Both the position numbers and the translations under genes were made by a program. Shown here piece after piece: positions 1 to 64,000 of a DNA stretch of 64,000 bases. Below the pieces are notes generated by a model that was given only the letters and a program-made list of their open reading frames with translations, was not told where the DNA came from and did not search any database. Source of the stretch: Woeseiaceae bacterium (GTDB lineage: Bacteria > Pseudomonadota > Gammaproteobacteria > Steroidobacterales > Woeseiaceae); assembly GCA_021773115.1 (NCBI GenBank), contig JAJFKS010000017.1, forward strand, positions 1 to 64,000, in the 5' to 3' direction. Each line of letters starts with the position of its first letter. Within the stretch, counting starts at the first letter, position 1.

Positions 1-2
1 TC

Positions 3-116
3 AATGGAAAGGTAGTTGTGTCGAACAAAACTCTACTGACTTACGATGAAGAAAAAAGCAGAGCAGCTATCGAAGAGTTTTCAAAAGAAGTAGAAGCAAT
101 TGCGGAAACTTTATGA
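3..116 (+). CDS. C-terminal end of an unidentified protein (partial)
   Basis: An open frame enters from the window edge and stops at TGA 114-116, giving 37 residues ending in a charged, helix-prone tail (EEKSRAAIEEFSKEVEAIAE). The family cannot be named from so little sequence. Base composition is more AT-rich than most of the window, which fits the disturbed neighbourhood of insertion-sequence remnants just downstream. It could also be a chance frame, since no start is visible. Confidence 0.45.
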   Translation, partial: NGKVVVSNKTLLTYDEEKSRAAIEEFSKEVEAIAETL

Positions 117-215
117 GCCTAAAGGGTGCGTAGTTTTACTATGCGCCGCGCTCATCCGCCTTGGTGGTTAGCGTTCCACCCGTTACACTCCATAACTGAT
201 CGAGAAATAAAACCG

Positions 216-315
216 ACGTCTCCCCCAATTTGAGTAGCAGAATGATTTTAGAGTCTGGCCTTGAAGGAAGAGGTTGGACATGAAGAAGCGGTATACGGAA
301 GAGCAGAACATTGGG
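216..315 (+). mobile_element. Left end of an IS3-family element with the first codons of orfA
   Basis: A terminal-repeat-like string TCCCCCAATTT lies at 221-231, and its inverted partner (TCCCCCCATTT on the other strand) lies near 1183-1193. After a leader with a ribosome-binding site (GAAGGAAGAGG), ATG 280 opens MKKRYTEEQ, the usual beginning of IS3-family OrfA proteins. The frame is cut after twelve codons, where an IS6-like remnant begins at about 314. The matching right end and OrfB tail lie at about 1011-1200. This is a dead, interrupted IS3 copy. Confidence 0.65.
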
Positions 316-825
316 TATTGACAAGTTAAGTGGCGACAAAGCGTAATTGTTAGATGAAAAAATCAACCACAATGTATAAGCGTCACCGATTTCCGCCGGA
401 GATCATTCAATATGCTGTATGGCTCTATCATCGCTTTAGCTTGAGTCATTGAGATGTCGAAGATTTGCTGGCCGAGCGCGGAATCACCGTTAGCTATGAA
501 TTAATTCGGCTATGGTGCATTAAGTTCGGATCGAAATACGCTCGTCGATTGAAGATAAAACACCAGGGATATGGAGATACATTTTTCGTTGACGAAGTAT
601 TCGTGAAGATTGATGGCGAGCGACATTACTCATGGCGCGCTGTCGATCAGGATGGAGAAATCGTTGATGTATTTCTACAGCATCGACGCGACGGCAGGGC
701 TGCTAAGCGCTTCTTCAGACGACTATTGACGGCACATTGAAGTAAACTCAGGAAGATAGTGACGGACAAGTTGAGAAGCTACGGCGTCGCACATCGCGAA
801 CCCATGCCAGATACGATTAAGGTAC
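314..825 (+). pseudogene. IS6-family transposase remnant with two in-frame stops
   Basis: From ATG 354 the reading frame gives MYKRHRFPPEIIQYAVWLYHRF, then a TGA inside the helix-turn-helix segment (SLSH-stop-DVEDLLAERGI). It continues through the DDE-domain start (TFFVDEVFVKIDGERHYSWRAVDQDG) to a second TGA at 738-740. It then runs, in the same frame, into IVTDKLRSYGVAHRE before the sequence switches to a fructokinase fragment near 829. This is the usual order of an IS6/IS26-type transposase, but the C-terminal part is missing. A likely end sequence GGTATTGACAAGTT at 314-327 recurs at 42768-42781 in front of a second remnant. No active transposase can be made. Confidence 0.8.
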
Positions 826-828
826 ACA

Positions 829-1010
829 TTGACGGTCGCGGTTCTTGGCGAAGCATTAATCGACTTTATTGTCGGTGACGACGGCGCCTGCCGGCCGCAT
901 CTTGATTCGCGAGGGCGTCGCGGTGCCGCAGCAGCGACGCTCCCGATGACCGACGTCGCTAGCGCTTGTGACGATCGACTTCGCCTGCGCTGCGGCTGCA
1001 ATAAACGTTC
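829..1010 (+). pseudogene. Two fused fragments of a fructokinase (PfkB) gene
   Basis: TTG 829 opens TVAVLGEALIDFIVGDDGACRPHL, which matches the first 25 residues of the intact fructokinase at 30554 almost exactly (23 of 25 residues agree). After a non-matching stretch, positions 977-1010 in another frame read IDFACAAAAINV, the C-terminal signature of the same protein (VDFACAAAAINV). The middle of the gene, including the GAGD catalytic loop, is gone. Most of the DNA differences are third-codon changes, so the fragment is not a fresh copy of the resident gene. It descends from a related, once functional gene. Confidence 0.75.
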
Positions 1011-1200
1011 TGGCATGAGTGGCTCGACGAACATCTGTTCGAATCCATTGACCATGCACAGCAAACTGCGACCGACTGGTTGTGGCGTTACAATAATGCG
1101 CGGCCTAACATGGACGATGGAAGCATCACGCCGATTCAAAAACTCGAACTAGCTGCTGAACATCTACTTCCCGCTGCAGATAAAAATGGGGGGATTACAA
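1011..1200 (+). mobile_element. IS3-family OrfB C-terminal fragment and right end
   Basis: The frame beginning near 1011 reads WHEWLDEHLFESIDHAQQ, then TDWLWRYNNARPN and ITPIQKL. This is the conserved end of the IS3-family OrfB integrase, including the catalytic-domain tail where host proteins have YN..RPH or similar. It is followed by an inverted copy of the left terminal repeat (AAATGGGGGGA, about 1184-1194). Only the last quarter of OrfB is left. Together with 216-315 it brackets the IS6-like and fructokinase debris. The adjoining 1201-1334 holds no gene that I can support. Confidence 0.75.
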
Positions 1201-1334
1201 GCTGCCCCGCTTGTAAACCCACCGTCGTTGCATCCTTGAGTAGCAGATCAAGGGCGAGATCATTTCCGTCAAAGACGCCCGATATCAATTCTCCCAACCG
1301 ACCTTTGATGCTGACTTCCTGATTCGTCAAGACG

Positions 1335-4300
1335 CTAGTTGTTCGGCGCGCCATCGTTGATCCAGTCCTTAATCATGTCGATCGTCGCCTGGTCAAGAAA
1401 CGGTCCTCCCTGTGGCATCCGAACACCCACGGCCTGTGTACCTTCGAGCTTTTGAACCAGATAGCTGTTGCCCGAATCGTTGGGGGTGACGCGGTTAAGG
1501 CTGCCAACCTCCAAGCTGGCAACGTTGACCAGCGCGGTGAAACTGGCGTTGGCGCTGGACAGGTTCATGCCCGATGGCAAGTTGCTGCTGGTGGGACCCG
1601 AATGGCAGCCCGAACAGATCGGTGAGAAAACCTGTGTCTGAATCTGTCCCAAAGTTACTGCGACAGCATTCTGCACGGTAACGACCACGTCAGTGGAGAC
1701 ACCGGTGTTGCCGATTGCGTCCTCCGCTTCGGCGGTCAATGTAATACTGCTATTGGACGCCGTTGTTGTATCCCAATCGAAGGTGTAAGGCGCGGTCGTA
1801 TCGCTACCGATAGTCGTGCCATCGGCCAGGAACCGGACAACGGTGACACCCTGGTTATCACTGGCATCGGCCATCAGCGTTACAGTGCCGCTCAACGGTG
1901 AGCCCGGTGATGTGAGAGTGACGACCGGATCGACATTGTCAAACTCGGAAGCGTCGGGCGGAGTGATCTGGCCACGGATTTCACCGCCCGGATTCGCTGG
2001 TGTGTGCGCATTCACATACAGCCCGCCGGCTTTGTAGTCGCCGAGCGCATCAGAATCAAATAAACCGATTGCAGACCAGTGCCCGAGGTTTGCGGCGTCC
2101 TGTATCAGCGGGATGAGCACCGGCCCGTTTTGACCTGCCGGTGCCGTGTGGATGTGTGCCGCGGTCGCATCATCGATGCCACTCGCGTTAAGGTGCAATT
2201 CCACTGCGCCCGTATCGCGATTGACTGTACTCGCCGCGATACCTGCGGCGACGGTGACAACGGCCGGCACTTCCTGATCGCCACTCATGTCAGTGAACAA
2301 CACTTCAACCGGTGGTGGCGCGATCTGGCCACGGAGCTCGCCGGCGGGAATGGCTGGTGTATGCAGATTGACGTAAAGCTGACCGGCCCGATAACTCGTC
2401 ATACCCGCCGCATCAAATTGTGCGCCTGTTACGGACCAGTGACCGGAATTGCCGGCATCTTGTGCGAGTCCTATCAACACGCCTCCGTTCTGCCCGGCAA
2501 AGGCTCGATGAATATGTGACGCGGTCGCGTCATCAACACCGGTGGCATTCACATGCAGTGTTACCGTTCCGGTATCAAGGTCGACCGTACTGGCAGCGAC
2601 AGCGCTTGCAGCGCTCATGTTTGCCGGTACTTCCTGCCCGCCGTTCATCGCGGTGAACAGAACTTCAATCGATTCAGGTGTGACCTGGCCGCGAATCTCG
2701 CCGCCAGGATTGGCAGGCGTGTGAACATTGGCGTAATAACGACCCGAACTCAGCGCGGCCAGCTGTGCCGCATCGGCAGGCGCGTCAATCGCGGACCACA
2801 GTGCGACGTTGCCAGAATCTTGTGTGAGTCCGATTGCCACGCCGCCGTTTGTTCCGGCGTAGCCGTCATGAAGATGTGCAGCAGTCGCATCGTCGATACC
2901 GCTTGTGTTGACGTGCGCGATGACCGTGCCGGCGGCCGTGTTGCCGGTGACGGCGTAGGTGCCACTCGCCGCCGTGCTAACTGCGGGGATTTCCTGGCTA
3001 CCATCAAGGCGACCAAACGCGAAGATAATGCCGTCCGGGATCACCTGGCCGCGAATCTCGCCGCCCGGATTGGCCGGGCTATGAACGTTGATGTAAGTAC
3101 CGCCCGCAAGTACCGCTGAGAGTTGCGTGGCATCAAGCGGCTGTTGCTCCGCGGACCAATGGGCTGGATTACTGCCGTCCTGAGTAAGGCCGAACTCGAC
3201 CGGTCCATTTACGCCACCAAATGCATTGTGCAAATGCGAGGCGGTAGCGTCGTCGAAACCGCGAGTGTTGACGTGCACGGTTAATAATGATGCGGCTTCG
3301 TCGAGTGTCAATGTCGCGAGCCCCTCGGCCGTGGAGTCGAGGCTGGGAACTTCCTGTGCACCGGACAATTCAGAGAACAAAACGACAATTCCCTCGGGTA
3401 ACACCTGGCCGCGAATTTCACCACCCGGGTTCGCCGGGCTGTGAACGTTCACATACAACTGCCCGTTGTCGAACGCTGCAAGCCCAGCAGCATTCAAAAC
3501 GGCGCCTTCAACAAACCAGTGGCCGGGAGTTGTCATGTCCATAGCCAGGCCCACCAGTACCGGGCCGGTTGCGCCGGCATAGGCCTGATGCAAATGGGCC
3601 TGCGTCGCGTTATCAAGATCTGCGACCTGAGCGTGTATGGCAAGCGTACCGCTTGCCGGATCGAGTGTTATAGCCGCGCGTCCACTGGCGCTGCTTTGGA
3701 GTTGTGGTACGGTCTCGGCGCCTGTGAGCGCACTAAACCGCAGCACGAAACCATCCGGAAGAATCTGGCCGCGTATTTCACCGCCGGGCAGTGCGGCCGA
3801 GTGCACGTTGAGGTACAGGGCGCCGGCCAACAGCCGATCAACGCCAGCGGCATCCAGCGTTGAACCGCCCGGTACCGTGAAGATCGTCGGGTCGACGGTA
3901 TCCTGAGCGAGGGGGATCAGTACCGGTCCATTCATGCCGGCGAACGCGTCATGAATGTGAGCCGCTGTCGCCGTAATGCCGCTGGTCGTCAAATTGCCTT
4001 GGACATCTCCGGTCGCGACATTGATCGTGAGGTCGGCCTGAGCCGTGGCTTGTGAGCCTGATGCCGGAACTTCTTCGTTGCCGCTCACCGATATCGCAAA
4101 GTCCTGCACGTTCTTAACCGTGACAGTCGCTGCGGCAGATGTGCCAGTGTTGCCCGCTGCGTCGTCGGCCTCTGCTGTTAATGTATGATCCCCTTCAGCT
4201 TCGCCTGACGTATCCCAGGCCATACTGAACGGTGCCGTGGTGTCAGCGCCGAGAAGCACGCCATCAACGAAGAAACGGACTGCCGTTACGCCGACGCTGT

Positions 4301-4502
4301 CCGTTGCAGTCACTGATAACGTCACCGTTCGATTCACGGTGGCGGCGGGAGCTTGCACTGCCGCAACGGTCGGAGCCGTTGTATCCACCGGGGGCGGCGG
4401 TGGTGGTTGCGCAGCCGAACCCCCGCCACCGCCGCAACCTGCAATGAGGAGTAAAGTCAGAAACGATAAAGTGGTGAGCGGTAATTTGCGTTCGATAGTC
4501 AT
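1335..4502 (-). CDS. CHRD-repeat lipoprotein with Ig-like domains and C-terminal heme domain
   Basis: This 1055-residue protein starts with a lipoprotein signal (lipobox LIAGC, then a Gly- and Pro-rich linker). An Ig-like domain follows (about 40-130). Six CHRD-type units of about 120 residues end at roughly 252, 372, 492, 612, 732 and 851, each with EVP near the start, a central HxH and a closing GGEIRGQ-like motif. A second Ig-like domain spans about 860-945. A c-type heme site CSGCH (963-967) with a candidate distal Met near 1029 ends the protein. CHRD domains are known from chordin and from bacterial exported proteins, but their bacterial role is unclear. It lies 110 bp downstream of the barrel gene and has its own promoter candidate in that gap. 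Location is probably cell surface or periplasm. Function is inferred only as heme-linked redox or adhesion. Confidence 0.9.
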   Translation of the reverse strand: MTIERKLPLTTLSFLTLLLIAGCGGGGGSAAQPPPPPPVDTTAPTVAAVQAPAATVNRTVTLSVTATDSVGVTAVRFFVDGVLLGADTTAPFSMAWDTSGEAEGDHTLTAEADDAAGNTGTSAAATVTVKNVQDFAISVSGNEEVPASGSQATAQADLTINVATGDVQGNLTTSGITATAAHIHDAFAGMNGPVLIPLAQDTVDPTIFTVPGGSTLDAAGVDRLLAGALYLNVHSAALPGGEIRGQILPDGFVLRFSALTGAETVPQLQSSASGRAAITLDPASGTLAIHAQVADLDNATQAHLHQAYAGATGPVLVGLAMDMTTPGHWFVEGAVLNAAGLAAFDNGQLYVNVHSPANPGGEIRGQVLPEGIVVLFSELSGAQEVPSLDSTAEGLATLTLDEAASLLTVHVNTRGFDDATASHLHNAFGGVNGPVEFGLTQDGSNPAHWSAEQQPLDATQLSAVLAGGTYINVHSPANPGGEIRGQVIPDGIIFAFGRLDGSQEIPAVSTAASGTYAVTGNTAAGTVIAHVNTSGIDDATAAHLHDGYAGTNGGVAIGLTQDSGNVALWSAIDAPADAAQLAALSSGRYYANVHTPANPGGEIRGQVTPESIEVLFTAMNGGQEVPANMSAASAVAASTVDLDTGTVTLHVNATGVDDATASHIHRAFAGQNGGVLIGLAQDAGNSGHWSVTGAQFDAAGMTSYRAGQLYVNLHTPAIPAGELRGQIAPPPVEVLFTDMSGDQEVPAVVTVAAGIAASTVNRDTGAVELHLNASGIDDATAAHIHTAPAGQNGPVLIPLIQDAANLGHWSAIGLFDSDALGDYKAGGLYVNAHTPANPGGEIRGQITPPDASEFDNVDPVVTLTSPGSPLSGTVTLMADASDNQGVTVVRFLADGTTIGSDTTAPYTFDWDTTTASNSSITLTAEAEDAIGNTGVSTDVVVTVQNAVAVTLGQIQTQVFSPICSGCHSGPTSSNLPSGMNLSSANASFTALVNVASLEVGSLNRVTPNDSGNSYLVQKLEGTQAVGVRMPQGGPFLDQATIDMIKDWINDGAPNN

Positions 4503-4562
4503 TGGATCATTCCCCGGACTTATTCGTTGTTGGATCCTCGTAGGCTGAGGCCCGTTTATGCA

Positions 4563-4592
4563 GTGAGTGCACTCGAAGCAGAAAAAGGTTCA
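4563..4592 (-). promoter_or_regulatory. ECF-type promoter candidate for the CHRD gene
   Basis: On the minus strand the sequence reads TGAACCTTTT, 13 bases, then CACTCAC. The same TGAACCTTTT-N13-SACYYAC arrangement occurs twice in the intergenic region beside the ECF sigma gene. TGAACC resembles the GAAC-type -35 box of many ECF sigma factors. Position in the only sizeable gap of the heme operon, about 60 bases before the CHRD start, fits a promoter. Confidence 0.5.
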
Positions 4593-4611
4593 AACTGTCG
4601 TGTCGATGAAG

Positions 4612-5700
4612 TTAAAAGAATCCATGCAGCTCGACAAAAAATACCTTTCGGTTTTGTGCGTCGACTTGTGGAATACCGTCATAAAGCCGAAAGCCAAGCC
4701 GCGCCTGAACAAACTGGATCGGCGAGTATTCCCAAACCAGGCTATGGCGAACCTGGTGGTCCTCGCTAATATCATCATTCGGATCGAGAAAGTCGTAACT
4801 GAATTTCAGATTATGTTTGCCGTAGACTGTCCAGTTCGCTTCCAGCAAACCCGCGAACGCATCGGTGCTTACGCCGGGAGATATGTCGTCACTGATCCTG
4901 TCTATTTCTGCCAACCAGGCGACAGGCCCTGTTTTCAAACCGCCGAAAAACCCAAACATCGTGCGGTCGCCGAAATCATCTTCGTTAGTGTTGACGCTAA
5001 CGCCGGCGCGCCACCTTGCCCTCACGTAACTTGAAACGAGACTGATCTGTTTATCCGCGCTGTCCCGTCCCGCGCCGCTGCCATCGGTAAAGGACGCAAC
5101 CACTGACCAAGGCCCTGAGTTGAAGCCACCTTGCAGACCCCTGTCGGTGTTGGCGAAGTTGATGCCAGTTGCTTGCCGAACGAATGCCGTGTCATCCTGG
5201 AGCCGCAGCCCATACGGCAGGTAGAACTCTCCTGCTGCTAAGAACCACCGTCTATCCGTGCTGTTGAGTCGCAGGTAGGCTTCGCGATTTTCGAGATCGT
5301 TCGGAGAGAATTGTTCGTCGATATACAGAGTCAGCCTGTTGGGAATCAGGCTTGCCTCAAGGTAGATAGTGCCACGATTAAAGTCGACATCGGATGTGCC
5401 GCTGCGATTCGGGATGTCAGTTTCGACGAAACTGGCCCGTAGATCACCGCCGATCGACAGCCACTTCGTGACGTCGCCGGTCCATGCCTCGCCGTCGCCT
5501 AATCGATGCGCCGCCAATTCAGATTGCGCGAATACGTTGCCATACACATTGCGTTTTCCGCCGCCCGCCGGATTACTATGGCAGCTTGAACATTGCATGC
5601 CTTTTTGCACCGCGAGGTACGGTTCGGCCTTCGCGGCTTGTCCAGCACTCATCAATATCAAGGCTGTTACGAGCAGCCATACGTATCTGTCGTTGGTCAT
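4612..5700 (-). CDS. Exported beta-barrel protein with an N-terminal heme motif
   Basis: The 362-residue product has a signal peptide (about 1-25, cleavage after QAAKA). A single CxxCH site follows (C37, C40, H41), typical of attached c-type heme. The rest is a run of short amphipathic beta strands ending in an aromatic residue (FVELHGFF), as in outer-membrane barrels. Strand-rich phrases such as LTLYIDEQFSPNDLENREAYLR resemble porin-like electron-conduit or nitrite-sensing families, but I cannot name one. Its start codon directly abuts the stop of the upstream heme lipoprotein gene, so translation is probably coupled. A periplasm-facing heme fused to an outer-membrane barrel suggests electron transfer at the outer membrane. 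This is inference. Confidence 0.8.
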   Translation of the reverse strand: MTNDRYVWLLVTALILMSAGQAAKAEPYLAVQKGMQCSSCHSNPAGGGKRNVYGNVFAQSELAAHRLGDGEAWTGDVTKWLSIGGDLRASFVETDIPNRSGTSDVDFNRGTIYLEASLIPNRLTLYIDEQFSPNDLENREAYLRLNSTDRRWFLAAGEFYLPYGLRLQDDTAFVRQATGINFANTDRGLQGGFNSGPWSVVASFTDGSGAGRDSADKQISLVSSYVRARWRAGVSVNTNEDDFGDRTMFGFFGGLKTGPVAWLAEIDRISDDISPGVSTDAFAGLLEANWTVYGKHNLKFSYDFLDPNDDISEDHQVRHSLVWEYSPIQFVQARLGFRLYDGIPQVDAQNRKVFFVELHGFF

Positions 5701-6897
5701 CTAGCGATTCGCTCCGTTAGCAATCCATTCGCGGATGTCGTCAATGAGAGCCTGATCCAGCACGCCACCACCGAGTGGCATTCTGCCGCCAGCGGCGGCA
5801 GTGCCTTCGATTTTTTGAACGAGGTAACTATTGTCCGGATCGCCAGCAGCGACTCGGGACAGCGCGGGCTGCTGAATACTCGCGACACCGACAAGATTGG
5901 CAAAGCTGGCATCAGCATGGGACAGGTCCATGCCGGCGGGCAGGGTATTCCCGGTCGGACCTGTGTGACATCCGGAGACCGCGCAGTTCGGTGCGAAAAC
6001 GCTCGCCTGCAATGCATCCAATGTCGGCGCACTGATCGGTACCGCCAGCGAAAAGTTCGCTTCGAAATCGCCGCCGGCAGTTCCGTCGCCGGATGGAAAT
6101 GCGCCCGAGAATTCACCATCGAGTGCATTGGCATCAAGATCCATAATGATGGAGGCACCGGAGCCCGGTAATCGCACTCGGTAAGTATCGTCTGCCAAAG
6201 CAACACCTGTCAGATCAAATGTTGCACTCGTTGGAGTTGTTGCGATACTGCTTGCAGTGACACTCGATTCGTTGCCGTCGCCAAACGTTGAATCGCCGCC
6301 GCTGCTTTCGAGCAGAAACGTCATCACATTGACAGTCGATACATCGAGTTCGCGATCAAACATCGCGATTACATTGGCAGGTGCGGCTATGAGCGCGCTG
6401 CCAGGGACAGGAGAAAGGGAGGTCACCCTGATCGGATTCGAAGACGGTATCCGGTCGTCAATGGCTCCGTCACTAATCCACTGCCGGATCACGTCAATCG
6501 AAGCCTGTTGTAGTGGCGGAGCACCCAACGGCATCTGCGCACCGACCGACGCCGAGCCTTCCAGTTTTTGGACTAAGTAACTGCTACCGGGATCCCCGGG
6601 CTCCACGCGTAAAATCGAGGGCGACTCTGAACTCGCGACGCCAACGAGCATGCCGTAGCTATTCGCACTGTCGAGTCGCAATCCTTGCGGTGCAGCGGAG
6701 CCAAGGTGACAGCCGGTTGTTGCGCAATTCGGCTCAATGATATTCACCTGAATTTCGGAGAAGTTCGGCCCAAACGCACCTGGCGGAAGCCTTGGCGGCA
6801 GACCGCTGCCGTCGCCGCCGGTGCAGGAGGCTAACAAGACGGGAAATAGCGCGAAAATTAGAGCGGTCTTATTATTGTTGCATTGCGACAAGTTCAA
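5701..6897 (-). CDS. Lipoprotein with two CX4CH heme-like domains around an Ig-like domain
   Basis: The TTG start at 6897 has GGTGGA six bases upstream. The protein (398 residues) has a lipobox LLASC (Cys25). Domain 1 has C58-x4-C63-H64 and a likely distal Met122. An SbsA/Big_5-like Ig domain spans about 155-285. Domain 2 has C305-x4-C310-H311 and Met373. Both cytochrome-like domains share the phrase SYLVQK.EG...MPLGG with the C-terminal domain of the CHRD protein. CX4CH is a known but uncommon variant of the heme-attachment site. It is the first gene of the operon continuing into the barrel and CHRD genes. A five-codon upstream frame (MVDKN) ends on the TTG start and may affect translation. 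Confidence 0.82.
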   Translation of the reverse strand: MNLSQCNNNKTALIFALFPVLLASCTGGDGSGLPPRLPPGAFGPNFSEIQVNIIEPNCATTGCHLGSAAPQGLRLDSANSYGMLVGVASSESPSILRVEPGDPGSSYLVQKLEGSASVGAQMPLGAPPLQQASIDVIRQWISDGAIDDRIPSSNPIRVTSLSPVPGSALIAAPANVIAMFDRELDVSTVNVMTFLLESSGGDSTFGDGNESSVTASSIATTPTSATFDLTGVALADDTYRVRLPGSGASIIMDLDANALDGEFSGAFPSGDGTAGGDFEANFSLAVPISAPTLDALQASVFAPNCAVSGCHTGPTGNTLPAGMDLSHADASFANLVGVASIQQPALSRVAAGDPDNSYLVQKIEGTAAAGGRMPLGGGVLDQALIDDIREWIANGANR

Positions 6898-6931
6898 TTT
6901 TTGTCCACCATGATTCAGTCCCGATACCTAC

Positions 6932-6962
6932 TGTGGGTGGTGTGGATCCGGCAAAAGGTTCA
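6932..6962 (-). promoter_or_regulatory. ECF-type promoter candidate for the heme-protein operon
   Basis: Minus-strand reading gives TGAACCTTTT, 13 bases, then CACCCAC, placed about 35 bases before the TTG start of the lipoprotein. Its -35-like half is one arm of the inverted repeat shared with the promoter candidate facing the sigma gene. Confidence 0.55.
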
Positions 6963-6985
6963 CTTGGCGCCAAAATGAACCTTTT
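6953..6985. promoter_or_regulatory. Nested palindrome between divergent sigma and heme operons
   Basis: AAAAGGTTCA (6953-6962) and TGAACCTTTT (6976-6985) form a perfect 10-base inverted repeat. Between them sits the palindrome TTGGCGCCAA (6964-6973). The outer arms are the -35-like boxes of two back-to-back promoter candidates. The inner palindrome could be a separate regulator site. Seen directly; the regulatory role is inferred. Confidence 0.6.
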
Positions 6986-7006
6986 CGGCGGAAAAACCGA
7001 CCTACC
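6976..7006 (+). promoter_or_regulatory. ECF-type promoter candidate for the sigma operon
   Basis: TGAACCTTTT, 13 bases, then GACCTAC, lying about 50 bases before the sigma-factor start. The spacing equals that of the two sites in front of the heme-protein genes, which points to autoregulation by the sigma factor encoded next to it. Confidence 0.5.
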
Positions 7007-7056
7007 AACACGAGTAGGCAATTTTCGTAAGACTAAAGGTGTAGTTCACGGCGAAT

Positions 7057-7650
7057 ATGACCCCAGTGGAAAGAGACAATTCGGGCAGCGACAAGTGCGC
7101 GGCGGAGGTACTGCTCTTGCAGCGCGTTGCGGAACGCGATCGTGGCGCTTTCGAGGAACTATTCGAGATCTACCACCCGCGTTTGTTCTCGTTCCTGTTC
7201 CGATTAACGAGTTCGCACGGTGCCGCCGAGGAACTGACCAATGATGTCTTGCTAACCATGTGGAAGGATGCGGGGCGATTCCGCGGTGAGTCGAAGGTGT
7301 CGACCTGGATATTCGGCATTGCGTACCGGCAAGGGCTGGCGCAGCTCAGACAGCGAAAATTCAAGCTACGGTCGATTAAGGATGAAGACGCTATGGTCAG
7401 CGCGGGTGATGCTCGCCTTGAACGCGAAGACTGGATCCGCCAAGGTATCAACGCATTGCCGCCGAAACAAAAGCTCACCGTCATGCTGGTGTATTTTCTA
7501 GGATTGACCTGTGAAGAAGCTGCGGGCGCGAGCGGCGTTCCAGCGAATACCGTTAAGACTCGCATGTTTCACGCGCGAAAGAACATGAAGGAACATCTGA
7601 TTGCGAGTGGCGTTCCCAAAGACTGGCGAAAGGACATATCGAATGACTAG
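7057..7650 (+). CDS. ECF-family RNA polymerase sigma factor
   Basis: The 197-residue protein has the two sigma-70 domains of ECF factors. Region 2 spans about 20-95 (AFEELFEIYHPRLFSFLFRLT, then EELTNDVLLTMWKDAGRF and STWIFGIAYRQGLAQLR). Region 4 spans about 125-180, with the helix-turn-helix LTCEEAAGASGVPANTVKTRMFHARKNM written here only in part: LTCEEAAGASGVP, then TVKTRMFHARK. It would direct RNA polymerase to a small regulon when released from its anti-sigma partner, whose gene overlaps by 8 bases. No strong ribosome-binding site precedes the ATG. Matching promoter motifs face this gene and the divergent heme operon, so both are likely targets. Confidence 0.93.
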   Translation: MTPVERDNSGSDKCAAEVLLLQRVAERDRGAFEELFEIYHPRLFSFLFRLTSSHGAAEELTNDVLLTMWKDAGRFRGESKVSTWIFGIAYRQGLAQLRQRKFKLRSIKDEDAMVSAGDARLEREDWIRQGINALPPKQKLTVMLVYFLGLTCEEAAGASGVPANTVKTRMFHARKNMKEHLIASGVPKDWRKDISND

Positions 7651-8293
7651 CTATACTCCAAACCGGCAGTGCGATGAGTTCCGGAAAAACATTCCGTGGT
7701 ACGTCAATGGGACACTTTGCGATCCGACGGCGGCAGTTCTGCGCGAACATTTGCAAGGCTGCAGTGATTGCCAGAACGATTTTGAAATGCATGCGGAAAT
7801 GCGCGCGTCCGTTCTCGGTCGTGAACTGACGCCAATGAAACCTGTAACCAGGGCTGCAGATATTATCGGAGTCGATGGCGCCGGTCCTGGGGAGCAATCG
7901 GACGCGCGGCCACTTAGGTCACGTTTTATCGCTGTTGCCGCCAGCATTGCAATTCTTGGCGCAGTTCTGATTTTGGCACTATATCGGGAGAATGACGCTG
8001 ACGTCGGCAATCAACTATTCCAGACGGCGACATCAGAGGGTTCAACGGACGGTATAGACTACGTGTTGCAAGTGCAGTTTGAGGAGTCCGTTGCCGATTC
8101 CGAGCGTGTCAGGATTGCGGCGCAACTCGACGGTGCGGTCAAGTGGGTGGTCAATGACAAAGGTGTCTACGAGGTGCATGTGCGACTCGCTGCGCCAACA
8201 TTGCAGATATTGAAGGACTACGAAGAGCACGCTGATGCGCTGACAGGAGTACAATCGGCGAAATTCACAGCGCTCCAGTTACCCATGAGGTGA
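7643..8293 (+). CDS. Zinc-finger anti-sigma factor, single transmembrane segment
   Basis: The start at 7643 overlaps the sigma stop and is preceded by AAAGGA. The 216-residue product has a cytosolic ZAS-type site (C10, then H36-x3-C40-x2-C43, with the usual PWYVNGTL phrase). One membrane segment spans about 95-114, and a periplasmic C-terminal part of about 100 residues follows. It should hold the ECF sigma factor inactive. The periplasmic part (YVLQVQFEESV..., ending before the stop) has an alternating beta/alpha pattern like a small ferredoxin-fold sensor or protease-prodomain-like domain. The next gene encodes an exported subtilase, so signal-dependent proteolysis or prodomain mimicry is possible. 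That last point is inference. Confidence 0.88.
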   Translation: MTSYTPNRQCDEFRKNIPWYVNGTLCDPTAAVLREHLQGCSDCQNDFEMHAEMRASVLGRELTPMKPVTRAADIIGVDGAGPGEQSDARPLRSRFIAVAASIAILGAVLILALYRENDADVGNQLFQTATSEGSTDGIDYVLQVQFEESVADSERVRIAAQLDGAVKWVVNDKGVYEVHVRLAAPTLQILKDYEEHADALTGVQSAKFTALQLPMR

Positions 8294-8298
8294 GGGTT

Positions 8299-9669
8299 AT
8301 GCGGATACTGAAAAGTGCGCTGGCGATTCTTTTTGTTTCCTTTTCAATGTTTTCGGTCGCTAAAGAACTGCCGGACCCCACCCGAGACATCCTGGTTACT
8401 TTTGATAATGATTCGGCAGCATCCTCAAGTGCCAGCCTCGGCGCTCCGTATTCGCACCGCAAGCGCTATACAATCGCACGGCAAGTGCGCCGCAATGCAG
8501 CGGCAATTGCGAAAAAGTATTCGCTTGAAGAAATCGAACACTGGCCGATTCGGTCCTTGGCCATTTATTGCTTTGTCTATCGTGTGCCGGAAGGCGCAGA
8601 CCGGCAATTCATAGTTGAAACGTTGAACGCAGATGTTCGCGTCGAGTCGGCGCAGACGCTGCAAAGTTTCGAAACCAGCATGGGCAAAGCCGATGGCTAT
8701 GACGACACGTATGCGAATCTGCAATACGGGCTGGATGTTCTTGGCATTCCTGCGGCGCACCGGACAACTCGTGGTGCCGGAATTCGGATCGCTATTATCG
8801 ATAGTGATGTTGACAGGTCTCACGAAGACCTTAAGGGGCGCATTCAACGTGTCCGGGTATTCTTGAGTCGAGGGGAGCCAGGTGACCGAAATCATGGCAC
8901 CGCTATCGCCAGCATAATCGGCGCGCGATCGAATAATGCCCTGGGTATCGTTGGTGTTGCACCGGAGGCAACACTTGAACTGTATGTTTCGTGCTGGAGC
9001 GGCGGTGTGGCCAAGTCGGCGATCTGTGACAGCTTCTCTTTGTCCAAGGCAATCGATAACATGCTTGAAAATCCACCGCACGTTCTGAATTTGAGTTTGA
9101 GCGGCCCGTACGATCCGTTGCTGGAGCGGCTGATTCAAAAAGCAATTGAGGCCGGTGTCGTAGTTATCGCCGCCGGACCAACTGAGGGCGCGGTGCAGAG
9201 AGACTTTCCGTCGAATATGGTAGATGTGATCAGCGTAGGTACCGTACCAATCGCCGGTTCGGCAGTCGGCGCGTCGAATGCGACACTATTTGCCCCCGGC
9301 AACCGAATTTTGGTAGCGGTCCCGGCTGACCAGTACGATTTTCGATCGGGAAGCTCGTTGGCTGCAGCGCATGTGAGCGGTGTTGTTGCATTGTTGCTTT
9401 CTGTCGTACCTGATAATTCCTCGGAGACGATACGCAGTATATTGCAACGCTCTCAGGTCGCCGAACGTGGGTCCATTGTCTCGATCAATGCCTGTGCTGC
9501 GTTGAATCTTGCAGGACCCGCCTACCAATGCCACGACGAGGTACAGAGTTCAGAACGGGATTTGTATCTTGAGGACCAGCCGGGATTTGGCCCGGTCCGG
9601 CGTGCTGATAATGGGAACCCATTTGTCGGTGTCATGAATCCGCAAGTCGACGTCAACCCATTTGAATGA
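8299..9669 (+). CDS. Exported S8 (subtilisin-like) peptidase with altered oxyanion site
   Basis: ATG 8299 follows GAGGTGAGGG; a GTG at 8290 overlapping the anti-sigma stop is an alternative. Counted from the GTG, a signal peptide covers about 1-25, a prodomain-like region about 30-140, and the S8 domain about 145-400. The triad is D171 (AIIDSDVD), H202 (RNHGTAIAS) and S356 (GSSLAAAHVSG). The oxyanion-hole Asn expected in AAGN is replaced by Pro (IAAGP, about 297). Activity may therefore be reduced or specialised. The gene is third in the sigma/anti-sigma operon. Its last 120 bases overlap the convergent porin gene and the C-terminal tail looks non-domain. Confidence 0.88.
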   Translation: MRILKSALAILFVSFSMFSVAKELPDPTRDILVTFDNDSAASSSASLGAPYSHRKRYTIARQVRRNAAAIAKKYSLEEIEHWPIRSLAIYCFVYRVPEGADRQFIVETLNADVRVESAQTLQSFETSMGKADGYDDTYANLQYGLDVLGIPAAHRTTRGAGIRIAIIDSDVDRSHEDLKGRIQRVRVFLSRGEPGDRNHGTAIASIIGARSNNALGIVGVAPEATLELYVSCWSGGVAKSAICDSFSLSKAIDNMLENPPHVLNLSLSGPYDPLLERLIQKAIEAGVVVIAAGPTEGAVQRDFPSNMVDVISVGTVPIAGSAVGASNATLFAPGNRILVAVPADQYDFRSGSSLAAAHVSGVVALLLSVVPDNSSETIRSILQRSQVAERGSIVSINACAALNLAGPAYQCHDEVQSSERDLYLEDQPGFGPVRRADNGNPFVGVMNPQVDVNPFE

Positions 9670-10266
9670 CCCCGTAATACCGAGTTGCCAGTATTGGTAG
9701 GCGCCGCCCGTCAAATTCGACGTGTCGTAGTATCCGGCGCCGCCACCAATCGCCCAGATGCTGCTGACAGGCCACTCGGCGTAGAGCTCAAAATTCATCG
9801 TCGAGTTGCCACTGTTGTAGAGGTCCGGCGAATAGGCAAGGTCGAGCCAAATGCGATCCTTGAAATTGGCACCGAATGAAAATTCCCGGTAGTCGTAGTC
9901 GAAATTGCCTGTTTGCCCAGGGAACTGATAGTCGACAACACCTGTCGAGAATTGCCACGAATCCGAAACGTCAAAAGCGTAGCCGGCGTAGTAGTTGAGT
10001 TCGATGTCTCTTTGTACCGATGGGCCGTTGCTAATGTCGATTGTGGAGCCCCACACACCCAGGAAAAAACCGTCTCCGAAGTTAAAATCAGCGCCAATTT
10101 GAAGGGCGGGATCGCTGTCGCTTTGCGTGACACCACGCTTCACGTAGTCGGTCGCCAAAGTGACATAGCCACTGAAATCGGCTGCCGATGACTTCGGACA
10201 GACAAAAAGCAAGGCAATAAACAATGAACTGGGCAGGAGCTTGCTAGTGTGGATGTTGGTCCGCAT
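9550..10266 (-). CDS. TorF-family putative outer-membrane porin
   Basis: Start taken at ATG 10266, giving 238 residues with a signal peptide ending at SSA-ADF. The mature part begins GYVTLATDYVKRGVTQSDSD, the hallmark start of TorF/Gcw_chp proteins (translations usually read ATDYxxRGxSQ). It continues as an even beta-strand pattern and ends with the C-terminal strand SRLVLKIQIPF. It probably forms a small outer-membrane barrel; the substrate is unknown. The 3' end overlaps the subtilase gene on the other strand by 120 bases. Upstream, 10267-10662 holds no gene that I can support. Confidence 0.85.
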   Translation of the reverse strand: MRTNIHTSKLLPSSLFIALLFVCPKSSAADFSGYVTLATDYVKRGVTQSDSDPALQIGADFNFGDGFFLGVWGSTIDISNGPSVQRDIELNYYAGYAFDVSDSWQFSTGVVDYQFPGQTGNFDYDYREFSFGANFKDRIWLDLAYSPDLYNSGNSTMNFELYAEWPVSSIWAIGGGAGYYDTSNLTGGAYQYWQLGITGSFKWVDVDLRIHDTDKWVPIISTPDRAKSRLVLKIQIPF

Positions 10267-10461
10267 GATGCCATATACTACTCGACCGTGGCGACTTCTG
10301 TCGTCCTGCCTGCCAGCTCCCGCAGCAAGCAATAAGAATAGCTATATTTTCAGAGTGTAGGGTCTCATGACCCCGTATGAACGTCTGATCGATGAGTTGC
10401 TAGAACTCCTGATCGTCGATTCGGCGTGCCAGTGGAAGCGAGACTGGTACTTCGCACCGTA

Positions 10462-10487
10462 GTGCCCCAAGTGCAGGCTTCGCGCTC
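10462..10487 (+). repeat. 26-base dispersed repeat, copy 1
   Basis: The string GTGCCCCAAGTGCAGGCT followed by TCGCGCTC recurs with three differences at 18389-18414, where it interrupts a broken integrase gene. This copy sits in the 396-bp stretch 10267-10662 between the porin and SDR genes, which otherwise shows only scattered short frames (for instance MTPYERLIDELLELL from 10366, soon stopped) and may be decayed DNA. Confidence 0.6.
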
Positions 10488-10662
10488 GGTCTGCAGGACG
10501 AGAATACGGAACGGCAGCCGCTTTCGGACCTCGTTTAGGAATTGGATCGCTGAGCGCTGATTACACCTTATTCGTCGTATACCCGAGTTTGATTGAACGG
10601 TGCCTGGCAACAAATTGCTATTCTTCAGGTCAAATCGTGCGAGCAAGAACAGGAGAACAGCA

Positions 10663-11640
10663 ATGATCAACATTCGTAACATCAACCTGTGGCTGCAGTT
10701 GGCAATCCTGGTGACGCTGATTTCGAGCAGCACCCTTGCTGCTGCGACCCCACCGCAAAAGGCCGTGCTCGTTACGGGCGCAAACAGCGGCATCGGTCGA
10801 ACGATCGCTTACCGACTGGCCGCAGAAGGCTATTTCGTCTACGCTGGCGCCCGAAAAAAGCACGATATTGAGACACTCAGCGCCGTCGAGAACATGCAAG
10901 GCCTGCGGCTCGATGTGACGAATCAGGCCGATATCGATACGGCGGTGAAGCTTGTCAGGGCGGAAGGTCGTGGTCTGTATGCGCTTGTGAACAATGCCGG
11001 TGTCGTCGTGATGGGACTGCTCGCGGAAACAGACGAGTCGGAGCTCGACTTCCTGTTCGACGTGAACGTTTATGGACCGTACCGAATGGTCAAGGCCTTT
11101 GCGCCACTGCTGGTCGATTCAAAAGGGCGGGTAGTAAACATCAGTTCGATGGCGGGCATCATGTCGCCACCTGCTTACGGTGTCTACAGTATGAGCAAGC
11201 ATGCGATCGAGGCATTTACGGATACGTTGGCATACGAGTTAGGAACAGTTGGCGTTGGTGTGAGTGCGATTGAGCCAGGGCCATTCAACTCGAATGCGGC
11301 CGCATCAAATTGCGAACGTCGACGGAAGCAAGGCGATAACGCAAGCGAATCGCTGATGCCGGAACTGGCCGCAGAGATCGCGACACTTTGTGGCGACACC
11401 ACGCAGTACCCGGAACCTGGTCCCGTTGCCGATGCCGTCCTGCAAGTTCTCACGTCGGACAAACCGAAAGCGCGTTATCTTGCACCGAGCGACCCGCGGC
11501 AGGCGGAATTCATAGCGCGCAGTATTTTGCAGGACCTGGCCGATCTCAGCAGCGGACAGACATACAATTTCACCAGGGACGAACTGATGGGCATGCTCGA
11601 TGATGCGTTGGGAGACGCCGAAGCATCCAACGACGATTAG
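10663..11640 (+). CDS. Short-chain dehydrogenase/reductase with signal peptide
   Basis: ATG 10663 follows CAGGAGAAC. The 325-residue protein begins with an apparent signal peptide (about 1-28), unusual for this family. A Rossmann fold follows: TGANSGIG (38-45), NNAG in LVNNAGVVV, the catalytic Ser in NISSMAG and YSMSK (the YxxxK pair) in YGVYSMSKHAIEAF. The substrate cannot be told; the C-terminal part (about 230-325) carries a long helical extension. The gene stands alone. An extracytoplasmic NAD(P)-dependent enzyme would need explaining, so the N-terminal segment may instead anchor the enzyme to the membrane. Confidence 0.88.
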   Translation: MINIRNINLWLQLAILVTLISSSTLAAATPPQKAVLVTGANSGIGRTIAYRLAAEGYFVYAGARKKHDIETLSAVENMQGLRLDVTNQADIDTAVKLVRAEGRGLYALVNNAGVVVMGLLAETDESELDFLFDVNVYGPYRMVKAFAPLLVDSKGRVVNISSMAGIMSPPAYGVYSMSKHAIEAFTDTLAYELGTVGVGVSAIEPGPFNSNAAASNCERRRKQGDNASESLMPELAAEIATLCGDTTQYPEPGPVADAVLQVLTSDKPKARYLAPSDPRQAEFIARSILQDLADLSSGQTYNFTRDELMGMLDDALGDAEASNDD

Positions 11641-11710
11641 GAGTTCGGAACTGGAGGCACGATGAAGTGACGCGAACGTATCGCTGGTTCGGTGGCGTTG
11701 CCAGGCCTAT

Positions 11711-11737
11711 CGCTGGCCGCATTCCGTGCGGCCAGCG
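11711..11737. terminator. Perfect 11-bp hairpin between convergent genes
   Basis: CGCTGGCCGCA (11711-11721) pairs perfectly with TGCGGCCAGCG (11727-11737) across the loop TTCCG. It lies between the SDR gene (plus) and the SRPBCC gene (minus), where a shared bidirectional terminator is expected. No T-run follows on the plus strand, so it may act with a factor or simply stabilise the 3' ends. Confidence 0.6.
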
Positions 11738-11754
11738 GCAACTGGGCTGGCAGC

Positions 11755-12243
11755 TTATTCCGCCTCGGCGATTTCCTTCATTTTCGCCAACCCCACTGTA
11801 AAGAGATTGTGGCGACGTTCAAAGCCGGCTTTAATTTCGTCCTCACTGAGTTGAGAGGTATCCCACATTACGGTGTAAATCAATTTGGACGTGGTTTCGC
11901 TGACGGGTCTTGCTTCGATGAAGCCATGATAAAGAGTGTAATACTCACCCTCGACCACGGGCTGCGTGTAGCCGTAGGACAGCTCGGTCAGGGCAGTCAT
12001 GGGCTCCACAATGGTTCCATTCAGGACGCGAACGGTGCCAATACCACCGTCGCCCTGGGTGATCTCGCAATCCAGGTTCAGCCATACGCTGATATCACAG
12101 TAGCCGCCGACTTTGGACCAGACTTCTGCCGCTGGCTTGTTCACTGTGATCTCCAGTTCCAGGCGCTGGTAATTTGGTTGGGCGGTGGCCCAGCAAGATG
12201 CCGTCAGGGCAAGCAGGCCAATCAGAAGGTGTCGTAAGCGCAT
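11755..12243 (-). CDS. Exported SRPBCC (START-like) family protein
   Basis: The 162-residue protein has a signal peptide (about 1-22, ending ATAQ). A polyketide-cyclase/START-like domain follows: LELEITVNKPAAEVWSKVGGY at the start, a middle VRVLNG segment, and the closing long helix EIKAGFERRHNLFTVGLAKM. Such domains bind hydrophobic small ligands. The family phrase pAaevWskvgdf is clearly visible. It is not in an obvious operon. The ligand is unknown. The 110 bp upstream to the ABC permease gene hold nothing recognisable. Confidence 0.8.
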   Translation of the reverse strand: MRLRHLLIGLLALTASCWATAQPNYQRLELEITVNKPAAEVWSKVGGYCDISVWLNLDCEITQGDGGIGTVRVLNGTIVEPMTALTELSYGYTQPVVEGEYYTLYHGFIEARPVSETTSKLIYTVMWDTSQLSEDEIKAGFERRHNLFTVGLAKMKEIAEAE

Positions 12244-12354
12244 GGTCGTTCCCTTGTAGAGTTTGGTTGTTTTAGGGTGACCGAGTATAACGAAAAAGGG
12301 ACGGTGCGTTAATGACCGACCGCTTGTCAGCAGCGTAGCGACCGTTTCTTACAA

Positions 12355-13608
12355 TTATTCGTAACGCAGCGCGTCGATCGGATTCAAACGAGACGCCTTT
12401 ATCGCCGGTAGCATGCCGAAGATAACGCCGACCGCCGAGCAGAACAACAAGCCGATAACCGCCCATTGCATTGGCACCACCGTCTCGAATGTCGGTGACA
12501 TCCCTAACTTGACGATCATGTTGCCAGTGGCGAAGCCGACGGCGACGCCAATGATGCCGCCAAGATTACAGAGGACGATCGCCTCAAGCAGGAACTGCCG
12601 CAAAATGAAATTCGGTTTTGCGCCCAGTGATTTTCGAATCCCGATCTCTTTGGTACGTTCGGTCACGGACACGAGCATGATGTTCATAATGCCGATACCA
12701 GCGACGAGCAACGCGATGATGCCGATTACGAATGCCCCGGCTTTCACGCCGGCGGTCATGGAATTGAATTGGCGAATCATGCCTTCGGAATTAAAGTAGT
12801 CGAAATTGTCTTCTTCGCCTCGTTTGACGCCACGAACGCGCCGAAGTACAGCTCTCGTTTCCGCGATTGCATCGTTGACGATTTCTGGCGTCCGCGCATG
12901 TACGGTGATGTTCACTGATCGTTCAAAGCCGTCTCGGTCGAGATTGCCATAGGTATTCAGGAAGGTCGATACCGGCATCAGCACGTAGTTATCGTACTGA
13001 GAACCGAACGCTGATTTCTTTTCATCGAACACACCGATGATGTTGTACTTGCGATTGTCGAGACGAATATCGCGCCCAATGGGATCGACGAATGGGAATA
13101 GACGCTGCGCAATCGCTTGTCCGATAACCACAACCTTGCGACCAACGCGGACGTCCATCTGGGAAATGTTGCGGCCCATACCTATGAAATGCGTATTGTT
13201 CTGCGGGTATTCGGGCGTGCCTCCAACAATTGACAGAGTGTCATTGGTTTCTTCGCCTCGATATTCGGCCTTGAAGCCGAAGTCCCAAATTTCGGCGCCA
13301 ACGATATCCACCGAATTGACGTGGTCGCGAATGGCCTGAGCATCTTCAAGTGTTAACGCAGGACGACGCATCGCCGCGCGGCGCTCCTCGTCCGTCGAGA
13401 AACCGGCCGGCCATTTTTGTACCTGAAACGTTTGCGTACCCAGTACGCTCATTTCTTTTTCCATCGTGCTTTGAATGACGGAGATGCCGGTCATGACAGC
13501 AATAATTGACGCGACGCCGAGTACGATTCCAACGAGCGTCAGCGACGAGCGTAACTTGTTGCTGCGGATAGCCTGCAGCGACATCAGTAGCGTATCAATT
13601 TTCTGCAT
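12355..13608 (-). CDS. ABC transporter permease, MacB/FtsX type (second)
   Basis: The 417-residue protein has an N-terminal membrane segment (about 20-45, SLTLVGIVLGVASIIAVM). A large periplasmic MacB_PCD-type domain spans about 50-270. Three C-terminal segments carry the FtsX/MacB signature (GIGIMNIMLVSVTERTKEIG, then IRKSLGA and LEAIVL). It ends in the family tail [10 protein letters not shown]. It starts 12 bases after the first permease gene, and the two permeases are about the same size and closely related. They probably form a heterodimer with the ATPase below for export of a small molecule or peptide through the adaptor encoded first in the operon. Confidence 0.92.
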   Translation of the reverse strand: MQKIDTLLMSLQAIRSNKLRSSLTLVGIVLGVASIIAVMTGISVIQSTMEKEMSVLGTQTFQVQKWPAGFSTDEERRAAMRRPALTLEDAQAIRDHVNSVDIVGAEIWDFGFKAEYRGEETNDTLSIVGGTPEYPQNNTHFIGMGRNISQMDVRVGRKVVVIGQAIAQRLFPFVDPIGRDIRLDNRKYNIIGVFDEKKSAFGSQYDNYVLMPVSTFLNTYGNLDRDGFERSVNITVHARTPEIVNDAIAETRAVLRRVRGVKRGEEDNFDYFNSEGMIRQFNSMTAGVKAGAFVIGIIALLVAGIGIMNIMLVSVTERTKEIGIRKSLGAKPNFILRQFLLEAIVLCNLGGIIGVAVGFATGNMIVKLGMSPTFETVVPMQWAVIGLLFCSAVGVIFGMLPAIKASRLNPIDALRYE

Positions 13609-13620
13609 CGTGATTCCCGC

Positions 13621-14859
13621 TTACTCGTAACGCAACGCATCGATCGGATCCAGTCGCGCGCCCTTGTAGGCCGGCACTAGTCCGGCGAAAACGCCGACGA
13701 GTATTGAAATAACAATAGAAGTGATCAGGATACCCGGCGAGATACTCGCATCCATCGTGCCGGTCGCGGTCAACATGGCCGCGACGCCAGCCGAAATCGC
13801 GACACCAACCAAACCACCGATCAGGCAGATGGCTGCTGATTCGAATAAAAACTGCATCAGGATGCTGCGTCGTTTTGCGCCGATCGCTTTGCGAATGCCA
13901 ATTTCACGCGTTCTTTCCGTGACCGAGACAAACATGATGTTCATCACACCAATGCCGCCGACGAACAAAGAAATACTTGTAATGAGAAGCCCGATGCCGA
14001 CAACCGCACCGACAATATTATTGAAAGCGCCCAGCAGTGAATCCAGTTTGTTGATCGAGAAATTGCTTTCCTCTGTAGGTCGCAGTTTACGAATCTTGCG
14101 CATTTCTCCGATGACTTCGTATTCAAGTTCACGCAAGTCGCTGACCTCAGGAGATTTGACGGCAATATCCACATCGGTGAAACGCCTGCCACCAAAGGAC
14201 TTGACGAAAGTCGAGATCGGGACGACCACCTGGCGATCAAAGTCCGGCCCGCCCATCGTATTGCCGCCTTGCTCTTCAAGCACGCCTGCGACTCGAAATA
14301 CAGACCGGCCGACATTTATCTCTTTGTTGATCGGGTTCACCGTGCCAAACAGATCTTCAGCGACAGCATGCCCAAGGATGACGACGTTCTTCTTATAGCG
14401 AACATCAAACTCCATCAGAAATCGGCCGACTGCGGGCATGCGGTTCGTAATGATGGGCATTTTCTCGGTCGTTCCGATGACGGTTATGCCTTCCATAGTC
14501 GAGGAACGAAAACGTAAGTCGCGGCGCGTATTCATCGACGGGTTTACAATCGCGTGACCTTTGAAAGCGGCCTCAAGCGCTTCTGCTTCAGCAAGATTCA
14601 GATTAGGCCTGTTTCGGAACGAGAAGAAATCATTTATCGTGATCCACGGCATTCTGGACACGTAAATAACGTCTGCGCCAACAGCACCAGCGCCCTGGCG
14701 AAAGGCCGACTGCATGCCGTTAAACGCGGACATCGTGGTTGTCACAGCAACGATGCCGATGATGATCCCCAACGTTGTAAGTATACCGCGTGCCTTGTTC
14801 GCAATAATGGCGTTCCAGGCGATTTTCAGTGATTCGACGATTTCCTGTAACAGCTTCAT
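13621..14859 (-). CDS. ABC transporter permease, MacB/FtsX type (first)
   Basis: The 412-residue permease has the same plan as its neighbour: an N-terminal membrane helix ([19 protein letters not shown]), a periplasmic domain and three C-terminal helices with [20 protein letters not shown], then IRKAIGA and the tail [10 protein letters not shown]. Its ATG overlaps the stop of the ATPase gene by four bases (ATGA), so the two are translationally coupled. Both permeases with one ATPase and one adaptor make a MacAB-like tripartite export system, which would use a TolC-type outer-membrane channel not found in the window. Confidence 0.92.
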
Positions 14860-15575
14860 GCGGCCGCAGCTTCGTCTTTCGAAATATCGGATTCGATCTT
14901 GCCGTCACGAAGGCTTATCGTGCGGTGTGCGTGCTCGGCAATATGATCTTCGTGTGTTACGAGAATTATGGTCTGGCCGGCCGCATGCAGGTCATCGAAC
15001 ATGGACATGATTTCATTGCCGGTCCTGCTGTCGAGGTTGCCGGTTGGCTCGTCGGCGAGAATGATGGATGGGTTGAACACCAGCGCGCGTGCGATTGCCA
15101 CACGTTGCCGCTGGCCGCCCGATAACTCATTCGGCTTGTGTTTCATGCGATCGGCCAGACCGACTTGCTGTATTGCGCGTTCTGTTCGGTCGCGCCGCTC
15201 CGCTTTGGGCATCCCGCCGTATATCAGCGGCAGTTCAACATTTTGGAAAATGTCAGAACGGGGAATCAGATTGAATGTTTGAAAAACGAATCCGATTAAT
15301 CGGTTTCGGATCTCGGCGAGTTCGCCCTCTGACTTGTCAGCGACCATCTCCCCGCTCAGGGAATAAATACCGCTGGTCGGAATATCCAGACAACCAATAA
15401 TATTCATCAGCGTTGATTTACCGGATCCGGATGGCCCCATGATCGCGACATACTCGTTCTTGTCGATGTCGAGAGAGACGCCGCTGAGTGCGTGAACTTT
15501 CTCATCGCCCATTTTGTAGGTTTTGACAACGTCTGTTAAGGAAAGAATCGCACCTGATCTCTCGACACTACTCAT
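14856..15575 (-). CDS. ABC transporter ATPase, MacB/LolD type
   Basis: The 239-residue protein has Walker [10 protein letters not shown], the Q-loop region FVFQTFNLI, signature [15 protein letters not shown], Walker [13 protein letters not shown] and the H-loop [11 protein letters not shown]. The phrase [13 protein letters not shown] and the short length are typical of the MacB/LolD/FtsE class rather than of importers. It follows the adaptor gene by 14 bases, after a good ribosome-binding site (GGGGAGAG), and overlaps the first permease gene. It would drive conformational change in the two FtsX-like permeases from the cytoplasm. Confidence 0.95.
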
Positions 15576-15589
15576 ACCGTTCTCTCCCC

Positions 15590-16846
15590 TCAGGCGCTTT
15601 CGGAATCGCCATCGCCGTCATTATTGATAGTGACTTGCGCACCGTTCTGCAGGTCTGTCGAAATAGCACGGTAACTACCAATGACAACTTCCTCACCGGG
15701 CTCAATGCCAGAGAGAATTTCAATCATGTCGTCACTTTGAATGCCGGTCGTAACCTGACGAGCAACAACTGAGCCATCGGCTTCAACGCAGAAGATAATC
15801 TCGACAAAACCGTCATCATCCGCCTTAAAGCGCTTTTCGGCTTCCTCGATTTCCTCGCCCTCAAGCGTCAGCTGGCTGATCGTGCGAACGGCAACACTTT
15901 GAATCGGTACGCCAACAACGTCGGTTCTTGTTTCGGTGCTGATGTCAGCGCTCGCCGTCATACCTGGCCGCAACCGGGAAATCTCGCCGGATATGGAGAT
16001 CTTCACTTCGAACTCGGTCTTTTGGTTCTGTGTGCCCTGATCATTGGTATTTGCGGAATTCGCGATTTCATACACTGTACCAATGAGAGTTTCACCGAAC
16101 AGGGCATCAACCTTGATTTCAGCATGCTGCCCGATCTCTACACCAACGATGTCGTTTTCATCGACATTAACCTGTGCTTCCATTTCGGTCAGGTCCGCCA
16201 CGACGAGAATCACGTCTTCCTGAAACGCAGACCCGATCGCGATTTCACCTTGTTCCTTGTTAAGGTCGCTGATCGTGCCGGTCATCGGCGAGTAAATGAT
16301 CGTCTTCGACAAATCATCCCGCGCTTGTTTGAGTGTTGCGCGAGCCTGCAACACCTGATCCAGCGCCGACTCGTATCGTGCAACTTCGACGTTATAAGCC
16401 GCGTCCATCGTGTCCAGAACAGACTGAGACTCGAGCTTGCGAGAGACCATGTCGCGCGCGCGGTCGAAATCCTTTTCCGTCTTCAACATGTTTTGTTTGT
16501 TGAGCTTCGCGTTCGCCTGTGCCGAACGGACGTTTGCTTCGGCGCTCTCGACTGCTGCCTCGAATCGTTCGCTGTCGAGTTCGATCAGCAATTCGCCCTC
16601 TTGAACAAATTGGCCCTCCTCGACATGAAGCGCCATGATTTTTGCGCTGACGTCTGCGCTGATTTTTATTTGGGTCTTTGGCTGAATGCGGCCGGTCGCA
16701 TTCACCTTTTGAATAATCGTTTCAAGACTGACGATCGCACTCTCTACTTCCATCAGCTTTTCGTCGCGACTGGTCATTGCGAACGTAATAGCACCTCCCG
16801 CCACGGCCAGTACCCCGATCGTCATCCACAAGGCTTTGCGCTTCAT
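15590..16846 (-). CDS. MacA-like periplasmic adaptor (membrane fusion protein)
   Basis: Start set at ATG 16846 (TTGGGAAAAATC upstream) rather than a TTG 12 bases earlier, giving 418 residues. There is an N-terminal anchor (about 5-25), a lipoyl/barrel-sandwich half ([35 protein letters not shown], given here as [11 protein letters not shown]... and [13 protein letters not shown]), a coiled-coil hairpin (about 95-175), the second lipoyl half and beta-barrel domains. The C-terminus is acidic. It would bridge the MacB-like permeases to an outer-membrane channel. It is the first gene of the operon and is preceded by a palindromic operator candidate. Confidence 0.92.
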
Positions 16847-16874
16847 GATTTTTCCCAACGTGTTGTTAGTGAGT

Positions 16875-16900
16875 TAGTGCTATATATCACTATAACACTA
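16875..16900 (-). promoter_or_regulatory. Palindromic operator candidate upstream of the MacAB-like operon
   Basis: TAGTGCTATA (16875-16884) and TATAACACTA (16891-16900) are inverted repeats with one mismatch and a 6-base spacer. It lies about 30 bases before the adaptor start, where it would overlap a promoter. The AT-rich core with GTG/CAC ends resembles sites of GntR-type (YtrA subgroup) or similar dimeric repressors, often tied to ABC exporters. No such regulator gene is present in the window. Confidence 0.55.
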
Positions 16901-17403
16901 AAGAAGCCAGTTGCGGCATGTGCCCCTCCCACAAGTGTCGTATGCGAACAACAGAGTGTTCGGTGGATCCTCAGAAATTGCTCTCCTTCGCGAACTAGCT
17001 AATGCTTATGAATACTTCGAGTACGGCGGTATTCGACGCTGGGTAACAGCCGCCATTTATTAGATGCGCGAAAAGGGAAAAAGGTTGGTGGCGATCAGGC
17101 AGAAAATTCAAGCGGGACACGCTTCGATCGTAATAATTTGATTATCAAGAAGAAATAATCGCTACGCTCTGCACTTGAGTACCACGAATTCCGTCCCAGT
17201 GAGTCTGAGTGCACTCAGTCAAGGCAACGGCTGACTGCCACACCCGCATAATTCTATGGAACAGGAGTGGAGCGAGGACAGGCCGAAGGCCCATCTCTTC
17301 GGCCGCGCAACAAGACAATGAGAAGAAAACACCCCAAAATATAGCCGCTACGCCTGTTCCATTTGTTTGAAGACGAATAGCTTGCACAAGAAGAGACGCG
17401 CCC
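16901..17403. other. 503-bp intergenic stretch with repeat-like DNA
   Basis: No gene is supported here. It contains the palindrome CTGAGTGCACTCAG (17205-17218) and, at 17273-17296, a 24-base string found again at 24233-24256 with one mismatch. Minus-strand translation around that string gives EEMGLRPVLAPLL, which resembles QMGLRPVLGIFLA at the second site, so both may be ends of a decayed mobile or repeat element. Confidence 0.5.
17273..17296 (+). repeat. 24-base dispersed repeat, copy 1
   Basis: CGAGGACAGGCCGAAG then GCCCATCT; the second copy at 24233-24256 differs at one base. Both lie in long intergenic gaps and in the same orientation. Confidence 0.65.
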
Positions 17404-18108
17404 ATGTCCCAAAACACATCCGTTTCGACCATCGTTTTCGATGTGAATGAGACGCTCCTCGATATAACGGCTCTCGAGCCTTTGTTCGAGCGCCTCTTCG
17501 GCAATCGGTCTGCAATGAGAGAGTGGTTCGCGCAGTTGATCCTCTACTCCGAGGCCATGACCTTGTCGGGTCTGTACACACCGTTTGGCGAACTGGCCGT
17601 AGGCACACTACGTATGGTCGCATCGACTTACGCGGTGGCGATCGCCGCCGGCGATATCGAAGAACTCAAAACGCGACTCGCTACAATGCCGGCGCATCCC
17701 GATAGCGCCCCGGCCCTCACTGTGCTGCAAAACGCTGGATTCCGGCTTGTCACCCTGACAAATTCGGCGAGCACATCATCACCCACACCACTCGAACATG
17801 CGGGGCTCAGCGAATTCTTCGAACGCTCGTTTAGCGTCGAGGAGGTTCGAAAATTCAAGCCAGCCCCCGATACGTATCACCATGTGGCAAACGAGCTAAA
17901 TGTCGAGGCATCGAAGTTGTGCCTCGTCGCCTGTCATCTTTGGGATACGATCGGTGCCCAAGCTGCTGGTCTCTACGGTGCACTCATAACTCGCACCGGC
18001 AATGCAATTCTGCCTGCGTCAGGAGTTCCAGTACCGGACTTAGTTGCACTGGATCTAAGCACGCTCGCCGACCAGATCGTTCGCCGCTGGCGATTGTCCG
18101 TCCCATAA
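17404..18108 (+). CDS. Haloacid dehalogenase type II-like hydrolase
   Basis: The 234-residue protein is a HAD-superfamily hydrolase. Motif I is FDVNETLLD with nucleophile D13, motif II is in LVTLTNSAS, the motif III Lys is in KFKPAPDTYHHVA, and motif IV is in LVACHLWDTIGAQAAGL. The cap domain lies between about 20 and 95. The layout matches (S)-2-haloacid dehalogenases, although the exact substrate is not provable and many relatives are phosphatases or of unknown activity. The motif IV region has HLWD where the classical enzymes have HxWD, so that feature is kept. It is a single gene between repeat-rich gaps. Confidence 0.85.
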   Translation: MSQNTSVSTIVFDVNETLLDITALEPLFERLFGNRSAMREWFAQLILYSEAMTLSGLYTPFGELAVGTLRMVASTYAVAIAAGDIEELKTRLATMPAHPDSAPALTVLQNAGFRLVTLTNSASTSSPTPLEHAGLSEFFERSFSVEEVRKFKPAPDTYHHVANELNVEASKLCLVACHLWDTIGAQAAGLYGALITRTGNAILPASGVPVPDLVALDLSTLADQIVRRWRLSVP

Positions 18109-18163
18109 ATTCGTCTGAGTTGATTTGATTGGAATTATTCGTGTAGCCGGTTAGAGTCAGATC

Positions 18164-18537
18164 ATGAGCAAATGGCTATCAATATTTCCTGGTGCGATCG
18201 TTTCCATGTTTCGACCAAGGCGAAATCTCCCTTTTGAAAATCTGTTACTGCACCAACAACTGGCTGTCTTGAAGAGCAAGGGTGTGAGACCGCAGTAAAC
18301 TCAAGTCGATCGAGTTTTCTGGGTGATATCGTCAAAGATCTGGTCCCACTGGCGAAACGCATTACACATCGTCCGACCGGAAACTGTTATGCCCCGAGGG
18401 CAGGCTTCGCGCTCCGATGGCACCGAGACGGATTTCGCAGGTATTGGGCACTCAAATGTAGAAAATGTGGCCGTCCGCCGATAGACCCGAAAGTTCGTGT
18501 CCTTATTCGGCGCATGTGCAAGGCCAATCACTTGTAA
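18164..18537 (+). pseudogene. Broken integrase (rve-type transposase) N-terminal fragment
   Basis: From ATG 18164 the translation reads RPRRNLPFENLLLHQQLAVL, then a TAA (18296-18298), then TQVDRVFWVISSKIWSHWRNAL and IVRPETV. A 26-base insertion (18389-18414) shifts the frame, after which RWHRDGFRRYW, GRPPIDPKVRVLIRRMCKANH continue to TAA 18535. This is the N-terminal half of a widespread integrase family whose intact members read RWHR.GFR.YW and RPP.....R.LIR.M. The DDE catalytic domain is absent. The remaining 18538-18676 holds nothing else I recognise. Confidence 0.75.
18389..18414 (+). repeat. 26-base dispersed repeat, copy 2, inserted in the integrase remnant
   Basis: ATGCCCCGAGGGCAGGCT then TCGCGCTC. 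Removing exactly these 26 bases joins GTT to CGATGG and restores the integrase frame (PETV-RWHRDGF), so it behaves as an insertion. Copy 1 is at 10462-10487. Confidence 0.6.
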
Positions 18538-18676
18538 GTAATCTTGACTTTTGTCGAGTAGCGCGTGGCAGCGGGTTGCTGGACAATGGATCGCATAGCA
18601 ATAGCAAGATATCGACCCGCCAGAATGTCACAATACAAGATTAAGATACTCGACTTGGCGCATTGGAAATCCTTAT

Positions 18677-19744
18677 ATGAAAAAATCGAGTGTTACGGTC
18701 CTCTTGGTGGCCGCTGCTGGCGCCGCATACTGGACGATGGGGCAATTCGGTACGGCCCCTGTGCTGGTGACCGAAGGGGAATCGGGCTCGGACCGGGCTG
18801 TACCCATCACAGTGGCCACCGTCAGCGCGGCGCCTTTTGCGGACCGTGTCGAGGCTATCGGAACCACACTTGCCAACGAATCGGTAATTATTACCGCCAA
18901 GGTGACTGACAAAATTTCGCGTATTCATTTCGCCGATGGCATACGGGTGGAGAAGAATGATCTGCTGGTCGAGTTGACCAACGATGAACAAGCCGCCGAA
19001 CTCGCCGAAGCCAAGGCCGACCGGGACGAAGCCAGCACGCAGCTCAAACGGCTTGAAGAACTGGTGGAAAAAAATATCGTCCCAGTATCGCAGGTTGATG
19101 AAACCCGGGCGCGATTATCGATAGCCGACGCCAGGCTTGAAGGCATCGTTGTACGCCTGAAAGATCGTGTCATTCGTGCGCCTTTTGCCGGCGTGTTGGG
19201 CTTTCGTCAGGTGAGTCCCGGCACGCTGGTGACACCAGGAACTGCCATCACCACACTCGACGATGTGTCGACGCTAAAGCTCGACTTTAGCGTGCCGGAA
19301 TTGTTTCTAGGCGCAATTCATGTTGGCGATACGGTGAATGCAATGAGCCCGGCCTATCGCGATGTGGCGTTTCAAGGCACGGTCGCGAGTATTGGTTCGC
19401 GGGTGGATGCCATAACCCGCTCTGTTACGGTACGCGCGTCGGTGCCAAATGATGCCGGGGCGTTGCGTCCGGGTATGTTGATGACGGTGGAATTACAAAC
19501 GGCCGCCCGAACATCATTGGCGGTACCGGAGGCGGCCGTCGTACCGACAAACCGAGATGCATACGTCTATGTCATCGACAGTAACAACATCGCAGAGCGT
19601 CGCACCGTCACGACCGGTCAGCGGAGGGACGGGCTGATCGAGATAGTTTCCGGTTTGACCGCGGGTGAGCGTGTCGCAGTGCTCGGCCTGGTCGACCTGC
19701 GTGATGGTGTGTCGGTCGACATCGCCGAGCCGGAAGGCGCCTGA
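18677..19744 (+). CDS. RND efflux periplasmic adaptor
   Basis: The 355-residue protein has an N-terminal anchor or signal (about 1-20). Two lipoyl halves follow (IGTTLANESVIITAKVTDKI... and VIRAPFAGVLGFRQVSPG), flanking a rather short coiled-coil hairpin (about 100-150, rich in Glu, Ala and Lys). The barrel domain and a C-terminal membrane-proximal domain (VPEAAVVPTNRDAYVYVID) complete it. It lies two bases before the RND permease gene, so both are co-transcribed. The pair lacks an outer-membrane channel gene, so TolC-like sharing is assumed. Ribosome binding before ATG 18677 is weak (TGGAAA). Confidence 0.93.
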   Translation: MKKSSVTVLLVAAAGAAYWTMGQFGTAPVLVTEGESGSDRAVPITVATVSAAPFADRVEAIGTTLANESVIITAKVTDKISRIHFADGIRVEKNDLLVELTNDEQAAELAEAKADRDEASTQLKRLEELVEKNIVPVSQVDETRARLSIADARLEGIVVRLKDRVIRAPFAGVLGFRQVSPGTLVTPGTAITTLDDVSTLKLDFSVPELFLGAIHVGDTVNAMSPAYRDVAFQGTVASIGSRVDAITRSVTVRASVPNDAGALRPGMLMTVELQTAARTSLAVPEAAVVPTNRDAYVYVIDSNNIAERRTVTTGQRRDGLIEIVSGLTAGERVAVLGLVDLRDGVSVDIAEPEGA

Positions 19745-19746
19745 GC

Positions 19747-22700
19747 ATGTGGTTGTCCGACACCTCTGTTAAACGACCGGTTTTCGCCAGTGTATTGAGC
19801 CTGCTGATCATGGCGTTTGGCATACTCTCGTATCAAAACCTGACAACGCGAGAATACCCTGACATCGTGCCACCGATCGTATCCGTGGCGACTGATTATG
19901 CCGGCGCGTCGGCCAACATTGTTGAAACGCGTATCACTCAGTTACTTGAGAAGCAGATCGCCGGCATCGAGGGCATCAATAGCATGTCCTCGGTCAGTCA
20001 GGATGGCTCCTCGCGCATAAGCATTGAGTTTGATCTCGACGTCGATCTGGATCAGGCCGCCAACGACGTACGCGATCGCGTCGGTCGCGTCGCGCGTGGA
20101 TTGCCCGATGGCGTCGATTTGCCATCAGTATCAAAACAAGATTCAGACGCCCGCCCAATCATGTACATGAGCCTGACCAGTGACGTCGATATGACGCCGA
20201 TGGCGCTGAACGATTATGCCGAACGTTACTTGGTCGATCGATTCAATGTAATACCCGGTGTATCGCGCATGGACGTGTTCGGATCCGGCCGCCCGTCGAT
20301 GCGCATCTGGCTCGATCGCGTTGCACTTGCCGCACGCAATCTAACGGTACAGGATATTGAGAGCGCGTTGCGACGTGAGAATATCGAACTGCCTGCGGGC
20401 ACTCTGGAGTCCAGCGATCGTCAACGGCAAGTGCGCCTGACTCGCGACTACGAAACCGAAGATGACTTTCGTGCATTAGTCATCGTACGCGGTGACGACG
20501 GATATCTCGTGCGCCTCGGCGAAGTGGCGCGTGTTGAACGTGCACCCGAGAATATCCGCAATGTATTTCGTGCCAATGCGACGAACACCGTTGCGATGGG
20601 CGTGGTCAAGCAGTCTACCGCCAACACCGTCGAAGTACTCGAAGCGGTAAAAGACACCATCAATGCGATCAATCAGGATTTACCGGGCGACATGAACCTG
20701 ATCCCGAGCAGCGATGATTCGCTTTATATTCGTGCAGCGATTCTCTCCGTATATCTAACCATCCTGGCGACCACGGGGTTGGTCAGCGCCGTGTTGTGGT
20801 TTTTTCTCGGCTCATTACGAGCGACTTTAATTCCAACAGTGACGATTCCGATCTGTCTTGTGGCGTCATTCATGGCGCTTTCCGCTTTTGGCTTCACGAT
20901 TAATCTGATCACACTGCTGGCGCTGGTGTTGTGTATTGGTTTGGTCGTCGATGATGCCATTGTTGTTGTCGAAAACGTGCACCGCCGAATCGAGAATGGT
21001 GAAGCCCCACTACTCGCCGCATACAAAGGCACGCGACAGGTCGGTTTTGCTGTGATTGCGACCACGCTGGTGTTGGTCGCCGTGTTTACGCCAATTATTT
21101 TCTTAAACGATAATCTCGGCCAGCTCTTTGGCGAGTTGGCCGTGACCGTGTCAGCAGCGATGATTTTCTCAACGGTGCTGGCGTTGTCGCTCACCCCCAT
21201 GATGTGTTCCAAGCTATTCAAGCCTGCCGCCGAAGCTGGGCGAATCAGCGCTGCCATTGAGCGTGGCTTTAAGCGATTAAACGATTTCTATGCCCGCACG
21301 CTCACGTCGGTATTGCGTGTGCCTGTTGTTGCGATCGGTGCAACGCTGTTTGTTGTCGGGGCCAGCTGGTACTTCTACGAGCAAATTGATAAGGAATACG
21401 CACCACAGGAGGATCAGGGGATTTTCATCGCGAGCTTCCGGGCGGCTGAAGGCTCCAGCTTCTCCCGAATGGCTGATTTTGTCGATGACATTGAAGCGCC
21501 GATGTTGACGCACATCGAGTCTGGCGTCTTGCAGCGCGGACTCCTGCGTATCCCCGGTTTTGGAGGACGCGGTAACAACACCGCGATTGTGGTCGTCACA
21601 CTCGACCCGGACCGGCCTCCTGAAATGCGTACGGAGGACATAAAAGACGAACTGACTGCAAAATGGAACCGAATTCCGGGCCTGCAAGCTTTTACCTTTC
21701 TTCGTTCCGGTTTATCGCGTGGTGGGGGTGGTCAGCCTGTACAGGTAGTGATCGGCGGAACCAACTTTGAAGAACTCGCGCGCTGGCGAGATATCGTGTT
21801 GGCTCGGGCGGCGGACAACCCGGGCTTGGATCGTGTTCAGGCCGATCTTGACGATACGCAGCCGCAGGTCTCGGTGCGCGTTGATCGCCGTCGAGCGGCA
21901 TCACTTGGCGTCTCGGTTGAAGCCGTCGGCGGTACGCTTGAATCAATGATGGCCGAGAAACGCGTCGCCACTTACGTTGTCGACGGGGAAGAGTACGAAA
22001 TCATCATGCAGGCCGAGGCAGATCAGCGACAAAGCGTCAGTGACCTGCAAAACATATTCGTGCGTTCGGCGGTTTCCGGTGAACTTATACCACTATCAAA
22101 TCTCGTCACTATTGAGGAACGTTCCGGTGCCAGCCAGCTAAACCGCTACAACCGTTTACGCGCCGTGACCATCAGTGCGAACTTGAGCGGTGATTACACG
22201 TTGCCGGAGGCACTCGCGTTTATCGCGCAGGTCGTACGCGATGAACTTCCGGCCGCCGCGCAGCTTGACTACAAAGGCGAATCGCTGGAATTCAAGGAAG
22301 CCAGTGGCGGATTGTTTTTTACGTTCGGAATCGCACTGCTCGTTGTCTTTCTGGTTCTGGCGGCTCAATTCGAGAGCTTCATTCATCCGATTGTGATCAT
22401 GGTGGCGGTGCCGCTGGCAATAGCAGGTGGCCTGCTCGGATTATTTCTGACAAACATTCCATTCAATATCTTCAGCCAGATTGGCATGATCATTCTGATC
22501 GGGATCGCGACGAAGAACGGCATCTTGATTGTTGAGTTCATCAACCAGGTGCGCGATAGCGGCGAGGAATTCGAACCTTCAATCGTAAAAGCGGCCCGCA
22601 TACGCTTACGACCGGTGTTGATGACGACGATTTCTACGTCAGCCGGGGCGCTTCCGCTGATGCTAGCCAGCGGAGCAGGATCGGTGAGCAGGCAGAACCT

Positions 22701-22857
22701 GGGCATCGTGATGTTCTTTGGCGTCCTGCTTAGCGCCTTGATGACACTTTATGTTGTCCCGGTATTTTATAAGTTGCTGGCGAGGGGCACACGCTCGAGA
22801 AACGCAGTTGCGGAGGAGCTGAACGTATTGACGGAACAACGGGCCCCCGGCAGTTAA
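19747..22857 (+). CDS. RND multidrug-type efflux permease
   Basis: The 1036-residue protein has the twelve-segment RND plan. TM1 is at about 12-30, the first large periplasmic loop at about 35-335, and TM2-TM6 at about 340-520 with the proton-relay GLVVDDAIVVVENVHRRIE in TM4. A second loop and TM8-TM12 follow (FTFGIALLVVFLVLAAQFES, GIATKNGILIVEFINQ). The relay Asp pair (DD in VVDDAI) and the Lys in ATKNG are present, so it should be proton driven. It resembles the HAE1/MdtB-AcrB group. The substrate is not predictable. It follows its adaptor directly. Confidence 0.96.
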   Translation: MWLSDTSVKRPVFASVLSLLIMAFGILSYQNLTTREYPDIVPPIVSVATDYAGASANIVETRITQLLEKQIAGIEGINSMSSVSQDGSSRISIEFDLDVDLDQAANDVRDRVGRVARGLPDGVDLPSVSKQDSDARPIMYMSLTSDVDMTPMALNDYAERYLVDRFNVIPGVSRMDVFGSGRPSMRIWLDRVALAARNLTVQDIESALRRENIELPAGTLESSDRQRQVRLTRDYETEDDFRALVIVRGDDGYLVRLGEVARVERAPENIRNVFRANATNTVAMGVVKQSTANTVEVLEAVKDTINAINQDLPGDMNLIPSSDDSLYIRAAILSVYLTILATTGLVSAVLWFFLGSLRATLIPTVTIPICLVASFMALSAFGFTINLITLLALVLCIGLVVDDAIVVVENVHRRIENGEAPLLAAYKGTRQVGFAVIATTLVLVAVFTPIIFLNDNLGQLFGELAVTVSAAMIFSTVLALSLTPMMCSKLFKPAAEAGRISAAIERGFKRLNDFYARTLTSVLRVPVVAIGATLFVVGASWYFYEQIDKEYAPQEDQGIFIASFRAAEGSSFSRMADFVDDIEAPMLTHIESGVLQRGLLRIPGFGGRGNNTAIVVVTLDPDRPPEMRTEDIKDELTAKWNRIPGLQAFTFLRSGLSRGGGGQPVQVVIGGTNFEELARWRDIVLARAADNPGLDRVQADLDDTQPQVSVRVDRRRAASLGVSVEAVGGTLESMMAEKRVATYVVDGEEYEIIMQAEADQRQSVSDLQNIFVRSAVSGELIPLSNLVTIEERSGASQLNRYNRLRAVTISANLSGDYTLPEALAFIAQVVRDELPAAAQLDYKGESLEFKEASGGLFFTFGIALLVVFLVLAAQFESFIHPIVIMVAVPLAIAGGLLGLFLTNIPFNIFSQIGMIILIGIATKNGILIVEFINQVRDSGEEFEPSIVKAARIRLRPVLMTTISTSAGALPLMLASGAGSVSRQNLGIVMFFGVLLSALMTLYVVPVFYKLLARGTRSRNAVAEELNVLTEQRAPGS

Positions 22858-22918
22858 GCATTTCAGCTAACATGGTGCCGTCTCGTTTTCGGGCCAATCC
22901 AATCAAAGGAAGTTCATA

Positions 22919-23944
22919 GTGAAAGCAATTGCGTACAAGAACGCAGGTCCGATCTCGGCGAAAGACGCCCTCATCGAATTCGAGACAGACATACCGAAGC
23001 CCGGTCCGAACGACCTGCTCGTTGAAGTGCGCGGTGTCTCGGTCAACCCGGTCGACGTTAAAGTCCGCGCCAATATGCAGCCGGATAGCGGACCCCGTAT
23101 TCTGGGTTTCGATGCCGCGGGGGTCGTGAAAGCGGTTGGTTCAGACGTCACCCGGTTCAAGCCCGGCGACGAAGTGTTCTACGCGGGCGATCTTACTCGT
23201 CCAGGTACGAACGCTGAATTTCAGTTGGTCGACGAAAGAATCGTTGGCCGAAAGCCAACATCACTTGGTTTCGCCGAAAGCGCTGGAATGCCCCTGACCA
23301 CTATCACGGCCTGGGAAATGCTGTTTGACAGCTTTGGTCTCAAAGAGGGTGAAGGCGAGGGCGAATCACTCCTGGTGATTGGTGGTGCGGGTGGAGTGGG
23401 ATCGATCCTGATCCAGCTAGCTAAGAAGCTTACGGGGTTGAATGTCATCGCAACGGCGTCGAGAGCGGATACGCAAGCCTGGGTCAAAAAGATGGGCGCC
23501 GACCATGTTGTCAATCACCGCAATCCGCTCGACGAGGAGATGAAGTCGCTGGGAATTTCGCCACGCTATGTGGCTGCACTTACAAACACGGATGAACATA
23601 TCGGTTCTATCGTCGCGCTGATCAAACCGCGTGGCCACATCGCGCTCATTGACGACCCTGAGGGTCTCGACATCATGCCTTTGAAGCTCAAGGCTCTTTC
23701 TCTGAGTTGGGAGTTCATGTTCACGCGCTCCATGTTCCAGACCGAAGACATGGACGTTCAGCACAAGCTGCTGAACCGCGTTGCAGACCTTCTGGATGAC
23801 GGTACCTTAGTCTCGACCGTTAACAAACGTGGCGGTACCTTGAGTGTTGAAAGCCTTCGCAGCGCACATGAGTATCAGGAGAGTGGAACCGCGATTGGGA
23901 AGACGGTGTTGGACGGTTTCAGCTTGGTGGGCATTCGCACTTGA
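22919..23944 (+). CDS. Zinc-independent quinone-oxidoreductase-like dehydrogenase (MDR family)
   Basis: The GTG start at 22919 follows AAAGGAAG. The 341-residue product has a GroES-like N-terminal domain (about 1-125, [14 protein letters not shown]) and a Rossmann domain (about 130-320) with the nucleotide loop [15 protein letters not shown], and [13 protein letters not shown] after it. No structural-zinc cysteine cluster is visible, which matches the zinc-binding-alcohol-dehydrogenase-named but quinone-reductase-like ZADH1 subgroup. It probably uses NADPH on an enone or quinone. It stands downstream of the RND operon with no shared function obvious. Confidence 0.9.
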
Positions 23945-24306
23945 CTGGCTGTTCCAAAGATTGAGTTCGAGTTCAGAAATATCAGGATGTTAAAAATTTG
24001 AACCGTGGTTTCGATGGGTCAATGCACGTTTTTAGGTTGCTGATTTTATAGAGAAAAATGGGATCAGTTGCCCTGGCTTCGAACCATATGCTCTAAGCGA
24101 CGTGCTAGGCGATTGCACGGCAGTCCTATCGGAACGTTCGGAGGTTCGCTCCGACGAGCGACAAACCAGCACCGCCGGTTTGGACGCCCGTAGTGTGCCC
24201 AGAAGAGGTGACGAGCGTAGCGAGGAATATACCGAGGACAGGCCGAAGTCCCATCTGTCCTAAATAAACCCCAGGCAAAATTAGCCAACAGATATCGGCT
24301 GAGGAC
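23945..24306. other. 362-bp intergenic stretch with repeat-like DNA
   Basis: No gene is supported. It holds a small stem (TCGGAG 24138-24143 with CTCCGA 24149-24154) and the second copy of the 24-base repeat (24233-24256). Minus-strand translation gives MGLRPVLGIFLATLVTSSGH, echoing the stretch near 17275. It is probably part of a decayed dispersed element. Confidence 0.45.
24233..24256 (+). repeat. 24-base dispersed repeat, copy 2
   Basis: CGAGGACAGGCCGAAG then TCCCATCT, one mismatch from the copy at 17273-17296. Confidence 0.65.
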
Positions 24307-25734
24307 TCAGAACTTGACAGAGATCTCTGACGTAAAGCCGTCAAATCCCGCGCCAATCTGGCCGCCTGAGTTGGCACCCTCATCCTGCTCGACATACTCG
24401 ACCTTCAGGAGCGTCCTGTCATTGAACCAGTAACCCGCCGCTACCTGGAGACGCTCGACCGTGTTGTCAGTTTGTGCGATTAAATCTGATGTGTTCTCGG
24501 CTTCCCCGTATCGCGCCGCCAGGTAGAATTTCTCCGGTATCAAGAAATGTTGTGCCTCGAAAATGAAATACTCCACGGATGTATCGCCGCTCACCACATT
24601 GGTTGCGTCAAAAGTTGTGCCATTAGGATCCACAACTCCGTTCACGCCGAAGTAGGTAATGCCCGGTACCGGGTTTCCTGCATCGTCTGCGAAAGTGAAA
24701 TCATCGGCGGATTTGCCAACCATGAAAATCAGGCTGGTTTCCGGCGAAGGCTGATACGCCAGGTTTAACTGAACAATCGACTGATCAAGCCCCGGCATAA
24801 CGCCAACATGGGTATCACGTTCACTCGAAGCTGAAGCAGAGAAATTGTAATTTTCACCGTCACCGAAGCGATAATTGGTGGTTGTCACACCGGCCAGGCT
24901 TGCGATACCGTTTTCAAAGATCAGTTGATCGCTTTGATTGGCCTGGAAGAAACTCAAACCCGCTTTGATGCCGCCGGCGAATTCGAGCGCTCCCTGGAGT
25001 CGGAAATTGTAGCCTCGACCCTCCTGGAATGCCTCCCCAAAACTTGACGTTGTCATATGGCCAGCAACGGTAAAACCACGAATCGTACCGCTACCCAGTG
25101 ACCTGTTGTAGCTCAGTTCAATACCGTTTTCTGCGGTTGCGTAGTCCGTCATTCCGTTACCAATGAGCGCATTGCCCTGGTTGTCGGCACCGTCCTGGAA
25201 ACCTTTGAACTGAAACGGGGCTGCGCCGATGTTGCCGAGACGAAGCTTCAGGTCGGCGTCGTCACGTGCCTTGCCGAGAAGGCCAAACAGGTCGAACTCG
25301 ATACCCGCGTAATCCTGGTGAAACGAGAAATCCCGGTCGCCGTTGTTACCAAAATCGTTCGGCTCTTCCGCGATGTCGATGTCAGCCGTGATGTGTTCTG
25401 TGATGTGGAACTTGAGTTGTAAATTGACTCTGAGACGGCCGAAGCCATCGGACTGTTTTTCGTCGGCCGGACGAAATGCTCCCGGTTTCGCCTGAATCGC
25501 CTGGAAATTCTGCAGAGCGAGGAAGTTGATTTCTACGCGGTCATTGAGGAACGCGTTGACCTGGTCCGCGGGTATGTATGCAGGTGCTGATTCGCTGAGT
25601 TTCTCGCCGAGTACCTGCGCAGGCGAGAAAGCAGCAATAACTGCGGCTGCGAGCACAGCCAGCTTGTCAATGGTCGTTGTTGGTCGGGCATTGACGTGGT
25701 GATCGGTGCTCGCATTCGGGCGTGAATTGTCCAT
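24307..25734 (-). CDS. Outer-membrane porin of the hexitol locus
   Basis: ATG 25734 follows a consensus ribosome-binding site (AGGAGGTGACCC). The 475-residue product has a long N-terminal region, a signal peptide hydrophobic core at about 23-42 (LAVLAAAVIAAFSPAQVLG) and then an all-beta barrel with alternating strand and turn sequences. The last residue is Phe (TSEISVKF), the barrel-assembly signal. It resembles carbohydrate or alginate-export-type porins rather than OmpC. It is adjacent to, and probably co-transcribed with, the mannitol-type dehydrogenase, so it likely lets hexitols into the periplasm. The assignment to hexitols is inference from context. Confidence 0.85.
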   Translation of the reverse strand: MDNSRPNASTDHHVNARPTTTIDKLAVLAAAVIAAFSPAQVLGEKLSESAPAYIPADQVNAFLNDRVEINFLALQNFQAIQAKPGAFRPADEKQSDGFGRLRVNLQLKFHITEHITADIDIAEEPNDFGNNGDRDFSFHQDYAGIEFDLFGLLGKARDDADLKLRLGNIGAAPFQFKGFQDGADNQGNALIGNGMTDYATAENGIELSYNRSLGSGTIRGFTVAGHMTTSSFGEAFQEGRGYNFRLQGALEFAGGIKAGLSFFQANQSDQLIFENGIASLAGVTTTNYRFGDGENYNFSASASSERDTHVGVMPGLDQSIVQLNLAYQPSPETSLIFMVGKSADDFTFADDAGNPVPGITYFGVNGVVDPNGTTFDATNVVSGDTSVEYFIFEAQHFLIPEKFYLAARYGEAENTSDLIAQTDNTVERLQVAAGYWFNDRTLLKVEYVEQDEGANSGGQIGAGFDGFTSEISVKF

Positions 25735-25756
25735 GGGTCACCTCCTGTAATAGCTG

Positions 25757-27229
25757 TTAGTGATCGATGTAGCGTTGCAATGCAGTCTCGACGCCGTCCT
25801 GCCAGATGGAGTTCAGCGCGCTGGCAAATGCGGCTGTGAAGCGCTCGTCGCGGCCAACGTCGCCGTAAACGTCGCGCATTGCGAGCCAGGCGCCTGGCTC
25901 GTCGCGGGCCTCGCGTGCAACAGTCTGTAGCCGGTCCCAGTTGGGATCGTTCGCTTCGATATCCGTGCCGGATTCGGTGGTGCCGTGGCAATAACGACAC
26001 CATAGCGCGGAGACCAGCGCGAGGCCGTCGACGTCGGCACCCGCCGCCAGCCGGTCGGCGATCGACGGGATGATGAACTTGGGCTGGCGGTTCGAGCCGT
26101 CGAGACACAGGCGGCGGATCGTGTCGGCAACTTTCGGGTTTTCGCAGCGCGTCGCGACGAGTGCATAGTACTCGGTCAGGTCAGTGTCGGGCACCGGCGG
26201 GACGATCGGGATAATCTCGTCGCGTTCGACCCGGTCGAGAAATCCGCGCACCTGCGAGTGCGCCATCGCTTCGTGTGCAAACTCGATGTCGAGCAGGCCG
26301 GCGGGGTAGGCGAGCGTCGCGTGGCCGCCGTTCAAGATGCGGATTTTCATGTTTTCGTAAGGCGTGACGTCGTCGACAAACTGAACGCCGACCTTTTCCA
26401 GCGCCGGTCGGCCGGCGGGAAATTTGTCCTCGAGCACCCACTGGAGGTAGTCCTCGCAGAACACCGGGTGCCGATCCTCGATGCCGAATTCGCGCGCCAG
26501 AAACTCGCGTTCACGCGCGCCGGTGGCCGGCGTTATGCGGTCGACCATGCCATTGGGAAATGCGACCTTCTGTTCGACCCAGTCGGCGAATGTTTTGTCG
26601 GACAGCCGCGCAAGCCCGACAACCGCGTTGCGCGTAACCACTCCGTTGTGCGGGATATTGTCGCAGGACATCACGGTGAACGGTGCAAGGCCTTCGTCAC
26701 GGCGTCGCTTCAGTGCGGCGCAGATGAAGCCGAACACAGTCTTCGGGTCTTCGGGGCTGGCGCCATCGGCGAGTATCGCCGGGTGATTCTTGTCGAACAC
26801 GCTGGACGATGAATCAATGAAATATCCGCCTTCGGTGATCGTCAGCGAGACAATGCGAATCGCCGGGTCGGCGAGAATTTTATGCAGTCGCGCTGGCTCG
26901 CCCGGCGGGACGATGTCAATCATACTGCCGACGACTCGTGCGTCGCTGCGCTCGGCCGTTTGTTCGACGACCGTGCCGTAGAAATCCTGTGGCGCGAGCG
27001 CATCGTAGATTGCCTGGTCGAATGGCATCACGCCAGCTCCGACGATCGCCCAATCGAGGTCGGCACCCTGGTTAAACAACGCGTCGAAATAGACCGCCTG
27101 GTGGGCACGGTGAAAGTTGCCGACGCCGATGTGGACAACGCCAGGTGTTTGCGCGGCGCGTGCGTACGACGGTTTTGCCACCGCCGGCGGCAGCGAATCG
27201 AGCGTAGTGGTATTCAATTTAATCGTCAT
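25757..27229 (-). CDS. Mannitol 2-dehydrogenase-like polyol dehydrogenase
   Basis: ATG 27229 has AGGAGGTTGCA upstream. The 490-residue protein is a long-chain polyol dehydrogenase. The N-terminal NAD-binding phrase is VHIGVGNFHRAHQAVYFD, and the active site is YENMKIRILNGGHATLAY, where K, then N five and H eight residues later, match K295, N300 and H303 of the characterised Pseudomonas mannitol 2-dehydrogenase. It would oxidise D-mannitol (or D-arabinitol/sorbitol) to a ketose using NAD. Fructuronate reductase and mannonate oxidoreductase share this fold; the fructokinase in the divergent operon favours mannitol. The 201-bp gap to 27431 is the divergent promoter region. Confidence 0.9.
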   Translation of the reverse strand: MTIKLNTTTLDSLPPAVAKPSYARAAQTPGVVHIGVGNFHRAHQAVYFDALFNQGADLDWAIVGAGVMPFDQAIYDALAPQDFYGTVVEQTAERSDARVVGSMIDIVPPGEPARLHKILADPAIRIVSLTITEGGYFIDSSSSVFDKNHPAILADGASPEDPKTVFGFICAALKRRRDEGLAPFTVMSCDNIPHNGVVTRNAVVGLARLSDKTFADWVEQKVAFPNGMVDRITPATGAREREFLAREFGIEDRHPVFCEDYLQWVLEDKFPAGRPALEKVGVQFVDDVTPYENMKIRILNGGHATLAYPAGLLDIEFAHEAMAHSQVRGFLDRVERDEIIPIVPPVPDTDLTEYYALVATRCENPKVADTIRRLCLDGSNRQPKFIIPSIADRLAAGADVDGLALVSALWCRYCHGTTESGTDIEANDPNWDRLQTVAREARDEPGAWLAMRDVYGDVGRDERFTAAFASALNSIWQDGVETALQRYIDH

Positions 27230-27430
27230 TGCAACCTCCTATTCACCGGGTTGCGCCGATTGCCGGACTGCCGGCCTTGGCTCCTGCACCGGCAGCTGAA
27301 CGTACATCGCCCAACATGGCGCACACGGCAGGTATGGTATATATTTTATTAATAGCATAGACCATAACGACTCTACGCTGGCTTTTGGCACTCTTACACA
27401 ATCAATAAGAAAGATGCCACTGGGGGGACA

Positions 27431-28756
27431 ATGCACGGCTTAAAGACTGTATTCTTGAGCGGTACGACTATTTTTCTCGGCTTTGCCGCCAGCCTTGTTC
27501 AAGCCCAAACGTCAATTACGATCGCGACGGTCAATAATGACGACATGGTGCGAATGCAGGCGCTGTCTGCGAACTTCACCGATGCTAATCCGGATATCAA
27601 GCTGAACTGGGTAACGCTGGACGAAAACGTTCTGCGCCAGCGCGTTACCACCGCTATCGCAACGAATAGCGGACGTTTCGATGTCGTTACGATTGGGACA
27701 TACGAAGTACCCATCTGGGCCGAGCGGGGCTGGCTCGTGCCGCTGGACGATATGCCCGAAGAATACGACATCGACGACATACTGCCATCGATCCGCTCTG
27801 GCCTTTCAATAATGGGCGTTCTTCATGCGGCGCCGTTTTATGGCGAGTCCTCTTTTACGATGTACCGGACCGACTTGTTCGATGAAGCCGGACTGGAAAT
27901 GCCCGCGGCACCCAGCTGGGACTTTATCAAAGAGGCCGCAGCGGCGATTACTGATAAAAGCAACGAGGTCTACGGGATCTGCCTGCGCGGCAAACCCGGC
28001 TGGGGCGAGAACGTGGCGTTCCTGACCGCGATGGCCAATTCCTACGGCGCGCGCTGGTTCGATGAGAATTGGCAGCCGCAGTTCGACAGCGACGCCTGGG
28101 CGAACACGCTCAATGACTACCTGATGCTGTTGAACAATTACGGTCCTCCTGACGCCGCGTTGAATGGTTACAACGAGAACCTCGCGTTATTCCAGGACGG
28201 AAAATGCGGAATATGGATTGACGCCACCGTTGCTGCGTCCTCGCTTACGAATGCCAGCCAATCGAGAGTCTCTGACAGTGTCGGATTTGCCCTCGCACCT
28301 GACAACGGCCTTGGCAAGCGCAGCAACTGGCTCTGGGCCTGGGCGCTCGCGATATCGGCGGGCTCCGAAAATCAGGATGCGGCCAGGAGGTTCGTCGCCT
28401 GGGCAACATCGGGCGAATTCACAGAGTTTATCGCAGCGAGGGAAGGCTGGGCGAACGTGCCGCCGGGTACCCGAGCCTCACTGTACACGAATGACGAGTA
28501 TCTTGACGCGGCACCTTTCGCCGAGATGACACTGGCATCAATCCAGGCAGCTGACCCCAACGATCCGACCGTCGCTAAAGTGCCGTATACGGGTATACAG
28601 TTCGTCGCGATTCCGGAGTTCCAGAGCATTGGGACTGCCGTCGGGCACCGCTTCGCAAAATCGCTGGAAGGGTCGATTTCGAGCGAAGAGGCGCTGGCCA
28701 ACGCACAGTGGGTGACCAGCAAAGTAATGGAACGCGCCCGCTTCCTGAAAGAATAG
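27431..28756 (+). CDS. Polyol-type ABC solute-binding protein
   Basis: ATG 27431 follows GGGGGGA. The 441-residue product has a signal peptide (about 1-25, ending VQAQ) and the bilobed type I extracellular solute-binding fold (ITIATVNNDDMVRMQALSANF early, APFYGESSFTMYRTDLF, GICLRGKPGWGENVAF). The sequence resembles the sorbitol/mannitol binding proteins of SmoE type. No ABC membrane or ATPase gene follows; an NCS1-type permease comes instead 40 bases later. It may act with ABC components elsewhere, or present substrate in an unusual way. That is unresolved from the sequence. Confidence 0.9.
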   Translation: MHGLKTVFLSGTTIFLGFAASLVQAQTSITIATVNNDDMVRMQALSANFTDANPDIKLNWVTLDENVLRQRVTTAIATNSGRFDVVTIGTYEVPIWAERGWLVPLDDMPEEYDIDDILPSIRSGLSIMGVLHAAPFYGESSFTMYRTDLFDEAGLEMPAAPSWDFIKEAAAAITDKSNEVYGICLRGKPGWGENVAFLTAMANSYGARWFDENWQPQFDSDAWANTLNDYLMLLNNYGPPDAALNGYNENLALFQDGKCGIWIDATVAASSLTNASQSRVSDSVGFALAPDNGLGKRSNWLWAWALAISAGSENQDAARRFVAWATSGEFTEFIAAREGWANVPPGTRASLYTNDEYLDAAPFAEMTLASIQAADPNDPTVAKVPYTGIQFVAIPEFQSIGTAVGHRFAKSLEGSISSEEALANAQWVTSKVMERARFLKE

Positions 28757-28796
28757 AGGAAATAATCCGCAAACCAATTTAGATGACGAGGTAAAC

Positions 28797-30557
28797 ATGA
28801 CTGATACCATCCGTGATCCCAACAGCAACATTGCGGACATTGACGACGAACAACTGCCTGTGCCCGAGCACAGACTGCACGGTCCCGTTCATTTTCTTGG
28901 CCTCTATGGTGCGGAACATGTAGCCGCAACCGAATTCGTCATCGGCGCCGCATTCGTGGCGATGGGCGCCACCATCAAGGACATACTGATCGGGCTCTTC
29001 ATCGGCAACTTGCTCGCCGCGCTGAGCTTTTGGCTTATCACGGCGCCGATCGCGGTTAAAACGAGGCTCAGTCTCTACACCTATATCGAACAAAACCTGG
29101 GCGAGCTGGCCTCGCGGCTGTACAACGGCGCCAACGTGCTGATTTTCGTGGCCATTTCGGCCGCGATGATCACGGTGTCGGCAACCGCGGTTCGGGTGTT
29201 GTTCGAGATTCCGCCGCAAATCTATCCGTATCCGACGAATATCTACTTTGCACTCATTGCTGGCTCCGCAAGCGTGATCGCGGTGGCGGTGGCCTACTAC
29301 GGTTTCAATGTGGTGGCCGAATTTGCCACCATTTGCACGCCCTGGCTGATGGTGATGTTCACGGCCGGCGGCATGGTGCTGATCCCCTCGTTGAACGAAG
29401 CGCTGACCGGGTACACGACGCTGGCGAGTTTTTCCGATTTCGTGAGTCTGGCGGGCACAACCGTGTTTACCGGCATCAATGCCGAAGGACGACCCGGTAT
29501 CGGGCTGTGGGAGGTCATCGGTTTCGCGTGGGCGGCGAACACGTTTGCCCATTTCGGCCTCATCGACATGGCACTCCTGCGCTACGCGAAAAAATCGGTC
29601 TACGGACTTTGCACCGTAACCGGCATGATGTTCGGTCACTACGTGGCGTGGATTTCCGCGGCCCTGATGGGAGCGGCGACAGCGTCGATTATGAAATTGA
29701 GTATCGCCGTCGTTTCACCCGGTGATGTTGCCTACTACGCGCTTGGTGCCACCGGTTTTGTCATCGTCATCATCGCCGGGTGGACAACCGCCAACCCCAA
29801 CCTCTATCGAGCAGGTCTCGCGGCTCAGGCGGTATTCCCTGAAATCCCGCGCCAGAAGGTAACGCTGGCCGTCGGTGCAGTGGTTGTCGTTGCAAGTTGT
29901 TTCCCGTTCATCTACCGCAGCATCCTGCCAATTCTTGCCTACGCAGGACTCGTCCTCGTGCCAATCGGCGGCGTTGTATTCGCCGAGCAACACATCTTTC
30001 CCCGGCTCGGATACAAGAGCAATTGGCACCGCCTGAAGGGCGTCAGCAATAACAAGCCGGCACTGATAACCTGGGCGGTGTGCCTGGTGTTCGGATTCGG
30101 TTTGGATTCTCTGGACGTCATACCGTTCGTGTACCTGTTCCTCCCGACCTGGGTGGTCTCGATCATTTGCTACACTGTGTTGGCAAAGCCGGCCGGCGCT
30201 GATAAAAGTTACCCGGAAGCTGAGCAGCGGGAGCAGGAATTCGACAGCAAGGTCAAGGCGTATCATGCCCGGCTCGCGACACAGGAAAGCCACGCTCCAG
30301 TTAAGGACACGTCGCTCCTGACGACGTTAATTCGGGCGGTATGGATTGTAATCGGATTGCTTGTTCCGTTCGTTCTTGCATGGCGGGTGCTGTTCAACAG
30401 CCCGAATCTTTACGATTATTACGTGAATCGTGAGCTGTTTTACGACCTGACCATCTGGTGCACGCTTATCTACTTCGTGTTTGCCTGGTGGGATCTGCAG
30501 CGCGGCAAGGGACTGAGCAGCAACCAGGTGACAGCAGAAGTGGTTCCGGCAAGTTGA
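28797..30557 (+). CDS. NCS1-type nucleobase/cytosine permease-like transporter
   Basis: The 586-residue protein has about twelve membrane segments. It opens with VPEHRLHGPVHFLGLYGAEHVAATEFVIGA (first helix region) and has the conserved central segments of the NCS1/purine-cytosine permease family, plus a hydrophilic insert after about 460 (KSYPEAEQREQEFDSKVKAYHARL). These carriers normally take cytosine, purines, hydantoin or thiamine precursors by cation symport. Here it sits between a polyol-type binding protein and a fructokinase, so a hexitol or hexose as substrate is possible but unproven. A GAGG ribosome-binding site precedes ATG 28797. Its stop overlaps the kinase start. Confidence 0.88.
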   Translation: MTDTIRDPNSNIADIDDEQLPVPEHRLHGPVHFLGLYGAEHVAATEFVIGAAFVAMGATIKDILIGLFIGNLLAALSFWLITAPIAVKTRLSLYTYIEQNLGELASRLYNGANVLIFVAISAAMITVSATAVRVLFEIPPQIYPYPTNIYFALIAGSASVIAVAVAYYGFNVVAEFATICTPWLMVMFTAGGMVLIPSLNEALTGYTTLASFSDFVSLAGTTVFTGINAEGRPGIGLWEVIGFAWAANTFAHFGLIDMALLRYAKKSVYGLCTVTGMMFGHYVAWISAALMGAATASIMKLSIAVVSPGDVAYYALGATGFVIVIIAGWTTANPNLYRAGLAAQAVFPEIPRQKVTLAVGAVVVVASCFPFIYRSILPILAYAGLVLVPIGGVVFAEQHIFPRLGYKSNWHRLKGVSNNKPALITWAVCLVFGFGLDSLDVIPFVYLFLPTWVVSIICYTVLAKPAGADKSYPEAEQREQEFDSKVKAYHARLATQESHAPVKDTSLLTTLIRAVWIVIGLLVPFVLAWRVLFNSPNLYDYYVNRELFYDLTIWCTLIYFVFAWWDLQRGKGLSSNQVTAEVVPAS

Positions 30558-31501
30558 GCGTTGCAGTACTCGGCGAGGCGCTGATCGACTTTATCGTTGG
30601 CGACGACGGCGCTTACCGGCCACATCTGGGTGGGTCGCCTTATAACGTTGCGATTGGCCTGGCGCGACAAGGTGCCAGTGCCAGCTACCTCTCGCCATTT
30701 TCGGACGATACCTTTGGCGACCAACTTCACGATTCGCTTGTCGCAGAGGGAGTGGTGGTTCCGCACAGCAGGCGGTCCTTGTGGCCAACGTCGCTTGCAC
30801 TGGTGACAATCGATGAAAAAGGATTGCCGTCCTACCGGCTTTACCGTGAGGGAATCGCGGACAAGGACACCTCGTTTGAAGAGATCCAGGCTAACTTGCC
30901 ACCGGAGCTGAAAATTTTTCACACCGGCTCGCTCGCGATTACACCAAGCCAGCTGCCAAAGATTCGCCGGCTATTCGAGTTGCTCCGGTCACAAGGTGTA
31001 TTGATCAGCGTCGACATCAATATCCGGCTTCGAGCCAGCATTGACACTGATGCATACCTTGCGGGGGTTCGGTCGCTGCTGGGCATGGCAGATATCGTCA
31101 AAGCGAGCGACGAAGATCTGGAAGCATTTGGGCTCGACAAGGACCCGCGCAAAGCAGCTGCGATTGCCTACGAGGATATGGGGTCCGGGATGCTGGTTCT
31201 CACAGAGGGTCGTGGCGGCGCGTTGTTGATTAATGAGCACGGGACGATCGAGAAAAGTTCTTATCCCATCGCTCACGTCGAAGACACGGTGGGTGCCGGC
31301 GATACGTTTCATTCCGCATTTCTGGCAGCGCTTCTGAGGACAGGCAAACTCGACAAGTCAATTAGTGAGATTTCCCAAGACGTGCTCGGAGATGCGGTCG
31401 ACTTTGCCTGCGCCGCCGCTGCGATAAACGTATCCCGAAAGGGCTGCTCTCCGCCGACCGAGGCAGAAGTCGATACGTTTATTCAGTCTGCTGCACGCTG
31501 A
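30554..31501 (+). CDS. Fructokinase (PfkB family)
   Basis: TTG 30554 overlaps the permease stop (TTGA), which implies coupled translation; no better start exists nearby. The 315-residue protein has the N-terminal GEALIDFI phrase, a sugar-binding GGSPYNVAIGLARQG, and the C-terminal DTVGAGDTFHSAF loop whose Asp in GAGD is the catalytic base. It would phosphorylate fructose made by the mannitol dehydrogenase to fructose 6-phosphate. Two pieces of a related gene survive as debris at 829-1010. After the gene, 31502-31753 contains nothing that I can support. Confidence 0.93.
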   Translation: MSVAVLGEALIDFIVGDDGAYRPHLGGSPYNVAIGLARQGASASYLSPFSDDTFGDQLHDSLVAEGVVVPHSRRSLWPTSLALVTIDEKGLPSYRLYREGIADKDTSFEEIQANLPPELKIFHTGSLAITPSQLPKIRRLFELLRSQGVLISVDINIRLRASIDTDAYLAGVRSLLGMADIVKASDEDLEAFGLDKDPRKAAAIAYEDMGSGMLVLTEGRGGALLINEHGTIEKSSYPIAHVEDTVGAGDTFHSAFLAALLRTGKLDKSISEISQDVLGDAVDFACAAAAINVSRKGCSPPTEAEVDTFIQSAAR

Positions 31502-31753
31502 GCCCAAACCTTATCTTACACGTTGCCTATATGCACCAATTGGGGTGAAATTCGCAGCATGTTTCTAGTTTGAATGACCCTGTAAAAAAAGATCTGTTAT
31601 CGGTCGGCAGATTTGTACGCGATAGGTCAATCCTCCACTGCCAGCAATTTGCCTCCCCCGATCTGAGACTGGCCAACATTGGAGTCTCCGACAGAACATC
31701 ACTTCGAGGAAAGGACCATGGAATCAGGCCGATGTCAGACAACTTCAGTAGCG

Positions 31754-33907
31754 TCAATAGACGTTACTTCGAGAATGCAGGTCGATAACGCGATCGGTGG
31801 ACCTTCCTTGTAGCAATCTGCTTTTCAATTGGTCAGCGAAGTCATTCGGTGAAAGGGGCTTACTGAGGAGGAACCCTTGCACGGAGTTACACGCCTGTCG
31901 CTTCAGAAACTCTAGTTGCCAGTCATTTTCCACACCTTCGCCAACAACTTTCAGTCCCAGGCTGCGCGCCAGGGCGATGATGGCCGTACATATTGCGCGG
32001 CTGTCGTTATTTTTCTCCACGTCACATATAAAAGAGGAGTCGATTTTCAAGACGTCAATTGGAAATTTCTGCAGATAACGCAATGATGAGTAACCGGTGC
32101 CGAAGTCATCGACCGCAAGGGTAAATCCTTGCTCCCGGAGCGCACTCAGTGCCAGCGTGACCGATCGGATGTCGCTCATCAGAACCGTCTCTGTTATTTC
32201 AAGTTCCAGCGCAGAGGCAGAAATGTCCGCGCTTGCAATCGCGTTCGACAATGTTCTGATGGGTGAGCCAAGACCAAACTCCTGCCCTGATAAATTTATC
32301 GCTATTGGGCCAGGCGAAAGCCCAAAATATTCCCATGAGGCGATTTGTTGACATACGTGGTTCGCAACCCAGATACCCAAATCAACAACGAGGCCGGATT
32401 CCTCGGCGACAGGAATGAATTCTGCCGGCCGAATTTCTCCGCGTTCGGGGTGGAACCAGCGTAACAGTGCCTCCGCGCCGTCGGGTTGAAGCGATTGAGT
32501 CGTGTACTTCGGCTGGTAAAACATCGACAACTCGTCATTTTCAATGGCGCGGCGGAGTTCGTTCTCCATATTCAGGCAGTCCGGAACCCGCGAATCCATT
32601 GAACTACGGTAGAGTTTTTGCGAGTTGTTGCCGAGCCGTTTGGCCTCATCTCTTGCCGACTCCGCGTTCTTCAACAAAACTTCGACCGATGCTCCGTGTT
32701 GGGGGATTGTTGCCACTCCGATACTTGCGGTTACGACGAACTCATGTCTGTCGAGCACCAGGGGCTTGGCGATCACTGTGCGAAGCTGGTCTGCAAGCGA
32801 CATACATTTCGACGGGTCTTCAATACCGGAGATCGCAAAAGCAAACTCATTGCCGCCCAATCGAGCAGGACCGACGCCCAATACGGAAAGCGTCGCATGG
32901 TTCTCGCGCGAGACTGTTTCCGCAAATTCCGATAGTCGTGTCGCTATCTGCAGCAGTGCAGCGTCACCGGTTTCCAGGCCAAGCGTATCGTTAATGCGCT
33001 TGAAACGGTTCAGGTCAATATTGAATACGGCCACAGTGGTTGCGGCCGGTGTGGCGGTATCCAGCAGCTGCTGTAACTGCTGCTTGAACCACGGCCTGTT
33101 TGGAAGCTCGGTCAGGGTGTCGTAATAAGCGAGCTTATGAATCTTTCTTTCCGAGAGTTTTCGATCCGATATGTTGCGGATGATTGCCAGGCACTTGTCG
33201 CTGCCGTGGCGTACAAATCGGCACTCATACCAGTCTGATTCGTCACCCGGCCATTCACCTCGATATTCGAGTACGGAATTTTCTTCGCCGGATAAAACCG
33301 ACGCCAGGCTGCGATCAATTTTCTCGTGAAGGTCGCCGGGCAGGACGCAGGCAATATTGTCTCCGGGCAATTCTTCGGCGGCGAACTCCGTGGCAGGAGT
33401 CTTCGCGTTGACGTTATTCAAAATTACACCATCGCCGTCGACAATGAATATGCGGTCGGGAATGGCCGCGATCAAAGCACGGTTCTCAATTTCGCTAACG
33501 ACCAGCGCCTTGAAATTTCCGGCGCTGCGCAATATATAACGGAGCCGATGACCAATCAGAGACCAATTGATCGGCTTGGAGATAAAATCTGTCGCGCCAA
33601 CTTCATAGGCCCGATTGATTGACTCGGAATCTTCAAGTCCGGTCACCATGACGATCGGCAGATCCAAGCCGTTTGGCTGTTGACGAATAAGCGCACAGGC
33701 CTGATAGCCGTTCATCTCGGGCATCTCAACATCCATGAGGACTACGTCCGGATCTGAATTGCTGAACGCGTCAAGTGCTTCCCGGCCATTGGCCGCCTCA
33801 ATGACGGTGAAGCCGTCACCACTCAGAGTTCTTGCGATTACATACCGGGTTGCGGCGTCGTCATCGGCAACAACAACAATGGGCTTGGTGCCACTGTCGG
33901 TGAGCAT
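31754..33907 (-). CDS. Response regulator with REC, PAS-like, degenerate GGDEF and EAL domains
   Basis: The 717-residue protein has a REC domain (about 8-130; phospho-acceptor Asp in VVLMDVEMPEMNG) and a PAS-like sensor linker (about 140-260). The cyclase domain has GGNEF at 351-355 in place of GGDEF, so the catalytic Asp/Glu acid is replaced by Asn. The EAL domain has E479 in GAEALLRW and DDFGTGYSSLRYL, with the metal-binding residues expected of a c-di-GMP phosphodiesterase. Its start shares a base with the kinase stop (ATG/TGA). It probably receives phosphate from that kinase and lowers c-di-GMP. Confidence 0.92.
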   Translation of the reverse strand: MLTDSGTKPIVVVADDDAATRYVIARTLSGDGFTVIEAANGREALDAFSNSDPDVVLMDVEMPEMNGYQACALIRQQPNGLDLPIVMVTGLEDSESINRAYEVGATDFISKPINWSLIGHRLRYILRSAGNFKALVVSEIENRALIAAIPDRIFIVDGDGVILNNVNAKTPATEFAAEELPGDNIACVLPGDLHEKIDRSLASVLSGEENSVLEYRGEWPGDESDWYECRFVRHGSDKCLAIIRNISDRKLSERKIHKLAYYDTLTELPNRPWFKQQLQQLLDTATPAATTVAVFNIDLNRFKRINDTLGLETGDAALLQIATRLSEFAETVSRENHATLSVLGVGPARLGGNEFAFAISGIEDPSKCMSLADQLRTVIAKPLVLDRHEFVVTASIGVATIPQHGASVEVLLKNAESARDEAKRLGNNSQKLYRSSMDSRVPDCLNMENELRRAIENDELSMFYQPKYTTQSLQPDGAEALLRWFHPERGEIRPAEFIPVAEESGLVVDLGIWVANHVCQQIASWEYFGLSPGPIAINLSGQEFGLGSPIRTLSNAIASADISASALELEITETVLMSDIRSVTLALSALREQGFTLAVDDFGTGYSSLRYLQKFPIDVLKIDSSFICDVEKNNDSRAICTAIIALARSLGLKVVGEGVENDWQLEFLKRQACNSVQGFLLSKPLSPNDFADQLKSRLLQGRSTDRVIDLHSRSNVY

Positions 33908-36900
33908 CAGGCGGCCCGTTCGATTGCCGCCTGCAGGGCCAGCACGGTCTTCGGATACAATTCGGCAAGATCATTGCGATACCGGTCTATTTCTGCTAAC
34001 TCGCCGTTTCGTCCCATTTCCTCGATTTGCTGACTCAAGGTCGCGATGGCACTGGCGCCGACCGTTTGGCTGCAAGACTTCAACGCGTGCGCGGCCTGGC
34101 GAACGGCTTCAGGATCACCGTCGGCCAAGCGCATCCGTAATTCTTCAACCAGTTTCGCCGAACTCGATAGATACAGTTTGACAACCTGCTGCACCATTTT
34201 CTCGCCGCCAACACCTCTCAACTTGCTGATGCTGTCCAGCGATGCCGCATCGAGCGACTTCGGATCACCCTTGGTAATGCTGCTCGGCTCGCTTTTCCGC
34301 AACCACTTTTTCAGCGTCTCATGGAGCTTCTTCGGCGCAATGGGCTTGCTGATGTAGTCCTGCATACCTGCCGCAAGGCAACGCTCCCGATCCCCATTCA
34401 CCGCATTGGCGGTCACGGCGATGATTGGAACTGTGTGGCCGCCAGACTGTCGTTTTCGGATAGCTGCCGTTGCCTCGAAGCCGTCCATTACAGGCATTTC
34501 GCAATCCATCAGAACCACATCGAATTGTTCATTTGAACAACGCTCAACCGCTTCCTGACCGTTAGCGACGGCGACCGTTTCACAGCCGATTTCTTCCAGC
34601 ATGCCAAGCGCAACCGCCTGATTGACTTCGTTGTCCTCGACCAGTAGCACGCGGCCGGTCAGTGGCTCCAGTTGATCTGCCGGTGGCATTCGCGAAGCTC
34701 TGCGAGAGGCAAAAGAGCCGGTTGATGCTGTCAGCGCGAGCAGACATTCGTATAACATCGACTGACGAATCGGTTTGGGTAAACAATCATCTACGCCAAC
34801 GTCGCGACAGCGCTCACGATCGAGGTCTGTAGACGCAGGGTTCAGCAACACAATCTTCATTCGCTGGTTCTTTGTGACCGCCCTGATTTCCTTTGCGGCG
34901 CGCAGTCCGTCCATGTCGCCAACATTGGTGTCGAGCATTACCAGGTCAAATGACGTGGCAGGGTCTGTTATCCGCAACCGACTTAAGGCGCCGCGTCCCG
35001 ATGTTTCCAAAACGACTTTAATACCCATGGCCGACATATAGCCGGCCATGATGGCGGAGTTTGTGTCGTTGTTGTCAACAACCATGACTCGCAAATTGGA
35101 GAGTCGGTGTGACACGACCCTGGAAAGCCAGCCCGGACCGGCTTTCTGTAGCGTCAACGTGAACCAGAAGCAGGACCCTTTCCCGGAAGTGCTGTCCACA
35201 CCAATCTCGCCGCCCATCATCTCCGTAAGCTGTTTGCAAATAGAAAGTCCGAGACCAGTGCCGCCGAAGCGCCGTGACGTCGAACCGTCTTCCTGGGAGA
35301 AGGAATCGAAAATTAGCGACAGATTATCTTGCTGAATTCCGACGCCTGTGTCTTTGACCTCAAATCGGAGGTGCAGGTTTTCAGAGTCATCACTTACGAG
35401 CACATAGCGCATGACGACCTCACCCTGCTCGGTGAACTTGACTGCGTTACTCAGTAAATTGATGAGAATTTGTTTCAGCCGCAGCGGATCTCCGATTGCA
35501 GCAATCCTCTTGCCGGGCGGCGTTGAGCACATTAACTCCAAACCACGTTCTGCTGCCGCGCCGGAAAACAATTCCACCGTTTCGTCAACCAGGTCGCTTA
35601 CGTCAAATTCGACTTCATCCAATTCGAGGCGACCTGCCTCGATCTTCGAAAAATCGAGAACGTCATTGATAATATTGAGCAGCGAGTCAGCCGATCGCTT
35701 GACAGTCTGTACGAAACGATCCTGCTTATCGTTGAGGCTCGTCATCTCAAGCAGGTGGGTCATACCCAGAATGCCGTTCATTGGCGTACGTATTTCGTGG
35801 CTCATGCGCGCAAGAAAATTGCTTTTTGCAGCACTTGCCACCCGTAACTCTTCGTTACGCTCCTCAAGTTGCTCGGTTCGCAATGCCACGTCCAGCTCCA
35901 GCCTGCGGCTGTATTCGGCTTCACGTTTGAACTTGACGCGTTGCAAGCGCCATAGCAGGCACAACAACACCAATGCTGTGCAGGCGTAAAGAAGGTAAGC
36001 CGAACTCGTCGCCCACGGGGCGGGCGTGACGTTGACCGGAATTGCAAGCCCATTGCTCGCCGAAATACCGTCACCGGTAAGTGCGTTTACTCGCAGCACA
36101 TAATTGCCTGCGTCGAGATTGGTGTACGTCAGGTGGTGCATGGTGCCCAGGTCAACCCAATCCTTATCGAATCCGTCCAGCATGTAGGCGTAAGTGTTTT
36201 GCTGCGGCGCTGTAAAATCGAGGGCAGCAAACGTGAAGTTCACCACATCATCTTTATAGTCCAGGTCAAACTGCGTGATTTGATCGTAGGGAACATCGGT
36301 GACGACTGGTTGATTGAATTTCTGAAATGACGTCAGGACGATAACCGGTGAATGATCGCTTTCCTCGACCTTGTGCGGATCAAACGCGTTGAATCCATTG
36401 GCGCCTCCAAAGTAGAGCTTGCCGTCTGCCGCACGATGGTGAGCGGCGTAATTGAATTCTTCACCCTGCAGCCCGTCACCGCGGTGAAATGTTCTGATAA
36501 TTTCTGACCCAATATCGAACCTTACGAGGCCGTTATTGCTGCTGAGCCAGAGGCGTCCCGACGAATCCGACTGGATGCCATTGATGACGTTGTTTGGCAG
36601 CCCGTCACGCTGCGAATAGTTTTTGAACGTGACCTCACCTGACCCGGAAGCGGGCTTGACAACGAGGTCCAATCCACCGCCGGCGGTGCCAACCCAGATG
36701 TTGCCGTCGTTATCCAGGTGCAGCGCGTAGATCGCGTCGTCAGCCAGGCTGCTCGGGTCGCTGGGATCATTCTGGAATCGCTGGAACGATCCGGTGGCCG
36801 CATCGAACAAATTCAATCCGCCACCAAATGTTCCAATCCAGATCGCGCCATTTCCGTCCTGCAATATTGCACTGGCTCTCTGATCGCTTAAGCTGGTCGA

Positions 36901-38475
36901 ATCGTCGGGGTCGTGGGCGAAGTGCGTGAACGAGCCATTCTCTTGGTCAAGAACGGAGACGCCGCCACCGTAAGTGCCGACCCACAATTGCCCTTCACGA
37001 TCCTCGAAAATCGCCATCACGCCGTCGGCGCTCAGGCTGGCTGGATTATTGTCGTCATGTCGGTAGTTCTGAAACTGACCGGTTTGCTGGTCCAGTCGGT
37101 TTAGTCCGCCGGTCATCGTCCCAATCCAGAGCATGTCATCGCGATCAATAAGCAGCGACATGATCCTGTCGTCGCTGATCGAATTGTCGTCATCCGCTGC
37201 GTTCAGATAGCGTTCGACCGTATCGTTGCTCTCGTCGATTTTGGCAAGACCCGCCCCAACGGTACCCACCCACACGGTTCCGTCATCGTTACTCGCAAAC
37301 GAAGAAATGTCGGTGTCGCTTAACCAGGGTTTTATATAGTGACCCAGCGACCAGCTTCTCGGATTCCACTTGCTCACACCGGCTGATCGTGTTCCAACCC
37401 AGAGCAATCCGCTGCGGTCCTGATACATGGAGTTGACGTAGCTGTCCTGCAGACTTTGCGGGTCGGCGGGTGTATGGCGATAGCGATCAAACGTGCCAGT
37501 CGCACGATCGAACAGGTTGAGCCCGTCAGCGGTACCTATCCATAATCGATACGCATCGTCTTCGAAGATCACGCGAACGTGGTCGTCGCTTAAACTGCCA
37601 GAGTCAGTTGGGTCGTTGCGATAGTGCGAAAACGTAGCCGTCGCCCTGTCGAATCGATTTAACCCGCCGCCAAACGTGCCAACCCAGAGAACGCCAGAAC
37701 CGTCCTCGAACAGCGTGCGAACCATGTTGCTGGACAAACTTTCTTTGTCCGCTGCGTTTTTTTGATAATGCACGAAAGCATTCGTTCCGGCATTCAGGCG
37801 ATTGACGCCGCCGTCGGTACCCACCCACAGGTGACCCAATGCATCAACGTGCAATGCGTACACCATATTGTTGCTGAGGCTGCGCTCGTCGTCGGGATTG
37901 TGCTGAAAGTGCTGCGCGTGTCCTGTGCGCGGGTCCAGAAGATCAACACCCCGGTCGCGGGTTCCCACCCAGATAGTGCCATCCTTGTTTAGCGTTAGTG
38001 TACGAATATCATCGCTGGCCAGACTGTAGGGATTATTCGGGTCATGGCGGAAACTGGTAAACGAGTCGTTTTCCCTGTTCCAGCGAACCAGGCCGCCGCC
38101 TTGCGTGGCGAGCCAGAGATTCTGCTCGCTATCTTCTTCGATCGCCCAGATAAAATCGTTGGCCAGCCCGTTCGGATTGCCACGTTGGCGGGCATAGATC
38201 TTGATGTCGTAGCCATCGTAACGATTCAACCCGCTTTCCGTTGCAAACCACATGTAGCCGACGGAGTCCTGCAGAATCGCCTGGACGTTATTTTGCGAGA
38301 GTCCATCGTCGCGTGACACATGACTAAAATGCATTGGCATCGTCGACGCGGCATGTAGCGTCGACGGGTTGCCGGCCAGGTACACAAGCGCGATCACGAT
38401 CACAGCGTGCAAAGCCAGGCGAGCGCGATGCTGGACGATATTCGTGACGGATGTCTGGCGCTGAGCGGCACTCAT
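33907..38475 (-). CDS. Propeller-sensor hybrid histidine kinase (HisKA-HATPase-REC-REC-HPt)
   Basis: ATG 38475 overlaps the protease stop (ATGA). The 1522-residue protein has an N-terminal membrane segment, then about fourteen Reg_prop repeats (phrases such as IWVGTFGGGLNRFD) forming two periplasmic propellers, and a Y_Y_Y domain (about 700-780). A transmembrane helix at about 790-815 follows. HisKA has H893 in ARMSHEIRTP. The ATPase domain follows, with GTGLGLSICKQL. REC1 is at about 1170-1290 (Asp in LDTNVGDMDG), REC2 has D1324 in LMDCEMPVMDG, and HPt has H1463 in QAAHALKSCSQ. It is an unusually complete phosphorelay in one chain. An upstream ATG at 38490 is less likely. Confidence 0.94.
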   Translation of the reverse strand: MSAAQRQTSVTNIVQHRARLALHAVIVIALVYLAGNPSTLHAASTMPMHFSHVSRDDGLSQNNVQAILQDSVGYMWFATESGLNRYDGYDIKIYARQRGNPNGLANDFIWAIEEDSEQNLWLATQGGGLVRWNRENDSFTSFRHDPNNPYSLASDDIRTLTLNKDGTIWVGTRDRGVDLLDPRTGHAQHFQHNPDDERSLSNNMVYALHVDALGHLWVGTDGGVNRLNAGTNAFVHYQKNAADKESLSSNMVRTLFEDGSGVLWVGTFGGGLNRFDRATATFSHYRNDPTDSGSLSDDHVRVIFEDDAYRLWIGTADGLNLFDRATGTFDRYRHTPADPQSLQDSYVNSMYQDRSGLLWVGTRSAGVSKWNPRSWSLGHYIKPWLSDTDISSFASNDDGTVWVGTVGAGLAKIDESNDTVERYLNAADDDNSISDDRIMSLLIDRDDMLWIGTMTGGLNRLDQQTGQFQNYRHDDNNPASLSADGVMAIFEDREGQLWVGTYGGGVSVLDQENGSFTHFAHDPDDSTSLSDQRASAILQDGNGAIWIGTFGGGLNLFDAATGSFQRFQNDPSDPSSLADDAIYALHLDNDGNIWVGTAGGGLDLVVKPASGSGEVTFKNYSQRDGLPNNVINGIQSDSSGRLWLSSNNGLVRFDIGSEIIRTFHRGDGLQGEEFNYAAHHRAADGKLYFGGANGFNAFDPHKVEESDHSPVIVLTSFQKFNQPVVTDVPYDQITQFDLDYKDDVVNFTFAALDFTAPQQNTYAYMLDGFDKDWVDLGTMHHLTYTNLDAGNYVLRVNALTGDGISASNGLAIPVNVTPAPWATSSAYLLYACTALVLLCLLWRLQRVKFKREAEYSRRLELDVALRTEQLEERNEELRVASAAKSNFLARMSHEIRTPMNGILGMTHLLEMTSLNDKQDRFVQTVKRSADSLLNIINDVLDFSKIEAGRLELDEVEFDVSDLVDETVELFSGAAAERGLELMCSTPPGKRIAAIGDPLRLKQILINLLSNAVKFTEQGEVVMRYVLVSDDSENLHLRFEVKDTGVGIQQDNLSLIFDSFSQEDGSTSRRFGGTGLGLSICKQLTEMMGGEIGVDSTSGKGSCFWFTLTLQKAGPGWLSRVVSHRLSNLRVMVVDNNDTNSAIMAGYMSAMGIKVVLETSGRGALSRLRITDPATSFDLVMLDTNVGDMDGLRAAKEIRAVTKNQRMKIVLLNPASTDLDRERCRDVGVDDCLPKPIRQSMLYECLLALTASTGSFASRRASRMPPADQLEPLTGRVLLVEDNEVNQAVALGMLEEIGCETVAVANGQEAVERCSNEQFDVVLMDCEMPVMDGFEATAAIRKRQSGGHTVPIIAVTANAVNGDRERCLAAGMQDYISKPIAPKKLHETLKKWLRKSEPSSITKGDPKSLDAASLDSISKLRGVGGEKMVQQVVKLYLSSSAKLVEELRMRLADGDPEAVRQAAHALKSCSQTVGASAIATLSQQIEEMGRNGELAEIDRYRNDLAELYPKTVLALQAAIERAA

Positions 38476-40160
38476 TCCTGCGGTACCCATAAATAGGTCG
38501 AGACCGGCGCGGACGAAACCTGCGGCCACAATGCCCCTTGCGGCCAGAGCGCGCCCTGACTCAGCAGAGCATCACTGCCGAGCAACGCGGCATCGTCGTC
38601 GGTTACATTGTCGCTGCTGACAATACCCTCCGGCCAGATCGAGCCCTCGGGCCAGAGCGCACCGCTGGGCCATAAGGAGCCCTGCGTCCATTCGTAGTCG
38701 GATGTGGTGTTCCGTTTACCGAATTTGTCCATCAGGTAATAAGTGCCATTCTCATCGACGGCGGCCAGTCCTGCGAAATGTTGTTTACCCTCCAGGTCAT
38801 CCCTGATGTGCAAACCGCGGTTGGCGCAATCCTTGCTGGATTCATACACTGCAGCGAATGCATCCACACGCCCCGCGCCTTGCTGAAAAATGGTGTAAGC
38901 GTGTCTGCCGTCGTCCAGCACGGCCGCCCGTGCCGATGCGATCAGTCGACATTTCGCGGCGTCCGGTTTTAATTTTGATTCCTTTTCCAGCATCAGCGCC
39001 AACACGCCACTGATGACAGCGGTCGCCTGCGAGGTTCCTGACATCGAAAAGTAGTGATCGTGTGCAACGACGTAGTCCGGGTACTGCAACGGCAACCAGG
39101 CGTATGGCGGCATCGTTCCCAGCATATGCCCACCGGGTGCGACGAGGTCCGGCTTGACGAAGCCGTCGGCGGTCGGACCGGCCGCGGAAAAGCGTGCCAG
39201 TCTGTCGTCACTGCTGTCGTTCGGTGTATAGCTGTCGGTCATTGCGCCCACGGTAATCACATACGGAACGTTGCCGGGTATGCCGACGGTCATCGGGGCG
39301 GGGCCCCCATTCCCGGCAGCCGCCACCACCACGATGTCTTTTTTCCAGACGGCCATGACAGCCTGGTTAACAGGATCCTCCCAGTAACGCGATCGTGCGG
39401 GTGCGCCAAAAGACAGGTTCAGGATCTTGATGTGGTACTTCTTCTTGTTCGACACGATCCAGTCGAGTGCCTTAATGACATTAAGATAGGTCCCCGATCC
39501 ATCGGGCTCAAACGCGCGCACGGCGACAAGATTGGCGTTCGGCGCAATACCCTGGTAGTTACCGGACTCGGTACGATCACTGCTCACCATTATCGAGGCG
39601 ATGTGTGTGCCGTGCCCATTCCAGTCCTCGGCATCATCACTGTCCGTTAATGCGTCGTACGTGGCGAGAATGCGCTTGTCATTGTCTGCAGAATTCAGCA
39701 GCGGCGGCTCTTGCCATATGCCGGTGTCAAGGACAGCGATGGTCACACCTTTACCTGTGATGCCGTCTTCATGCAGGCGGTTGGCGCCGACAAGCGATGG
39801 GTAAAAGGTTTCGATAACAGATCCGGAGACTTCCAGCTTTTCATCTTTGTAGACTTTGATGAGCTCCGATTGAGAGCGCAGAGACAGAACCTGTTTCTCA
39901 GTGAGTTCGGCGCCCACAGCATCAATGATATTCAGGGTAGCGGTCACCCGACCGCCGATGTTGATGACAGCCTTTTCAGCGGCAGCTCCGGAGGAGGCCT
40001 GCACGATATAACTCGCCTTCGCGACTTCACTAACGGCAGCAGCTTCGGGACGTTCTTCCGAATCGCCGTGGCTCGGAAAATCTGCCAGTGCAAGAACCGC
40101 AAGCAAGCCTAAGCCTGTAATAAAACTAAGCAGATTCGTTTTGTTAATGCTTTGTCGCAT
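38472..40160 (-). CDS. Secreted S8 peptidase with C-terminal Trp-Pro repeats
   Basis: ATG 40160 follows GGAGTTAAG. The 562-residue protein has a signal peptide (about 1-27) and an I9-like prodomain (about 50-112). The S8 domain has D145 (AVLDTGIW), H183 (DWNGHGTHIAS), N284 (AAAGNGGP) and S377 (MSGTSQATA); all four catalytic positions are present. After about 440 comes a tail with five units of the form G-[AS]-[LI]-W-P-[SEQ] (residues 494-511 and 536-547), interrupted by an acidic spacer. Such tails are rare. The gene directly precedes and overlaps the propeller kinase, and it lies downstream of a REC-GGDEF-EAL gene. It may cleave or shed a ligand sensed by the propeller. That is inference. 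Confidence 0.92.
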   Translation of the reverse strand: MRQSINKTNLLSFITGLGLLAVLALADFPSHGDSEERPEAAAVSEVAKASYIVQASSGAAAEKAVINIGGRVTATLNIIDAVGAELTEKQVLSLRSQSELIKVYKDEKLEVSGSVIETFYPSLVGANRLHEDGITGKGVTIAVLDTGIWQEPPLLNSADNDKRILATYDALTDSDDAEDWNGHGTHIASIMVSSDRTESGNYQGIAPNANLVAVRAFEPDGSGTYLNVIKALDWIVSNKKKYHIKILNLSFGAPARSRYWEDPVNQAVMAVWKKDIVVVAAAGNGGPAPMTVGIPGNVPYVITVGAMTDSYTPNDSSDDRLARFSAAGPTADGFVKPDLVAPGGHMLGTMPPYAWLPLQYPDYVVAHDHYFSMSGTSQATAVISGVLALMLEKESKLKPDAAKCRLIASARAAVLDDGRHAYTIFQQGAGRVDAFAAVYESSKDCANRGLHIRDDLEGKQHFAGLAAVDENGTYYLMDKFGKRNTTSDYEWTQGSLWPSGALWPEGSIWPEGIVSSDNVTDDDAALLGSDALLSQGALWPQGALWPQVSSAPVSTYLWVPQE

Positions 40161-40199
40161 CTTAACTCCATGCCCCTGACAGCGGCGTCGCAAATTGCT

Positions 40200-40233
40200 G
40201 TGCTCGGAAATCCGATTTCCTGATAACGAGCAC
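40200..40233 (-). promoter_or_regulatory. Leader hairpin or operator before the subtilase gene
   Basis: GGAAATC (40206-40212) and GATTTCC (40214-40220) are a perfect 7-base inverted repeat around one base. They are framed by GTGCTC (40200-40205) and GAGCAC (40228-40233), also inverted. It lies 40-75 bases upstream of the protease start in the 229-bp gap after the upstream REC-EAL gene. It could be a dimer-binding site or a 5' RNA structure. Confidence 0.5.
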
Positions 40234-40389
40234 GTATTGCACCAGAGGCGTCGCGCACAAACTGCGACCGGATTCGTTGGGAAACGGCGTAAAACTGTGA
40301 ACTGCGTCACATAATTGCTGTTAAATAGCGCGCGTTTGTCGGCATCGTGCGACAACACGGCTGACCGTCAAGGTCTGGGCGTTTGATCG

Positions 40390-42528
40390 CTAAGGTTTCT
40401 CTGGCTTGCTCAGAAAACCGCCAATCTCGTTTGCCGGGAGCGGCCTGCACAGGTAGAAACCCTGGAACTCATCACAAGCACGCGCCTTAAGGAACTCGAG
40501 CTGGGCCAGGGTTTCCACGCCTTCAGCGACCGCCTTCATGCCCATTTTATGCGCCGTGGTGATGATGACTTCGCAGATGACCGCGTCGTCCTGGCTGTCT
40601 GGCAGATCGCGAACAAATGAGCGGTCGATCTTGAGTGCGTCGATTGGGTAATGCTTCAAACTGCCCAAAGAGGTGTGGCCGGTGCCAAAATCGTCGAGCA
40701 CCAGGCCCACACCGAGGTCTTTTAGTTTCCTGAGATCCGCGAGTCCGTTGCGGGTCCGCAGCAGCACGGCCTCTGTAAATTCCAGGTCGATTCGGCCGGG
40801 GTCCAAACCTGCCAGATCAAGGGCTTCAATGACACGCCTCGCAAGATCTTCACGGGCAAATTCCTGCTGCGACAAGTTGACGGAAACCCGGGGCTGACAA
40901 GTACCCTGCCAGCGGCGGGCCTCTTCACACGCCGTGCGCAGCACCCAATCCCCTAGCGGAATAATCAGGCCGGTCGATTTCGCGAGTTGCAGAACCTCCT
41001 GCAAATCCACGAAACCGCGCATCGGGTGGTTCCATCGCAACAGTGCTTCGACACAGGTCACTGTGCCATCCGGCATCGACAATCGGGGTTGGTAATACAA
41101 CTCAAGCTGGCCATCGTCCATTGCGCGCCGAAGCTCGGCCGCGCCGTCAACCAAATCGAATTTTTGTATCGTCGACGCCTGCGAATTGAAACAGACAGTT
41201 TGCCCGGTCTCTTGCGCTTCATGCATAGCGGAGTGAGCCGCGTGTTGCACTGTCTGCAAACTTCGACCGTCCGTTGGAAAGGCGGCAACCCCCAGCCTGG
41301 GTGAAATCGTGATTGATCCGGAGTCAGAAATGACTGGCTTGGCGAATCCCTCGGCTATCCGATGACAGACAGCATTGACGTCGTTCAATGTCTCGACATT
41401 GTGCAGAACGAATAAGAAACGGTTTGGGTCGGCCTGCGCGACGCTTGCAGCACTGTCGCCATCGCCCATCTGACGAATGCTGTCGCAATTGTCCAGACAG
41501 TTCCGCAGGCGGTCGGCGACAGCCAGCATTGTCCTGCGATCGGCCAAATCTTCTGTCGATATGTTGTCGAAACACAGGCTGACAATCGCGAGAGAGCCCT
41601 CATGCAGGCTCGCGTCAATCAACGCTTCATTCGCAATGCGCTCAAACAAGTGGTCATTTGGAAGATCGGTGATCGAGTCATAAAAGGCGAGGTCGTAAAT
41701 ATCGCTTTCGACTTGTTTATCGTCGCTAACATCCTGGACGACGACGATGACTCGATCACGACCGTCGACCAGAAACTGTGCTTCGAACTGACTGCTCATA
41801 CCGTGTTTCGAAATTTCAAATTCGAGCGTGTTATGACGCCGGGTTTTGAGGACACCGCTGATTTTCTGTTTGAACCTGCTGGCGAGATCACAACCAAAAA
41901 CTTCGTCAAGGGTTTTGTATCGGGTCTTGGCATTTATAGGCGTCGTGTCTGATCGACTTTTCAAGTTCTCGATAATCGTACCGCTTCTGGACACCAGCAT
42001 GGCTTGTTCGGGTGCCACTTTTTCCAACAGCCGGACGCGATTGTTGCTTTCATCCAGTACCTGGGATTTGTTCCACTCGGCCAGTATCGAGTCCAGGCGC
42101 CGCTGAAACAGCGGCCAGTTAAGCGGCTTCAGGATGAAGTCATTAGCACCGGCATCGAATGCTCTTTGTATCGACACCGCGTCGTCAACGCTCGTTACCA
42201 TTACGATCGGAAAGTTTCGCTCGCTGGCTTTTCGGATTTCAGTGCACGCTGTTATACCACTCATCAATGGCATATTAATGTCGAGCAACAACAGATCAGG
42301 CTCGAAGGCGGGGCATAGATCAATTGCCTCGGGACCGCAACTGGCAACAGATACTTCAAAGCCGGCTTCCGCCAGCGTCTCGCGCATAAGCAGCCGTATT
42401 GCCGGGTCGTCATCAACGACCATTACCCGCGGCGCGGCAGGCACGACAACAGTGGGCGAATCGGGGCGACGAGCATATCCCGCGTCGCTGATTGAATTAG
42501 GCTGCTGTTCGGACATGGCGTGAGACAT
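40390..42528 (-). CDS. Response regulator with REC, PAS-like, non-catalytic GGDEF and EAL domains
   Basis: The 712-residue protein has a REC domain (about 30-155; Asp in DLLLLDINMPLMSG) and a linker that includes a PAS-like fold. The GGDEF-derived domain has DPNRFLF where the GGDEF motif should be, so it cannot be a cyclase. The EAL domain has E494 in CVEALLRWNHP, NLSQQEFA and DDFGTGHTSLGSLKHYPID, as in active phosphodiesterases. It resembles the downstream 717-residue protein in plan, and both point to c-di-GMP breakdown as the output. It is first in the minus-strand signalling block. Start at ATG 42528 or 42516; neither has a good ribosome-binding site. Confidence 0.9.
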   Translation of the reverse strand: MSHAMSEQQPNSISDAGYARRPDSPTVVVPAAPRVMVVDDDPAIRLLMRETLAEAGFEVSVASCGPEAIDLCPAFEPDLLLLDINMPLMSGITACTEIRKASERNFPIVMVTSVDDAVSIQRAFDAGANDFILKPLNWPLFQRRLDSILAEWNKSQVLDESNNRVRLLEKVAPEQAMLVSRSGTIIENLKSRSDTTPINAKTRYKTLDEVFGCDLASRFKQKISGVLKTRRHNTLEFEISKHGMSSQFEAQFLVDGRDRVIVVVQDVSDDKQVESDIYDLAFYDSITDLPNDHLFERIANEALIDASLHEGSLAIVSLCFDNISTEDLADRRTMLAVADRLRNCLDNCDSIRQMGDGDSAASVAQADPNRFLFVLHNVETLNDVNAVCHRIAEGFAKPVISDSGSITISPRLGVAAFPTDGRSLQTVQHAAHSAMHEAQETGQTVCFNSQASTIQKFDLVDGAAELRRAMDDGQLELYYQPRLSMPDGTVTCVEALLRWNHPMRGFVDLQEVLQLAKSTGLIIPLGDWVLRTACEEARRWQGTCQPRVSVNLSQQEFAREDLARRVIEALDLAGLDPGRIDLEFTEAVLLRTRNGLADLRKLKDLGVGLVLDDFGTGHTSLGSLKHYPIDALKIDRSFVRDLPDSQDDAVICEVIITTAHKMGMKAVAEGVETLAQLEFLKARACDEFQGFYLCRPLPANEIGGFLSKPEKP

Positions 42529-42767
42529 TGAGATTCAAGAGCTGACCGGAAATACTAAGCTTATGAATCACGCAATTCAGCGCTCTACATCACAGTCAGA
42601 GTAATTCACCTGCGGGTTTGCACGGCATAAGGTAAATCGTTTGCTGACTTGAATATTTTTCATGCTGTTGTACTTACGGCGACGGGGACTCTGCGATTTC
42701 GACTTGATTCAGAAAAAGTGCGGCGTAAGATTTCCTTCGGTCCTTTAGTCAAAGACGATCAACGGCC

Positions 42768-42920
42768 GGTACTGACAAGTTGACAGCCACCGATGGATAA
42801 TCCGGAAATGATCACTTACAAGCGCCATCGATTCCCGCCTGTGATAATTGGCTACGCTGTTTGGCTCCACCACAGATTTAATTTCAGTCATCGAGGTATT
42901 GACGATCTGCTTGCAGAGCG
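42768..42920 (+). pseudogene. IS6-family transposase N-terminal remnant
   Basis: GGTACTGACAAGTT (42768-42781) matches the end-like string at 314-327. ATG 42793 then reads ITYKRHRFPPVIIGYAVWLH, HRFNFSHRGIDDLLAER, the helix-turn-helix beginning of the same transposase type as the remnant near 354, without stop codons so far. It ends exactly at the stop codon (42921-42923) of the antiporter gene on the other strand, so the rest of the element was lost by a deletion or insertion fused to that stop. The two remnants are about 80 percent alike in protein. Confidence 0.75.
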
Positions 42921-44450
42921 TTACCCCACGAAGAACAATGCCGCGCCAGTATAGAGGAGTATCGATATACCTGCCGCCATGAGGGCCAGTGGCAACTGCG
43001 TGAAGACGTGATCCATCAGATCTGCGCCGGTAGCGAGGGACGACAGGATGGTTGTGTCTGAAATCGGTGAACACTGGTCGCCAAATACTGATCCACCCAT
43101 GATCGCGCCGAACGTGAGCAACATATAGGTTGGATCGGGATTGATAGCATATGCCAGTGGCAACGCAATCGGGAATACCACCGCGTAGGTTCCCCAGGAC
43201 GATCCCACCGAAAAGGCAACAAGCATGCAAATCAGCATAAGCAGGCCCGGCAGAATGAACGGCACGTTGGTGAGGAAGTCAGACGTGTAAGCAATCACAA
43301 ACGCTGATGCGCCCAGCGTCTCGCTGACCTTTGCAAGCGTCACGGCCAGTGCGAGAATAATTGCGCCGACAGTGACACCCTTGATGCCATCGATCAGACC
43401 ATCAAATGCATCAGTTACTTTCATGCCACGGACGATCGAAAGTATCATGCTGCTGATCAACGCGAGTCCGAACGCTTCAAAGATCATCAGCGTGCGTGTC
43501 AGCAGGTAAGGAATGATCGAGACGCCTAACAAGACGAGGATTGGGACGAAGAAGTCGATCATCGAGGGTGTATAGCCCTCGGGTACGTTCTGTTTCAACA
43601 GCTCCCTGGAGAGCATCGGCTCTGCATCCGGATGATCAAGCTGTCCGGTTTTGATCACACGCTTGCGCGCAGCGGTCATCTTCGAGCCGATCCAGGGCAG
43701 CTTGTCGAGCGCGAACAATAACGTAAAAACCACCGCGATAATGCCGTAGAAGTTGAATGGAATGGCGCTTAGGAACATGCGCACTGCCGCGTCGCTATCG
43801 GCGATGAAGTGGCTGGTCGAAGGGATAACAATTAATCCCGCGATAAACAACGGCCATGCGTTAAACGGAATGATGGTCGCAATCGGCGATGCGGTGGAGT
43901 CGACGACATAAGCAAGTTCTTCATGCGCAACTTTTTCGCGATCAGCGACCGGCCGTACAGTCGTTCCTGTCAGTACCGTGCTGATCGTACCTCCCTGATG
44001 AAAAATAACGCCCATCAGCCAGGCAAAGAATAACGCTGAGCGACGCGACTTCACGTGATTATCAGAGATGTAGTGTGCAAATTGATAGGCGCCGCCATTG
44101 CGATTCCACATTCCTAACAGGCCACCGAGCGCCCAGAGGTAGACCAGCAATATTTCAGCAAAGCGCGGGGTGCCGATGCTTGGAATCAGGAAATGTTCGA
44201 TGATGTTTGGCTGTGCTGTTGCCAGACCGCCCAGCACCACGCCCATGAACAGAGCAAAAATAACGTTTCGAGTCACAAAACAAATGACGAGCGTTGCCAG
44301 CGCCGGTACCAGCGAAAGGACGCCGTAATGCCCCCGTTGTTCGACGACTGCCGGGTCGAGTCCTGCCGCATACCAGGTGACAATGGCGCAGAAGACGAGC
44401 AGCCAGATCCAGGAGTACTTGCCGTTAACTATTTGCATTCGGTCTTTCAT
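42921..44450 (-). CDS. NhaC-family Na+/H+ antiporter-like transporter
   Basis: The 509-residue protein has about twelve membrane segments and the NhaC signature pattern: VLGGLATAQPNIIEHFL, WALGGLLGMWNRNGGAY, and in the C-terminal half GSSWGTYAVVFPIALPLA, FGAIMGGSVFGDQCSPISDTTI. Members exchange Na+ and H+, or Na+ with malate or lactate. The stop is fused to an IS6-like remnant, so a natural C-terminus may have been altered, although the end GAALFFVG is plausible. It begins one base after the carboxypeptidase gene and belongs to the D-amino-acid operon, so a role in amino-acid uptake or in ion balance is inferred. Confidence 0.9.
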   Translation of the reverse strand: MKDRMQIVNGKYSWIWLLVFCAIVTWYAAGLDPAVVEQRGHYGVLSLVPALATLVICFVTRNVIFALFMGVVLGGLATAQPNIIEHFLIPSIGTPRFAEILLVYLWALGGLLGMWNRNGGAYQFAHYISDNHVKSRRSALFFAWLMGVIFHQGGTISTVLTGTTVRPVADREKVAHEELAYVVDSTASPIATIIPFNAWPLFIAGLIVIPSTSHFIADSDAAVRMFLSAIPFNFYGIIAVVFTLLFALDKLPWIGSKMTAARKRVIKTGQLDHPDAEPMLSRELLKQNVPEGYTPSMIDFFVPILVLLGVSIIPYLLTRTLMIFEAFGLALISSMILSIVRGMKVTDAFDGLIDGIKGVTVGAIILALAVTLAKVSETLGASAFVIAYTSDFLTNVPFILPGLLMLICMLVAFSVGSSWGTYAVVFPIALPLAYAINPDPTYMLLTFGAIMGGSVFGDQCSPISDTTILSSLATGADLMDHVFTQLPLALMAAGISILLYTGAALFFVG

Positions 44451-44451
44451 T

Positions 44452-45636
44452 TTATTCGAACAGGTCAGGCTGCAGCATGAGTTTCATCAATTCATCAGCG
44501 AACATAGCAGCAGCGCGCTGCACTGCGTTGCGATCAGTTTCATCGCCGACTTCGTAAGTTGACGCAGGTATATTGTAACGCGAGTACATGTAGTTCTTCG
44601 ACACACCCACCTTGTCGGTCGGATTTTCATCATTGGCGAAATCGTAGAACGGTACACGCGGTTTTGCGTTCGCGAGCCAAGTGCGGGTGAAGCGTGGAGG
44701 TCGCGTGGGATTATCGTCATCCTGCGTGTAGAACACGTTGCGCCTCGTCGAATGGAAATCCAGAAATAAACGAATGCTCTGCCCAGTAGCGTCCATATCA
44801 TCAAGCAGGTCACGAATCAGCTGTGTCTCTGGCTGTGTAAATGGCCCCCAGTCACGATTCAGATCAGTGCCGCCAGAATTATGGCGCCAATTCCCGCCAA
44901 TAACGCCATCCGGGTTCAGCATCGGAATGGCGACAATGTCGAAGCGATCGCGAAATGCATTGGCCGTATCGGTATCGGCCATCAGCGCCTCAAAGAAGGC
45001 GAAAAAGGCGAACGCCCCGCTTACCTCGGGCGGGTGCTGCCGGCCAACGAGGAACAGCACATCGGGCGAGTCAGATTCACTACGCAGCACATGAATAGGC
45101 TGTTGCCGCAACGATAGTCCGAGCTGACTCAATTGCACGTCATACTGCGCAGCGATCGCGTTGTTCCAGCGATCATAAATCGGTGGCGTGATCAGTTCCT
45201 GCGCCGAAATCCAGACCGTTCGGGTGTCCAGCATTACGTTTATGCTTGCCTGCTTTTCGTTGTTCGAGATCGTGACCTGCGTGGCATCAATGCTTGTCCA
45301 GGCAAGTCCATCAAAGCTCATCTTGGGCTCGTAGCGATGCTTGCCAACCTTGTAGTTCAAGGTGACCGTAGCACGACCTGCCTGAGTCGGAACGATCTTG
45401 AACGCATACCAGGGGCTCGGGTTGATGTAGCCAGTGTCCTCCGGCAGAATCGTAAGCCGCACGTGGTCGGCGCCGCGAACGTCGCAACGGCCGCGCCGTG
45501 CGCCCGGAAAACTGTCAACGACACTGAATGACGCGGCGACACAAGGTGTGCCGGCAGGAACCGAAGGGCTTGAGGATGCGCATGCAACGAGCCAGAAACT
45601 GGCGAGAAACAGCGTATAGATTCTTATGTTTCGCAA
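44452..45636 (-). CDS. Lipoprotein M14 zinc carboxypeptidase
   Basis: TTG 45636 follows AGGACACC and starts 12 bases after the dadA stop. The 394-residue product has a lipobox LVACA (Cys20). A beta-rich N-terminal domain follows (about 30-170) and then an M14 carboxypeptidase domain. Zinc ligands are H and E in GRQHPPEVSG and H in LDFHSTRR. The substrate Arg is in NSGGTDLNRDWGP and the catalytic Glu is in STYEVGDETDR. The plan matches cytosolic carboxypeptidase-like (M14B) proteins, here with an export signal. It would trim C-terminal residues from peptides in the periplasm, feeding the D-amino-acid oxidising pathway. Its specificity is not provable. Confidence 0.88.
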   Translation of the reverse strand: MRNIRIYTLFLASFWLVACASSSPSVPAGTPCVAASFSVVDSFPGARRGRCDVRGADHVRLTILPEDTGYINPSPWYAFKIVPTQAGRATVTLNYKVGKHRYEPKMSFDGLAWTSIDATQVTISNNEKQASINVMLDTRTVWISAQELITPPIYDRWNNAIAAQYDVQLSQLGLSLRQQPIHVLRSESDSPDVLFLVGRQHPPEVSGAFAFFAFFEALMADTDTANAFRDRFDIVAIPMLNPDGVIGGNWRHNSGGTDLNRDWGPFTQPETQLIRDLLDDMDATGQSIRLFLDFHSTRRNVFYTQDDDNPTRPPRFTRTWLANAKPRVPFYDFANDENPTDKVGVSKNYMYSRYNIPASTYEVGDETDRNAVQRAAAMFADELMKLMLQPDLFE

Positions 45637-45648
45637 TGCGGTGGTGTC

Positions 45649-46860
45649 CTATTGAGCTGAATGGGCAATGGACTGTGCGATGCCTTCACCTGAAGCACAT
45701 GCCAGGGTCCAGCCCAGCATGCCATGGCCCGTGTTGAGAAAGAGTCCGGGTATCCGGGTCGGCCCAACGATCGGTTTACTGTCAGGGGTCAATGCGCGGA
45801 AGCCGCCCCATTGTCGCTGATCAGGCGCGTGATAGTCAGCGGCGCTCGGCGCGGTGGCCGCCGCGACTTCGCGAAGCACGCCGATTCGTCTGGCGTCATT
45901 GCGTGTGTCGAAGCCCGTGAAGTCCGCGAAGCCTGCGATGCGAACCTGACCATTGATACGGCTATAGACAATGCGTTCACGCAATGCAGTCACGCTGACT
46001 TGCGGTGAGTCTTTGGTGGTCGGTAGCGTCAGACTGTAACCGCGCACGGGGTAAATGCTTGGCCGTACGCCGAGGGGCTGCAGCAATTCACGACTCCATG
46101 CACCGCTGCAAACGACCGTCGCGTCAGCAGCGATGACCTCGTTGCCACAAGCGACAGAACGGACTCGCCCATTATCGACTCTGAGCGGTTCGGCGCCGTT
46201 TCCGAGCAGGAATTTCACATCATGATTGGTTTCGAGCCAGCTGCGCATTTGTGTCGTGAAGGCATATGCGTCGGCGACGGCGTCCTGCTTCGAATAAATT
46301 GCAGCGGCGATGCTGCCGGCAAATCGGGCCAGCGCCGGTTCAATGTCGAGCGCCTCATCGCGAGAGACCAGTCGAATTTCTGCACCGTACTTTGCCTTGA
46401 GGCGAATACCATCCTCCGCGGCGCCGATATCCTTTGCCTGAGTGAGTAACACCAGCTTGCCGGCCGCGCGATGCGAAAACTCCAACGGCAGCGTTGACTG
46501 GAGTTCCTGCATCAGAACCGCCGAACGCAACGCCGCCTTTAATACGGCGATCGTGTTGTCATTGGCATGTCGATTCGTGCATTGCGACACGAAGCGCAGT
46601 GCCCAGGGCAATAATGATGGCCGCACCTTCACTTTCGAGCCGCGATCGTTGCCGGCCAGCAATGCTGGTACTTTGGTTAGAAAGGAGGGTCGGGCTAACG
46701 CATCGGTGAAGCTGTATGACAATTGTCCGCCGTTGGCATAACTGGCACCATCGGCGACCTGCGATGCTCGATCGATGACCGTGACCGAGTGTCCGATTTG
46801 CGACAGGTAATAGGCGCTGGTAACGCCAATGACGCCGGCTCCAATTACGACCACATGCAT
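45649..46860 (-). CDS. dadA: D-amino-acid dehydrogenase (DadA-like)
   Basis: ATG 46860 opens VVVIGAGVIGVTSAYYLSQIGH, the FAD-binding beta-alpha-beta start with GxGxxG; an earlier frame start at 46908 is less likely. The 403-residue protein follows the DadA/DAO fold to the C-terminal WGGFRALTPDSKPIVGPT and GHGMLGWTLACASGEG. It would oxidatively deaminate D-amino acids, passing electrons to quinone. It is the first gene of an operon with an exported M14 carboxypeptidase and an NhaC-type transporter. It is divergent from a LysR gene. The gene symbol is by family resemblance. Confidence 0.9.
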   Translation of the reverse strand: MHVVVIGAGVIGVTSAYYLSQIGHSVTVIDRASQVADGASYANGGQLSYSFTDALARPSFLTKVPALLAGNDRGSKVKVRPSLLPWALRFVSQCTNRHANDNTIAVLKAALRSAVLMQELQSTLPLEFSHRAAGKLVLLTQAKDIGAAEDGIRLKAKYGAEIRLVSRDEALDIEPALARFAGSIAAAIYSKQDAVADAYAFTTQMRSWLETNHDVKFLLGNGAEPLRVDNGRVRSVACGNEVIAADATVVCSGAWSRELLQPLGVRPSIYPVRGYSLTLPTTKDSPQVSVTALRERIVYSRINGQVRIAGFADFTGFDTRNDARRIGVLREVAAATAPSAADYHAPDQRQWGGFRALTPDSKPIVGPTRIPGLFLNTGHGMLGWTLACASGEGIAQSIAHSAQ

Positions 46861-46918
46861 GAGTTTGTCCAGCGAAAGGAATACACCGATAGTACTGAGG
46901 GCTGGCAACTTCGCTCAA

Positions 46919-46941
46919 ATGATCATTCTTGCGTCGATCAT
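46919..46941. promoter_or_regulatory. LysR-type operator candidate between dadA and its regulator
   Basis: ATGATC (46919-46924) and GATCAT (46936-46941) form an inverted repeat with an 11-base spacer. It lies between the two divergent starts (dadA and the LysR gene), where LysR-type regulators typically bind T-N11-A sites. The match is by form only. Confidence 0.5.
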
Positions 46942-47054
46942 AACTACCAGCTATGCGCGCGCTGGATGTTGTTATGGCGCTGTTATGGCAGACTGCGCGA
47001 AAGCGATAATTGGTGGAATTGGCGAATGTGCAGCCGAAAACCTGAGGTGTCCCA

Positions 47055-47957
47055 ATGCGCCTGAGACATATCGAAGCGTTTCACGCCGTTTACACAACGG
47101 GTTCCGTGACGCTTGCGGCCGAGCTCCTGAGCATCTCTCAACCCGCGGTAAGCAAAATGCTCTCTCTCGCCGAAGCGCAATTGGGCTTTGGCTTGTTCGA
47201 TCGGGTCAAGGGACGATTGGTCCCGACACCGGAGGCGCATCAACTTTTTCAGCAGGCGGCAAATGTCTATGACTGCCTTGGGCAATTTCGTGAATTGTCA
47301 CAAAACCTCAATGTCGGCAGCGCGGGCAATATTCGGTTCTCCGTTACCCCGGCATTCTCACAGGAAATCGTGCCGCGAACGATCAAGACCTTCCTGCGTG
47401 ATCAGCCAAACGTACACGTAGCCGTAAATACCCGCCATTGCTCCGAGATTGCCAAAGGTTTGATCAATCGGCAAATAGAATTCGGTGTCGTTTTCGAACG
47501 GGCCGCAGTCCCGGGTCTGGTTGAAAAAATCCTTTGCAGCGCTGAATTCGTTGTTCTTTCTCCCAAAGGCTGGCTTTCGGAAACCGGTGAACGCTTGTCG
47601 CCGAGAGTCCTGGCTGACATGCCTTTCGTGCGGTTGAATGATCGAGGACCGCTCGGGCAGCTATTGCGAGGTCTCATTGATCGGACGGCGGTCCGCTGGA
47701 ACACAATCGCCACGGTCGGTACTTACCACATAGCAAAATCGCTGGTCGTTCAAGGTGCCGGCGTCAGCATTGTGGACGAAGTCACGGCCCGCTCCAACGG
47801 CCTTGACGGCGTGGACCTGCATTTTCTCGAGCCGGCGCTCTCGTTCAAAATCAAAGCACTATGGCCGGAAAGCGTGCCGCTGTCCGCTCCGAGCAAGGCC
47901 CTTCTGCTCGCTTTTCAATCCGAACTCAAATCGATGTTGAGCCGTAAGACCCCATAA
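47055..47957 (+). CDS. LysR-type transcriptional regulator of the D-amino-acid locus
   Basis: The 300-residue protein has a helix-turn-helix at about 1-60 (LRHIEAFHAVYTTGSVTLAAELLSISQPAVSKMLSLAEAQLG, described here by its start and its SQPAVSKML core) and a periplasmic-binding-like effector domain (about 90-295, with RFSVTPAFSQEIVP near its start). It is divergently placed from dadA with a palindrome between them, so it probably controls the dadA operon and perhaps the TonB receptor downstream, in response to a D-amino acid or related ligand. The ligand is inferred, not seen. Confidence 0.93.
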   Translation: MRLRHIEAFHAVYTTGSVTLAAELLSISQPAVSKMLSLAEAQLGFGLFDRVKGRLVPTPEAHQLFQQAANVYDCLGQFRELSQNLNVGSAGNIRFSVTPAFSQEIVPRTIKTFLRDQPNVHVAVNTRHCSEIAKGLINRQIEFGVVFERAAVPGLVEKILCSAEFVVLSPKGWLSETGERLSPRVLADMPFVRLNDRGPLGQLLRGLIDRTAVRWNTIATVGTYHIAKSLVVQGAGVSIVDEVTARSNGLDGVDLHFLEPALSFKIKALWPESVPLSAPSKALLLAFQSELKSMLSRKTP

Positions 47958-48068
47958 CCACCGGTTATCGTTTACCGCAAATTCTTCAATAGTTTTTTCC
48001 TGTCGTGGTGTCCTACTATCCAAGCTCGGTGAACAATCCGATCTACAGCACAAATCCCGGGGGATACG

Positions 48069-51000
48069 ATGAATCGAATCACACTGATACTGTTACTGCT
48101 TGGCGTGGCCTGGAATCAACCAGCCTGGTCGCAAGAACCAGCCGACGAGGCGATTGAAGAGATTGTCGTTATCGGGTCGCACATCAAGGGCCTTGATATT
48201 GGCGGGAACCTGCCCGTCACGACACTCAGTAAGGATGACCTGCTGGCTGTCGGTGCAAGCTCGACCGAAGAGTTGTTGGCGGCGATTCCGCAGGCAGGTG
48301 GCATCGAATTCAGCGCCGATGAGGCGTCCACATCGTCGAACAGCGTACGCGGTGATGTCGCATCTTTTAATCTCCGCGAGCTGGGCGCCGACAGCACACT
48401 GACGCTGGTCAATGGACGCCGCATGGTTGTGCATCCAAGCTCGACGACAGTTAATGGTGTGCCGATTCATTTTGTCAATCAAAACACCATTCCCACTTTT
48501 GGTATAGAAAGAGTCGAGGTATTGCGGGACGGTGCCTCGGCCATCTACGGCTCTGATGCTGTTGCCGGCGTAGTCAACTGGGTGCTGGACAGCAGCTACG
48601 AAGGCCTCGAGGCAAACATTCGCTACGGCGGCTCCGAGGGCACAAGCCTTGACGAGGCAACCTTACAGATCCACGGCGGCTTTACGCTCGGCGCCGGCGA
48701 ACGAACCAATGTTACATTTTTCGCGAGTGGCTACGATCGCAACGGAATGAATGCCAGTGACCGCAGCTATTCTCGATCCGCCGACCACACACTGCTTGCG
48801 CCGTTTCGCTTTCAGGGCGATACCAGTTTGATTGATTTGTCCAGTTTCACGCCCTGGGGCCAATTTCGTGCCGGAGTCGCCGATCCGACCAGCTCCATCG
48901 GAATCGATGGGGAGCGAGTTCAGATCAATGGCGCCAATGCAACCTCAAGCTCCGGGCAGTTTCACTATCAGCCGGCTGGCATTTTTCCCAACGCCAGCCA
49001 GAGTGGCATCCTCATCGATCCAGCGACCGGCCTGGAAATAGATGACGGATCACTAACGTCAAATAGCACCTCGACGGGCAACGGTATCCAGGTGAACGAT
49101 CTCTATGTCTCAAGGCCGTTGCGATTTGACCAGAACAGTACTGGACGGCAAATTTCAGGCGACGCCAAGCGTCTTAACTTCTTCGGTACGCTGACGCATG
49201 AGTTTGACAGCGGCCTGGAGTTTTTCTCCGAAGTTTCATTTTATGACGCGAATCTGAAGACGCAGCAGGCCGGTCCCCAGGTCATCAGCGACGTCAACAA
49301 TATGGTCGTTCCTGCAAGTAGTTACTACAATCCATTTGGACCCATCGGGAGCCCGAACCGGCTGGCCGGCAGTAATGCGCCAGCGGAAGGTTATGACATT
49401 CTCATTGAGCGTTCACGAATCACTGAAGCCGGAAACCGGCACAGTAATGTTGATACCGAATCGCAACGTTATCTGGTCGGCTTGCGCGGAACCTGGAATG
49501 ACTGGGATTGGGAGAGCGCGGCTTACACGTCATTTGCCGAGACCAATGACAGCGGTTTGGAAGTGTCTCGCTCATTATTTTACGCAGCTGTATCGCGTAC
49601 CGATGCGACGGCTTACAACCCCTGGAATGGATTGGCGGACAGTTCTCCGGAAAGCGTCGATTTTGAAGTCGACGTCAATCGCAAGACCGAGACCGAGCTT
49701 TCTGGTGTGGATTTCAAAGTCTCCACAGCCAGCTTGTTCTCGATGCCTGGCGGTGACGCTGGGCTTGCCTTCGGGGTTGAGGCCCGCACCGAAGAATTTG
49801 ACGATGATCGCGATCCCCGCCTGGATGGAACGATCACGTTTACCAATCCACTGACGATGGAATTCTTCGACAGTGATCTCGCCGGCGTCAGCGCGACACC
49901 GGACGTGCATGGCGATCGCGATGTGATCTCTGCTTATGGAGAACTCGTACTGCCGCTGGTGTCGCCCGACATGGCGGTGCCGCTCGTTAACGCACTTGAT
50001 GTGCAGCTTGCCGTGCGATGGGAAAATTACTCAGACCTCGATGACGCGAATATTACAAAACCAAGAATCGCTATGGCGTGGTCGCCGTTCGAATCGTTCA
50101 AGATCCGTGCCGCCTACTCTGAGGGCTTCCGGGCACCGAATCTTGAGACCATCAACCTGGATGTATTGTCACGATTCAGTAACAACGTTGAAGACCTGGT
50201 GCGCTGTGCCGCACAGGAAGCAGGAGCGGTTGACGCTGGAGCCTGTGCCGAAACGATCGTCAGCAACCGCTTCGGAAATTCCCAGCTGGAAGCCGAAGAG
50301 TCCGAAAACCTGAGCTACGGTTTTGTATTCCAGCCAAACTTTGCTCCGGACCTGACCGTTACAGTCGACTGGTGGGAAATTGAGCAGGACGGGATCGTCG
50401 GATTATTTGGACGCAACAATCACCTGGCACTCGATGCGGTGCTGCGCCTCGACGGCAGCTTCAACCCTGCCGTTGTGCGAGTTGATCCGAATGCCCAGGA
50501 CATTCTTGACGCGGCCGCCTTCAATGCGGCTAACGGCACCAACCTGGCACCGGTCGGCGGCGTTCGCTTTGTCGAGGACATTTTCCTGAATTTGCAACCG
50601 AGGACCACCGAGGGCGTGGATTTTGGTCTCTACTATGACTTTCCGGACAGTGCGTGGGGGCAATTCTCCGTCGACGCCAACGTAGCGTACCTGCGAAAAT
50701 TTGATCAGATACCGTCTGCGTCGGTCGCGTCGCTATTGGCACAGATCGAGGCCGTTAATGCGCAAGGATTGACGTTTGTCAGCCCAACAGATCTGGAGGC
50801 CGAGACCATCGGCTCACAGATTGAGACAAGCGCCAGTCGCCCTAAGTATCGCGGCAAGCTCGCGCTGGACTGGCGTAGAGATGCCTGGGGGGCAGGCCTC
50901 TTGTATCGTTATGTTGGCAAAACCTTTGATACCTTTGTCGACGATTCCGAGTTCATTGAAATCGATCAGGGGCTCTCCGGATCAGAGGCTGATGAAATCA

Positions 51001-51215
51001 GTAGCTTCATGAAGGTCGATGCTTTCGAGACCGTCAGCCTATGGGGAAGTTACCGGTTCGAAACCGGCCGACTTGAGGGCGGTAGTGTTCGTGTCGGAAT
51101 CAACAACCTGACGGATGAAGAGCCGCCCCTCGTAGGAACGTCTGCCGGATATAGCACTTCATTACACACCAATCGAGGCAGGTACTGGTACGTGTCTCTG
51201 GGCTACGCATTCTAA
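48069..51215 (+). CDS. TonB-dependent receptor
   Basis: The 1048-residue protein has a signal peptide (about 1-22, ending AWS) and a TonB box in EEIVVIGSHI. The plug domain (about 45-165) has NLRELGADSTLTLVNGRR and GVAGVVNWVLD-like phrases. A 22-strand barrel extends to the C-terminal aromatic YVSLGYAF. It is an outer-membrane active transporter driven by TonB. It lacks an N-terminal extension for a sigma-factor cascade. Its position between a LysR regulator of D-amino-acid metabolism and a D-aminoacylase suggests transport of acylated D-amino acids or muropeptide-like peptides. That substrate is inference from context. Confidence 0.93.
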   Translation: MNRITLILLLLGVAWNQPAWSQEPADEAIEEIVVIGSHIKGLDIGGNLPVTTLSKDDLLAVGASSTEELLAAIPQAGGIEFSADEASTSSNSVRGDVASFNLRELGADSTLTLVNGRRMVVHPSSTTVNGVPIHFVNQNTIPTFGIERVEVLRDGASAIYGSDAVAGVVNWVLDSSYEGLEANIRYGGSEGTSLDEATLQIHGGFTLGAGERTNVTFFASGYDRNGMNASDRSYSRSADHTLLAPFRFQGDTSLIDLSSFTPWGQFRAGVADPTSSIGIDGERVQINGANATSSSGQFHYQPAGIFPNASQSGILIDPATGLEIDDGSLTSNSTSTGNGIQVNDLYVSRPLRFDQNSTGRQISGDAKRLNFFGTLTHEFDSGLEFFSEVSFYDANLKTQQAGPQVISDVNNMVVPASSYYNPFGPIGSPNRLAGSNAPAEGYDILIERSRITEAGNRHSNVDTESQRYLVGLRGTWNDWDWESAAYTSFAETNDSGLEVSRSLFYAAVSRTDATAYNPWNGLADSSPESVDFEVDVNRKTETELSGVDFKVSTASLFSMPGGDAGLAFGVEARTEEFDDDRDPRLDGTITFTNPLTMEFFDSDLAGVSATPDVHGDRDVISAYGELVLPLVSPDMAVPLVNALDVQLAVRWENYSDLDDANITKPRIAMAWSPFESFKIRAAYSEGFRAPNLETINLDVLSRFSNNVEDLVRCAAQEAGAVDAGACAETIVSNRFGNSQLEAEESENLSYGFVFQPNFAPDLTVTVDWWEIEQDGIVGLFGRNNHLALDAVLRLDGSFNPAVVRVDPNAQDILDAAAFNAANGTNLAPVGGVRFVEDIFLNLQPRTTEGVDFGLYYDFPDSAWGQFSVDANVAYLRKFDQIPSASVASLLAQIEAVNAQGLTFVSPTDLEAETIGSQIETSASRPKYRGKLALDWRRDAWGAGLLYRYVGKTFDTFVDDSEFIEIDQGLSGSEADEISSFMKVDAFETVSLWGSYRFETGRLEGGSVRVGINNLTDEEPPLVGTSAGYSTSLHTNRGRYWYVSLGYAF

Positions 51216-51336
51216 AGCCAATACCAGGGTGCCTGGATTCAGCCAGATATTGAGCTTGTCGCAATTCGGGAGGCGCCTGCAGTCGAGGCAGCTCTGGAAT
51301 CATGGTCAGAAGCTGTCGACATAAAGGAAACCTGGT

Positions 51337-52929
51337 GTGAAAACGACGCGGCGAATTGTTCTTCTGATTGCGGTTTGTATGCCGCTAATTTCTGGGTGCA
51401 AACAACCATCCGATGCCCTGGATGTTCTCATTATCAATGGTACTGTGGTCGACGGAACAGGAGGGAAGCCGCAAGCGTTGAGCCTGGGCATTCGCGGAGA
51501 CGTGGTTGCCTATATCGGCCCAAGCACATCGCTGCCAGCAAAGCGCATTGTTGATGCCAGTTCTCTGATCGTCTCCCCCGGCTTTATCGACCCGCATACT
51601 CACGCAGGCAAGGACCTGTTATCTCCCGATAAGAGCGCCAACCTGGCCTATCTTTATCAGGGTGTGACGACCGTAATCATCGGCAATGACGGCGGGGGCA
51701 ACCCGGACATTGATGCATTGCAAAATCAATTGTCCGTAAACGGCATTGGCACCAACGTTGGCCTGTTGACCGGGCACGGCGCACTCAGACGTCGTGCTAT
51801 GGGTTCGGACAACAGAGCACCGACGGCAGATGAACTGGCCGAGATGAAAAGGGTGCTTGGCAAGGCGATGAAAAGCGGCAGCCTCGGGCTATCGACCGGT
51901 CTCTTTTATGCTCCGGGAAGCTTTGCCGAGACTGATGAGATAATTGAATTGGCGCGTGTTGTTGCCGACTATGGCGGCGTGCATGATAGCCACATTCGTG
52001 ACGAAAGCGATTACTCCATTGGTCTCGTCAATGCAATCAGCGAAATCATTGAAATAAGCAGGCAGTCTGGTGTGGCGGGGCATATTTCTCACATCAAGGC
52101 ACTGGGACCGGCAGTTTGGGGTCAAAGCCGGGATGTAATAGAACGCATCCGATCAGCCCGCGCCGAGGGACTGGCAATCAGCGCCAATCAGTATCCCTGG
52201 CTCGCCTCCGGAACGCATCTCGCCAGCGCGCTGGTGCCACGCTCAGTAATGGACGGCGGTCGGGACGCCATGTTGCTGCGCCTACAGGATGCAGCGATCC
52301 TTGAAGAAATTCGACCGCGGATGCAAGCCAACCTGGAACGCCGGGGTGGTCCCGATGCATTGCTGATTACAAGCGAATCGAAATGGCAGGGAAAGACCTT
52401 GGCGGAGGTGTCGAAGCTGATGTCGAAGACGCCTGTCGACAGCGCTGTGGCCATCATTCTGGGCGGCGATCCATCGGTTGCGTCATTCGTCATGCAAGAA
52501 GAGGATGTGGAAAGGTTCATGGTGCAACCATGGGTGGTGACGGGCTCCGATGGGTCACCCGGGCACCCCCGGAAATACGCTAGCTTTCCTGAAAAATATC
52601 AAATGTACGTTGTACGTCGATCGTTATTAACACTGACAGAGTTCGTACGGCAGAGCAGCGCGCTGACCGCCGAGATTTTTAATCTGTGCGACAGGGGGCG
52701 ACTGTTGCCAGGCATGCAGGCGGATATTGCCGTATGGAGCAGTTCAGAATTCGAACCTGCAGCCGACTACCAGCACCCCGAACGCCTGGCCCGTGGAGTC
52801 CAATATCTGTTGGTCAACGGCGAATTCGTCATCGATGAAGGTCGTTTGACGGACGACAGAAGCGGCGAAGTGCTATTGAGGCACAGCTGCATCCCGGATG
52901 CGGAAACCGGCGCTTTGAACAACTTGTGA
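51337..52929 (+). CDS. N-acyl-D-amino-acid deacylase-like amidohydrolase, lipoprotein
   Basis: GTG 51337 follows AAAGGAAACCTG. The 530-residue protein has a lipobox ISGC (about Cys21), then the amidohydrolase fold. It carries DPHTHAGKD (HxH metal pair), GHIS and SHIKALG (further metal His), a Lys-like bridging region in the middle, and the metal Asp in TGSDGSPGHPRKYASFP. This is the pattern of D-aminoacylases (N-acyl-D-Glu/D-Asp deacylases), here exported. It would release free D-amino acids from N-acyl forms for the dadA pathway. The last 57 bases overlap the convergent serine hydrolase gene. Confidence 0.88.
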   Translation: MKTTRRIVLLIAVCMPLISGCKQPSDALDVLIINGTVVDGTGGKPQALSLGIRGDVVAYIGPSTSLPAKRIVDASSLIVSPGFIDPHTHAGKDLLSPDKSANLAYLYQGVTTVIIGNDGGGNPDIDALQNQLSVNGIGTNVGLLTGHGALRRRAMGSDNRAPTADELAEMKRVLGKAMKSGSLGLSTGLFYAPGSFAETDEIIELARVVADYGGVHDSHIRDESDYSIGLVNAISEIIEISRQSGVAGHISHIKALGPAVWGQSRDVIERIRSARAEGLAISANQYPWLASGTHLASALVPRSVMDGGRDAMLLRLQDAAILEEIRPRMQANLERRGGPDALLITSESKWQGKTLAEVSKLMSKTPVDSAVAIILGGDPSVASFVMQEEDVERFMVQPWVVTGSDGSPGHPRKYASFPEKYQMYVVRRSLLTLTEFVRQSSALTAEIFNLCDRGRLLPGMQADIAVWSSSEFEPAADYQHPERLARGVQYLLVNGEFVIDEGRLTDDRSGEVLLRHSCIPDAETGALNNL

Positions 52930-53865
52930 CAGCTCACCCAGGTTCGAATGAAGCTGCTCGAAGTCTTCCGCACTGGATGCGGCCATGGGCCGCGTTGCGA
53001 TGACCACGTAAACAAAAGCCGCACCGCGATAATCCCACCATCCTGCTTCGATGCGAACCTGTGGGTCTGAGGTAAGCGTTCCACCCTTGTAATAGTGATC
53101 CCCGCGTTCTGCATCGGTCTCGAGGAGCAGGACATTACGAGCCGCAGCATGCAGCTCGTCAGCCGGTGTACTTTGTGCAAGGAATCGCAGCACCGTTGCA
53201 AGCGACGCGGCTGTCAGCAGATTGTCGGCGTGCGTTTTTCGATCGGCCAGCATGTAACGCGCAATCTGCAGTCCCGGTGCTGCCGGAAATCGCTGCCGTA
53301 CACGCTCGGTAAGTGCCTTTGGTCCACCGAGATATTCGATGATGACGTTGGCTGCTGCGTTATAGGCGGCGTTCGTTTCGATATGCTCTTTGTGAATCAT
53401 CGCCTCCGCCAATTGTCGTACCGTCAAGCCCCGAAGTTCCTTTTGAACATCGGCCTTTTGTTCGGCATCGAAGTGGCGAATGGCGGGGCTTTTTGGGTTG
53501 TCGAGTATCGCGTCCAGAGCGTCAAACGGGTTGTCGAGGGAATCAATTTGTGCGCTGAGAAATTCAATCAGAATAGCCGTCTTGATAGCGCTTGCCGCCG
53601 GTCGTACACGATTCGCATTGTGCTGGTACTGGACTTCACCATTAGGCTTGCCAAGCCAGACGCTGTATTCAACACCATCGGCAGAATTTTTCTCTAAGCG
53701 AGCGATCTCGGTCACGATTGCTTGTGTCGGGATTGATACAGTACCGCGCCTGACCTCATCAGTCTGATGACATGCGCTACCGGTTGCAACGAGCACGGTA
53801 AGGAGAATCACTCGGACAGCATTGCGCCAGGGGCTTGGATTTCGATTCCTAATCGTGTAATTCAA
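52873..53865 (-). CDS. Class A beta-lactamase-fold serine hydrolase, lipoprotein
   Basis: TTG 53865 follows GGAG at 8 bases. The 330-residue product has a lipobox ATGSAC (Cys32) and a beta-lactamase2 fold. It has the SxxK pair S92-AI-K95 (PAASAIKTA) and the Lys-Gly-Gly motif (YYKGGTL, about 257), but the SDN motif reads AYN, without the Ser. The E166-like region is not recognisable. This suggests a penicillin-binding-fold peptidase or esterase rather than a resistance enzyme. It sits at the end of the D-amino-acid locus, so a peptidoglycan-fragment role is plausible. It is convergent with, and overlaps, the D-aminoacylase gene. Confidence 0.8.
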   Translation of the reverse strand: MNYTIRNRNPSPWRNAVRVILLTVLVATGSACHQTDEVRRGTVSIPTQAIVTEIARLEKNSADGVEYSVWLGKPNGEVQYQHNANRVRPAASAIKTAILIEFLSAQIDSLDNPFDALDAILDNPKSPAIRHFDAEQKADVQKELRGLTVRQLAEAMIHKEHIETNAAYNAAANVIIEYLGGPKALTERVRQRFPAAPGLQIARYMLADRKTHADNLLTAASLATVLRFLAQSTPADELHAAARNVLLLETDAERGDHYYKGGTLTSDPQVRIEAGWWDYRGAAFVYVVIATRPMAASSAEDFEQLHSNLGELSQVVQSAGFRIRDAAVPQ

Positions 53866-53930
53866 TTGCTGGTCTCCATCTTGCTCTCATTTTTTCCGGG
53901 TCTATTTTATCGTGAAATTTGTGTTTTCGT

Positions 53931-54869
53931 TCAGTAATGGGCGCCCGCCCGGTGCTCTTGCGGGCTAAGACCGCGGACGCGCTTGAAGGCAGCACTAAAC
54001 GCGAACGGCGTCGAATAGCCGACCTTCTCGGCCACGGTACTCACTGTTTCATCCGGTTGGCACAATAAGTCTGCCGCAAGTGCCATTCGCCAATGCTTCA
54101 AAAAGGTCATAGGCGGCTCGCCCACGAGATCATGGAAGCGACGCGCCAGTGAAGCTCGGGATGCGCCTGATTCTGCGGCCAACTTGTCCAGCGTCCACGG
54201 ATGAGCGGGATCATCGTGCATGATGCGCAGCGTGCGCTCGATGATTCGGTCGCCTTGATGGCGCCACCATGCCGGGCGATCTGAATCTTGTTGCGCGAAC
54301 CATGCTTTGAGCACGGCGGTCAGTAACAGATCAAGTATTCGATCCAGTACCGCTGCCTGTCCCGGTTCGTCTTTGACGAGCTCGTCGCGAAGCAAAGGAA
54401 CAAGTGGGGACTCCCAGTCGGCATGCGACATCGATAACACTGGCGGTAGGGCACGCAACAAGCGATCACTGATGTCGCTAAGGTGCTCGTAGGCACCGAC
54501 GAGAAAGACCGTCGAACCGTCAGGGTCGTTGCCCCATGTTCGTACGCCGTGAGTCATTTGCTCGAGCACAGAATTACCGTCCAGATCGCAGCAGCGCTGA
54601 CCCGGGTGTATCACCACGGTTGGTGGCGTTGTGGGTGAGTCGGCAACACTGTAATGATCCGGTGCACGAGTAACGGCGATGTCCCCCGGTCCGAGCCTCA
54701 CCGCCTCACCATCGTCGGGTATAAGCCACGTATCGCCTGACACGCCGGCGATCAGCGTGATTGGCGATTCGGCCAGTATTCTCAACGACCATGGCGAACT
54801 CATCACTGTACGGAGGGCGAACGCACCACGCGCGCGCGGTGCATCCAGCAATCCACCTAACGTATCCAT
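53931..54869 (-). CDS. AraC-family regulator with cupin-like domain
   Basis: The 312-residue protein has an N-terminal cupin-type sensory domain (about 20-190, FALRTVMSSPWSLRILAESP, then TWLIPDDGEAVRLGPGDIAV) and a C-terminal AraC double helix-turn-helix (about 205-305, LDKLAAESGASRASLARRFHDLVGEPPM, given here as LAAESGASRASLARRF and VAEKVGYSTPFAFSAAFKR). It is divergent from the NmrA/DUF4345/DUF1772/nitrilase gene row and is the likely regulator of that cassette. Confidence 0.9.
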   Translation of the reverse strand: MDTLGGLLDAPRARGAFALRTVMSSPWSLRILAESPITLIAGVSGDTWLIPDDGEAVRLGPGDIAVTRAPDHYSVADSPTTPPTVVIHPGQRCCDLDGNSVLEQMTHGVRTWGNDPDGSTVFLVGAYEHLSDISDRLLRALPPVLSMSHADWESPLVPLLRDELVKDEPGQAAVLDRILDLLLTAVLKAWFAQQDSDRPAWWRHQGDRIIERTLRIMHDDPAHPWTLDKLAAESGASRASLARRFHDLVGEPPMTFLKHWRMALAADLLCQPDETVSTVAEKVGYSTPFAFSAAFKRVRGLSPQEHRAGAHY

Positions 54870-55000
54870 CGGCTCATATTAGACGAATGCGTATGAAATT
54901 GAACGTCCTGAGAATGTTTATCCAGATGGTCCACGCGTAGCGTAGGTGATTGTAGAAATCGAGCCAATTAATAGCGTCAACCAATCATCAGGAGAGAGCC

Positions 55001-55858
55001 ATGGATAAGGAAATACACAGCAACAAATCCGCTGCCGGCGTAATGCTCGTACTGGGCGGTACTGGCAAAACCGGGCGCCGCGTCGCCGATCGACTTAAGG
55101 AGCGTGGGGTTAATTTCCGCATTGGGTCCCGGTCCGCCGACCTGCCATTCGATTGGAATGTCAGGAGCACCTGGGACACGGCTCTCGACGGTGTCACCGC
55201 AGCCTATATTACCTATGCACCCGATCTGGCTATTCCAGGCGCCACTGACACGATTCGTGCATTCGTTGAGAAAGCAGTCGCGTCGGGTGTCCAGCGCTTG
55301 GTGCTGCTGTCGGGACGTGGCGAGGAGGAGGCGCAAGCTTGTGAGCGAATCATCCAGGAAGCCGGTGTCGAATGGACCGTCGTTCGTTCGAGTTGGTTCA
55401 ACCAGAACTTCTCCGAAGGCGAATTTCTCGGCATGGTTCTGGATGGCGTGATCACGCTACCAGCCGCAGATGTTCCAGAACCATTCGTTGATGCAAACGA
55501 CATTGCAGACGTCGTGGTTGCATCACTAACCGAGGAAGGACACACCTACGAAATCTATGAAGTCACGGGACCGCGCATGCTCACATTCGCGGAGTTGGCG
55601 AAGGAGATTTCCAGCGCCGCCGGTCGGGATGTGCAGTTCGTCCAGATTCCAAGAGAGGTGTTCGCTGCCGCCATTGCCGAATCGGGCGCACCGAAGGACC
55701 TTATCTGGCTGTTGGACTATCTTTTCTCGACGGTACTTGATGGTCGCAATGCCTACTTGACCGATGGAGTCCAGCGCGTGCTCGGGCGACCGCCAAGAGA
55801 GTTTTCCGACTATGCACGCGAGATCGCTGCGACCGATGTCTGGAAAGCGGCCGCTTGA
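55001..55858 (+). CDS. NmrA-like NAD(P)-binding protein
   Basis: The 285-residue protein starts with LVLGGTGKTGRRVADRLKERG, the NAD(P)-binding loop of atypical short-chain dehydrogenases (NmrA/YcfL group). VQRLVLLSGRGEEEAQACERI follows, and no standard YxxxK catalytic motif is visible. Such proteins act as redox sensors or as quinone/azo reductase-like enzymes. It is the first gene of the AraC-regulated row and is followed after 31 bases by a DUF4345-like gene. Confidence 0.88.
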   Translation: MDKEIHSNKSAAGVMLVLGGTGKTGRRVADRLKERGVNFRIGSRSADLPFDWNVRSTWDTALDGVTAAYITYAPDLAIPGATDTIRAFVEKAVASGVQRLVLLSGRGEEEAQACERIIQEAGVEWTVVRSSWFNQNFSEGEFLGMVLDGVITLPAADVPEPFVDANDIADVVVASLTEEGHTYEIYEVTGPRMLTFAELAKEISSAAGRDVQFVQIPREVFAAAIAESGAPKDLIWLLDYLFSTVLDGRNAYLTDGVQRVLGRPPREFSDYAREIAATDVWKAAA

Positions 55859-55889
55859 CTAGCCCTTACCTCGTCAGAGGAGAAGACCA

Positions 55890-56372
55890 ATGACAAAAAA
55901 TATTGCAAACATGACTCGACTCAGTTCAACCCTAATTAAAGGTCTACTGTTGATAAGCGGACTACTCGCAGCTGGCATCGCAGCCACAATTCTCTTCGCG
56001 CCAGATGCCTTTTATGCGGGCTACGGGATCGATACCGGCACCGATGTGAGTCTTGCCAACGAGCTGAAAGCCCCGGCAGGTATGTTGCTCATAGCGGGAC
56101 TACTGATTTTGGCCGGGGTTATCAGGACTGAGCTCACCGTCGCGTCACTTGGTATGGCGTCGTTGATTTATCTGTCGTACGGCGTGTCTCGCCTTTTGAG
56201 CATGGCAATTGACGGGATTCCGCACAGCGGACTTGTGGGTGCAGCCATGTTCGAGATCGCTATTGGATTAGTCTGTCTGCTGGTCTTTGCTCGCCATCGT
56301 AAATCCACCGTTGGCACACGCATCGCTGCTCGAGGTGATTTGAATGCTCCCAGTGAGAAGGCCACAAGATGA
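55890..56372 (+). CDS. DUF4345-like membrane protein
   Basis: The 160-residue protein has four predicted membrane segments (about 15-37, 60-80, 85-105, 118-140) and the family features of small DUF4345-type membrane proteins (FAPDAFYAGYGIDTGTDVSLANELKAP). No catalytic motif is seen. It overlaps the next gene by four bases (ATGA). It belongs to the NmrA/DUF1772 row; its function is unknown. Confidence 0.75.
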   Translation: MTKNIANMTRLSSTLIKGLLLISGLLAAGIAATILFAPDAFYAGYGIDTGTDVSLANELKAPAGMLLIAGLLILAGVIRTELTVASLGMASLIYLSYGVSRLLSMAIDGIPHSGLVGAAMFEIAIGLVCLLVFARHRKSTVGTRIAARGDLNAPSEKATR

Positions 56373-56860
56373 ACTCAGTAACAACGCTTACAGCCATACT
56401 GGCGCTGATCGGCTCCGGGACCGTCGGCGGGGTTTTCTTTGCATTTTCAAGTTTCGTGATGAAGGCCCTCGCGCGCGTGCCCTCTTCGGAGGGTATCGCG
56501 GCGATGCAGTCGATCAATGTCGTCGTTATCAACCCCTCGTTCCTGGGCGCTTTCATGGGAACCGCGTTGTTATCGGTCGCCGTGGTTGTTCTGGTGCTGC
56601 AAGTTGGTAGCCATTCATCGGCGATGTTCTTCATCGGAGGAGCAGCGATTTACCTCGCAGGTACATTTCTCGTAACGATCTTCGGCAATGTACCGATGAA
56701 CGACCAGCTGGCCGCTGTGTCCGCCGCGGATCCTGGCGCGGTTGAATTGTGGAACCACTACCTGGTCCGCTGGACGATGTGGAACCACGTTCGGACCGCG
56801 GCTGCGATGGTAGCGGTGCTTTTGTACACACTTGGCTTGTTGCAGAACGCTGCAGCATGA
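56369..56860 (+). CDS. DUF1772-like membrane protein
   Basis: The 163-residue protein has about four membrane segments and the DUF1772 (anthrone-oxygenase-like) layout: GTVGGVFFAFSSFVMKALARVP and AMQSINVVVINPSF, with the conserved NVPMNDQLA and YLVRWTMWNHVRTAAA near the C-terminus. The start overlaps the previous stop. Fungal relatives are linked to anthrone oxidation; the bacterial ones are uncharacterised. Confidence 0.85.
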   Translation: MNSVTTLTAILALIGSGTVGGVFFAFSSFVMKALARVPSSEGIAAMQSINVVVINPSFLGAFMGTALLSVAVVVLVLQVGSHSSAMFFIGGAAIYLAGTFLVTIFGNVPMNDQLAAVSAADPGAVELWNHYLVRWTMWNHVRTAAAMVAVLLYTLGLLQNAAA

Positions 56861-56941
56861 TCGGTTTTGCACCTCGGAACTCGATGGACACGCTAATTCG
56901 GGTAGAGTGGCACCAGCCGAGTCTACTTCCGGGGAACGCTT

Positions 56942-57880
56942 GTGATCACCAGAGTTGCCATTATACAGAAGCCTCCAGTTTTGCTGGACCGACAAAAAGC
57001 AATTCAGAGCGCGCTTTATGCCATCGAAGAAGCAGTCGCAGAAAGTGCGCGACTGATAGTCTTCCCCGAGTCATACTTGCCCGGTTACCCGGCTTGGATT
57101 TGGCGGCTTCGGCCCGGCGCAGACTCTGAACTTTCAACCGAAATTCACGCGCGATTGCGCGACAACGCGATTGATCTTGCCAATGGAGACTTGCAGCCGG
57201 TGCAAGACGCAGCAGCCGAACATGGCGTGACGATTGTCATCGGTATCAACGAGCTCGACAGCCAATTCAGCGGCACCACCATCTTCAATACAGTCGTGAT
57301 CATCAGCTCGGAGGGAGAAATTCTCAATCGGCATCGCAAAATGATGCCCACCAACGCAGAGCGCATGGTGTGGGGTATGGGTGATGCCACAGGGCTTCGA
57401 GTTGTCGACACACCGGCAGGGCGGCTAGGATCACTGATTTGCTGGGAGAATTACATGCCCTTGGCTCGGTATGCCCTTTATGCCCAAGGCATTGACATCT
57501 ATGTGGCACCTACGTGGGATGCAAGCGACAGCTGGTTGTCAACTATGCGCCATATAGCCAAAGAGGCGGGCTGTTGGGTGATCGGCGCGGCCTCCGCGCT
57601 GCATTTCAGTGACCTGCCGGATGATTTTCCCGAACGCGAGAAGCTGTTTGATGCTGAGGAATGGATCAATGACGGCAATTCCGTTGTGGTGAAGCCAATG
57701 GGAACGGTAGTTGCAGGGCCACTCAATCGCGACAAAGGTATCCTGTACGCAGAGATAGACAAGGAAGATGCACGGCGCGCAAGGCGGTCACTGGATGTAT
57801 GTGGGCACTATTCACGGGCCGACATTTTTTCTTTTTCGGTTGATCGGCGACCGCTTCATCCGGTGACGTTTTCGGACTGA
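56942..57880 (+). CDS. Nitrilase / aliphatic carbon-nitrogen hydrolase
   Basis: GTG 56942 follows the weak site GGGGAACG. The 312-residue protein carries the triad E43 (VFPESYLPGYPAW), a Lys in HRKMMPTNAERMVWG (about 128) and a Cys in LGSLICWENYMPL (about 162). The phrases CWENYMPLARYALYAQG and APTWD are typical of true nitrilases (arylaceto- or cyano-type) rather than amidases. It would turn a nitrile into its acid and ammonia. It closes the AraC-regulated row. After it, 57881-58059 has only a weak stem (CGCCAG 57883-57888 with CTGGCG 57898-57903). Confidence 0.9.
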   Translation: MITRVAIIQKPPVLLDRQKAIQSALYAIEEAVAESARLIVFPESYLPGYPAWIWRLRPGADSELSTEIHARLRDNAIDLANGDLQPVQDAAAEHGVTIVIGINELDSQFSGTTIFNTVVIISSEGEILNRHRKMMPTNAERMVWGMGDATGLRVVDTPAGRLGSLICWENYMPLARYALYAQGIDIYVAPTWDASDSWLSTMRHIAKEAGCWVIGAASALHFSDLPDDFPEREKLFDAEEWINDGNSVVVKPMGTVVAGPLNRDKGILYAEIDKEDARRARRSLDVCGHYSRADIFSFSVDRRPLHPVTFSD

Positions 57881-57882
57881 TA

Positions 57883-57903
57883 CGCCAGGAGAAATTTCTG
57901 GCG
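57883..57903. terminator. Weak hairpin after the nitrilase gene
   Basis: CGCCAG and CTGGCG form a 6-base stem around GAGAAATTT. It lies between convergent genes (nitrilase plus, LysR minus). The stem is short, so termination is only possible. Confidence 0.35.
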
Positions 57904-58059
57904 AAACGAGTCGCTCTCTCTTGATGTCCATTTTTGGTTTTCTGAACAATGCATGACTCAGCGGGAATCAATATCGCAAGACTCAAGCAATCCAGAAAAC
58001 ATCATTTACCGAAGGGATCGACTCGATTTTCTCGATTCTAAAACTCGGGCTGGCCCCAA

Positions 58060-58965
58060 TTAACTCTGGCGGACCTCTTGCATTAACCAATCACGCAGCG
58101 CCGCGATGTTCGGCCTGAGCGAGTTCGCCTCCGGATAGACCAGGTAGAAGCTGGACCCCAATGACATAGTGAGGTCGAAGGGTTCCACAACCCGGCCGGC
58201 CGCGACATCTTTCGCTGAGAGAGAACGCCAACCCAGTACGATGCCCGCACCATCGATGGCCGCCTGCAATCCGTGGTCAGGCAAGCTGAAATGTGTGCCT
58301 CGCGATGCATCCACACCGGTTGCGCCCGCCGCTTCCAGCCATTTTTCCCAGGTTGGCGATTCAGGGTCATAGTCCAACGAATGATTGTGGAGTAGCACGT
58401 GCTTTCGAAGATCGTCAGGACTCTTTAGCCCATCGGGTCCCTCAAGCAGACGCGGACTACACATTGGCGTTACCGATTCGTCGAAGAGCTTAATTGTTTC
58501 CAGGCCAAACCACCGTCCACTGCCAAATCTGATTGCCGCGTCGAAGTCATCGCGCTGAAAATCCACCAACCCAAGTCCGGTTGAGATTCGTACGTCGATA
58601 TCCGGATGTAGCTTATAAAATTTCTGCAACCGCGGGATCAGCCACATAACAGCGAAAGTCGGGGCCACACTTAAAGTCAGTGTTCCGCGCGAGTCGCTTT
58701 CCACGACGCGCTCCATGGCCTTGTCCAGGTGGAGAAATACTTCACGTAACTCGGTCGACAGCAGCTGCCCGGATTCCGTTAGCAACAAACCACGTACCCG
58801 GCGCCGGAACAGCGGTAGGCCCAGATACGCCTCCAATTTTTTTACCTGATGACTAACGGCCGCCGGCGTTACCGATAACTCGTCAGACGCTTTCACAAAG
58901 CTGAGATGGCGTGCGGAAGCTTCGAACGCGCGCAATGCATTTAGCGGATAAATTCTCCGGGACAT
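58060..58965 (-). CDS. LysR-type regulator (GcvA-like)
   Basis: The 301-residue protein starts with PLNALRAFEASARHLSFVKA, SDELSVTPAAVSHQVKKLEAYLG, the helix-turn-helix of the GcvA subgroup (closing with LPLFRR). The effector domain (about 90-290) has PTFAVMWLIPRLQKFYKLHPDIDVRI, whose start is RGTLTLSVAPTFA. It is divergent from the row beginning at 59105 and is its likely regulator. Confidence 0.93.
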   Translation of the reverse strand: MSRRIYPLNALRAFEASARHLSFVKASDELSVTPAAVSHQVKKLEAYLGLPLFRRRVRGLLLTESGQLLSTELREVFLHLDKAMERVVESDSRGTLTLSVAPTFAVMWLIPRLQKFYKLHPDIDVRISTGLGLVDFQRDDFDAAIRFGSGRWFGLETIKLFDESVTPMCSPRLLEGPDGLKSPDDLRKHVLLHNHSLDYDPESPTWEKWLEAAGATGVDASRGTHFSLPDHGLQAAIDGAGIVLGWRSLSAKDVAAGRVVEPFDLTMSLGSSFYLVYPEANSLRPNIAALRDWLMQEVRQS

Positions 58966-59104
58966 GGGATTACCTTAGTTTTTCTAAGTCTGCGCGAGAA
59001 ATCGTCGTTTGTCTAGGTATCGAATAACGCATAAAACGTATCTTCAGCCTAGAAATTATGCAACTACGGCCTAGATTTACTAACTCACCGACGGGAGAAA
59101 TGCG

Positions 59105-59317
59105 ATGAGGGACAGGACTGAAGCGAATACATACACGGCCGCGGACGTGCGCCTTGCACTCAGCGAAATTTATCCGGATTCAACCTATGGCGCAGTTCCG
59201 GCCCTGGATCAGTTTGACGCACTAGAAGCGTATCGCGCGTACGCCGACGGCGGTTTGGATGAAATTCCGCAGGCTCTCGCGGCGTATGTCGACTTTCACC
59301 AGCGCCAGTGCTTGTAG
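59105..59317 (+). CDS. Small protein of unknown function (70 residues)
   Basis: ATG 59105 follows GGGAG at 7 bases, a proper site. The 70-residue product is acidic and helix-rich (ALSEIYPDSTYGAVPALDQF, then LEAYRAYADGGLDEIPQALA). I do not recognise the family. It is the first gene of the LysR-regulated row, 12 bases before a SnoaL-like gene, so it is probably translated. It has no membrane segment or motif that I can name. Confidence 0.6.
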   Translation: MRDRTEANTYTAADVRLALSEIYPDSTYGAVPALDQFDALEAYRAYADGGLDEIPQALAAYVDFHQRQCL

Positions 59318-59328
59318 CAAGGACTGAC

Positions 59329-59745
59329 ATGCAACAACTCCCTATTCCACCTTTTACCCAAGTATCGGCTTTCGCAAAAGTTCAAGCTGCTGAAGACGCG
59401 TGGAATACACGAAATCCGGAACAAGTTGCGCAATTTTGTTCACCGGACTGTGTTTGGCGAAATCGCGAAGACTCATTTCAAGGTCGAGCGGCGATCGAAT
59501 ACTTCTTTAAGCTCAAATGGAAGATTGAATCGCACTCCCAACTGATGAAGGAGCTTTGGGCCTTTACCGACAATCGAATTTCAGTGCGCTTTGAGTGCGA
59601 ATGGCAGCACACCAAATCCGGCCAATGGTATCGAAGCCACGGCAATGAACACTGGGAATTTGACGCGGACGGTTATCTGAGTCGCCGCGACATGAGTGCA
59701 AACGACATTCCGATCACGGAAAGCGATCGGCGAATCGGACGCTGA
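59329..59745 (+). CDS. SnoaL/NTF2-like family protein (DUF1348-type)
   Basis: ATG 59329 follows AAGGA. The 138-residue protein has the cone-shaped NTF2 pattern: helix KVQAAEDAWNTRNPEQVAQF, CSPDCVWRNRE, then RAAIEYFFKLKW and beta sheet VRFECEWQHTKSGQWYRSHGN. DUF1348-type members bind small molecules or isomerise them. It is followed after 30 bases by an isochorismatase-type hydrolase gene. Confidence 0.88.
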   Translation: MQQLPIPPFTQVSAFAKVQAAEDAWNTRNPEQVAQFCSPDCVWRNREDSFQGRAAIEYFFKLKWKIESHSQLMKELWAFTDNRISVRFECEWQHTKSGQWYRSHGNEHWEFDADGYLSRRDMSANDIPITESDRRIGR

Positions 59746-59775
59746 ATTGAAATGACTAACACAAAGGAAAAGACC

Positions 59776-60510
59776 ATGTTTATACGACTGGCACTGACAG
59801 CTGTTGTCCTATCACTCGTTGCCGCTAACGCGAACGCACAATTGCCCGACCCGGGCGTGGAGATTGTCCCAGGGCGTACAGCATTGCTGATCACCGATCC
59901 ACAAAACGATTTTCTGAGCCCAAAGGGTGTGACTTGGGGCGTGGTCGGTAAGAGTGTTACGGACAACAACACCGTGGAGAACATCGATTCGCTGTTTAAG
60001 GCGGCGAAGAACAATGACATGCCGGTATTTGTATCGCCGCACTACTACTTCCCGACCGATCATGGTTGGCAGTTTGAAGGAGCGCTCGAAAAACTCATGC
60101 ACAGCATTGGTATGTTTGATCGAAAAGGTGCCTTGACGAGCGACGGTTTCGTGGGCTCCGGTGCCGACTGGTTAGAGCAGTACAAGCGGTACATCGATGA
60201 CGGCAGAACTGTCGTATCAAGCCCGCACAAGATCTATGGCCCTGAAACGAATGATCTGGTTCTTCAACTACGTAAACGTGGCATTGACAAGGTCATCCTG
60301 GGTGGCATGTCTGCGAATCTCTGCACGGAGTCGCATATGCGCGAACTGATGGAGCAGGGTTTCGAGGTAGCGGTAGTTTCCGATGCGACGGCTGCGGCAA
60401 TCGTTGAGGAAGGCAACGGCTATGAATCTGCGCTAATCAATTTTCGCTTTATCGCAAACACTGTTTGGACGACCGAAGAGGCCGTTCAAAAGATCAGCAG
60501 TGCCAAGTAG
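59776..60510 (+). CDS. Exported isochorismatase-type cysteine hydrolase
   Basis: ATG 59776 follows AAGGAAAAG; an earlier in-frame ATG at 59752 lacks a site. The 244-residue product has a signal peptide (about 1-21, ending NANA). The isochorismatase-family triad follows: D41 (ITDPQNDF), K152 (SSPHKIYGPETND) and C183 (GGMSANLCTESH). Such enzymes cleave amides or isochorismate-like esters; the exported form suggests a periplasmic amidase. The precise substrate is unknown. It belongs to the LysR-regulated row and precedes the DoxX stump and the exported hydrolase. Confidence 0.9.
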   Translation: MFIRLALTAVVLSLVAANANAQLPDPGVEIVPGRTALLITDPQNDFLSPKGVTWGVVGKSVTDNNTVENIDSLFKAAKNNDMPVFVSPHYYFPTDHGWQFEGALEKLMHSIGMFDRKGALTSDGFVGSGADWLEQYKRYIDDGRTVVSSPHKIYGPETNDLVLQLRKRGIDKVILGGMSANLCTESHMRELMEQGFEVAVVSDATAAAIVEEGNGYESALINFRFIANTVWTTEEAVQKISSAK

Positions 60511-60540
60511 TACAAACGCCAATTTAATAGGGAGAATGAC

Positions 60541-60633
60541 ATGAAACATTTGACATCGAATGCACACTGGCTGCTGCGCATCGCACTCGCAGCGGATCCG
60601 TTGCCTGTAACTGTATCGGCGGTAACGGCCTAA
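60541..60633 (+). pseudogene. DoxX-family stump
   Basis: ATG 60541, after AGGGAGAATGAC, gives MKHLTSNAHWLLRIALA, the usual opening of a DoxX/DoxD-type membrane protein. It then runs into unrelated residues and a stop after 30 codons. The remaining three membrane segments are missing, so an internal deletion has removed most of the gene. Intact DoxX genes are common in such rows with isochorismatase-type and alpha/beta hydrolases. Confidence 0.6.
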
Positions 60634-60663
60634 CCGAAATTTAATCGACCCAGGAGTACGAAC

Positions 60664-61710
60664 ATGACAACACTAAACATCAACAAGACAGCGGTATGGC
60701 TATTTTTTGCCTTGCTGGCGGTCGCGTCCTTTCAATCTGCGGCACGCGCCGAGAACGTGCCCAACGTCAGCTACCGCACAATCACGGTAGAAGATGTGGA
60801 CATCTTTTATCGGGAGGCCGGCGACCCGAACAAGCCTACGATTTTGTTGCTACACGGCTTTCCAACGTCCTCACACATGTTCCGGGATCTGATCCCTGAG
60901 CTCGCGGACCAGTATCACATCGTGGCGCCGGATTATCCCGGTTACGGTTTTAGTTCGATGCCGGCTGTCAATGAGTTCGACTACTCGTTCGACAACGTGG
61001 CGAGACTCATAGGAAAGTTCGTCAACAAGATTGGGGTGGAGAAGTTTAGTTTGTATTTGATGGACTACGGCGCACCCGTTGGTTTTCGTATTGCGACAGC
61101 GCAGCCCGATCGAATCGAAAGTTTGATTGTGCAGAACGGCAATGCTTACAACGAAGGCATCGACAACAACTTCTGGGAGCCGATCAAGGAATACTGGAAG
61201 GATCGTGAGGCCGTCAACAAGGGTCTCGACAACGACTTTTGGAAGAACGTCAAGGCTGCCTACAAACAACCCGCGATGTCTAACGACGATGCCCTGCGAT
61301 TCCTGACTACCCTTGGCGCCACGAAGTGGCAGTACACCAACGGTGTATCGAACGTCGAGTCGGTTAGCCCGGATACCTGGGGGCATGTGCAGCCGCTGTT
61401 GGATCGTGAGGGCAATCAGGACATTCAGTTGCAGATGTTCTACAGCTACGGGTCAAATCCACCGCTGTATCCCGCCTGGCAAGCATACCTTCGCAACAAT
61501 GAGCCGCCAACGTTGATCGTCTGGGGAAAGAACGACGAAATTTTTCCTGCTGCGGGTGCTGAGCCGTACAAGAAAGATCTGAAAAACGTCGAGTACTACT
61601 TGATCGATACAGGGCACTTCGCTTTGGAAACGCACGGCCAGGAGATTGCTGATCTGATGCGTGACTTCCTAAACCGGAAGGTTGGCAGCACCTTCTTGGC
61701 GGCGAATTAG
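60664..61710 (+). CDS. Exported alpha/beta hydrolase with Asp nucleophile
   Basis: The 348-residue product has a signal peptide (about 1-29). The alpha/beta hydrolase core has HGFPTSS (64-70, oxyanion region), the nucleophile elbow [13 protein letters not shown] with Asp134, and the catalytic His in DTGHFALE. An Asp in that position is typical of haloalkane dehalogenases and epoxide hydrolases, not of lipases. Export of such an enzyme is unusual. It closes the LysR-regulated row. A perfect hairpin follows the stop. Confidence 0.9.
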
Positions 61711-61723
61711 CGCCGCTGCTTGC

Positions 61724-61745
61724 GCGGCCGTATTCGTACGGCCGC
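61724..61745 (+). terminator. Perfect 9-bp hairpin with UUCG tetraloop
   Basis: GCGGCCGTA (61724-61732) pairs perfectly with TACGGCCGC (61737-61745) across TTCG, a very stable RNA loop. A short T run follows (ACTTTAC). It lies 14 bases after the hydrolase stop and ends that row. Confidence 0.75.
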
Positions 61746-61897
61746 ACTTTACACCGCGATATACGGAAGCCGAATTCGCAGTATACTGGACACATAGTTA
61801 ACACCTTGTCCGGCGCGAACGGTTAAGTAAACCACCTGTTCGGAACAATCTGTAAGCTGTGAGTCGCGTAGCTCATGATCACGACGGGACTCTCAAC

Positions 61898-63193
61898 ATG
61901 GATCTAACACTAATCGCAGCCATCACCGCCGTTTTCCTGGCTTACTCGCTGGTATCGGGAAAGCTGTCGAAGACCATCCTGACCGCGCCGTTGCTGTTCG
62001 CTGTCATCGGTTTTCTAGCGGGCCCCGGCGGATTTGGCCTCTCAGAGGTGAATGCGGAGCATGGGGCGATTCATCTCGTCGCAGAATTGACATTGATATT
62101 GGTGTTGTTTAGCGATGCCGCGAGGATCGATCTGAAACGCGTCCGCCAGGATCACAATCTACCGTCACGCATGCTGCTGATCGGCTTGCCCTTGACGATG
62201 TTGCTGGGCGCTCTGGTCGCTGCTTTGCTTTTTCCGGGTTTTTCGTTTTGGGAGGCAGCATTACTCGCCGCTTTGTTGGCACCCACTGACGCAGCACTCG
62301 GGCAAGCGGTCGTCTCGGACAAGATTGTGCCGATTCGAATTCGACAAACAATCAATATCGAAAGTGGTCTGAACGACGGGATTGCATTGCCGGCTGTCCT
62401 GCTACTGGCGGCACTCGCAAGTGCACATTTTGATTCCACCGGTTCCGTGCATTGGTTGCGATTTGGCATCCTGCAGGTCACGTTGGCTCCATTGGTCGGA
62501 ATAGTCGTCGGGTTTGTTGGGGCGAGACTGATCGATATAGCGGCGACAAAGCATTGGATGGGCGATTCATCTCAGGGCATCAGTATTCTCTCGCTGGCCA
62601 TTCTGGCCTACACGCTGGCCGAGGTTGTTGGCGGCAACGGTTTTATCGCGACGTTTGTCGCTGGCATGGTGTTCGGAAACTCGATACGCAGTGCCTGTAC
62701 ATTTCTGTTTGAATTCATGGAGTCAGAGGGACAATTGCTAATGCTGCTAACGTTCTTTATCTTCGGCATAGCACTGTTACCAGCAGGTCTTGCACATGCC
62801 TCGCCAATCATGTTCGGCTACGCACTATTAAGTCTTACGGTGATTCGAATGCTGCCAATTGCGCTATCGTTATTGGGCGCAGGGCTTCATCCACATTCAT
62901 GGCTATTTCTCGGCTGGTTTGGTCCGCGCGGTATTGCGTCGATTCTCTTTGTACTGTTGATCCTCGAAGAGTCGCAATTTCCACATCGTCACGAAATTCT
63001 GGCTGTAACGATGATTACGGTTGCCCTCAGTGTATTCCTGCACGGTATTTCCGCAGGGCCATACGCGAAATATTACGGGCGTCTCGCCGGTCGCATGGGT
63101 GACTGCGAAGAAACACACATGGTTCCGGGTCTGCCGCTACGCGGTGGAATGGCACCAGTAGAAACGTCAAACACTGGGGAAAATAATGAATAA
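61898..63193 (+). CDS. CPA1 (NhaP-type) cation:proton antiporter
   Basis: ATG 61898 is taken (an in-frame GTG at 61859 is possible), giving 431 residues with about twelve membrane segments. The phrases ESGLNDGIALPAVLLL (the ND ion-binding site) and FIATFVAGMVFG are typical of the CPA1/NhaP group. It has no C-terminal regulatory RCK or cytosolic domain; the last 30 residues are hydrophilic. It would exchange Na+ or K+ for protons. It overlaps the following gene by eight bases, so both are co-expressed. Confidence 0.88.
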   Translation: MDLTLIAAITAVFLAYSLVSGKLSKTILTAPLLFAVIGFLAGPGGFGLSEVNAEHGAIHLVAELTLILVLFSDAARIDLKRVRQDHNLPSRMLLIGLPLTMLLGALVAALLFPGFSFWEAALLAALLAPTDAALGQAVVSDKIVPIRIRQTINIESGLNDGIALPAVLLLAALASAHFDSTGSVHWLRFGILQVTLAPLVGIVVGFVGARLIDIAATKHWMGDSSQGISILSLAILAYTLAEVVGGNGFIATFVAGMVFGNSIRSACTFLFEFMESEGQLLMLLTFFIFGIALLPAGLAHASPIMFGYALLSLTVIRMLPIALSLLGAGLHPHSWLFLGWFGPRGIASILFVLLILEESQFPHRHEILAVTMITVALSVFLHGISAGPYAKYYGRLAGRMGDCEETHMVPGLPLRGGMAPVETSNTGENNE

Positions 63194-64000
63194 GACGCAA
63201 ATCGCTGTGTGGAACGAATTGAATGATCGGATTCCAGCACATGCGCTCGTCGCAGACGTTGATCTGGTCGTTGTTCGTTTGGATGACGAAGTCTCTGTCT
63301 TGTATGGACGCTGTGCGCATCGTGGCGCATTGATGGCCGATGGTCATGTGGATGGTGACAATCTCATCTGTGGCGTTCACGGCTGGGATTACAGGATCAA
63401 TACCGGCATAAGTGAATACAACAATTCCGAAACCCTGCCAAAATTCGATGCATGGATCGAGGAAGGGCTGGTATTTGTCGACCAGGATGAGATCGAAGCC
63501 TGGGCCCGCAAGCATCCTCAGCCCTATGACCGCAGCGCCTACCAGGGCGCTTTCCAGGATCACACCGGAACGAACGACGAACCGCACGTCAAATTTATTG
63601 GCAAGTTAGCGAACGAGGGGCTCAGCAAGTTCGGACATCACGGTCCGGCGGCGGCAATGGGCGTTTCTCGCAATGAATTACCGATGTGGGACGAATTGCA
63701 GTTCGTCGTGGGGCAGCTGCATAAACTGCCGTTGTTGGACGATGAAACTGTCGCGACTGATCTTGTCATTGGCGCGAACGCGAAGAAGCCGCTGAAGCTT
63801 GATATTCCCCTGTTTGTTTCAGATATGAGTTTCGGTGCCTTGTCCGAGGAGGCCAAGGTTGCCTTGTCGAAAGGTGCGGAGCTGGCGGGTACCGGAATTT
63901 GTTCGGGCGAGGGTGGAATGCTACCCGAAGAGCAGGCCGCGAATTCGCGTTACTTCTATGAACTGGCATCGGCACGCTTCGGATTTTCCTGGGAAAAAGT
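63186..64000 (+). CDS. Rieske-type domain plus glutamate-synthase-like FMN domain (partial)
   Basis: ATG 63186 overlaps the antiporter stop. The visible 271 residues have a Rieske [2Fe-2S] site at the N-terminus (CAHRG, then CGVHGWDY: C-x-H and C-x2-H). A region like the FMN-binding glutamate synthase domain follows (KPLKLDIPLFVSDMSFGALS, GICSGEGGMLPEEQAAN), where the conserved phrase GTGICSGEGGMLPEE matches GltB-type sequences. The gene runs off the window. The combination is that of the FMN-binding glutamate synthase family with a Rieske N-terminus, whose substrate is not established. Confidence 0.9.
   Translation, partial: MNKTQIAVWNELNDRIPAHALVADVDLVVVRLDDEVSVLYGRCAHRGALMADGHVDGDNLICGVHGWDYRINTGISEYNNSETLPKFDAWIEEGLVFVDQDEIEAWARKHPQPYDRSAYQGAFQDHTGTNDEPHVKFIGKLANEGLSKFGHHGPAAAMGVSRNELPMWDELQFVVGQLHKLPLLDDETVATDLVIGANAKKPLKLDIPLFVSDMSFGALSEEAKVALSKGAELAGTGICSGEGGMLPEEQAANSRYFYELASARFGFSWEK

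Follow-up and report, generated by a model that had tools for sequence, protein, structure and literature searches.

A candidate ECF sigma factor regulon with three predicted promoters at one locus of a Woeseiaceae bacterium

Genes of the locus

The window analyzed here is a stretch of 64,000 nucleotides from a Woeseiaceae bacterium (assembly GCA_021773115.1, contig JAJFKS010000017.1). The genes of interest lie near its beginning and are arranged as follows.

1335..4502, minus strand: exported protein of 1055 amino acids with six CHRD stretches, two Big_7 domains and one CXXCH motif (CHRD, 3.5e-161; Big_7, 6.9e-30)
4612..5700, minus strand: predicted outer-membrane protein of 362 amino acids with one CXXCH motif, belonging to no Pfam family; the gene abuts the lipoprotein gene
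5701..6897, minus strand: lipoprotein of 398 amino acids with two CX4CH heme-type motifs and a Big_5 domain (Pfam and sequence)
7057..7650, plus strand: ECF sigma factor of 197 amino acids (Pfam Sigma70_r2, 3.7e-12; Sigma70_r4_2, 2e-11)
7643..8293, plus strand: membrane anti-sigma factor of 216 amino acids with a zf-HC2 domain (8.7e-10), one predicted membrane helix and a C-terminal periplasmic domain (structure model)
8299..9669, plus strand: exported subtilase-like (S8) protease of 456 amino acids with an N-terminal prodomain (Peptidase_S8, 3.4e-30; alignment to solved subtilisins)
9661..10266, minus strand: putative porin of the Gcw_chp / TorF type (Gcw_chp, 1.3e-22), converging on the sigma operon

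The sigma factor is of the ECF type (group IV sigma-70), with only regions 2 and 4 in its 197 residues. The stop of its gene overlaps the start of the anti-sigma gene, and the subtilase gene begins a few bases after the latter. The anti-sigma factor carries the HxxxCxxC zinc finger of class I (ZAS) and is encoded by the gene adjoining that of the sigma factor. Its closest relatives that bear a name are assigned to the Woeseiaceae. A reading made previously from the sequence alone, here called the sequence-only reading, had named the heme lipoprotein, the ECF sigma factor and the CHRD gene, and these names agree with the Pfam matches and the sequence. The Gcw_chp porin gene also adjoins the sigma gene in most of the family loci described below.

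A promoter-like motif confined to the locus

A pattern search of the window with TGAACCTTTT-N13-SACYYAC gave three copies without mismatch, all with the same spacing. This agrees with the sequence-only reading, which had reported the motif three times with equal spacing. Its ends for the first site (4563-4592) are correct, and its ends at 6932 and 7006 are each one base off, the true positions being 6933 and 7005. The sites are listed below, together with the inverted repeat that arises from two of them.

4563..4592, minus strand: predicted ECF promoter for the CHRD gene, located in the interval that separates this gene from the outer-membrane gene; exact match
6933..6962, minus strand: predicted ECF promoter of the operon for the cytochrome lipoprotein and the outer-membrane protein; exact match
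6976..7005, plus strand: predicted ECF promoter of the sigma/anti-sigma/subtilase operon; exact match, with TGAACC as the -35 element, a 17-base spacer and GACCTAC as the -10 element
6953..6985, no strand: inverted repeat formed by the two divergent -35 regions, AAAAGGTTCA-N13-TGAACCTTTT, read from the sequence

A transcript from the promoter at 6976..7005 would be expected to start at about 7010-7013. A fourth match in the window, with three mismatches at 14829-14858, is at chance level, as shuffled windows gave a mean of 0.75 matches (sd 0.77) when up to three mismatches were allowed. Other genes of the locus lack the motif. The best site upstream of the Gcw_chp porin gene in the window has five mismatches, and those within the sigma operon, upstream of the outer-membrane gene and upstream of the gene at 10663 have five to six.

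The whole genome (4,412,061 bases) contains 29 matches with at most three mismatches: the three exact copies, none with one or two mismatches, and 26 with three. The reversed long pattern gave 78 matches in the same genome at the same threshold. With the looser core TGAACC-N17/18-NACYYAY, only three matches were found in the genome (five with the reversed control), and all of them are the sites in the window. Since the core has just these matches, any regulon of the ECF sigma factor in the source genome would be local and would consist of three promoters only. A genome-wide regulon is rejected for this genome on the same counts.

Conservation of the motif in the Woeseiaceae

We examined 107 genomes of the family, in 34 of which the sigma gene was found at E <= 1e-20. 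In the 350 bases before this gene, the long pattern is present without mismatch at 22 of the 34 loci and with at most one mismatch at 27. On the minus strand, toward the lipoprotein gene, the corresponding numbers are 7 and 21 of 34. The reversed long pattern always had at least four mismatches at these loci. At four of the 34 family loci, these 350 bases contain no core site, even when one mismatch is allowed.

A search with TGAACCTTTN{14,15}NACYYAY gave 43 matches in 26 of the 107 genomes, compared with 2 for the reversed pattern. When the 43 matches were assigned to classes by hand, 36 fell at the sigma locus, two before CHRD genes on other contigs and five elsewhere. One of the matches at the sigma locus, in genome G008, precedes a different lipoprotein gene that occupies the place of the CHRD gene. 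Of the five stray matches, two fall within coding sequence of genomes that lack the sigma gene, and three precede unrelated-looking genes. The occurrence of the motif follows that of the sigma gene: it was found in 24 of the 34 genomes with the gene and in 2 of the 73 without it (Fisher p = 6.6e-14), both of the latter being the matches within coding sequence.

The CHRD gene provides a further comparison. Full CHRD orthologues were found at E <= 1e-120 in 13 genomes, of which G078 was excluded because its contig starts inside the gene. The motif precedes 10 of the 12 testable orthologues (eight exact, two with one mismatch), and its distance from the start codon in these ten is always 87-95 bases. 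In the two others (G079 and G096), no motif was found, and the gap after the outer-membrane gene is very short. In three genomes (G058, G076 and G099), the CHRD gene lies away from the cytochrome genes, and the motif has moved along with it.

Distribution in the order and beyond

In a sample of 396 genomes of the order (Steroidobacterales), a relative of the sigma factor was found in 112 at E <= 1e-28. Of these, 78 belong to families other than the Woeseiaceae, and 60 of the 78 were taken into the locus comparison. At 36 of these 60 loci, an exact core stands before the sigma gene, and at 46 there is one with at most one mismatch; no exact site was found with the reversed control. At the remaining 14, there is no such site in the 350 bases before the gene. 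The spacer is 17 bases long in 41 of the 46 sites and 18 bases long in five. The AAC of the -35 element is invariant in the scored sites of the family and the order, and the T-run after TGAACC is kept mainly in the family of the window and not in the other families. Across the order, the common core is TGAACC-N17/18-NACYYAY.

Over the full length of the 60 loci (437,128 bases), 55 exact core matches were counted, and none with the control. Taking the longest open reading frame that starts within 320 bases of a site as its target, 37 matches are directed at sigma genes, seven at lipoprotein-cytochrome genes, four at CHRD genes, two at porin-like genes and five at others. At one plus-strand site (L161), the gene was called CHRD from an overlapping match, as the longest open reading frame lay in another frame. 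Five of the 19 extra sites have none of the expected genes downstream. The gene order in these loci is unlike that of the window; therefore, a shared neighbourhood alone does not account for the agreement of the motif.

Outside the order, a Burkholderiales metagenome-assembled genome encodes a relative of the sigma factor (38% identical) with an exact copy of the motif upstream. This sigma gene is followed by an anti-sigma gene and a caspase-like gene, the latter taking the place of the subtilase gene downstream of the same predicted promoter. A class-wide search of 369 genomes gave eight matches outside the genome of the window and 10 with the control, which is background, and relatives of the genes of the locus were not found near any of the eight. 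Class-wide use of the motif is rejected on these grounds.

Probable assignment of the predicted promoters to the ECF sigma factor

The three copies in the window are very probably promoters for the ECF sigma factor whose gene lies at 7057-7650. They would drive the operon of the sigma factor itself, that of the lipoprotein, and the CHRD gene. Such a regulon, consisting of the sigma operon and the heme and CHRD genes, was proposed in the sequence-only reading and is supported by the comparisons within the genome, the family and the order. The sequence-only reading had also named three ways to examine the proposal. A genome-wide search returned only the three sites at the locus, the matches upstream of genes track the sigma and CHRD genes far above the reversed controls, and the site is kept in most of the orthologous intergenic regions before both of these genes.

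According to PMC8103513, ECF promoters classically carry AAC in their -35 and CGT in their -10 element, and about 55% of ECFs are autoregulated. The AAC is present as part of TGAACC at all three sites in the window. The CGT is absent, as the sites read NACYYAY, and this counts against the assignment to an ECF sigma factor. In keeping with positive autoregulation, a predicted promoter lies before the sigma factor's own gene.

The shared sequence could instead be the operator of a separate DNA-binding regulator, with the central inverted pair as the site of a dimer; the sequence-only reading had considered a regulator half-site as its alternative. The two central copies are indeed perfect inverted repeats of each other, separated by 13 bases, and the gap between them is 12-14 bases in several close relatives. 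However, the gap is 25, 65 and 67 bases in the relatives L109, L105 and L106, respectively, and the site before the CHRD gene stands single. Because the gap ranges from 12 to 67 bases among relatives, the two central sites are better described as two promoters than as one rigid operator, as far as the compared sequences indicate. The motif itself is not a dyad; it has a 17/18-base spacing, with NACYYAY downstream at a distance fixed to within one base, and it is oriented toward a gene. Its occurrence is also tied to that of the sigma gene. Overall, ECF promoters agree better with the comparison than a regulator half-site does. We rejected the half-site because the distance between the central sites varies and the CHRD gene has a lone site, and we regard an operator as very unlikely. 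Still less probable is that the sites are ordinary promoters of another sigma factor with the ECF gene as merely one target: promoter architecture alone cannot tell which sigma factor reads them, but family genomes without the sigma gene are nearly devoid of the motif and its frequency is at background across the class.

With the sites assigned to the ECF sigma factor, the circuit may operate as follows. The membrane anti-sigma factor would hold the sigma factor. Once free, the sigma factor would direct RNA polymerase to start at the three sites through the -35 element TGAACC, a spacer of 17/18 bases and the -10 element NACYYAY. Reading of its own promoter would give positive feedback, and the lipoprotein, the outer-membrane protein and the CHRD protein would be induced jointly. 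Release of the sigma factor may involve the periplasmic part of the anti-sigma factor, which would be released or cut under the control of the neighbouring exported subtilase.

Periplasmic domain of the anti-sigma factor

The C-terminal domain of the anti-sigma factor was predicted to have a b-a-b-b-a-b topology, with pLDDT values mostly of 77-91 per ten-residue block. When this model was compared with the PDB, the best structural matches were ferredoxin-like folds of the RAM/ACT type, and no subtilase prodomain was present among the matches listed, which still leaves room for a prodomain fold. These folds bind ligands, and the domain may accordingly be a generic ferredoxin-like sensor of a ligand or of redox state, with the subtilase only a product of the regulon. 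We give this explanation about an even chance. It is also favoured by the anti-sigma factor of the window, which has no Pfam match besides zf-HC2, and by a profile comparison with close homologues only, which gave no link between the anti-sigma factor and a prodomain. In addition, when 28 anti-sigma domains were searched by sequence against solved structures, no subtilase prodomain was found. Four prodomain segments from the subtilase family of the locus had no Pfam match either.

A broader profile comparison speaks against a generic sensor. The C-termini of 85 anti-sigma factors matched the N-terminal prodomains of the neighbouring subtilases with a probability of 85.7% and a score of 36.4; the 85 rows were kept from 92 open reading frames and include at least one (L120) in a wrong frame. 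The score was 38.8 with the order rows only and 28.6 with the family rows only. As controls, the reversed profile scored 13.3 and 60 column shuffles scored at most 15.3. One catalytic stretch of the subtilase also matched the anti-sigma profile over 26 columns (score 28.2, probability 29%), above the shuffles and below the prodomain. Furthermore, 14 of 28 anti-sigma C-terminal domains match the Pfam family Fervidolysin_NPro-like (PF22148) at E <= 10, the best at 5.1e-06, and one of them scores 27.2 bits, where the cut-off is 21. Every other Pfam family matches at most one of the 28 domains.

The periplasmic domain thus appears to resemble a subtilase prodomain, as judged by these profiles. The likeness to fervidolysin-type prodomains lies in the PF22148 matches of half of the sampled domains. 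Unlike those prodomains, the domain ends a membrane anti-sigma factor instead of standing ahead of a catalytic domain, and the copy in the window gives no match to PF22148 on its own.

The subtilase as a possible partner of the anti-sigma factor

In the subtilase of the window, the catalytic triad is kept (D168/H199/S353), and the position of the oxyanion Asn is occupied by Pro294 in the alignment. The Asp-His-Ser triad is present in 49 of 49 aligned homologues, and gaps are the only exceptions in 87 loci. The oxyanion Asn was found in none of the 49 homologues (48 have other residues, Pro in 31 of them, and one has a gap), in none of 32 family loci and in one of 55 order loci. The structure model of the enzyme is poor, with a mean pLDDT of 45.5. 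In a crude count, lipobox-like signals were seen in the subtilases of 1 of 32 family loci and 12 of 55 order loci.

Loss of the oxyanion Asn strongly slows subtilisin. Since this residue is absent, the most likely role of the subtilase, at well under an even chance, would be to bind the anti-sigma domain or to cut it slowly. We infer that it may dock on the anti-sigma factor and control it. The subtilase would bind the anti-sigma factor as it would its own prodomain, and capture of the prodomain-like domain, competition for it or its slow cutting would leave the sigma factor free. Such an arrangement would be a previously unrecognized type of ECF switch, in which an anti-sigma factor with a copy of a prodomain is bound by a subtilase that lacks the oxyanion Asn and cuts slowly or not at all, thereby freeing the sigma factor. 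We propose it tentatively, as an idea that is more apt to fail than to hold. If the sensor is indeed prodomain-like, a pair of protease and prodomain would have been reused as a transmembrane switch.

Comparison with known systems

RpoE-RseA and SigW-RsiW are the types of autoregulated pairs of an ECF sigma factor and a zinc-finger (class I) anti-sigma factor. As in these pairs, the sigma factor of the locus has regions 2 and 4 only, and a membrane anti-sigma factor with HxxxCxxC is encoded directly after it. The locus also shares the AAC in the -35 element and a promoter before the sigma gene, which are general features according to PMC8103513. Unlike this type, its -10 element is NACYYAY without CGT, its candidate regulon consists of three promoters at one locus, and its operon has a subtilase gene in third place.

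Seen as an autoregulated ECF circuit, the locus is ordinary. It stands out by the strict confinement of the motif to one locus, its conservation and the seemingly prodomain-like anti-sigma factor. Together, the sites make up a full candidate regulon of an ECF family found in many genomes of the order, and the promoter sequence is precise enough for an in vitro test. One signal would link a heme lipoprotein, a porin-like protein and CHRD proteins; to our knowledge, no bacterial role has been established for CHRD proteins. In a search of mainly open-access literature outside the 2021 ECF reclassification, we found no account of the sigma/anti-sigma/subtilase trio, of a prodomain-like anti-sigma factor or of the promoter, although one may exist elsewhere in print.

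The group ECF54 is another known system that is close to the locus. In PMC8999054, its context is described as subtilase, carboxypeptidase or CHAT proteins, and it is described as acting without an anti-sigma factor. The locus resembles ECF54, as described there, in having a subtilase gene alongside the ECF gene. It differs from that description in the overlap of the sigma gene with a gene for a zf-HC2 anti-sigma factor and in the signal-type N-terminus of the protease.

Genes adjoining the sigma operon

The ECF sigma operon has a recurrent neighbour, a gene for a Gcw_chp/TorF-type porin (9661-10266 in the window), which adjoins the operon on either side in most of the compared loci. In the window, this porin gene is without a predicted ECF promoter motif of its own. 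In the Burkholderiales relative (L134), the position after the anti-sigma gene is occupied by a caspase-like ORF (4500-5798; labelled by eye), which replaces the subtilase gene.

The window lipoprotein (5701-6897) contains two CX4CH motifs, CATTGCH and CAVSGCH. The usual motif of heme proteins is CXXCH.

Other genes downstream of the motif

In one genome of the family (L122, 4984-5752), the predicted promoter motif lies 31 bases upstream of a Crp/Fnr-like gene, which is adjoined by a multiheme cytochrome gene. In another relative (L124, 393-715), an 80-aa ORF on a separate contig is preceded by a near copy of the CHRD promoter predicted in the same genome. In a third relative (L107), a different exported lipoprotein is encoded downstream of the motif (about 3000-4272), occupying the slot of the CHRD gene.

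Beyond the CHRD gene, near the start of the window (300-1300), there are apparent remnants of a decayed transposase gene, putatively of the IS6 type.
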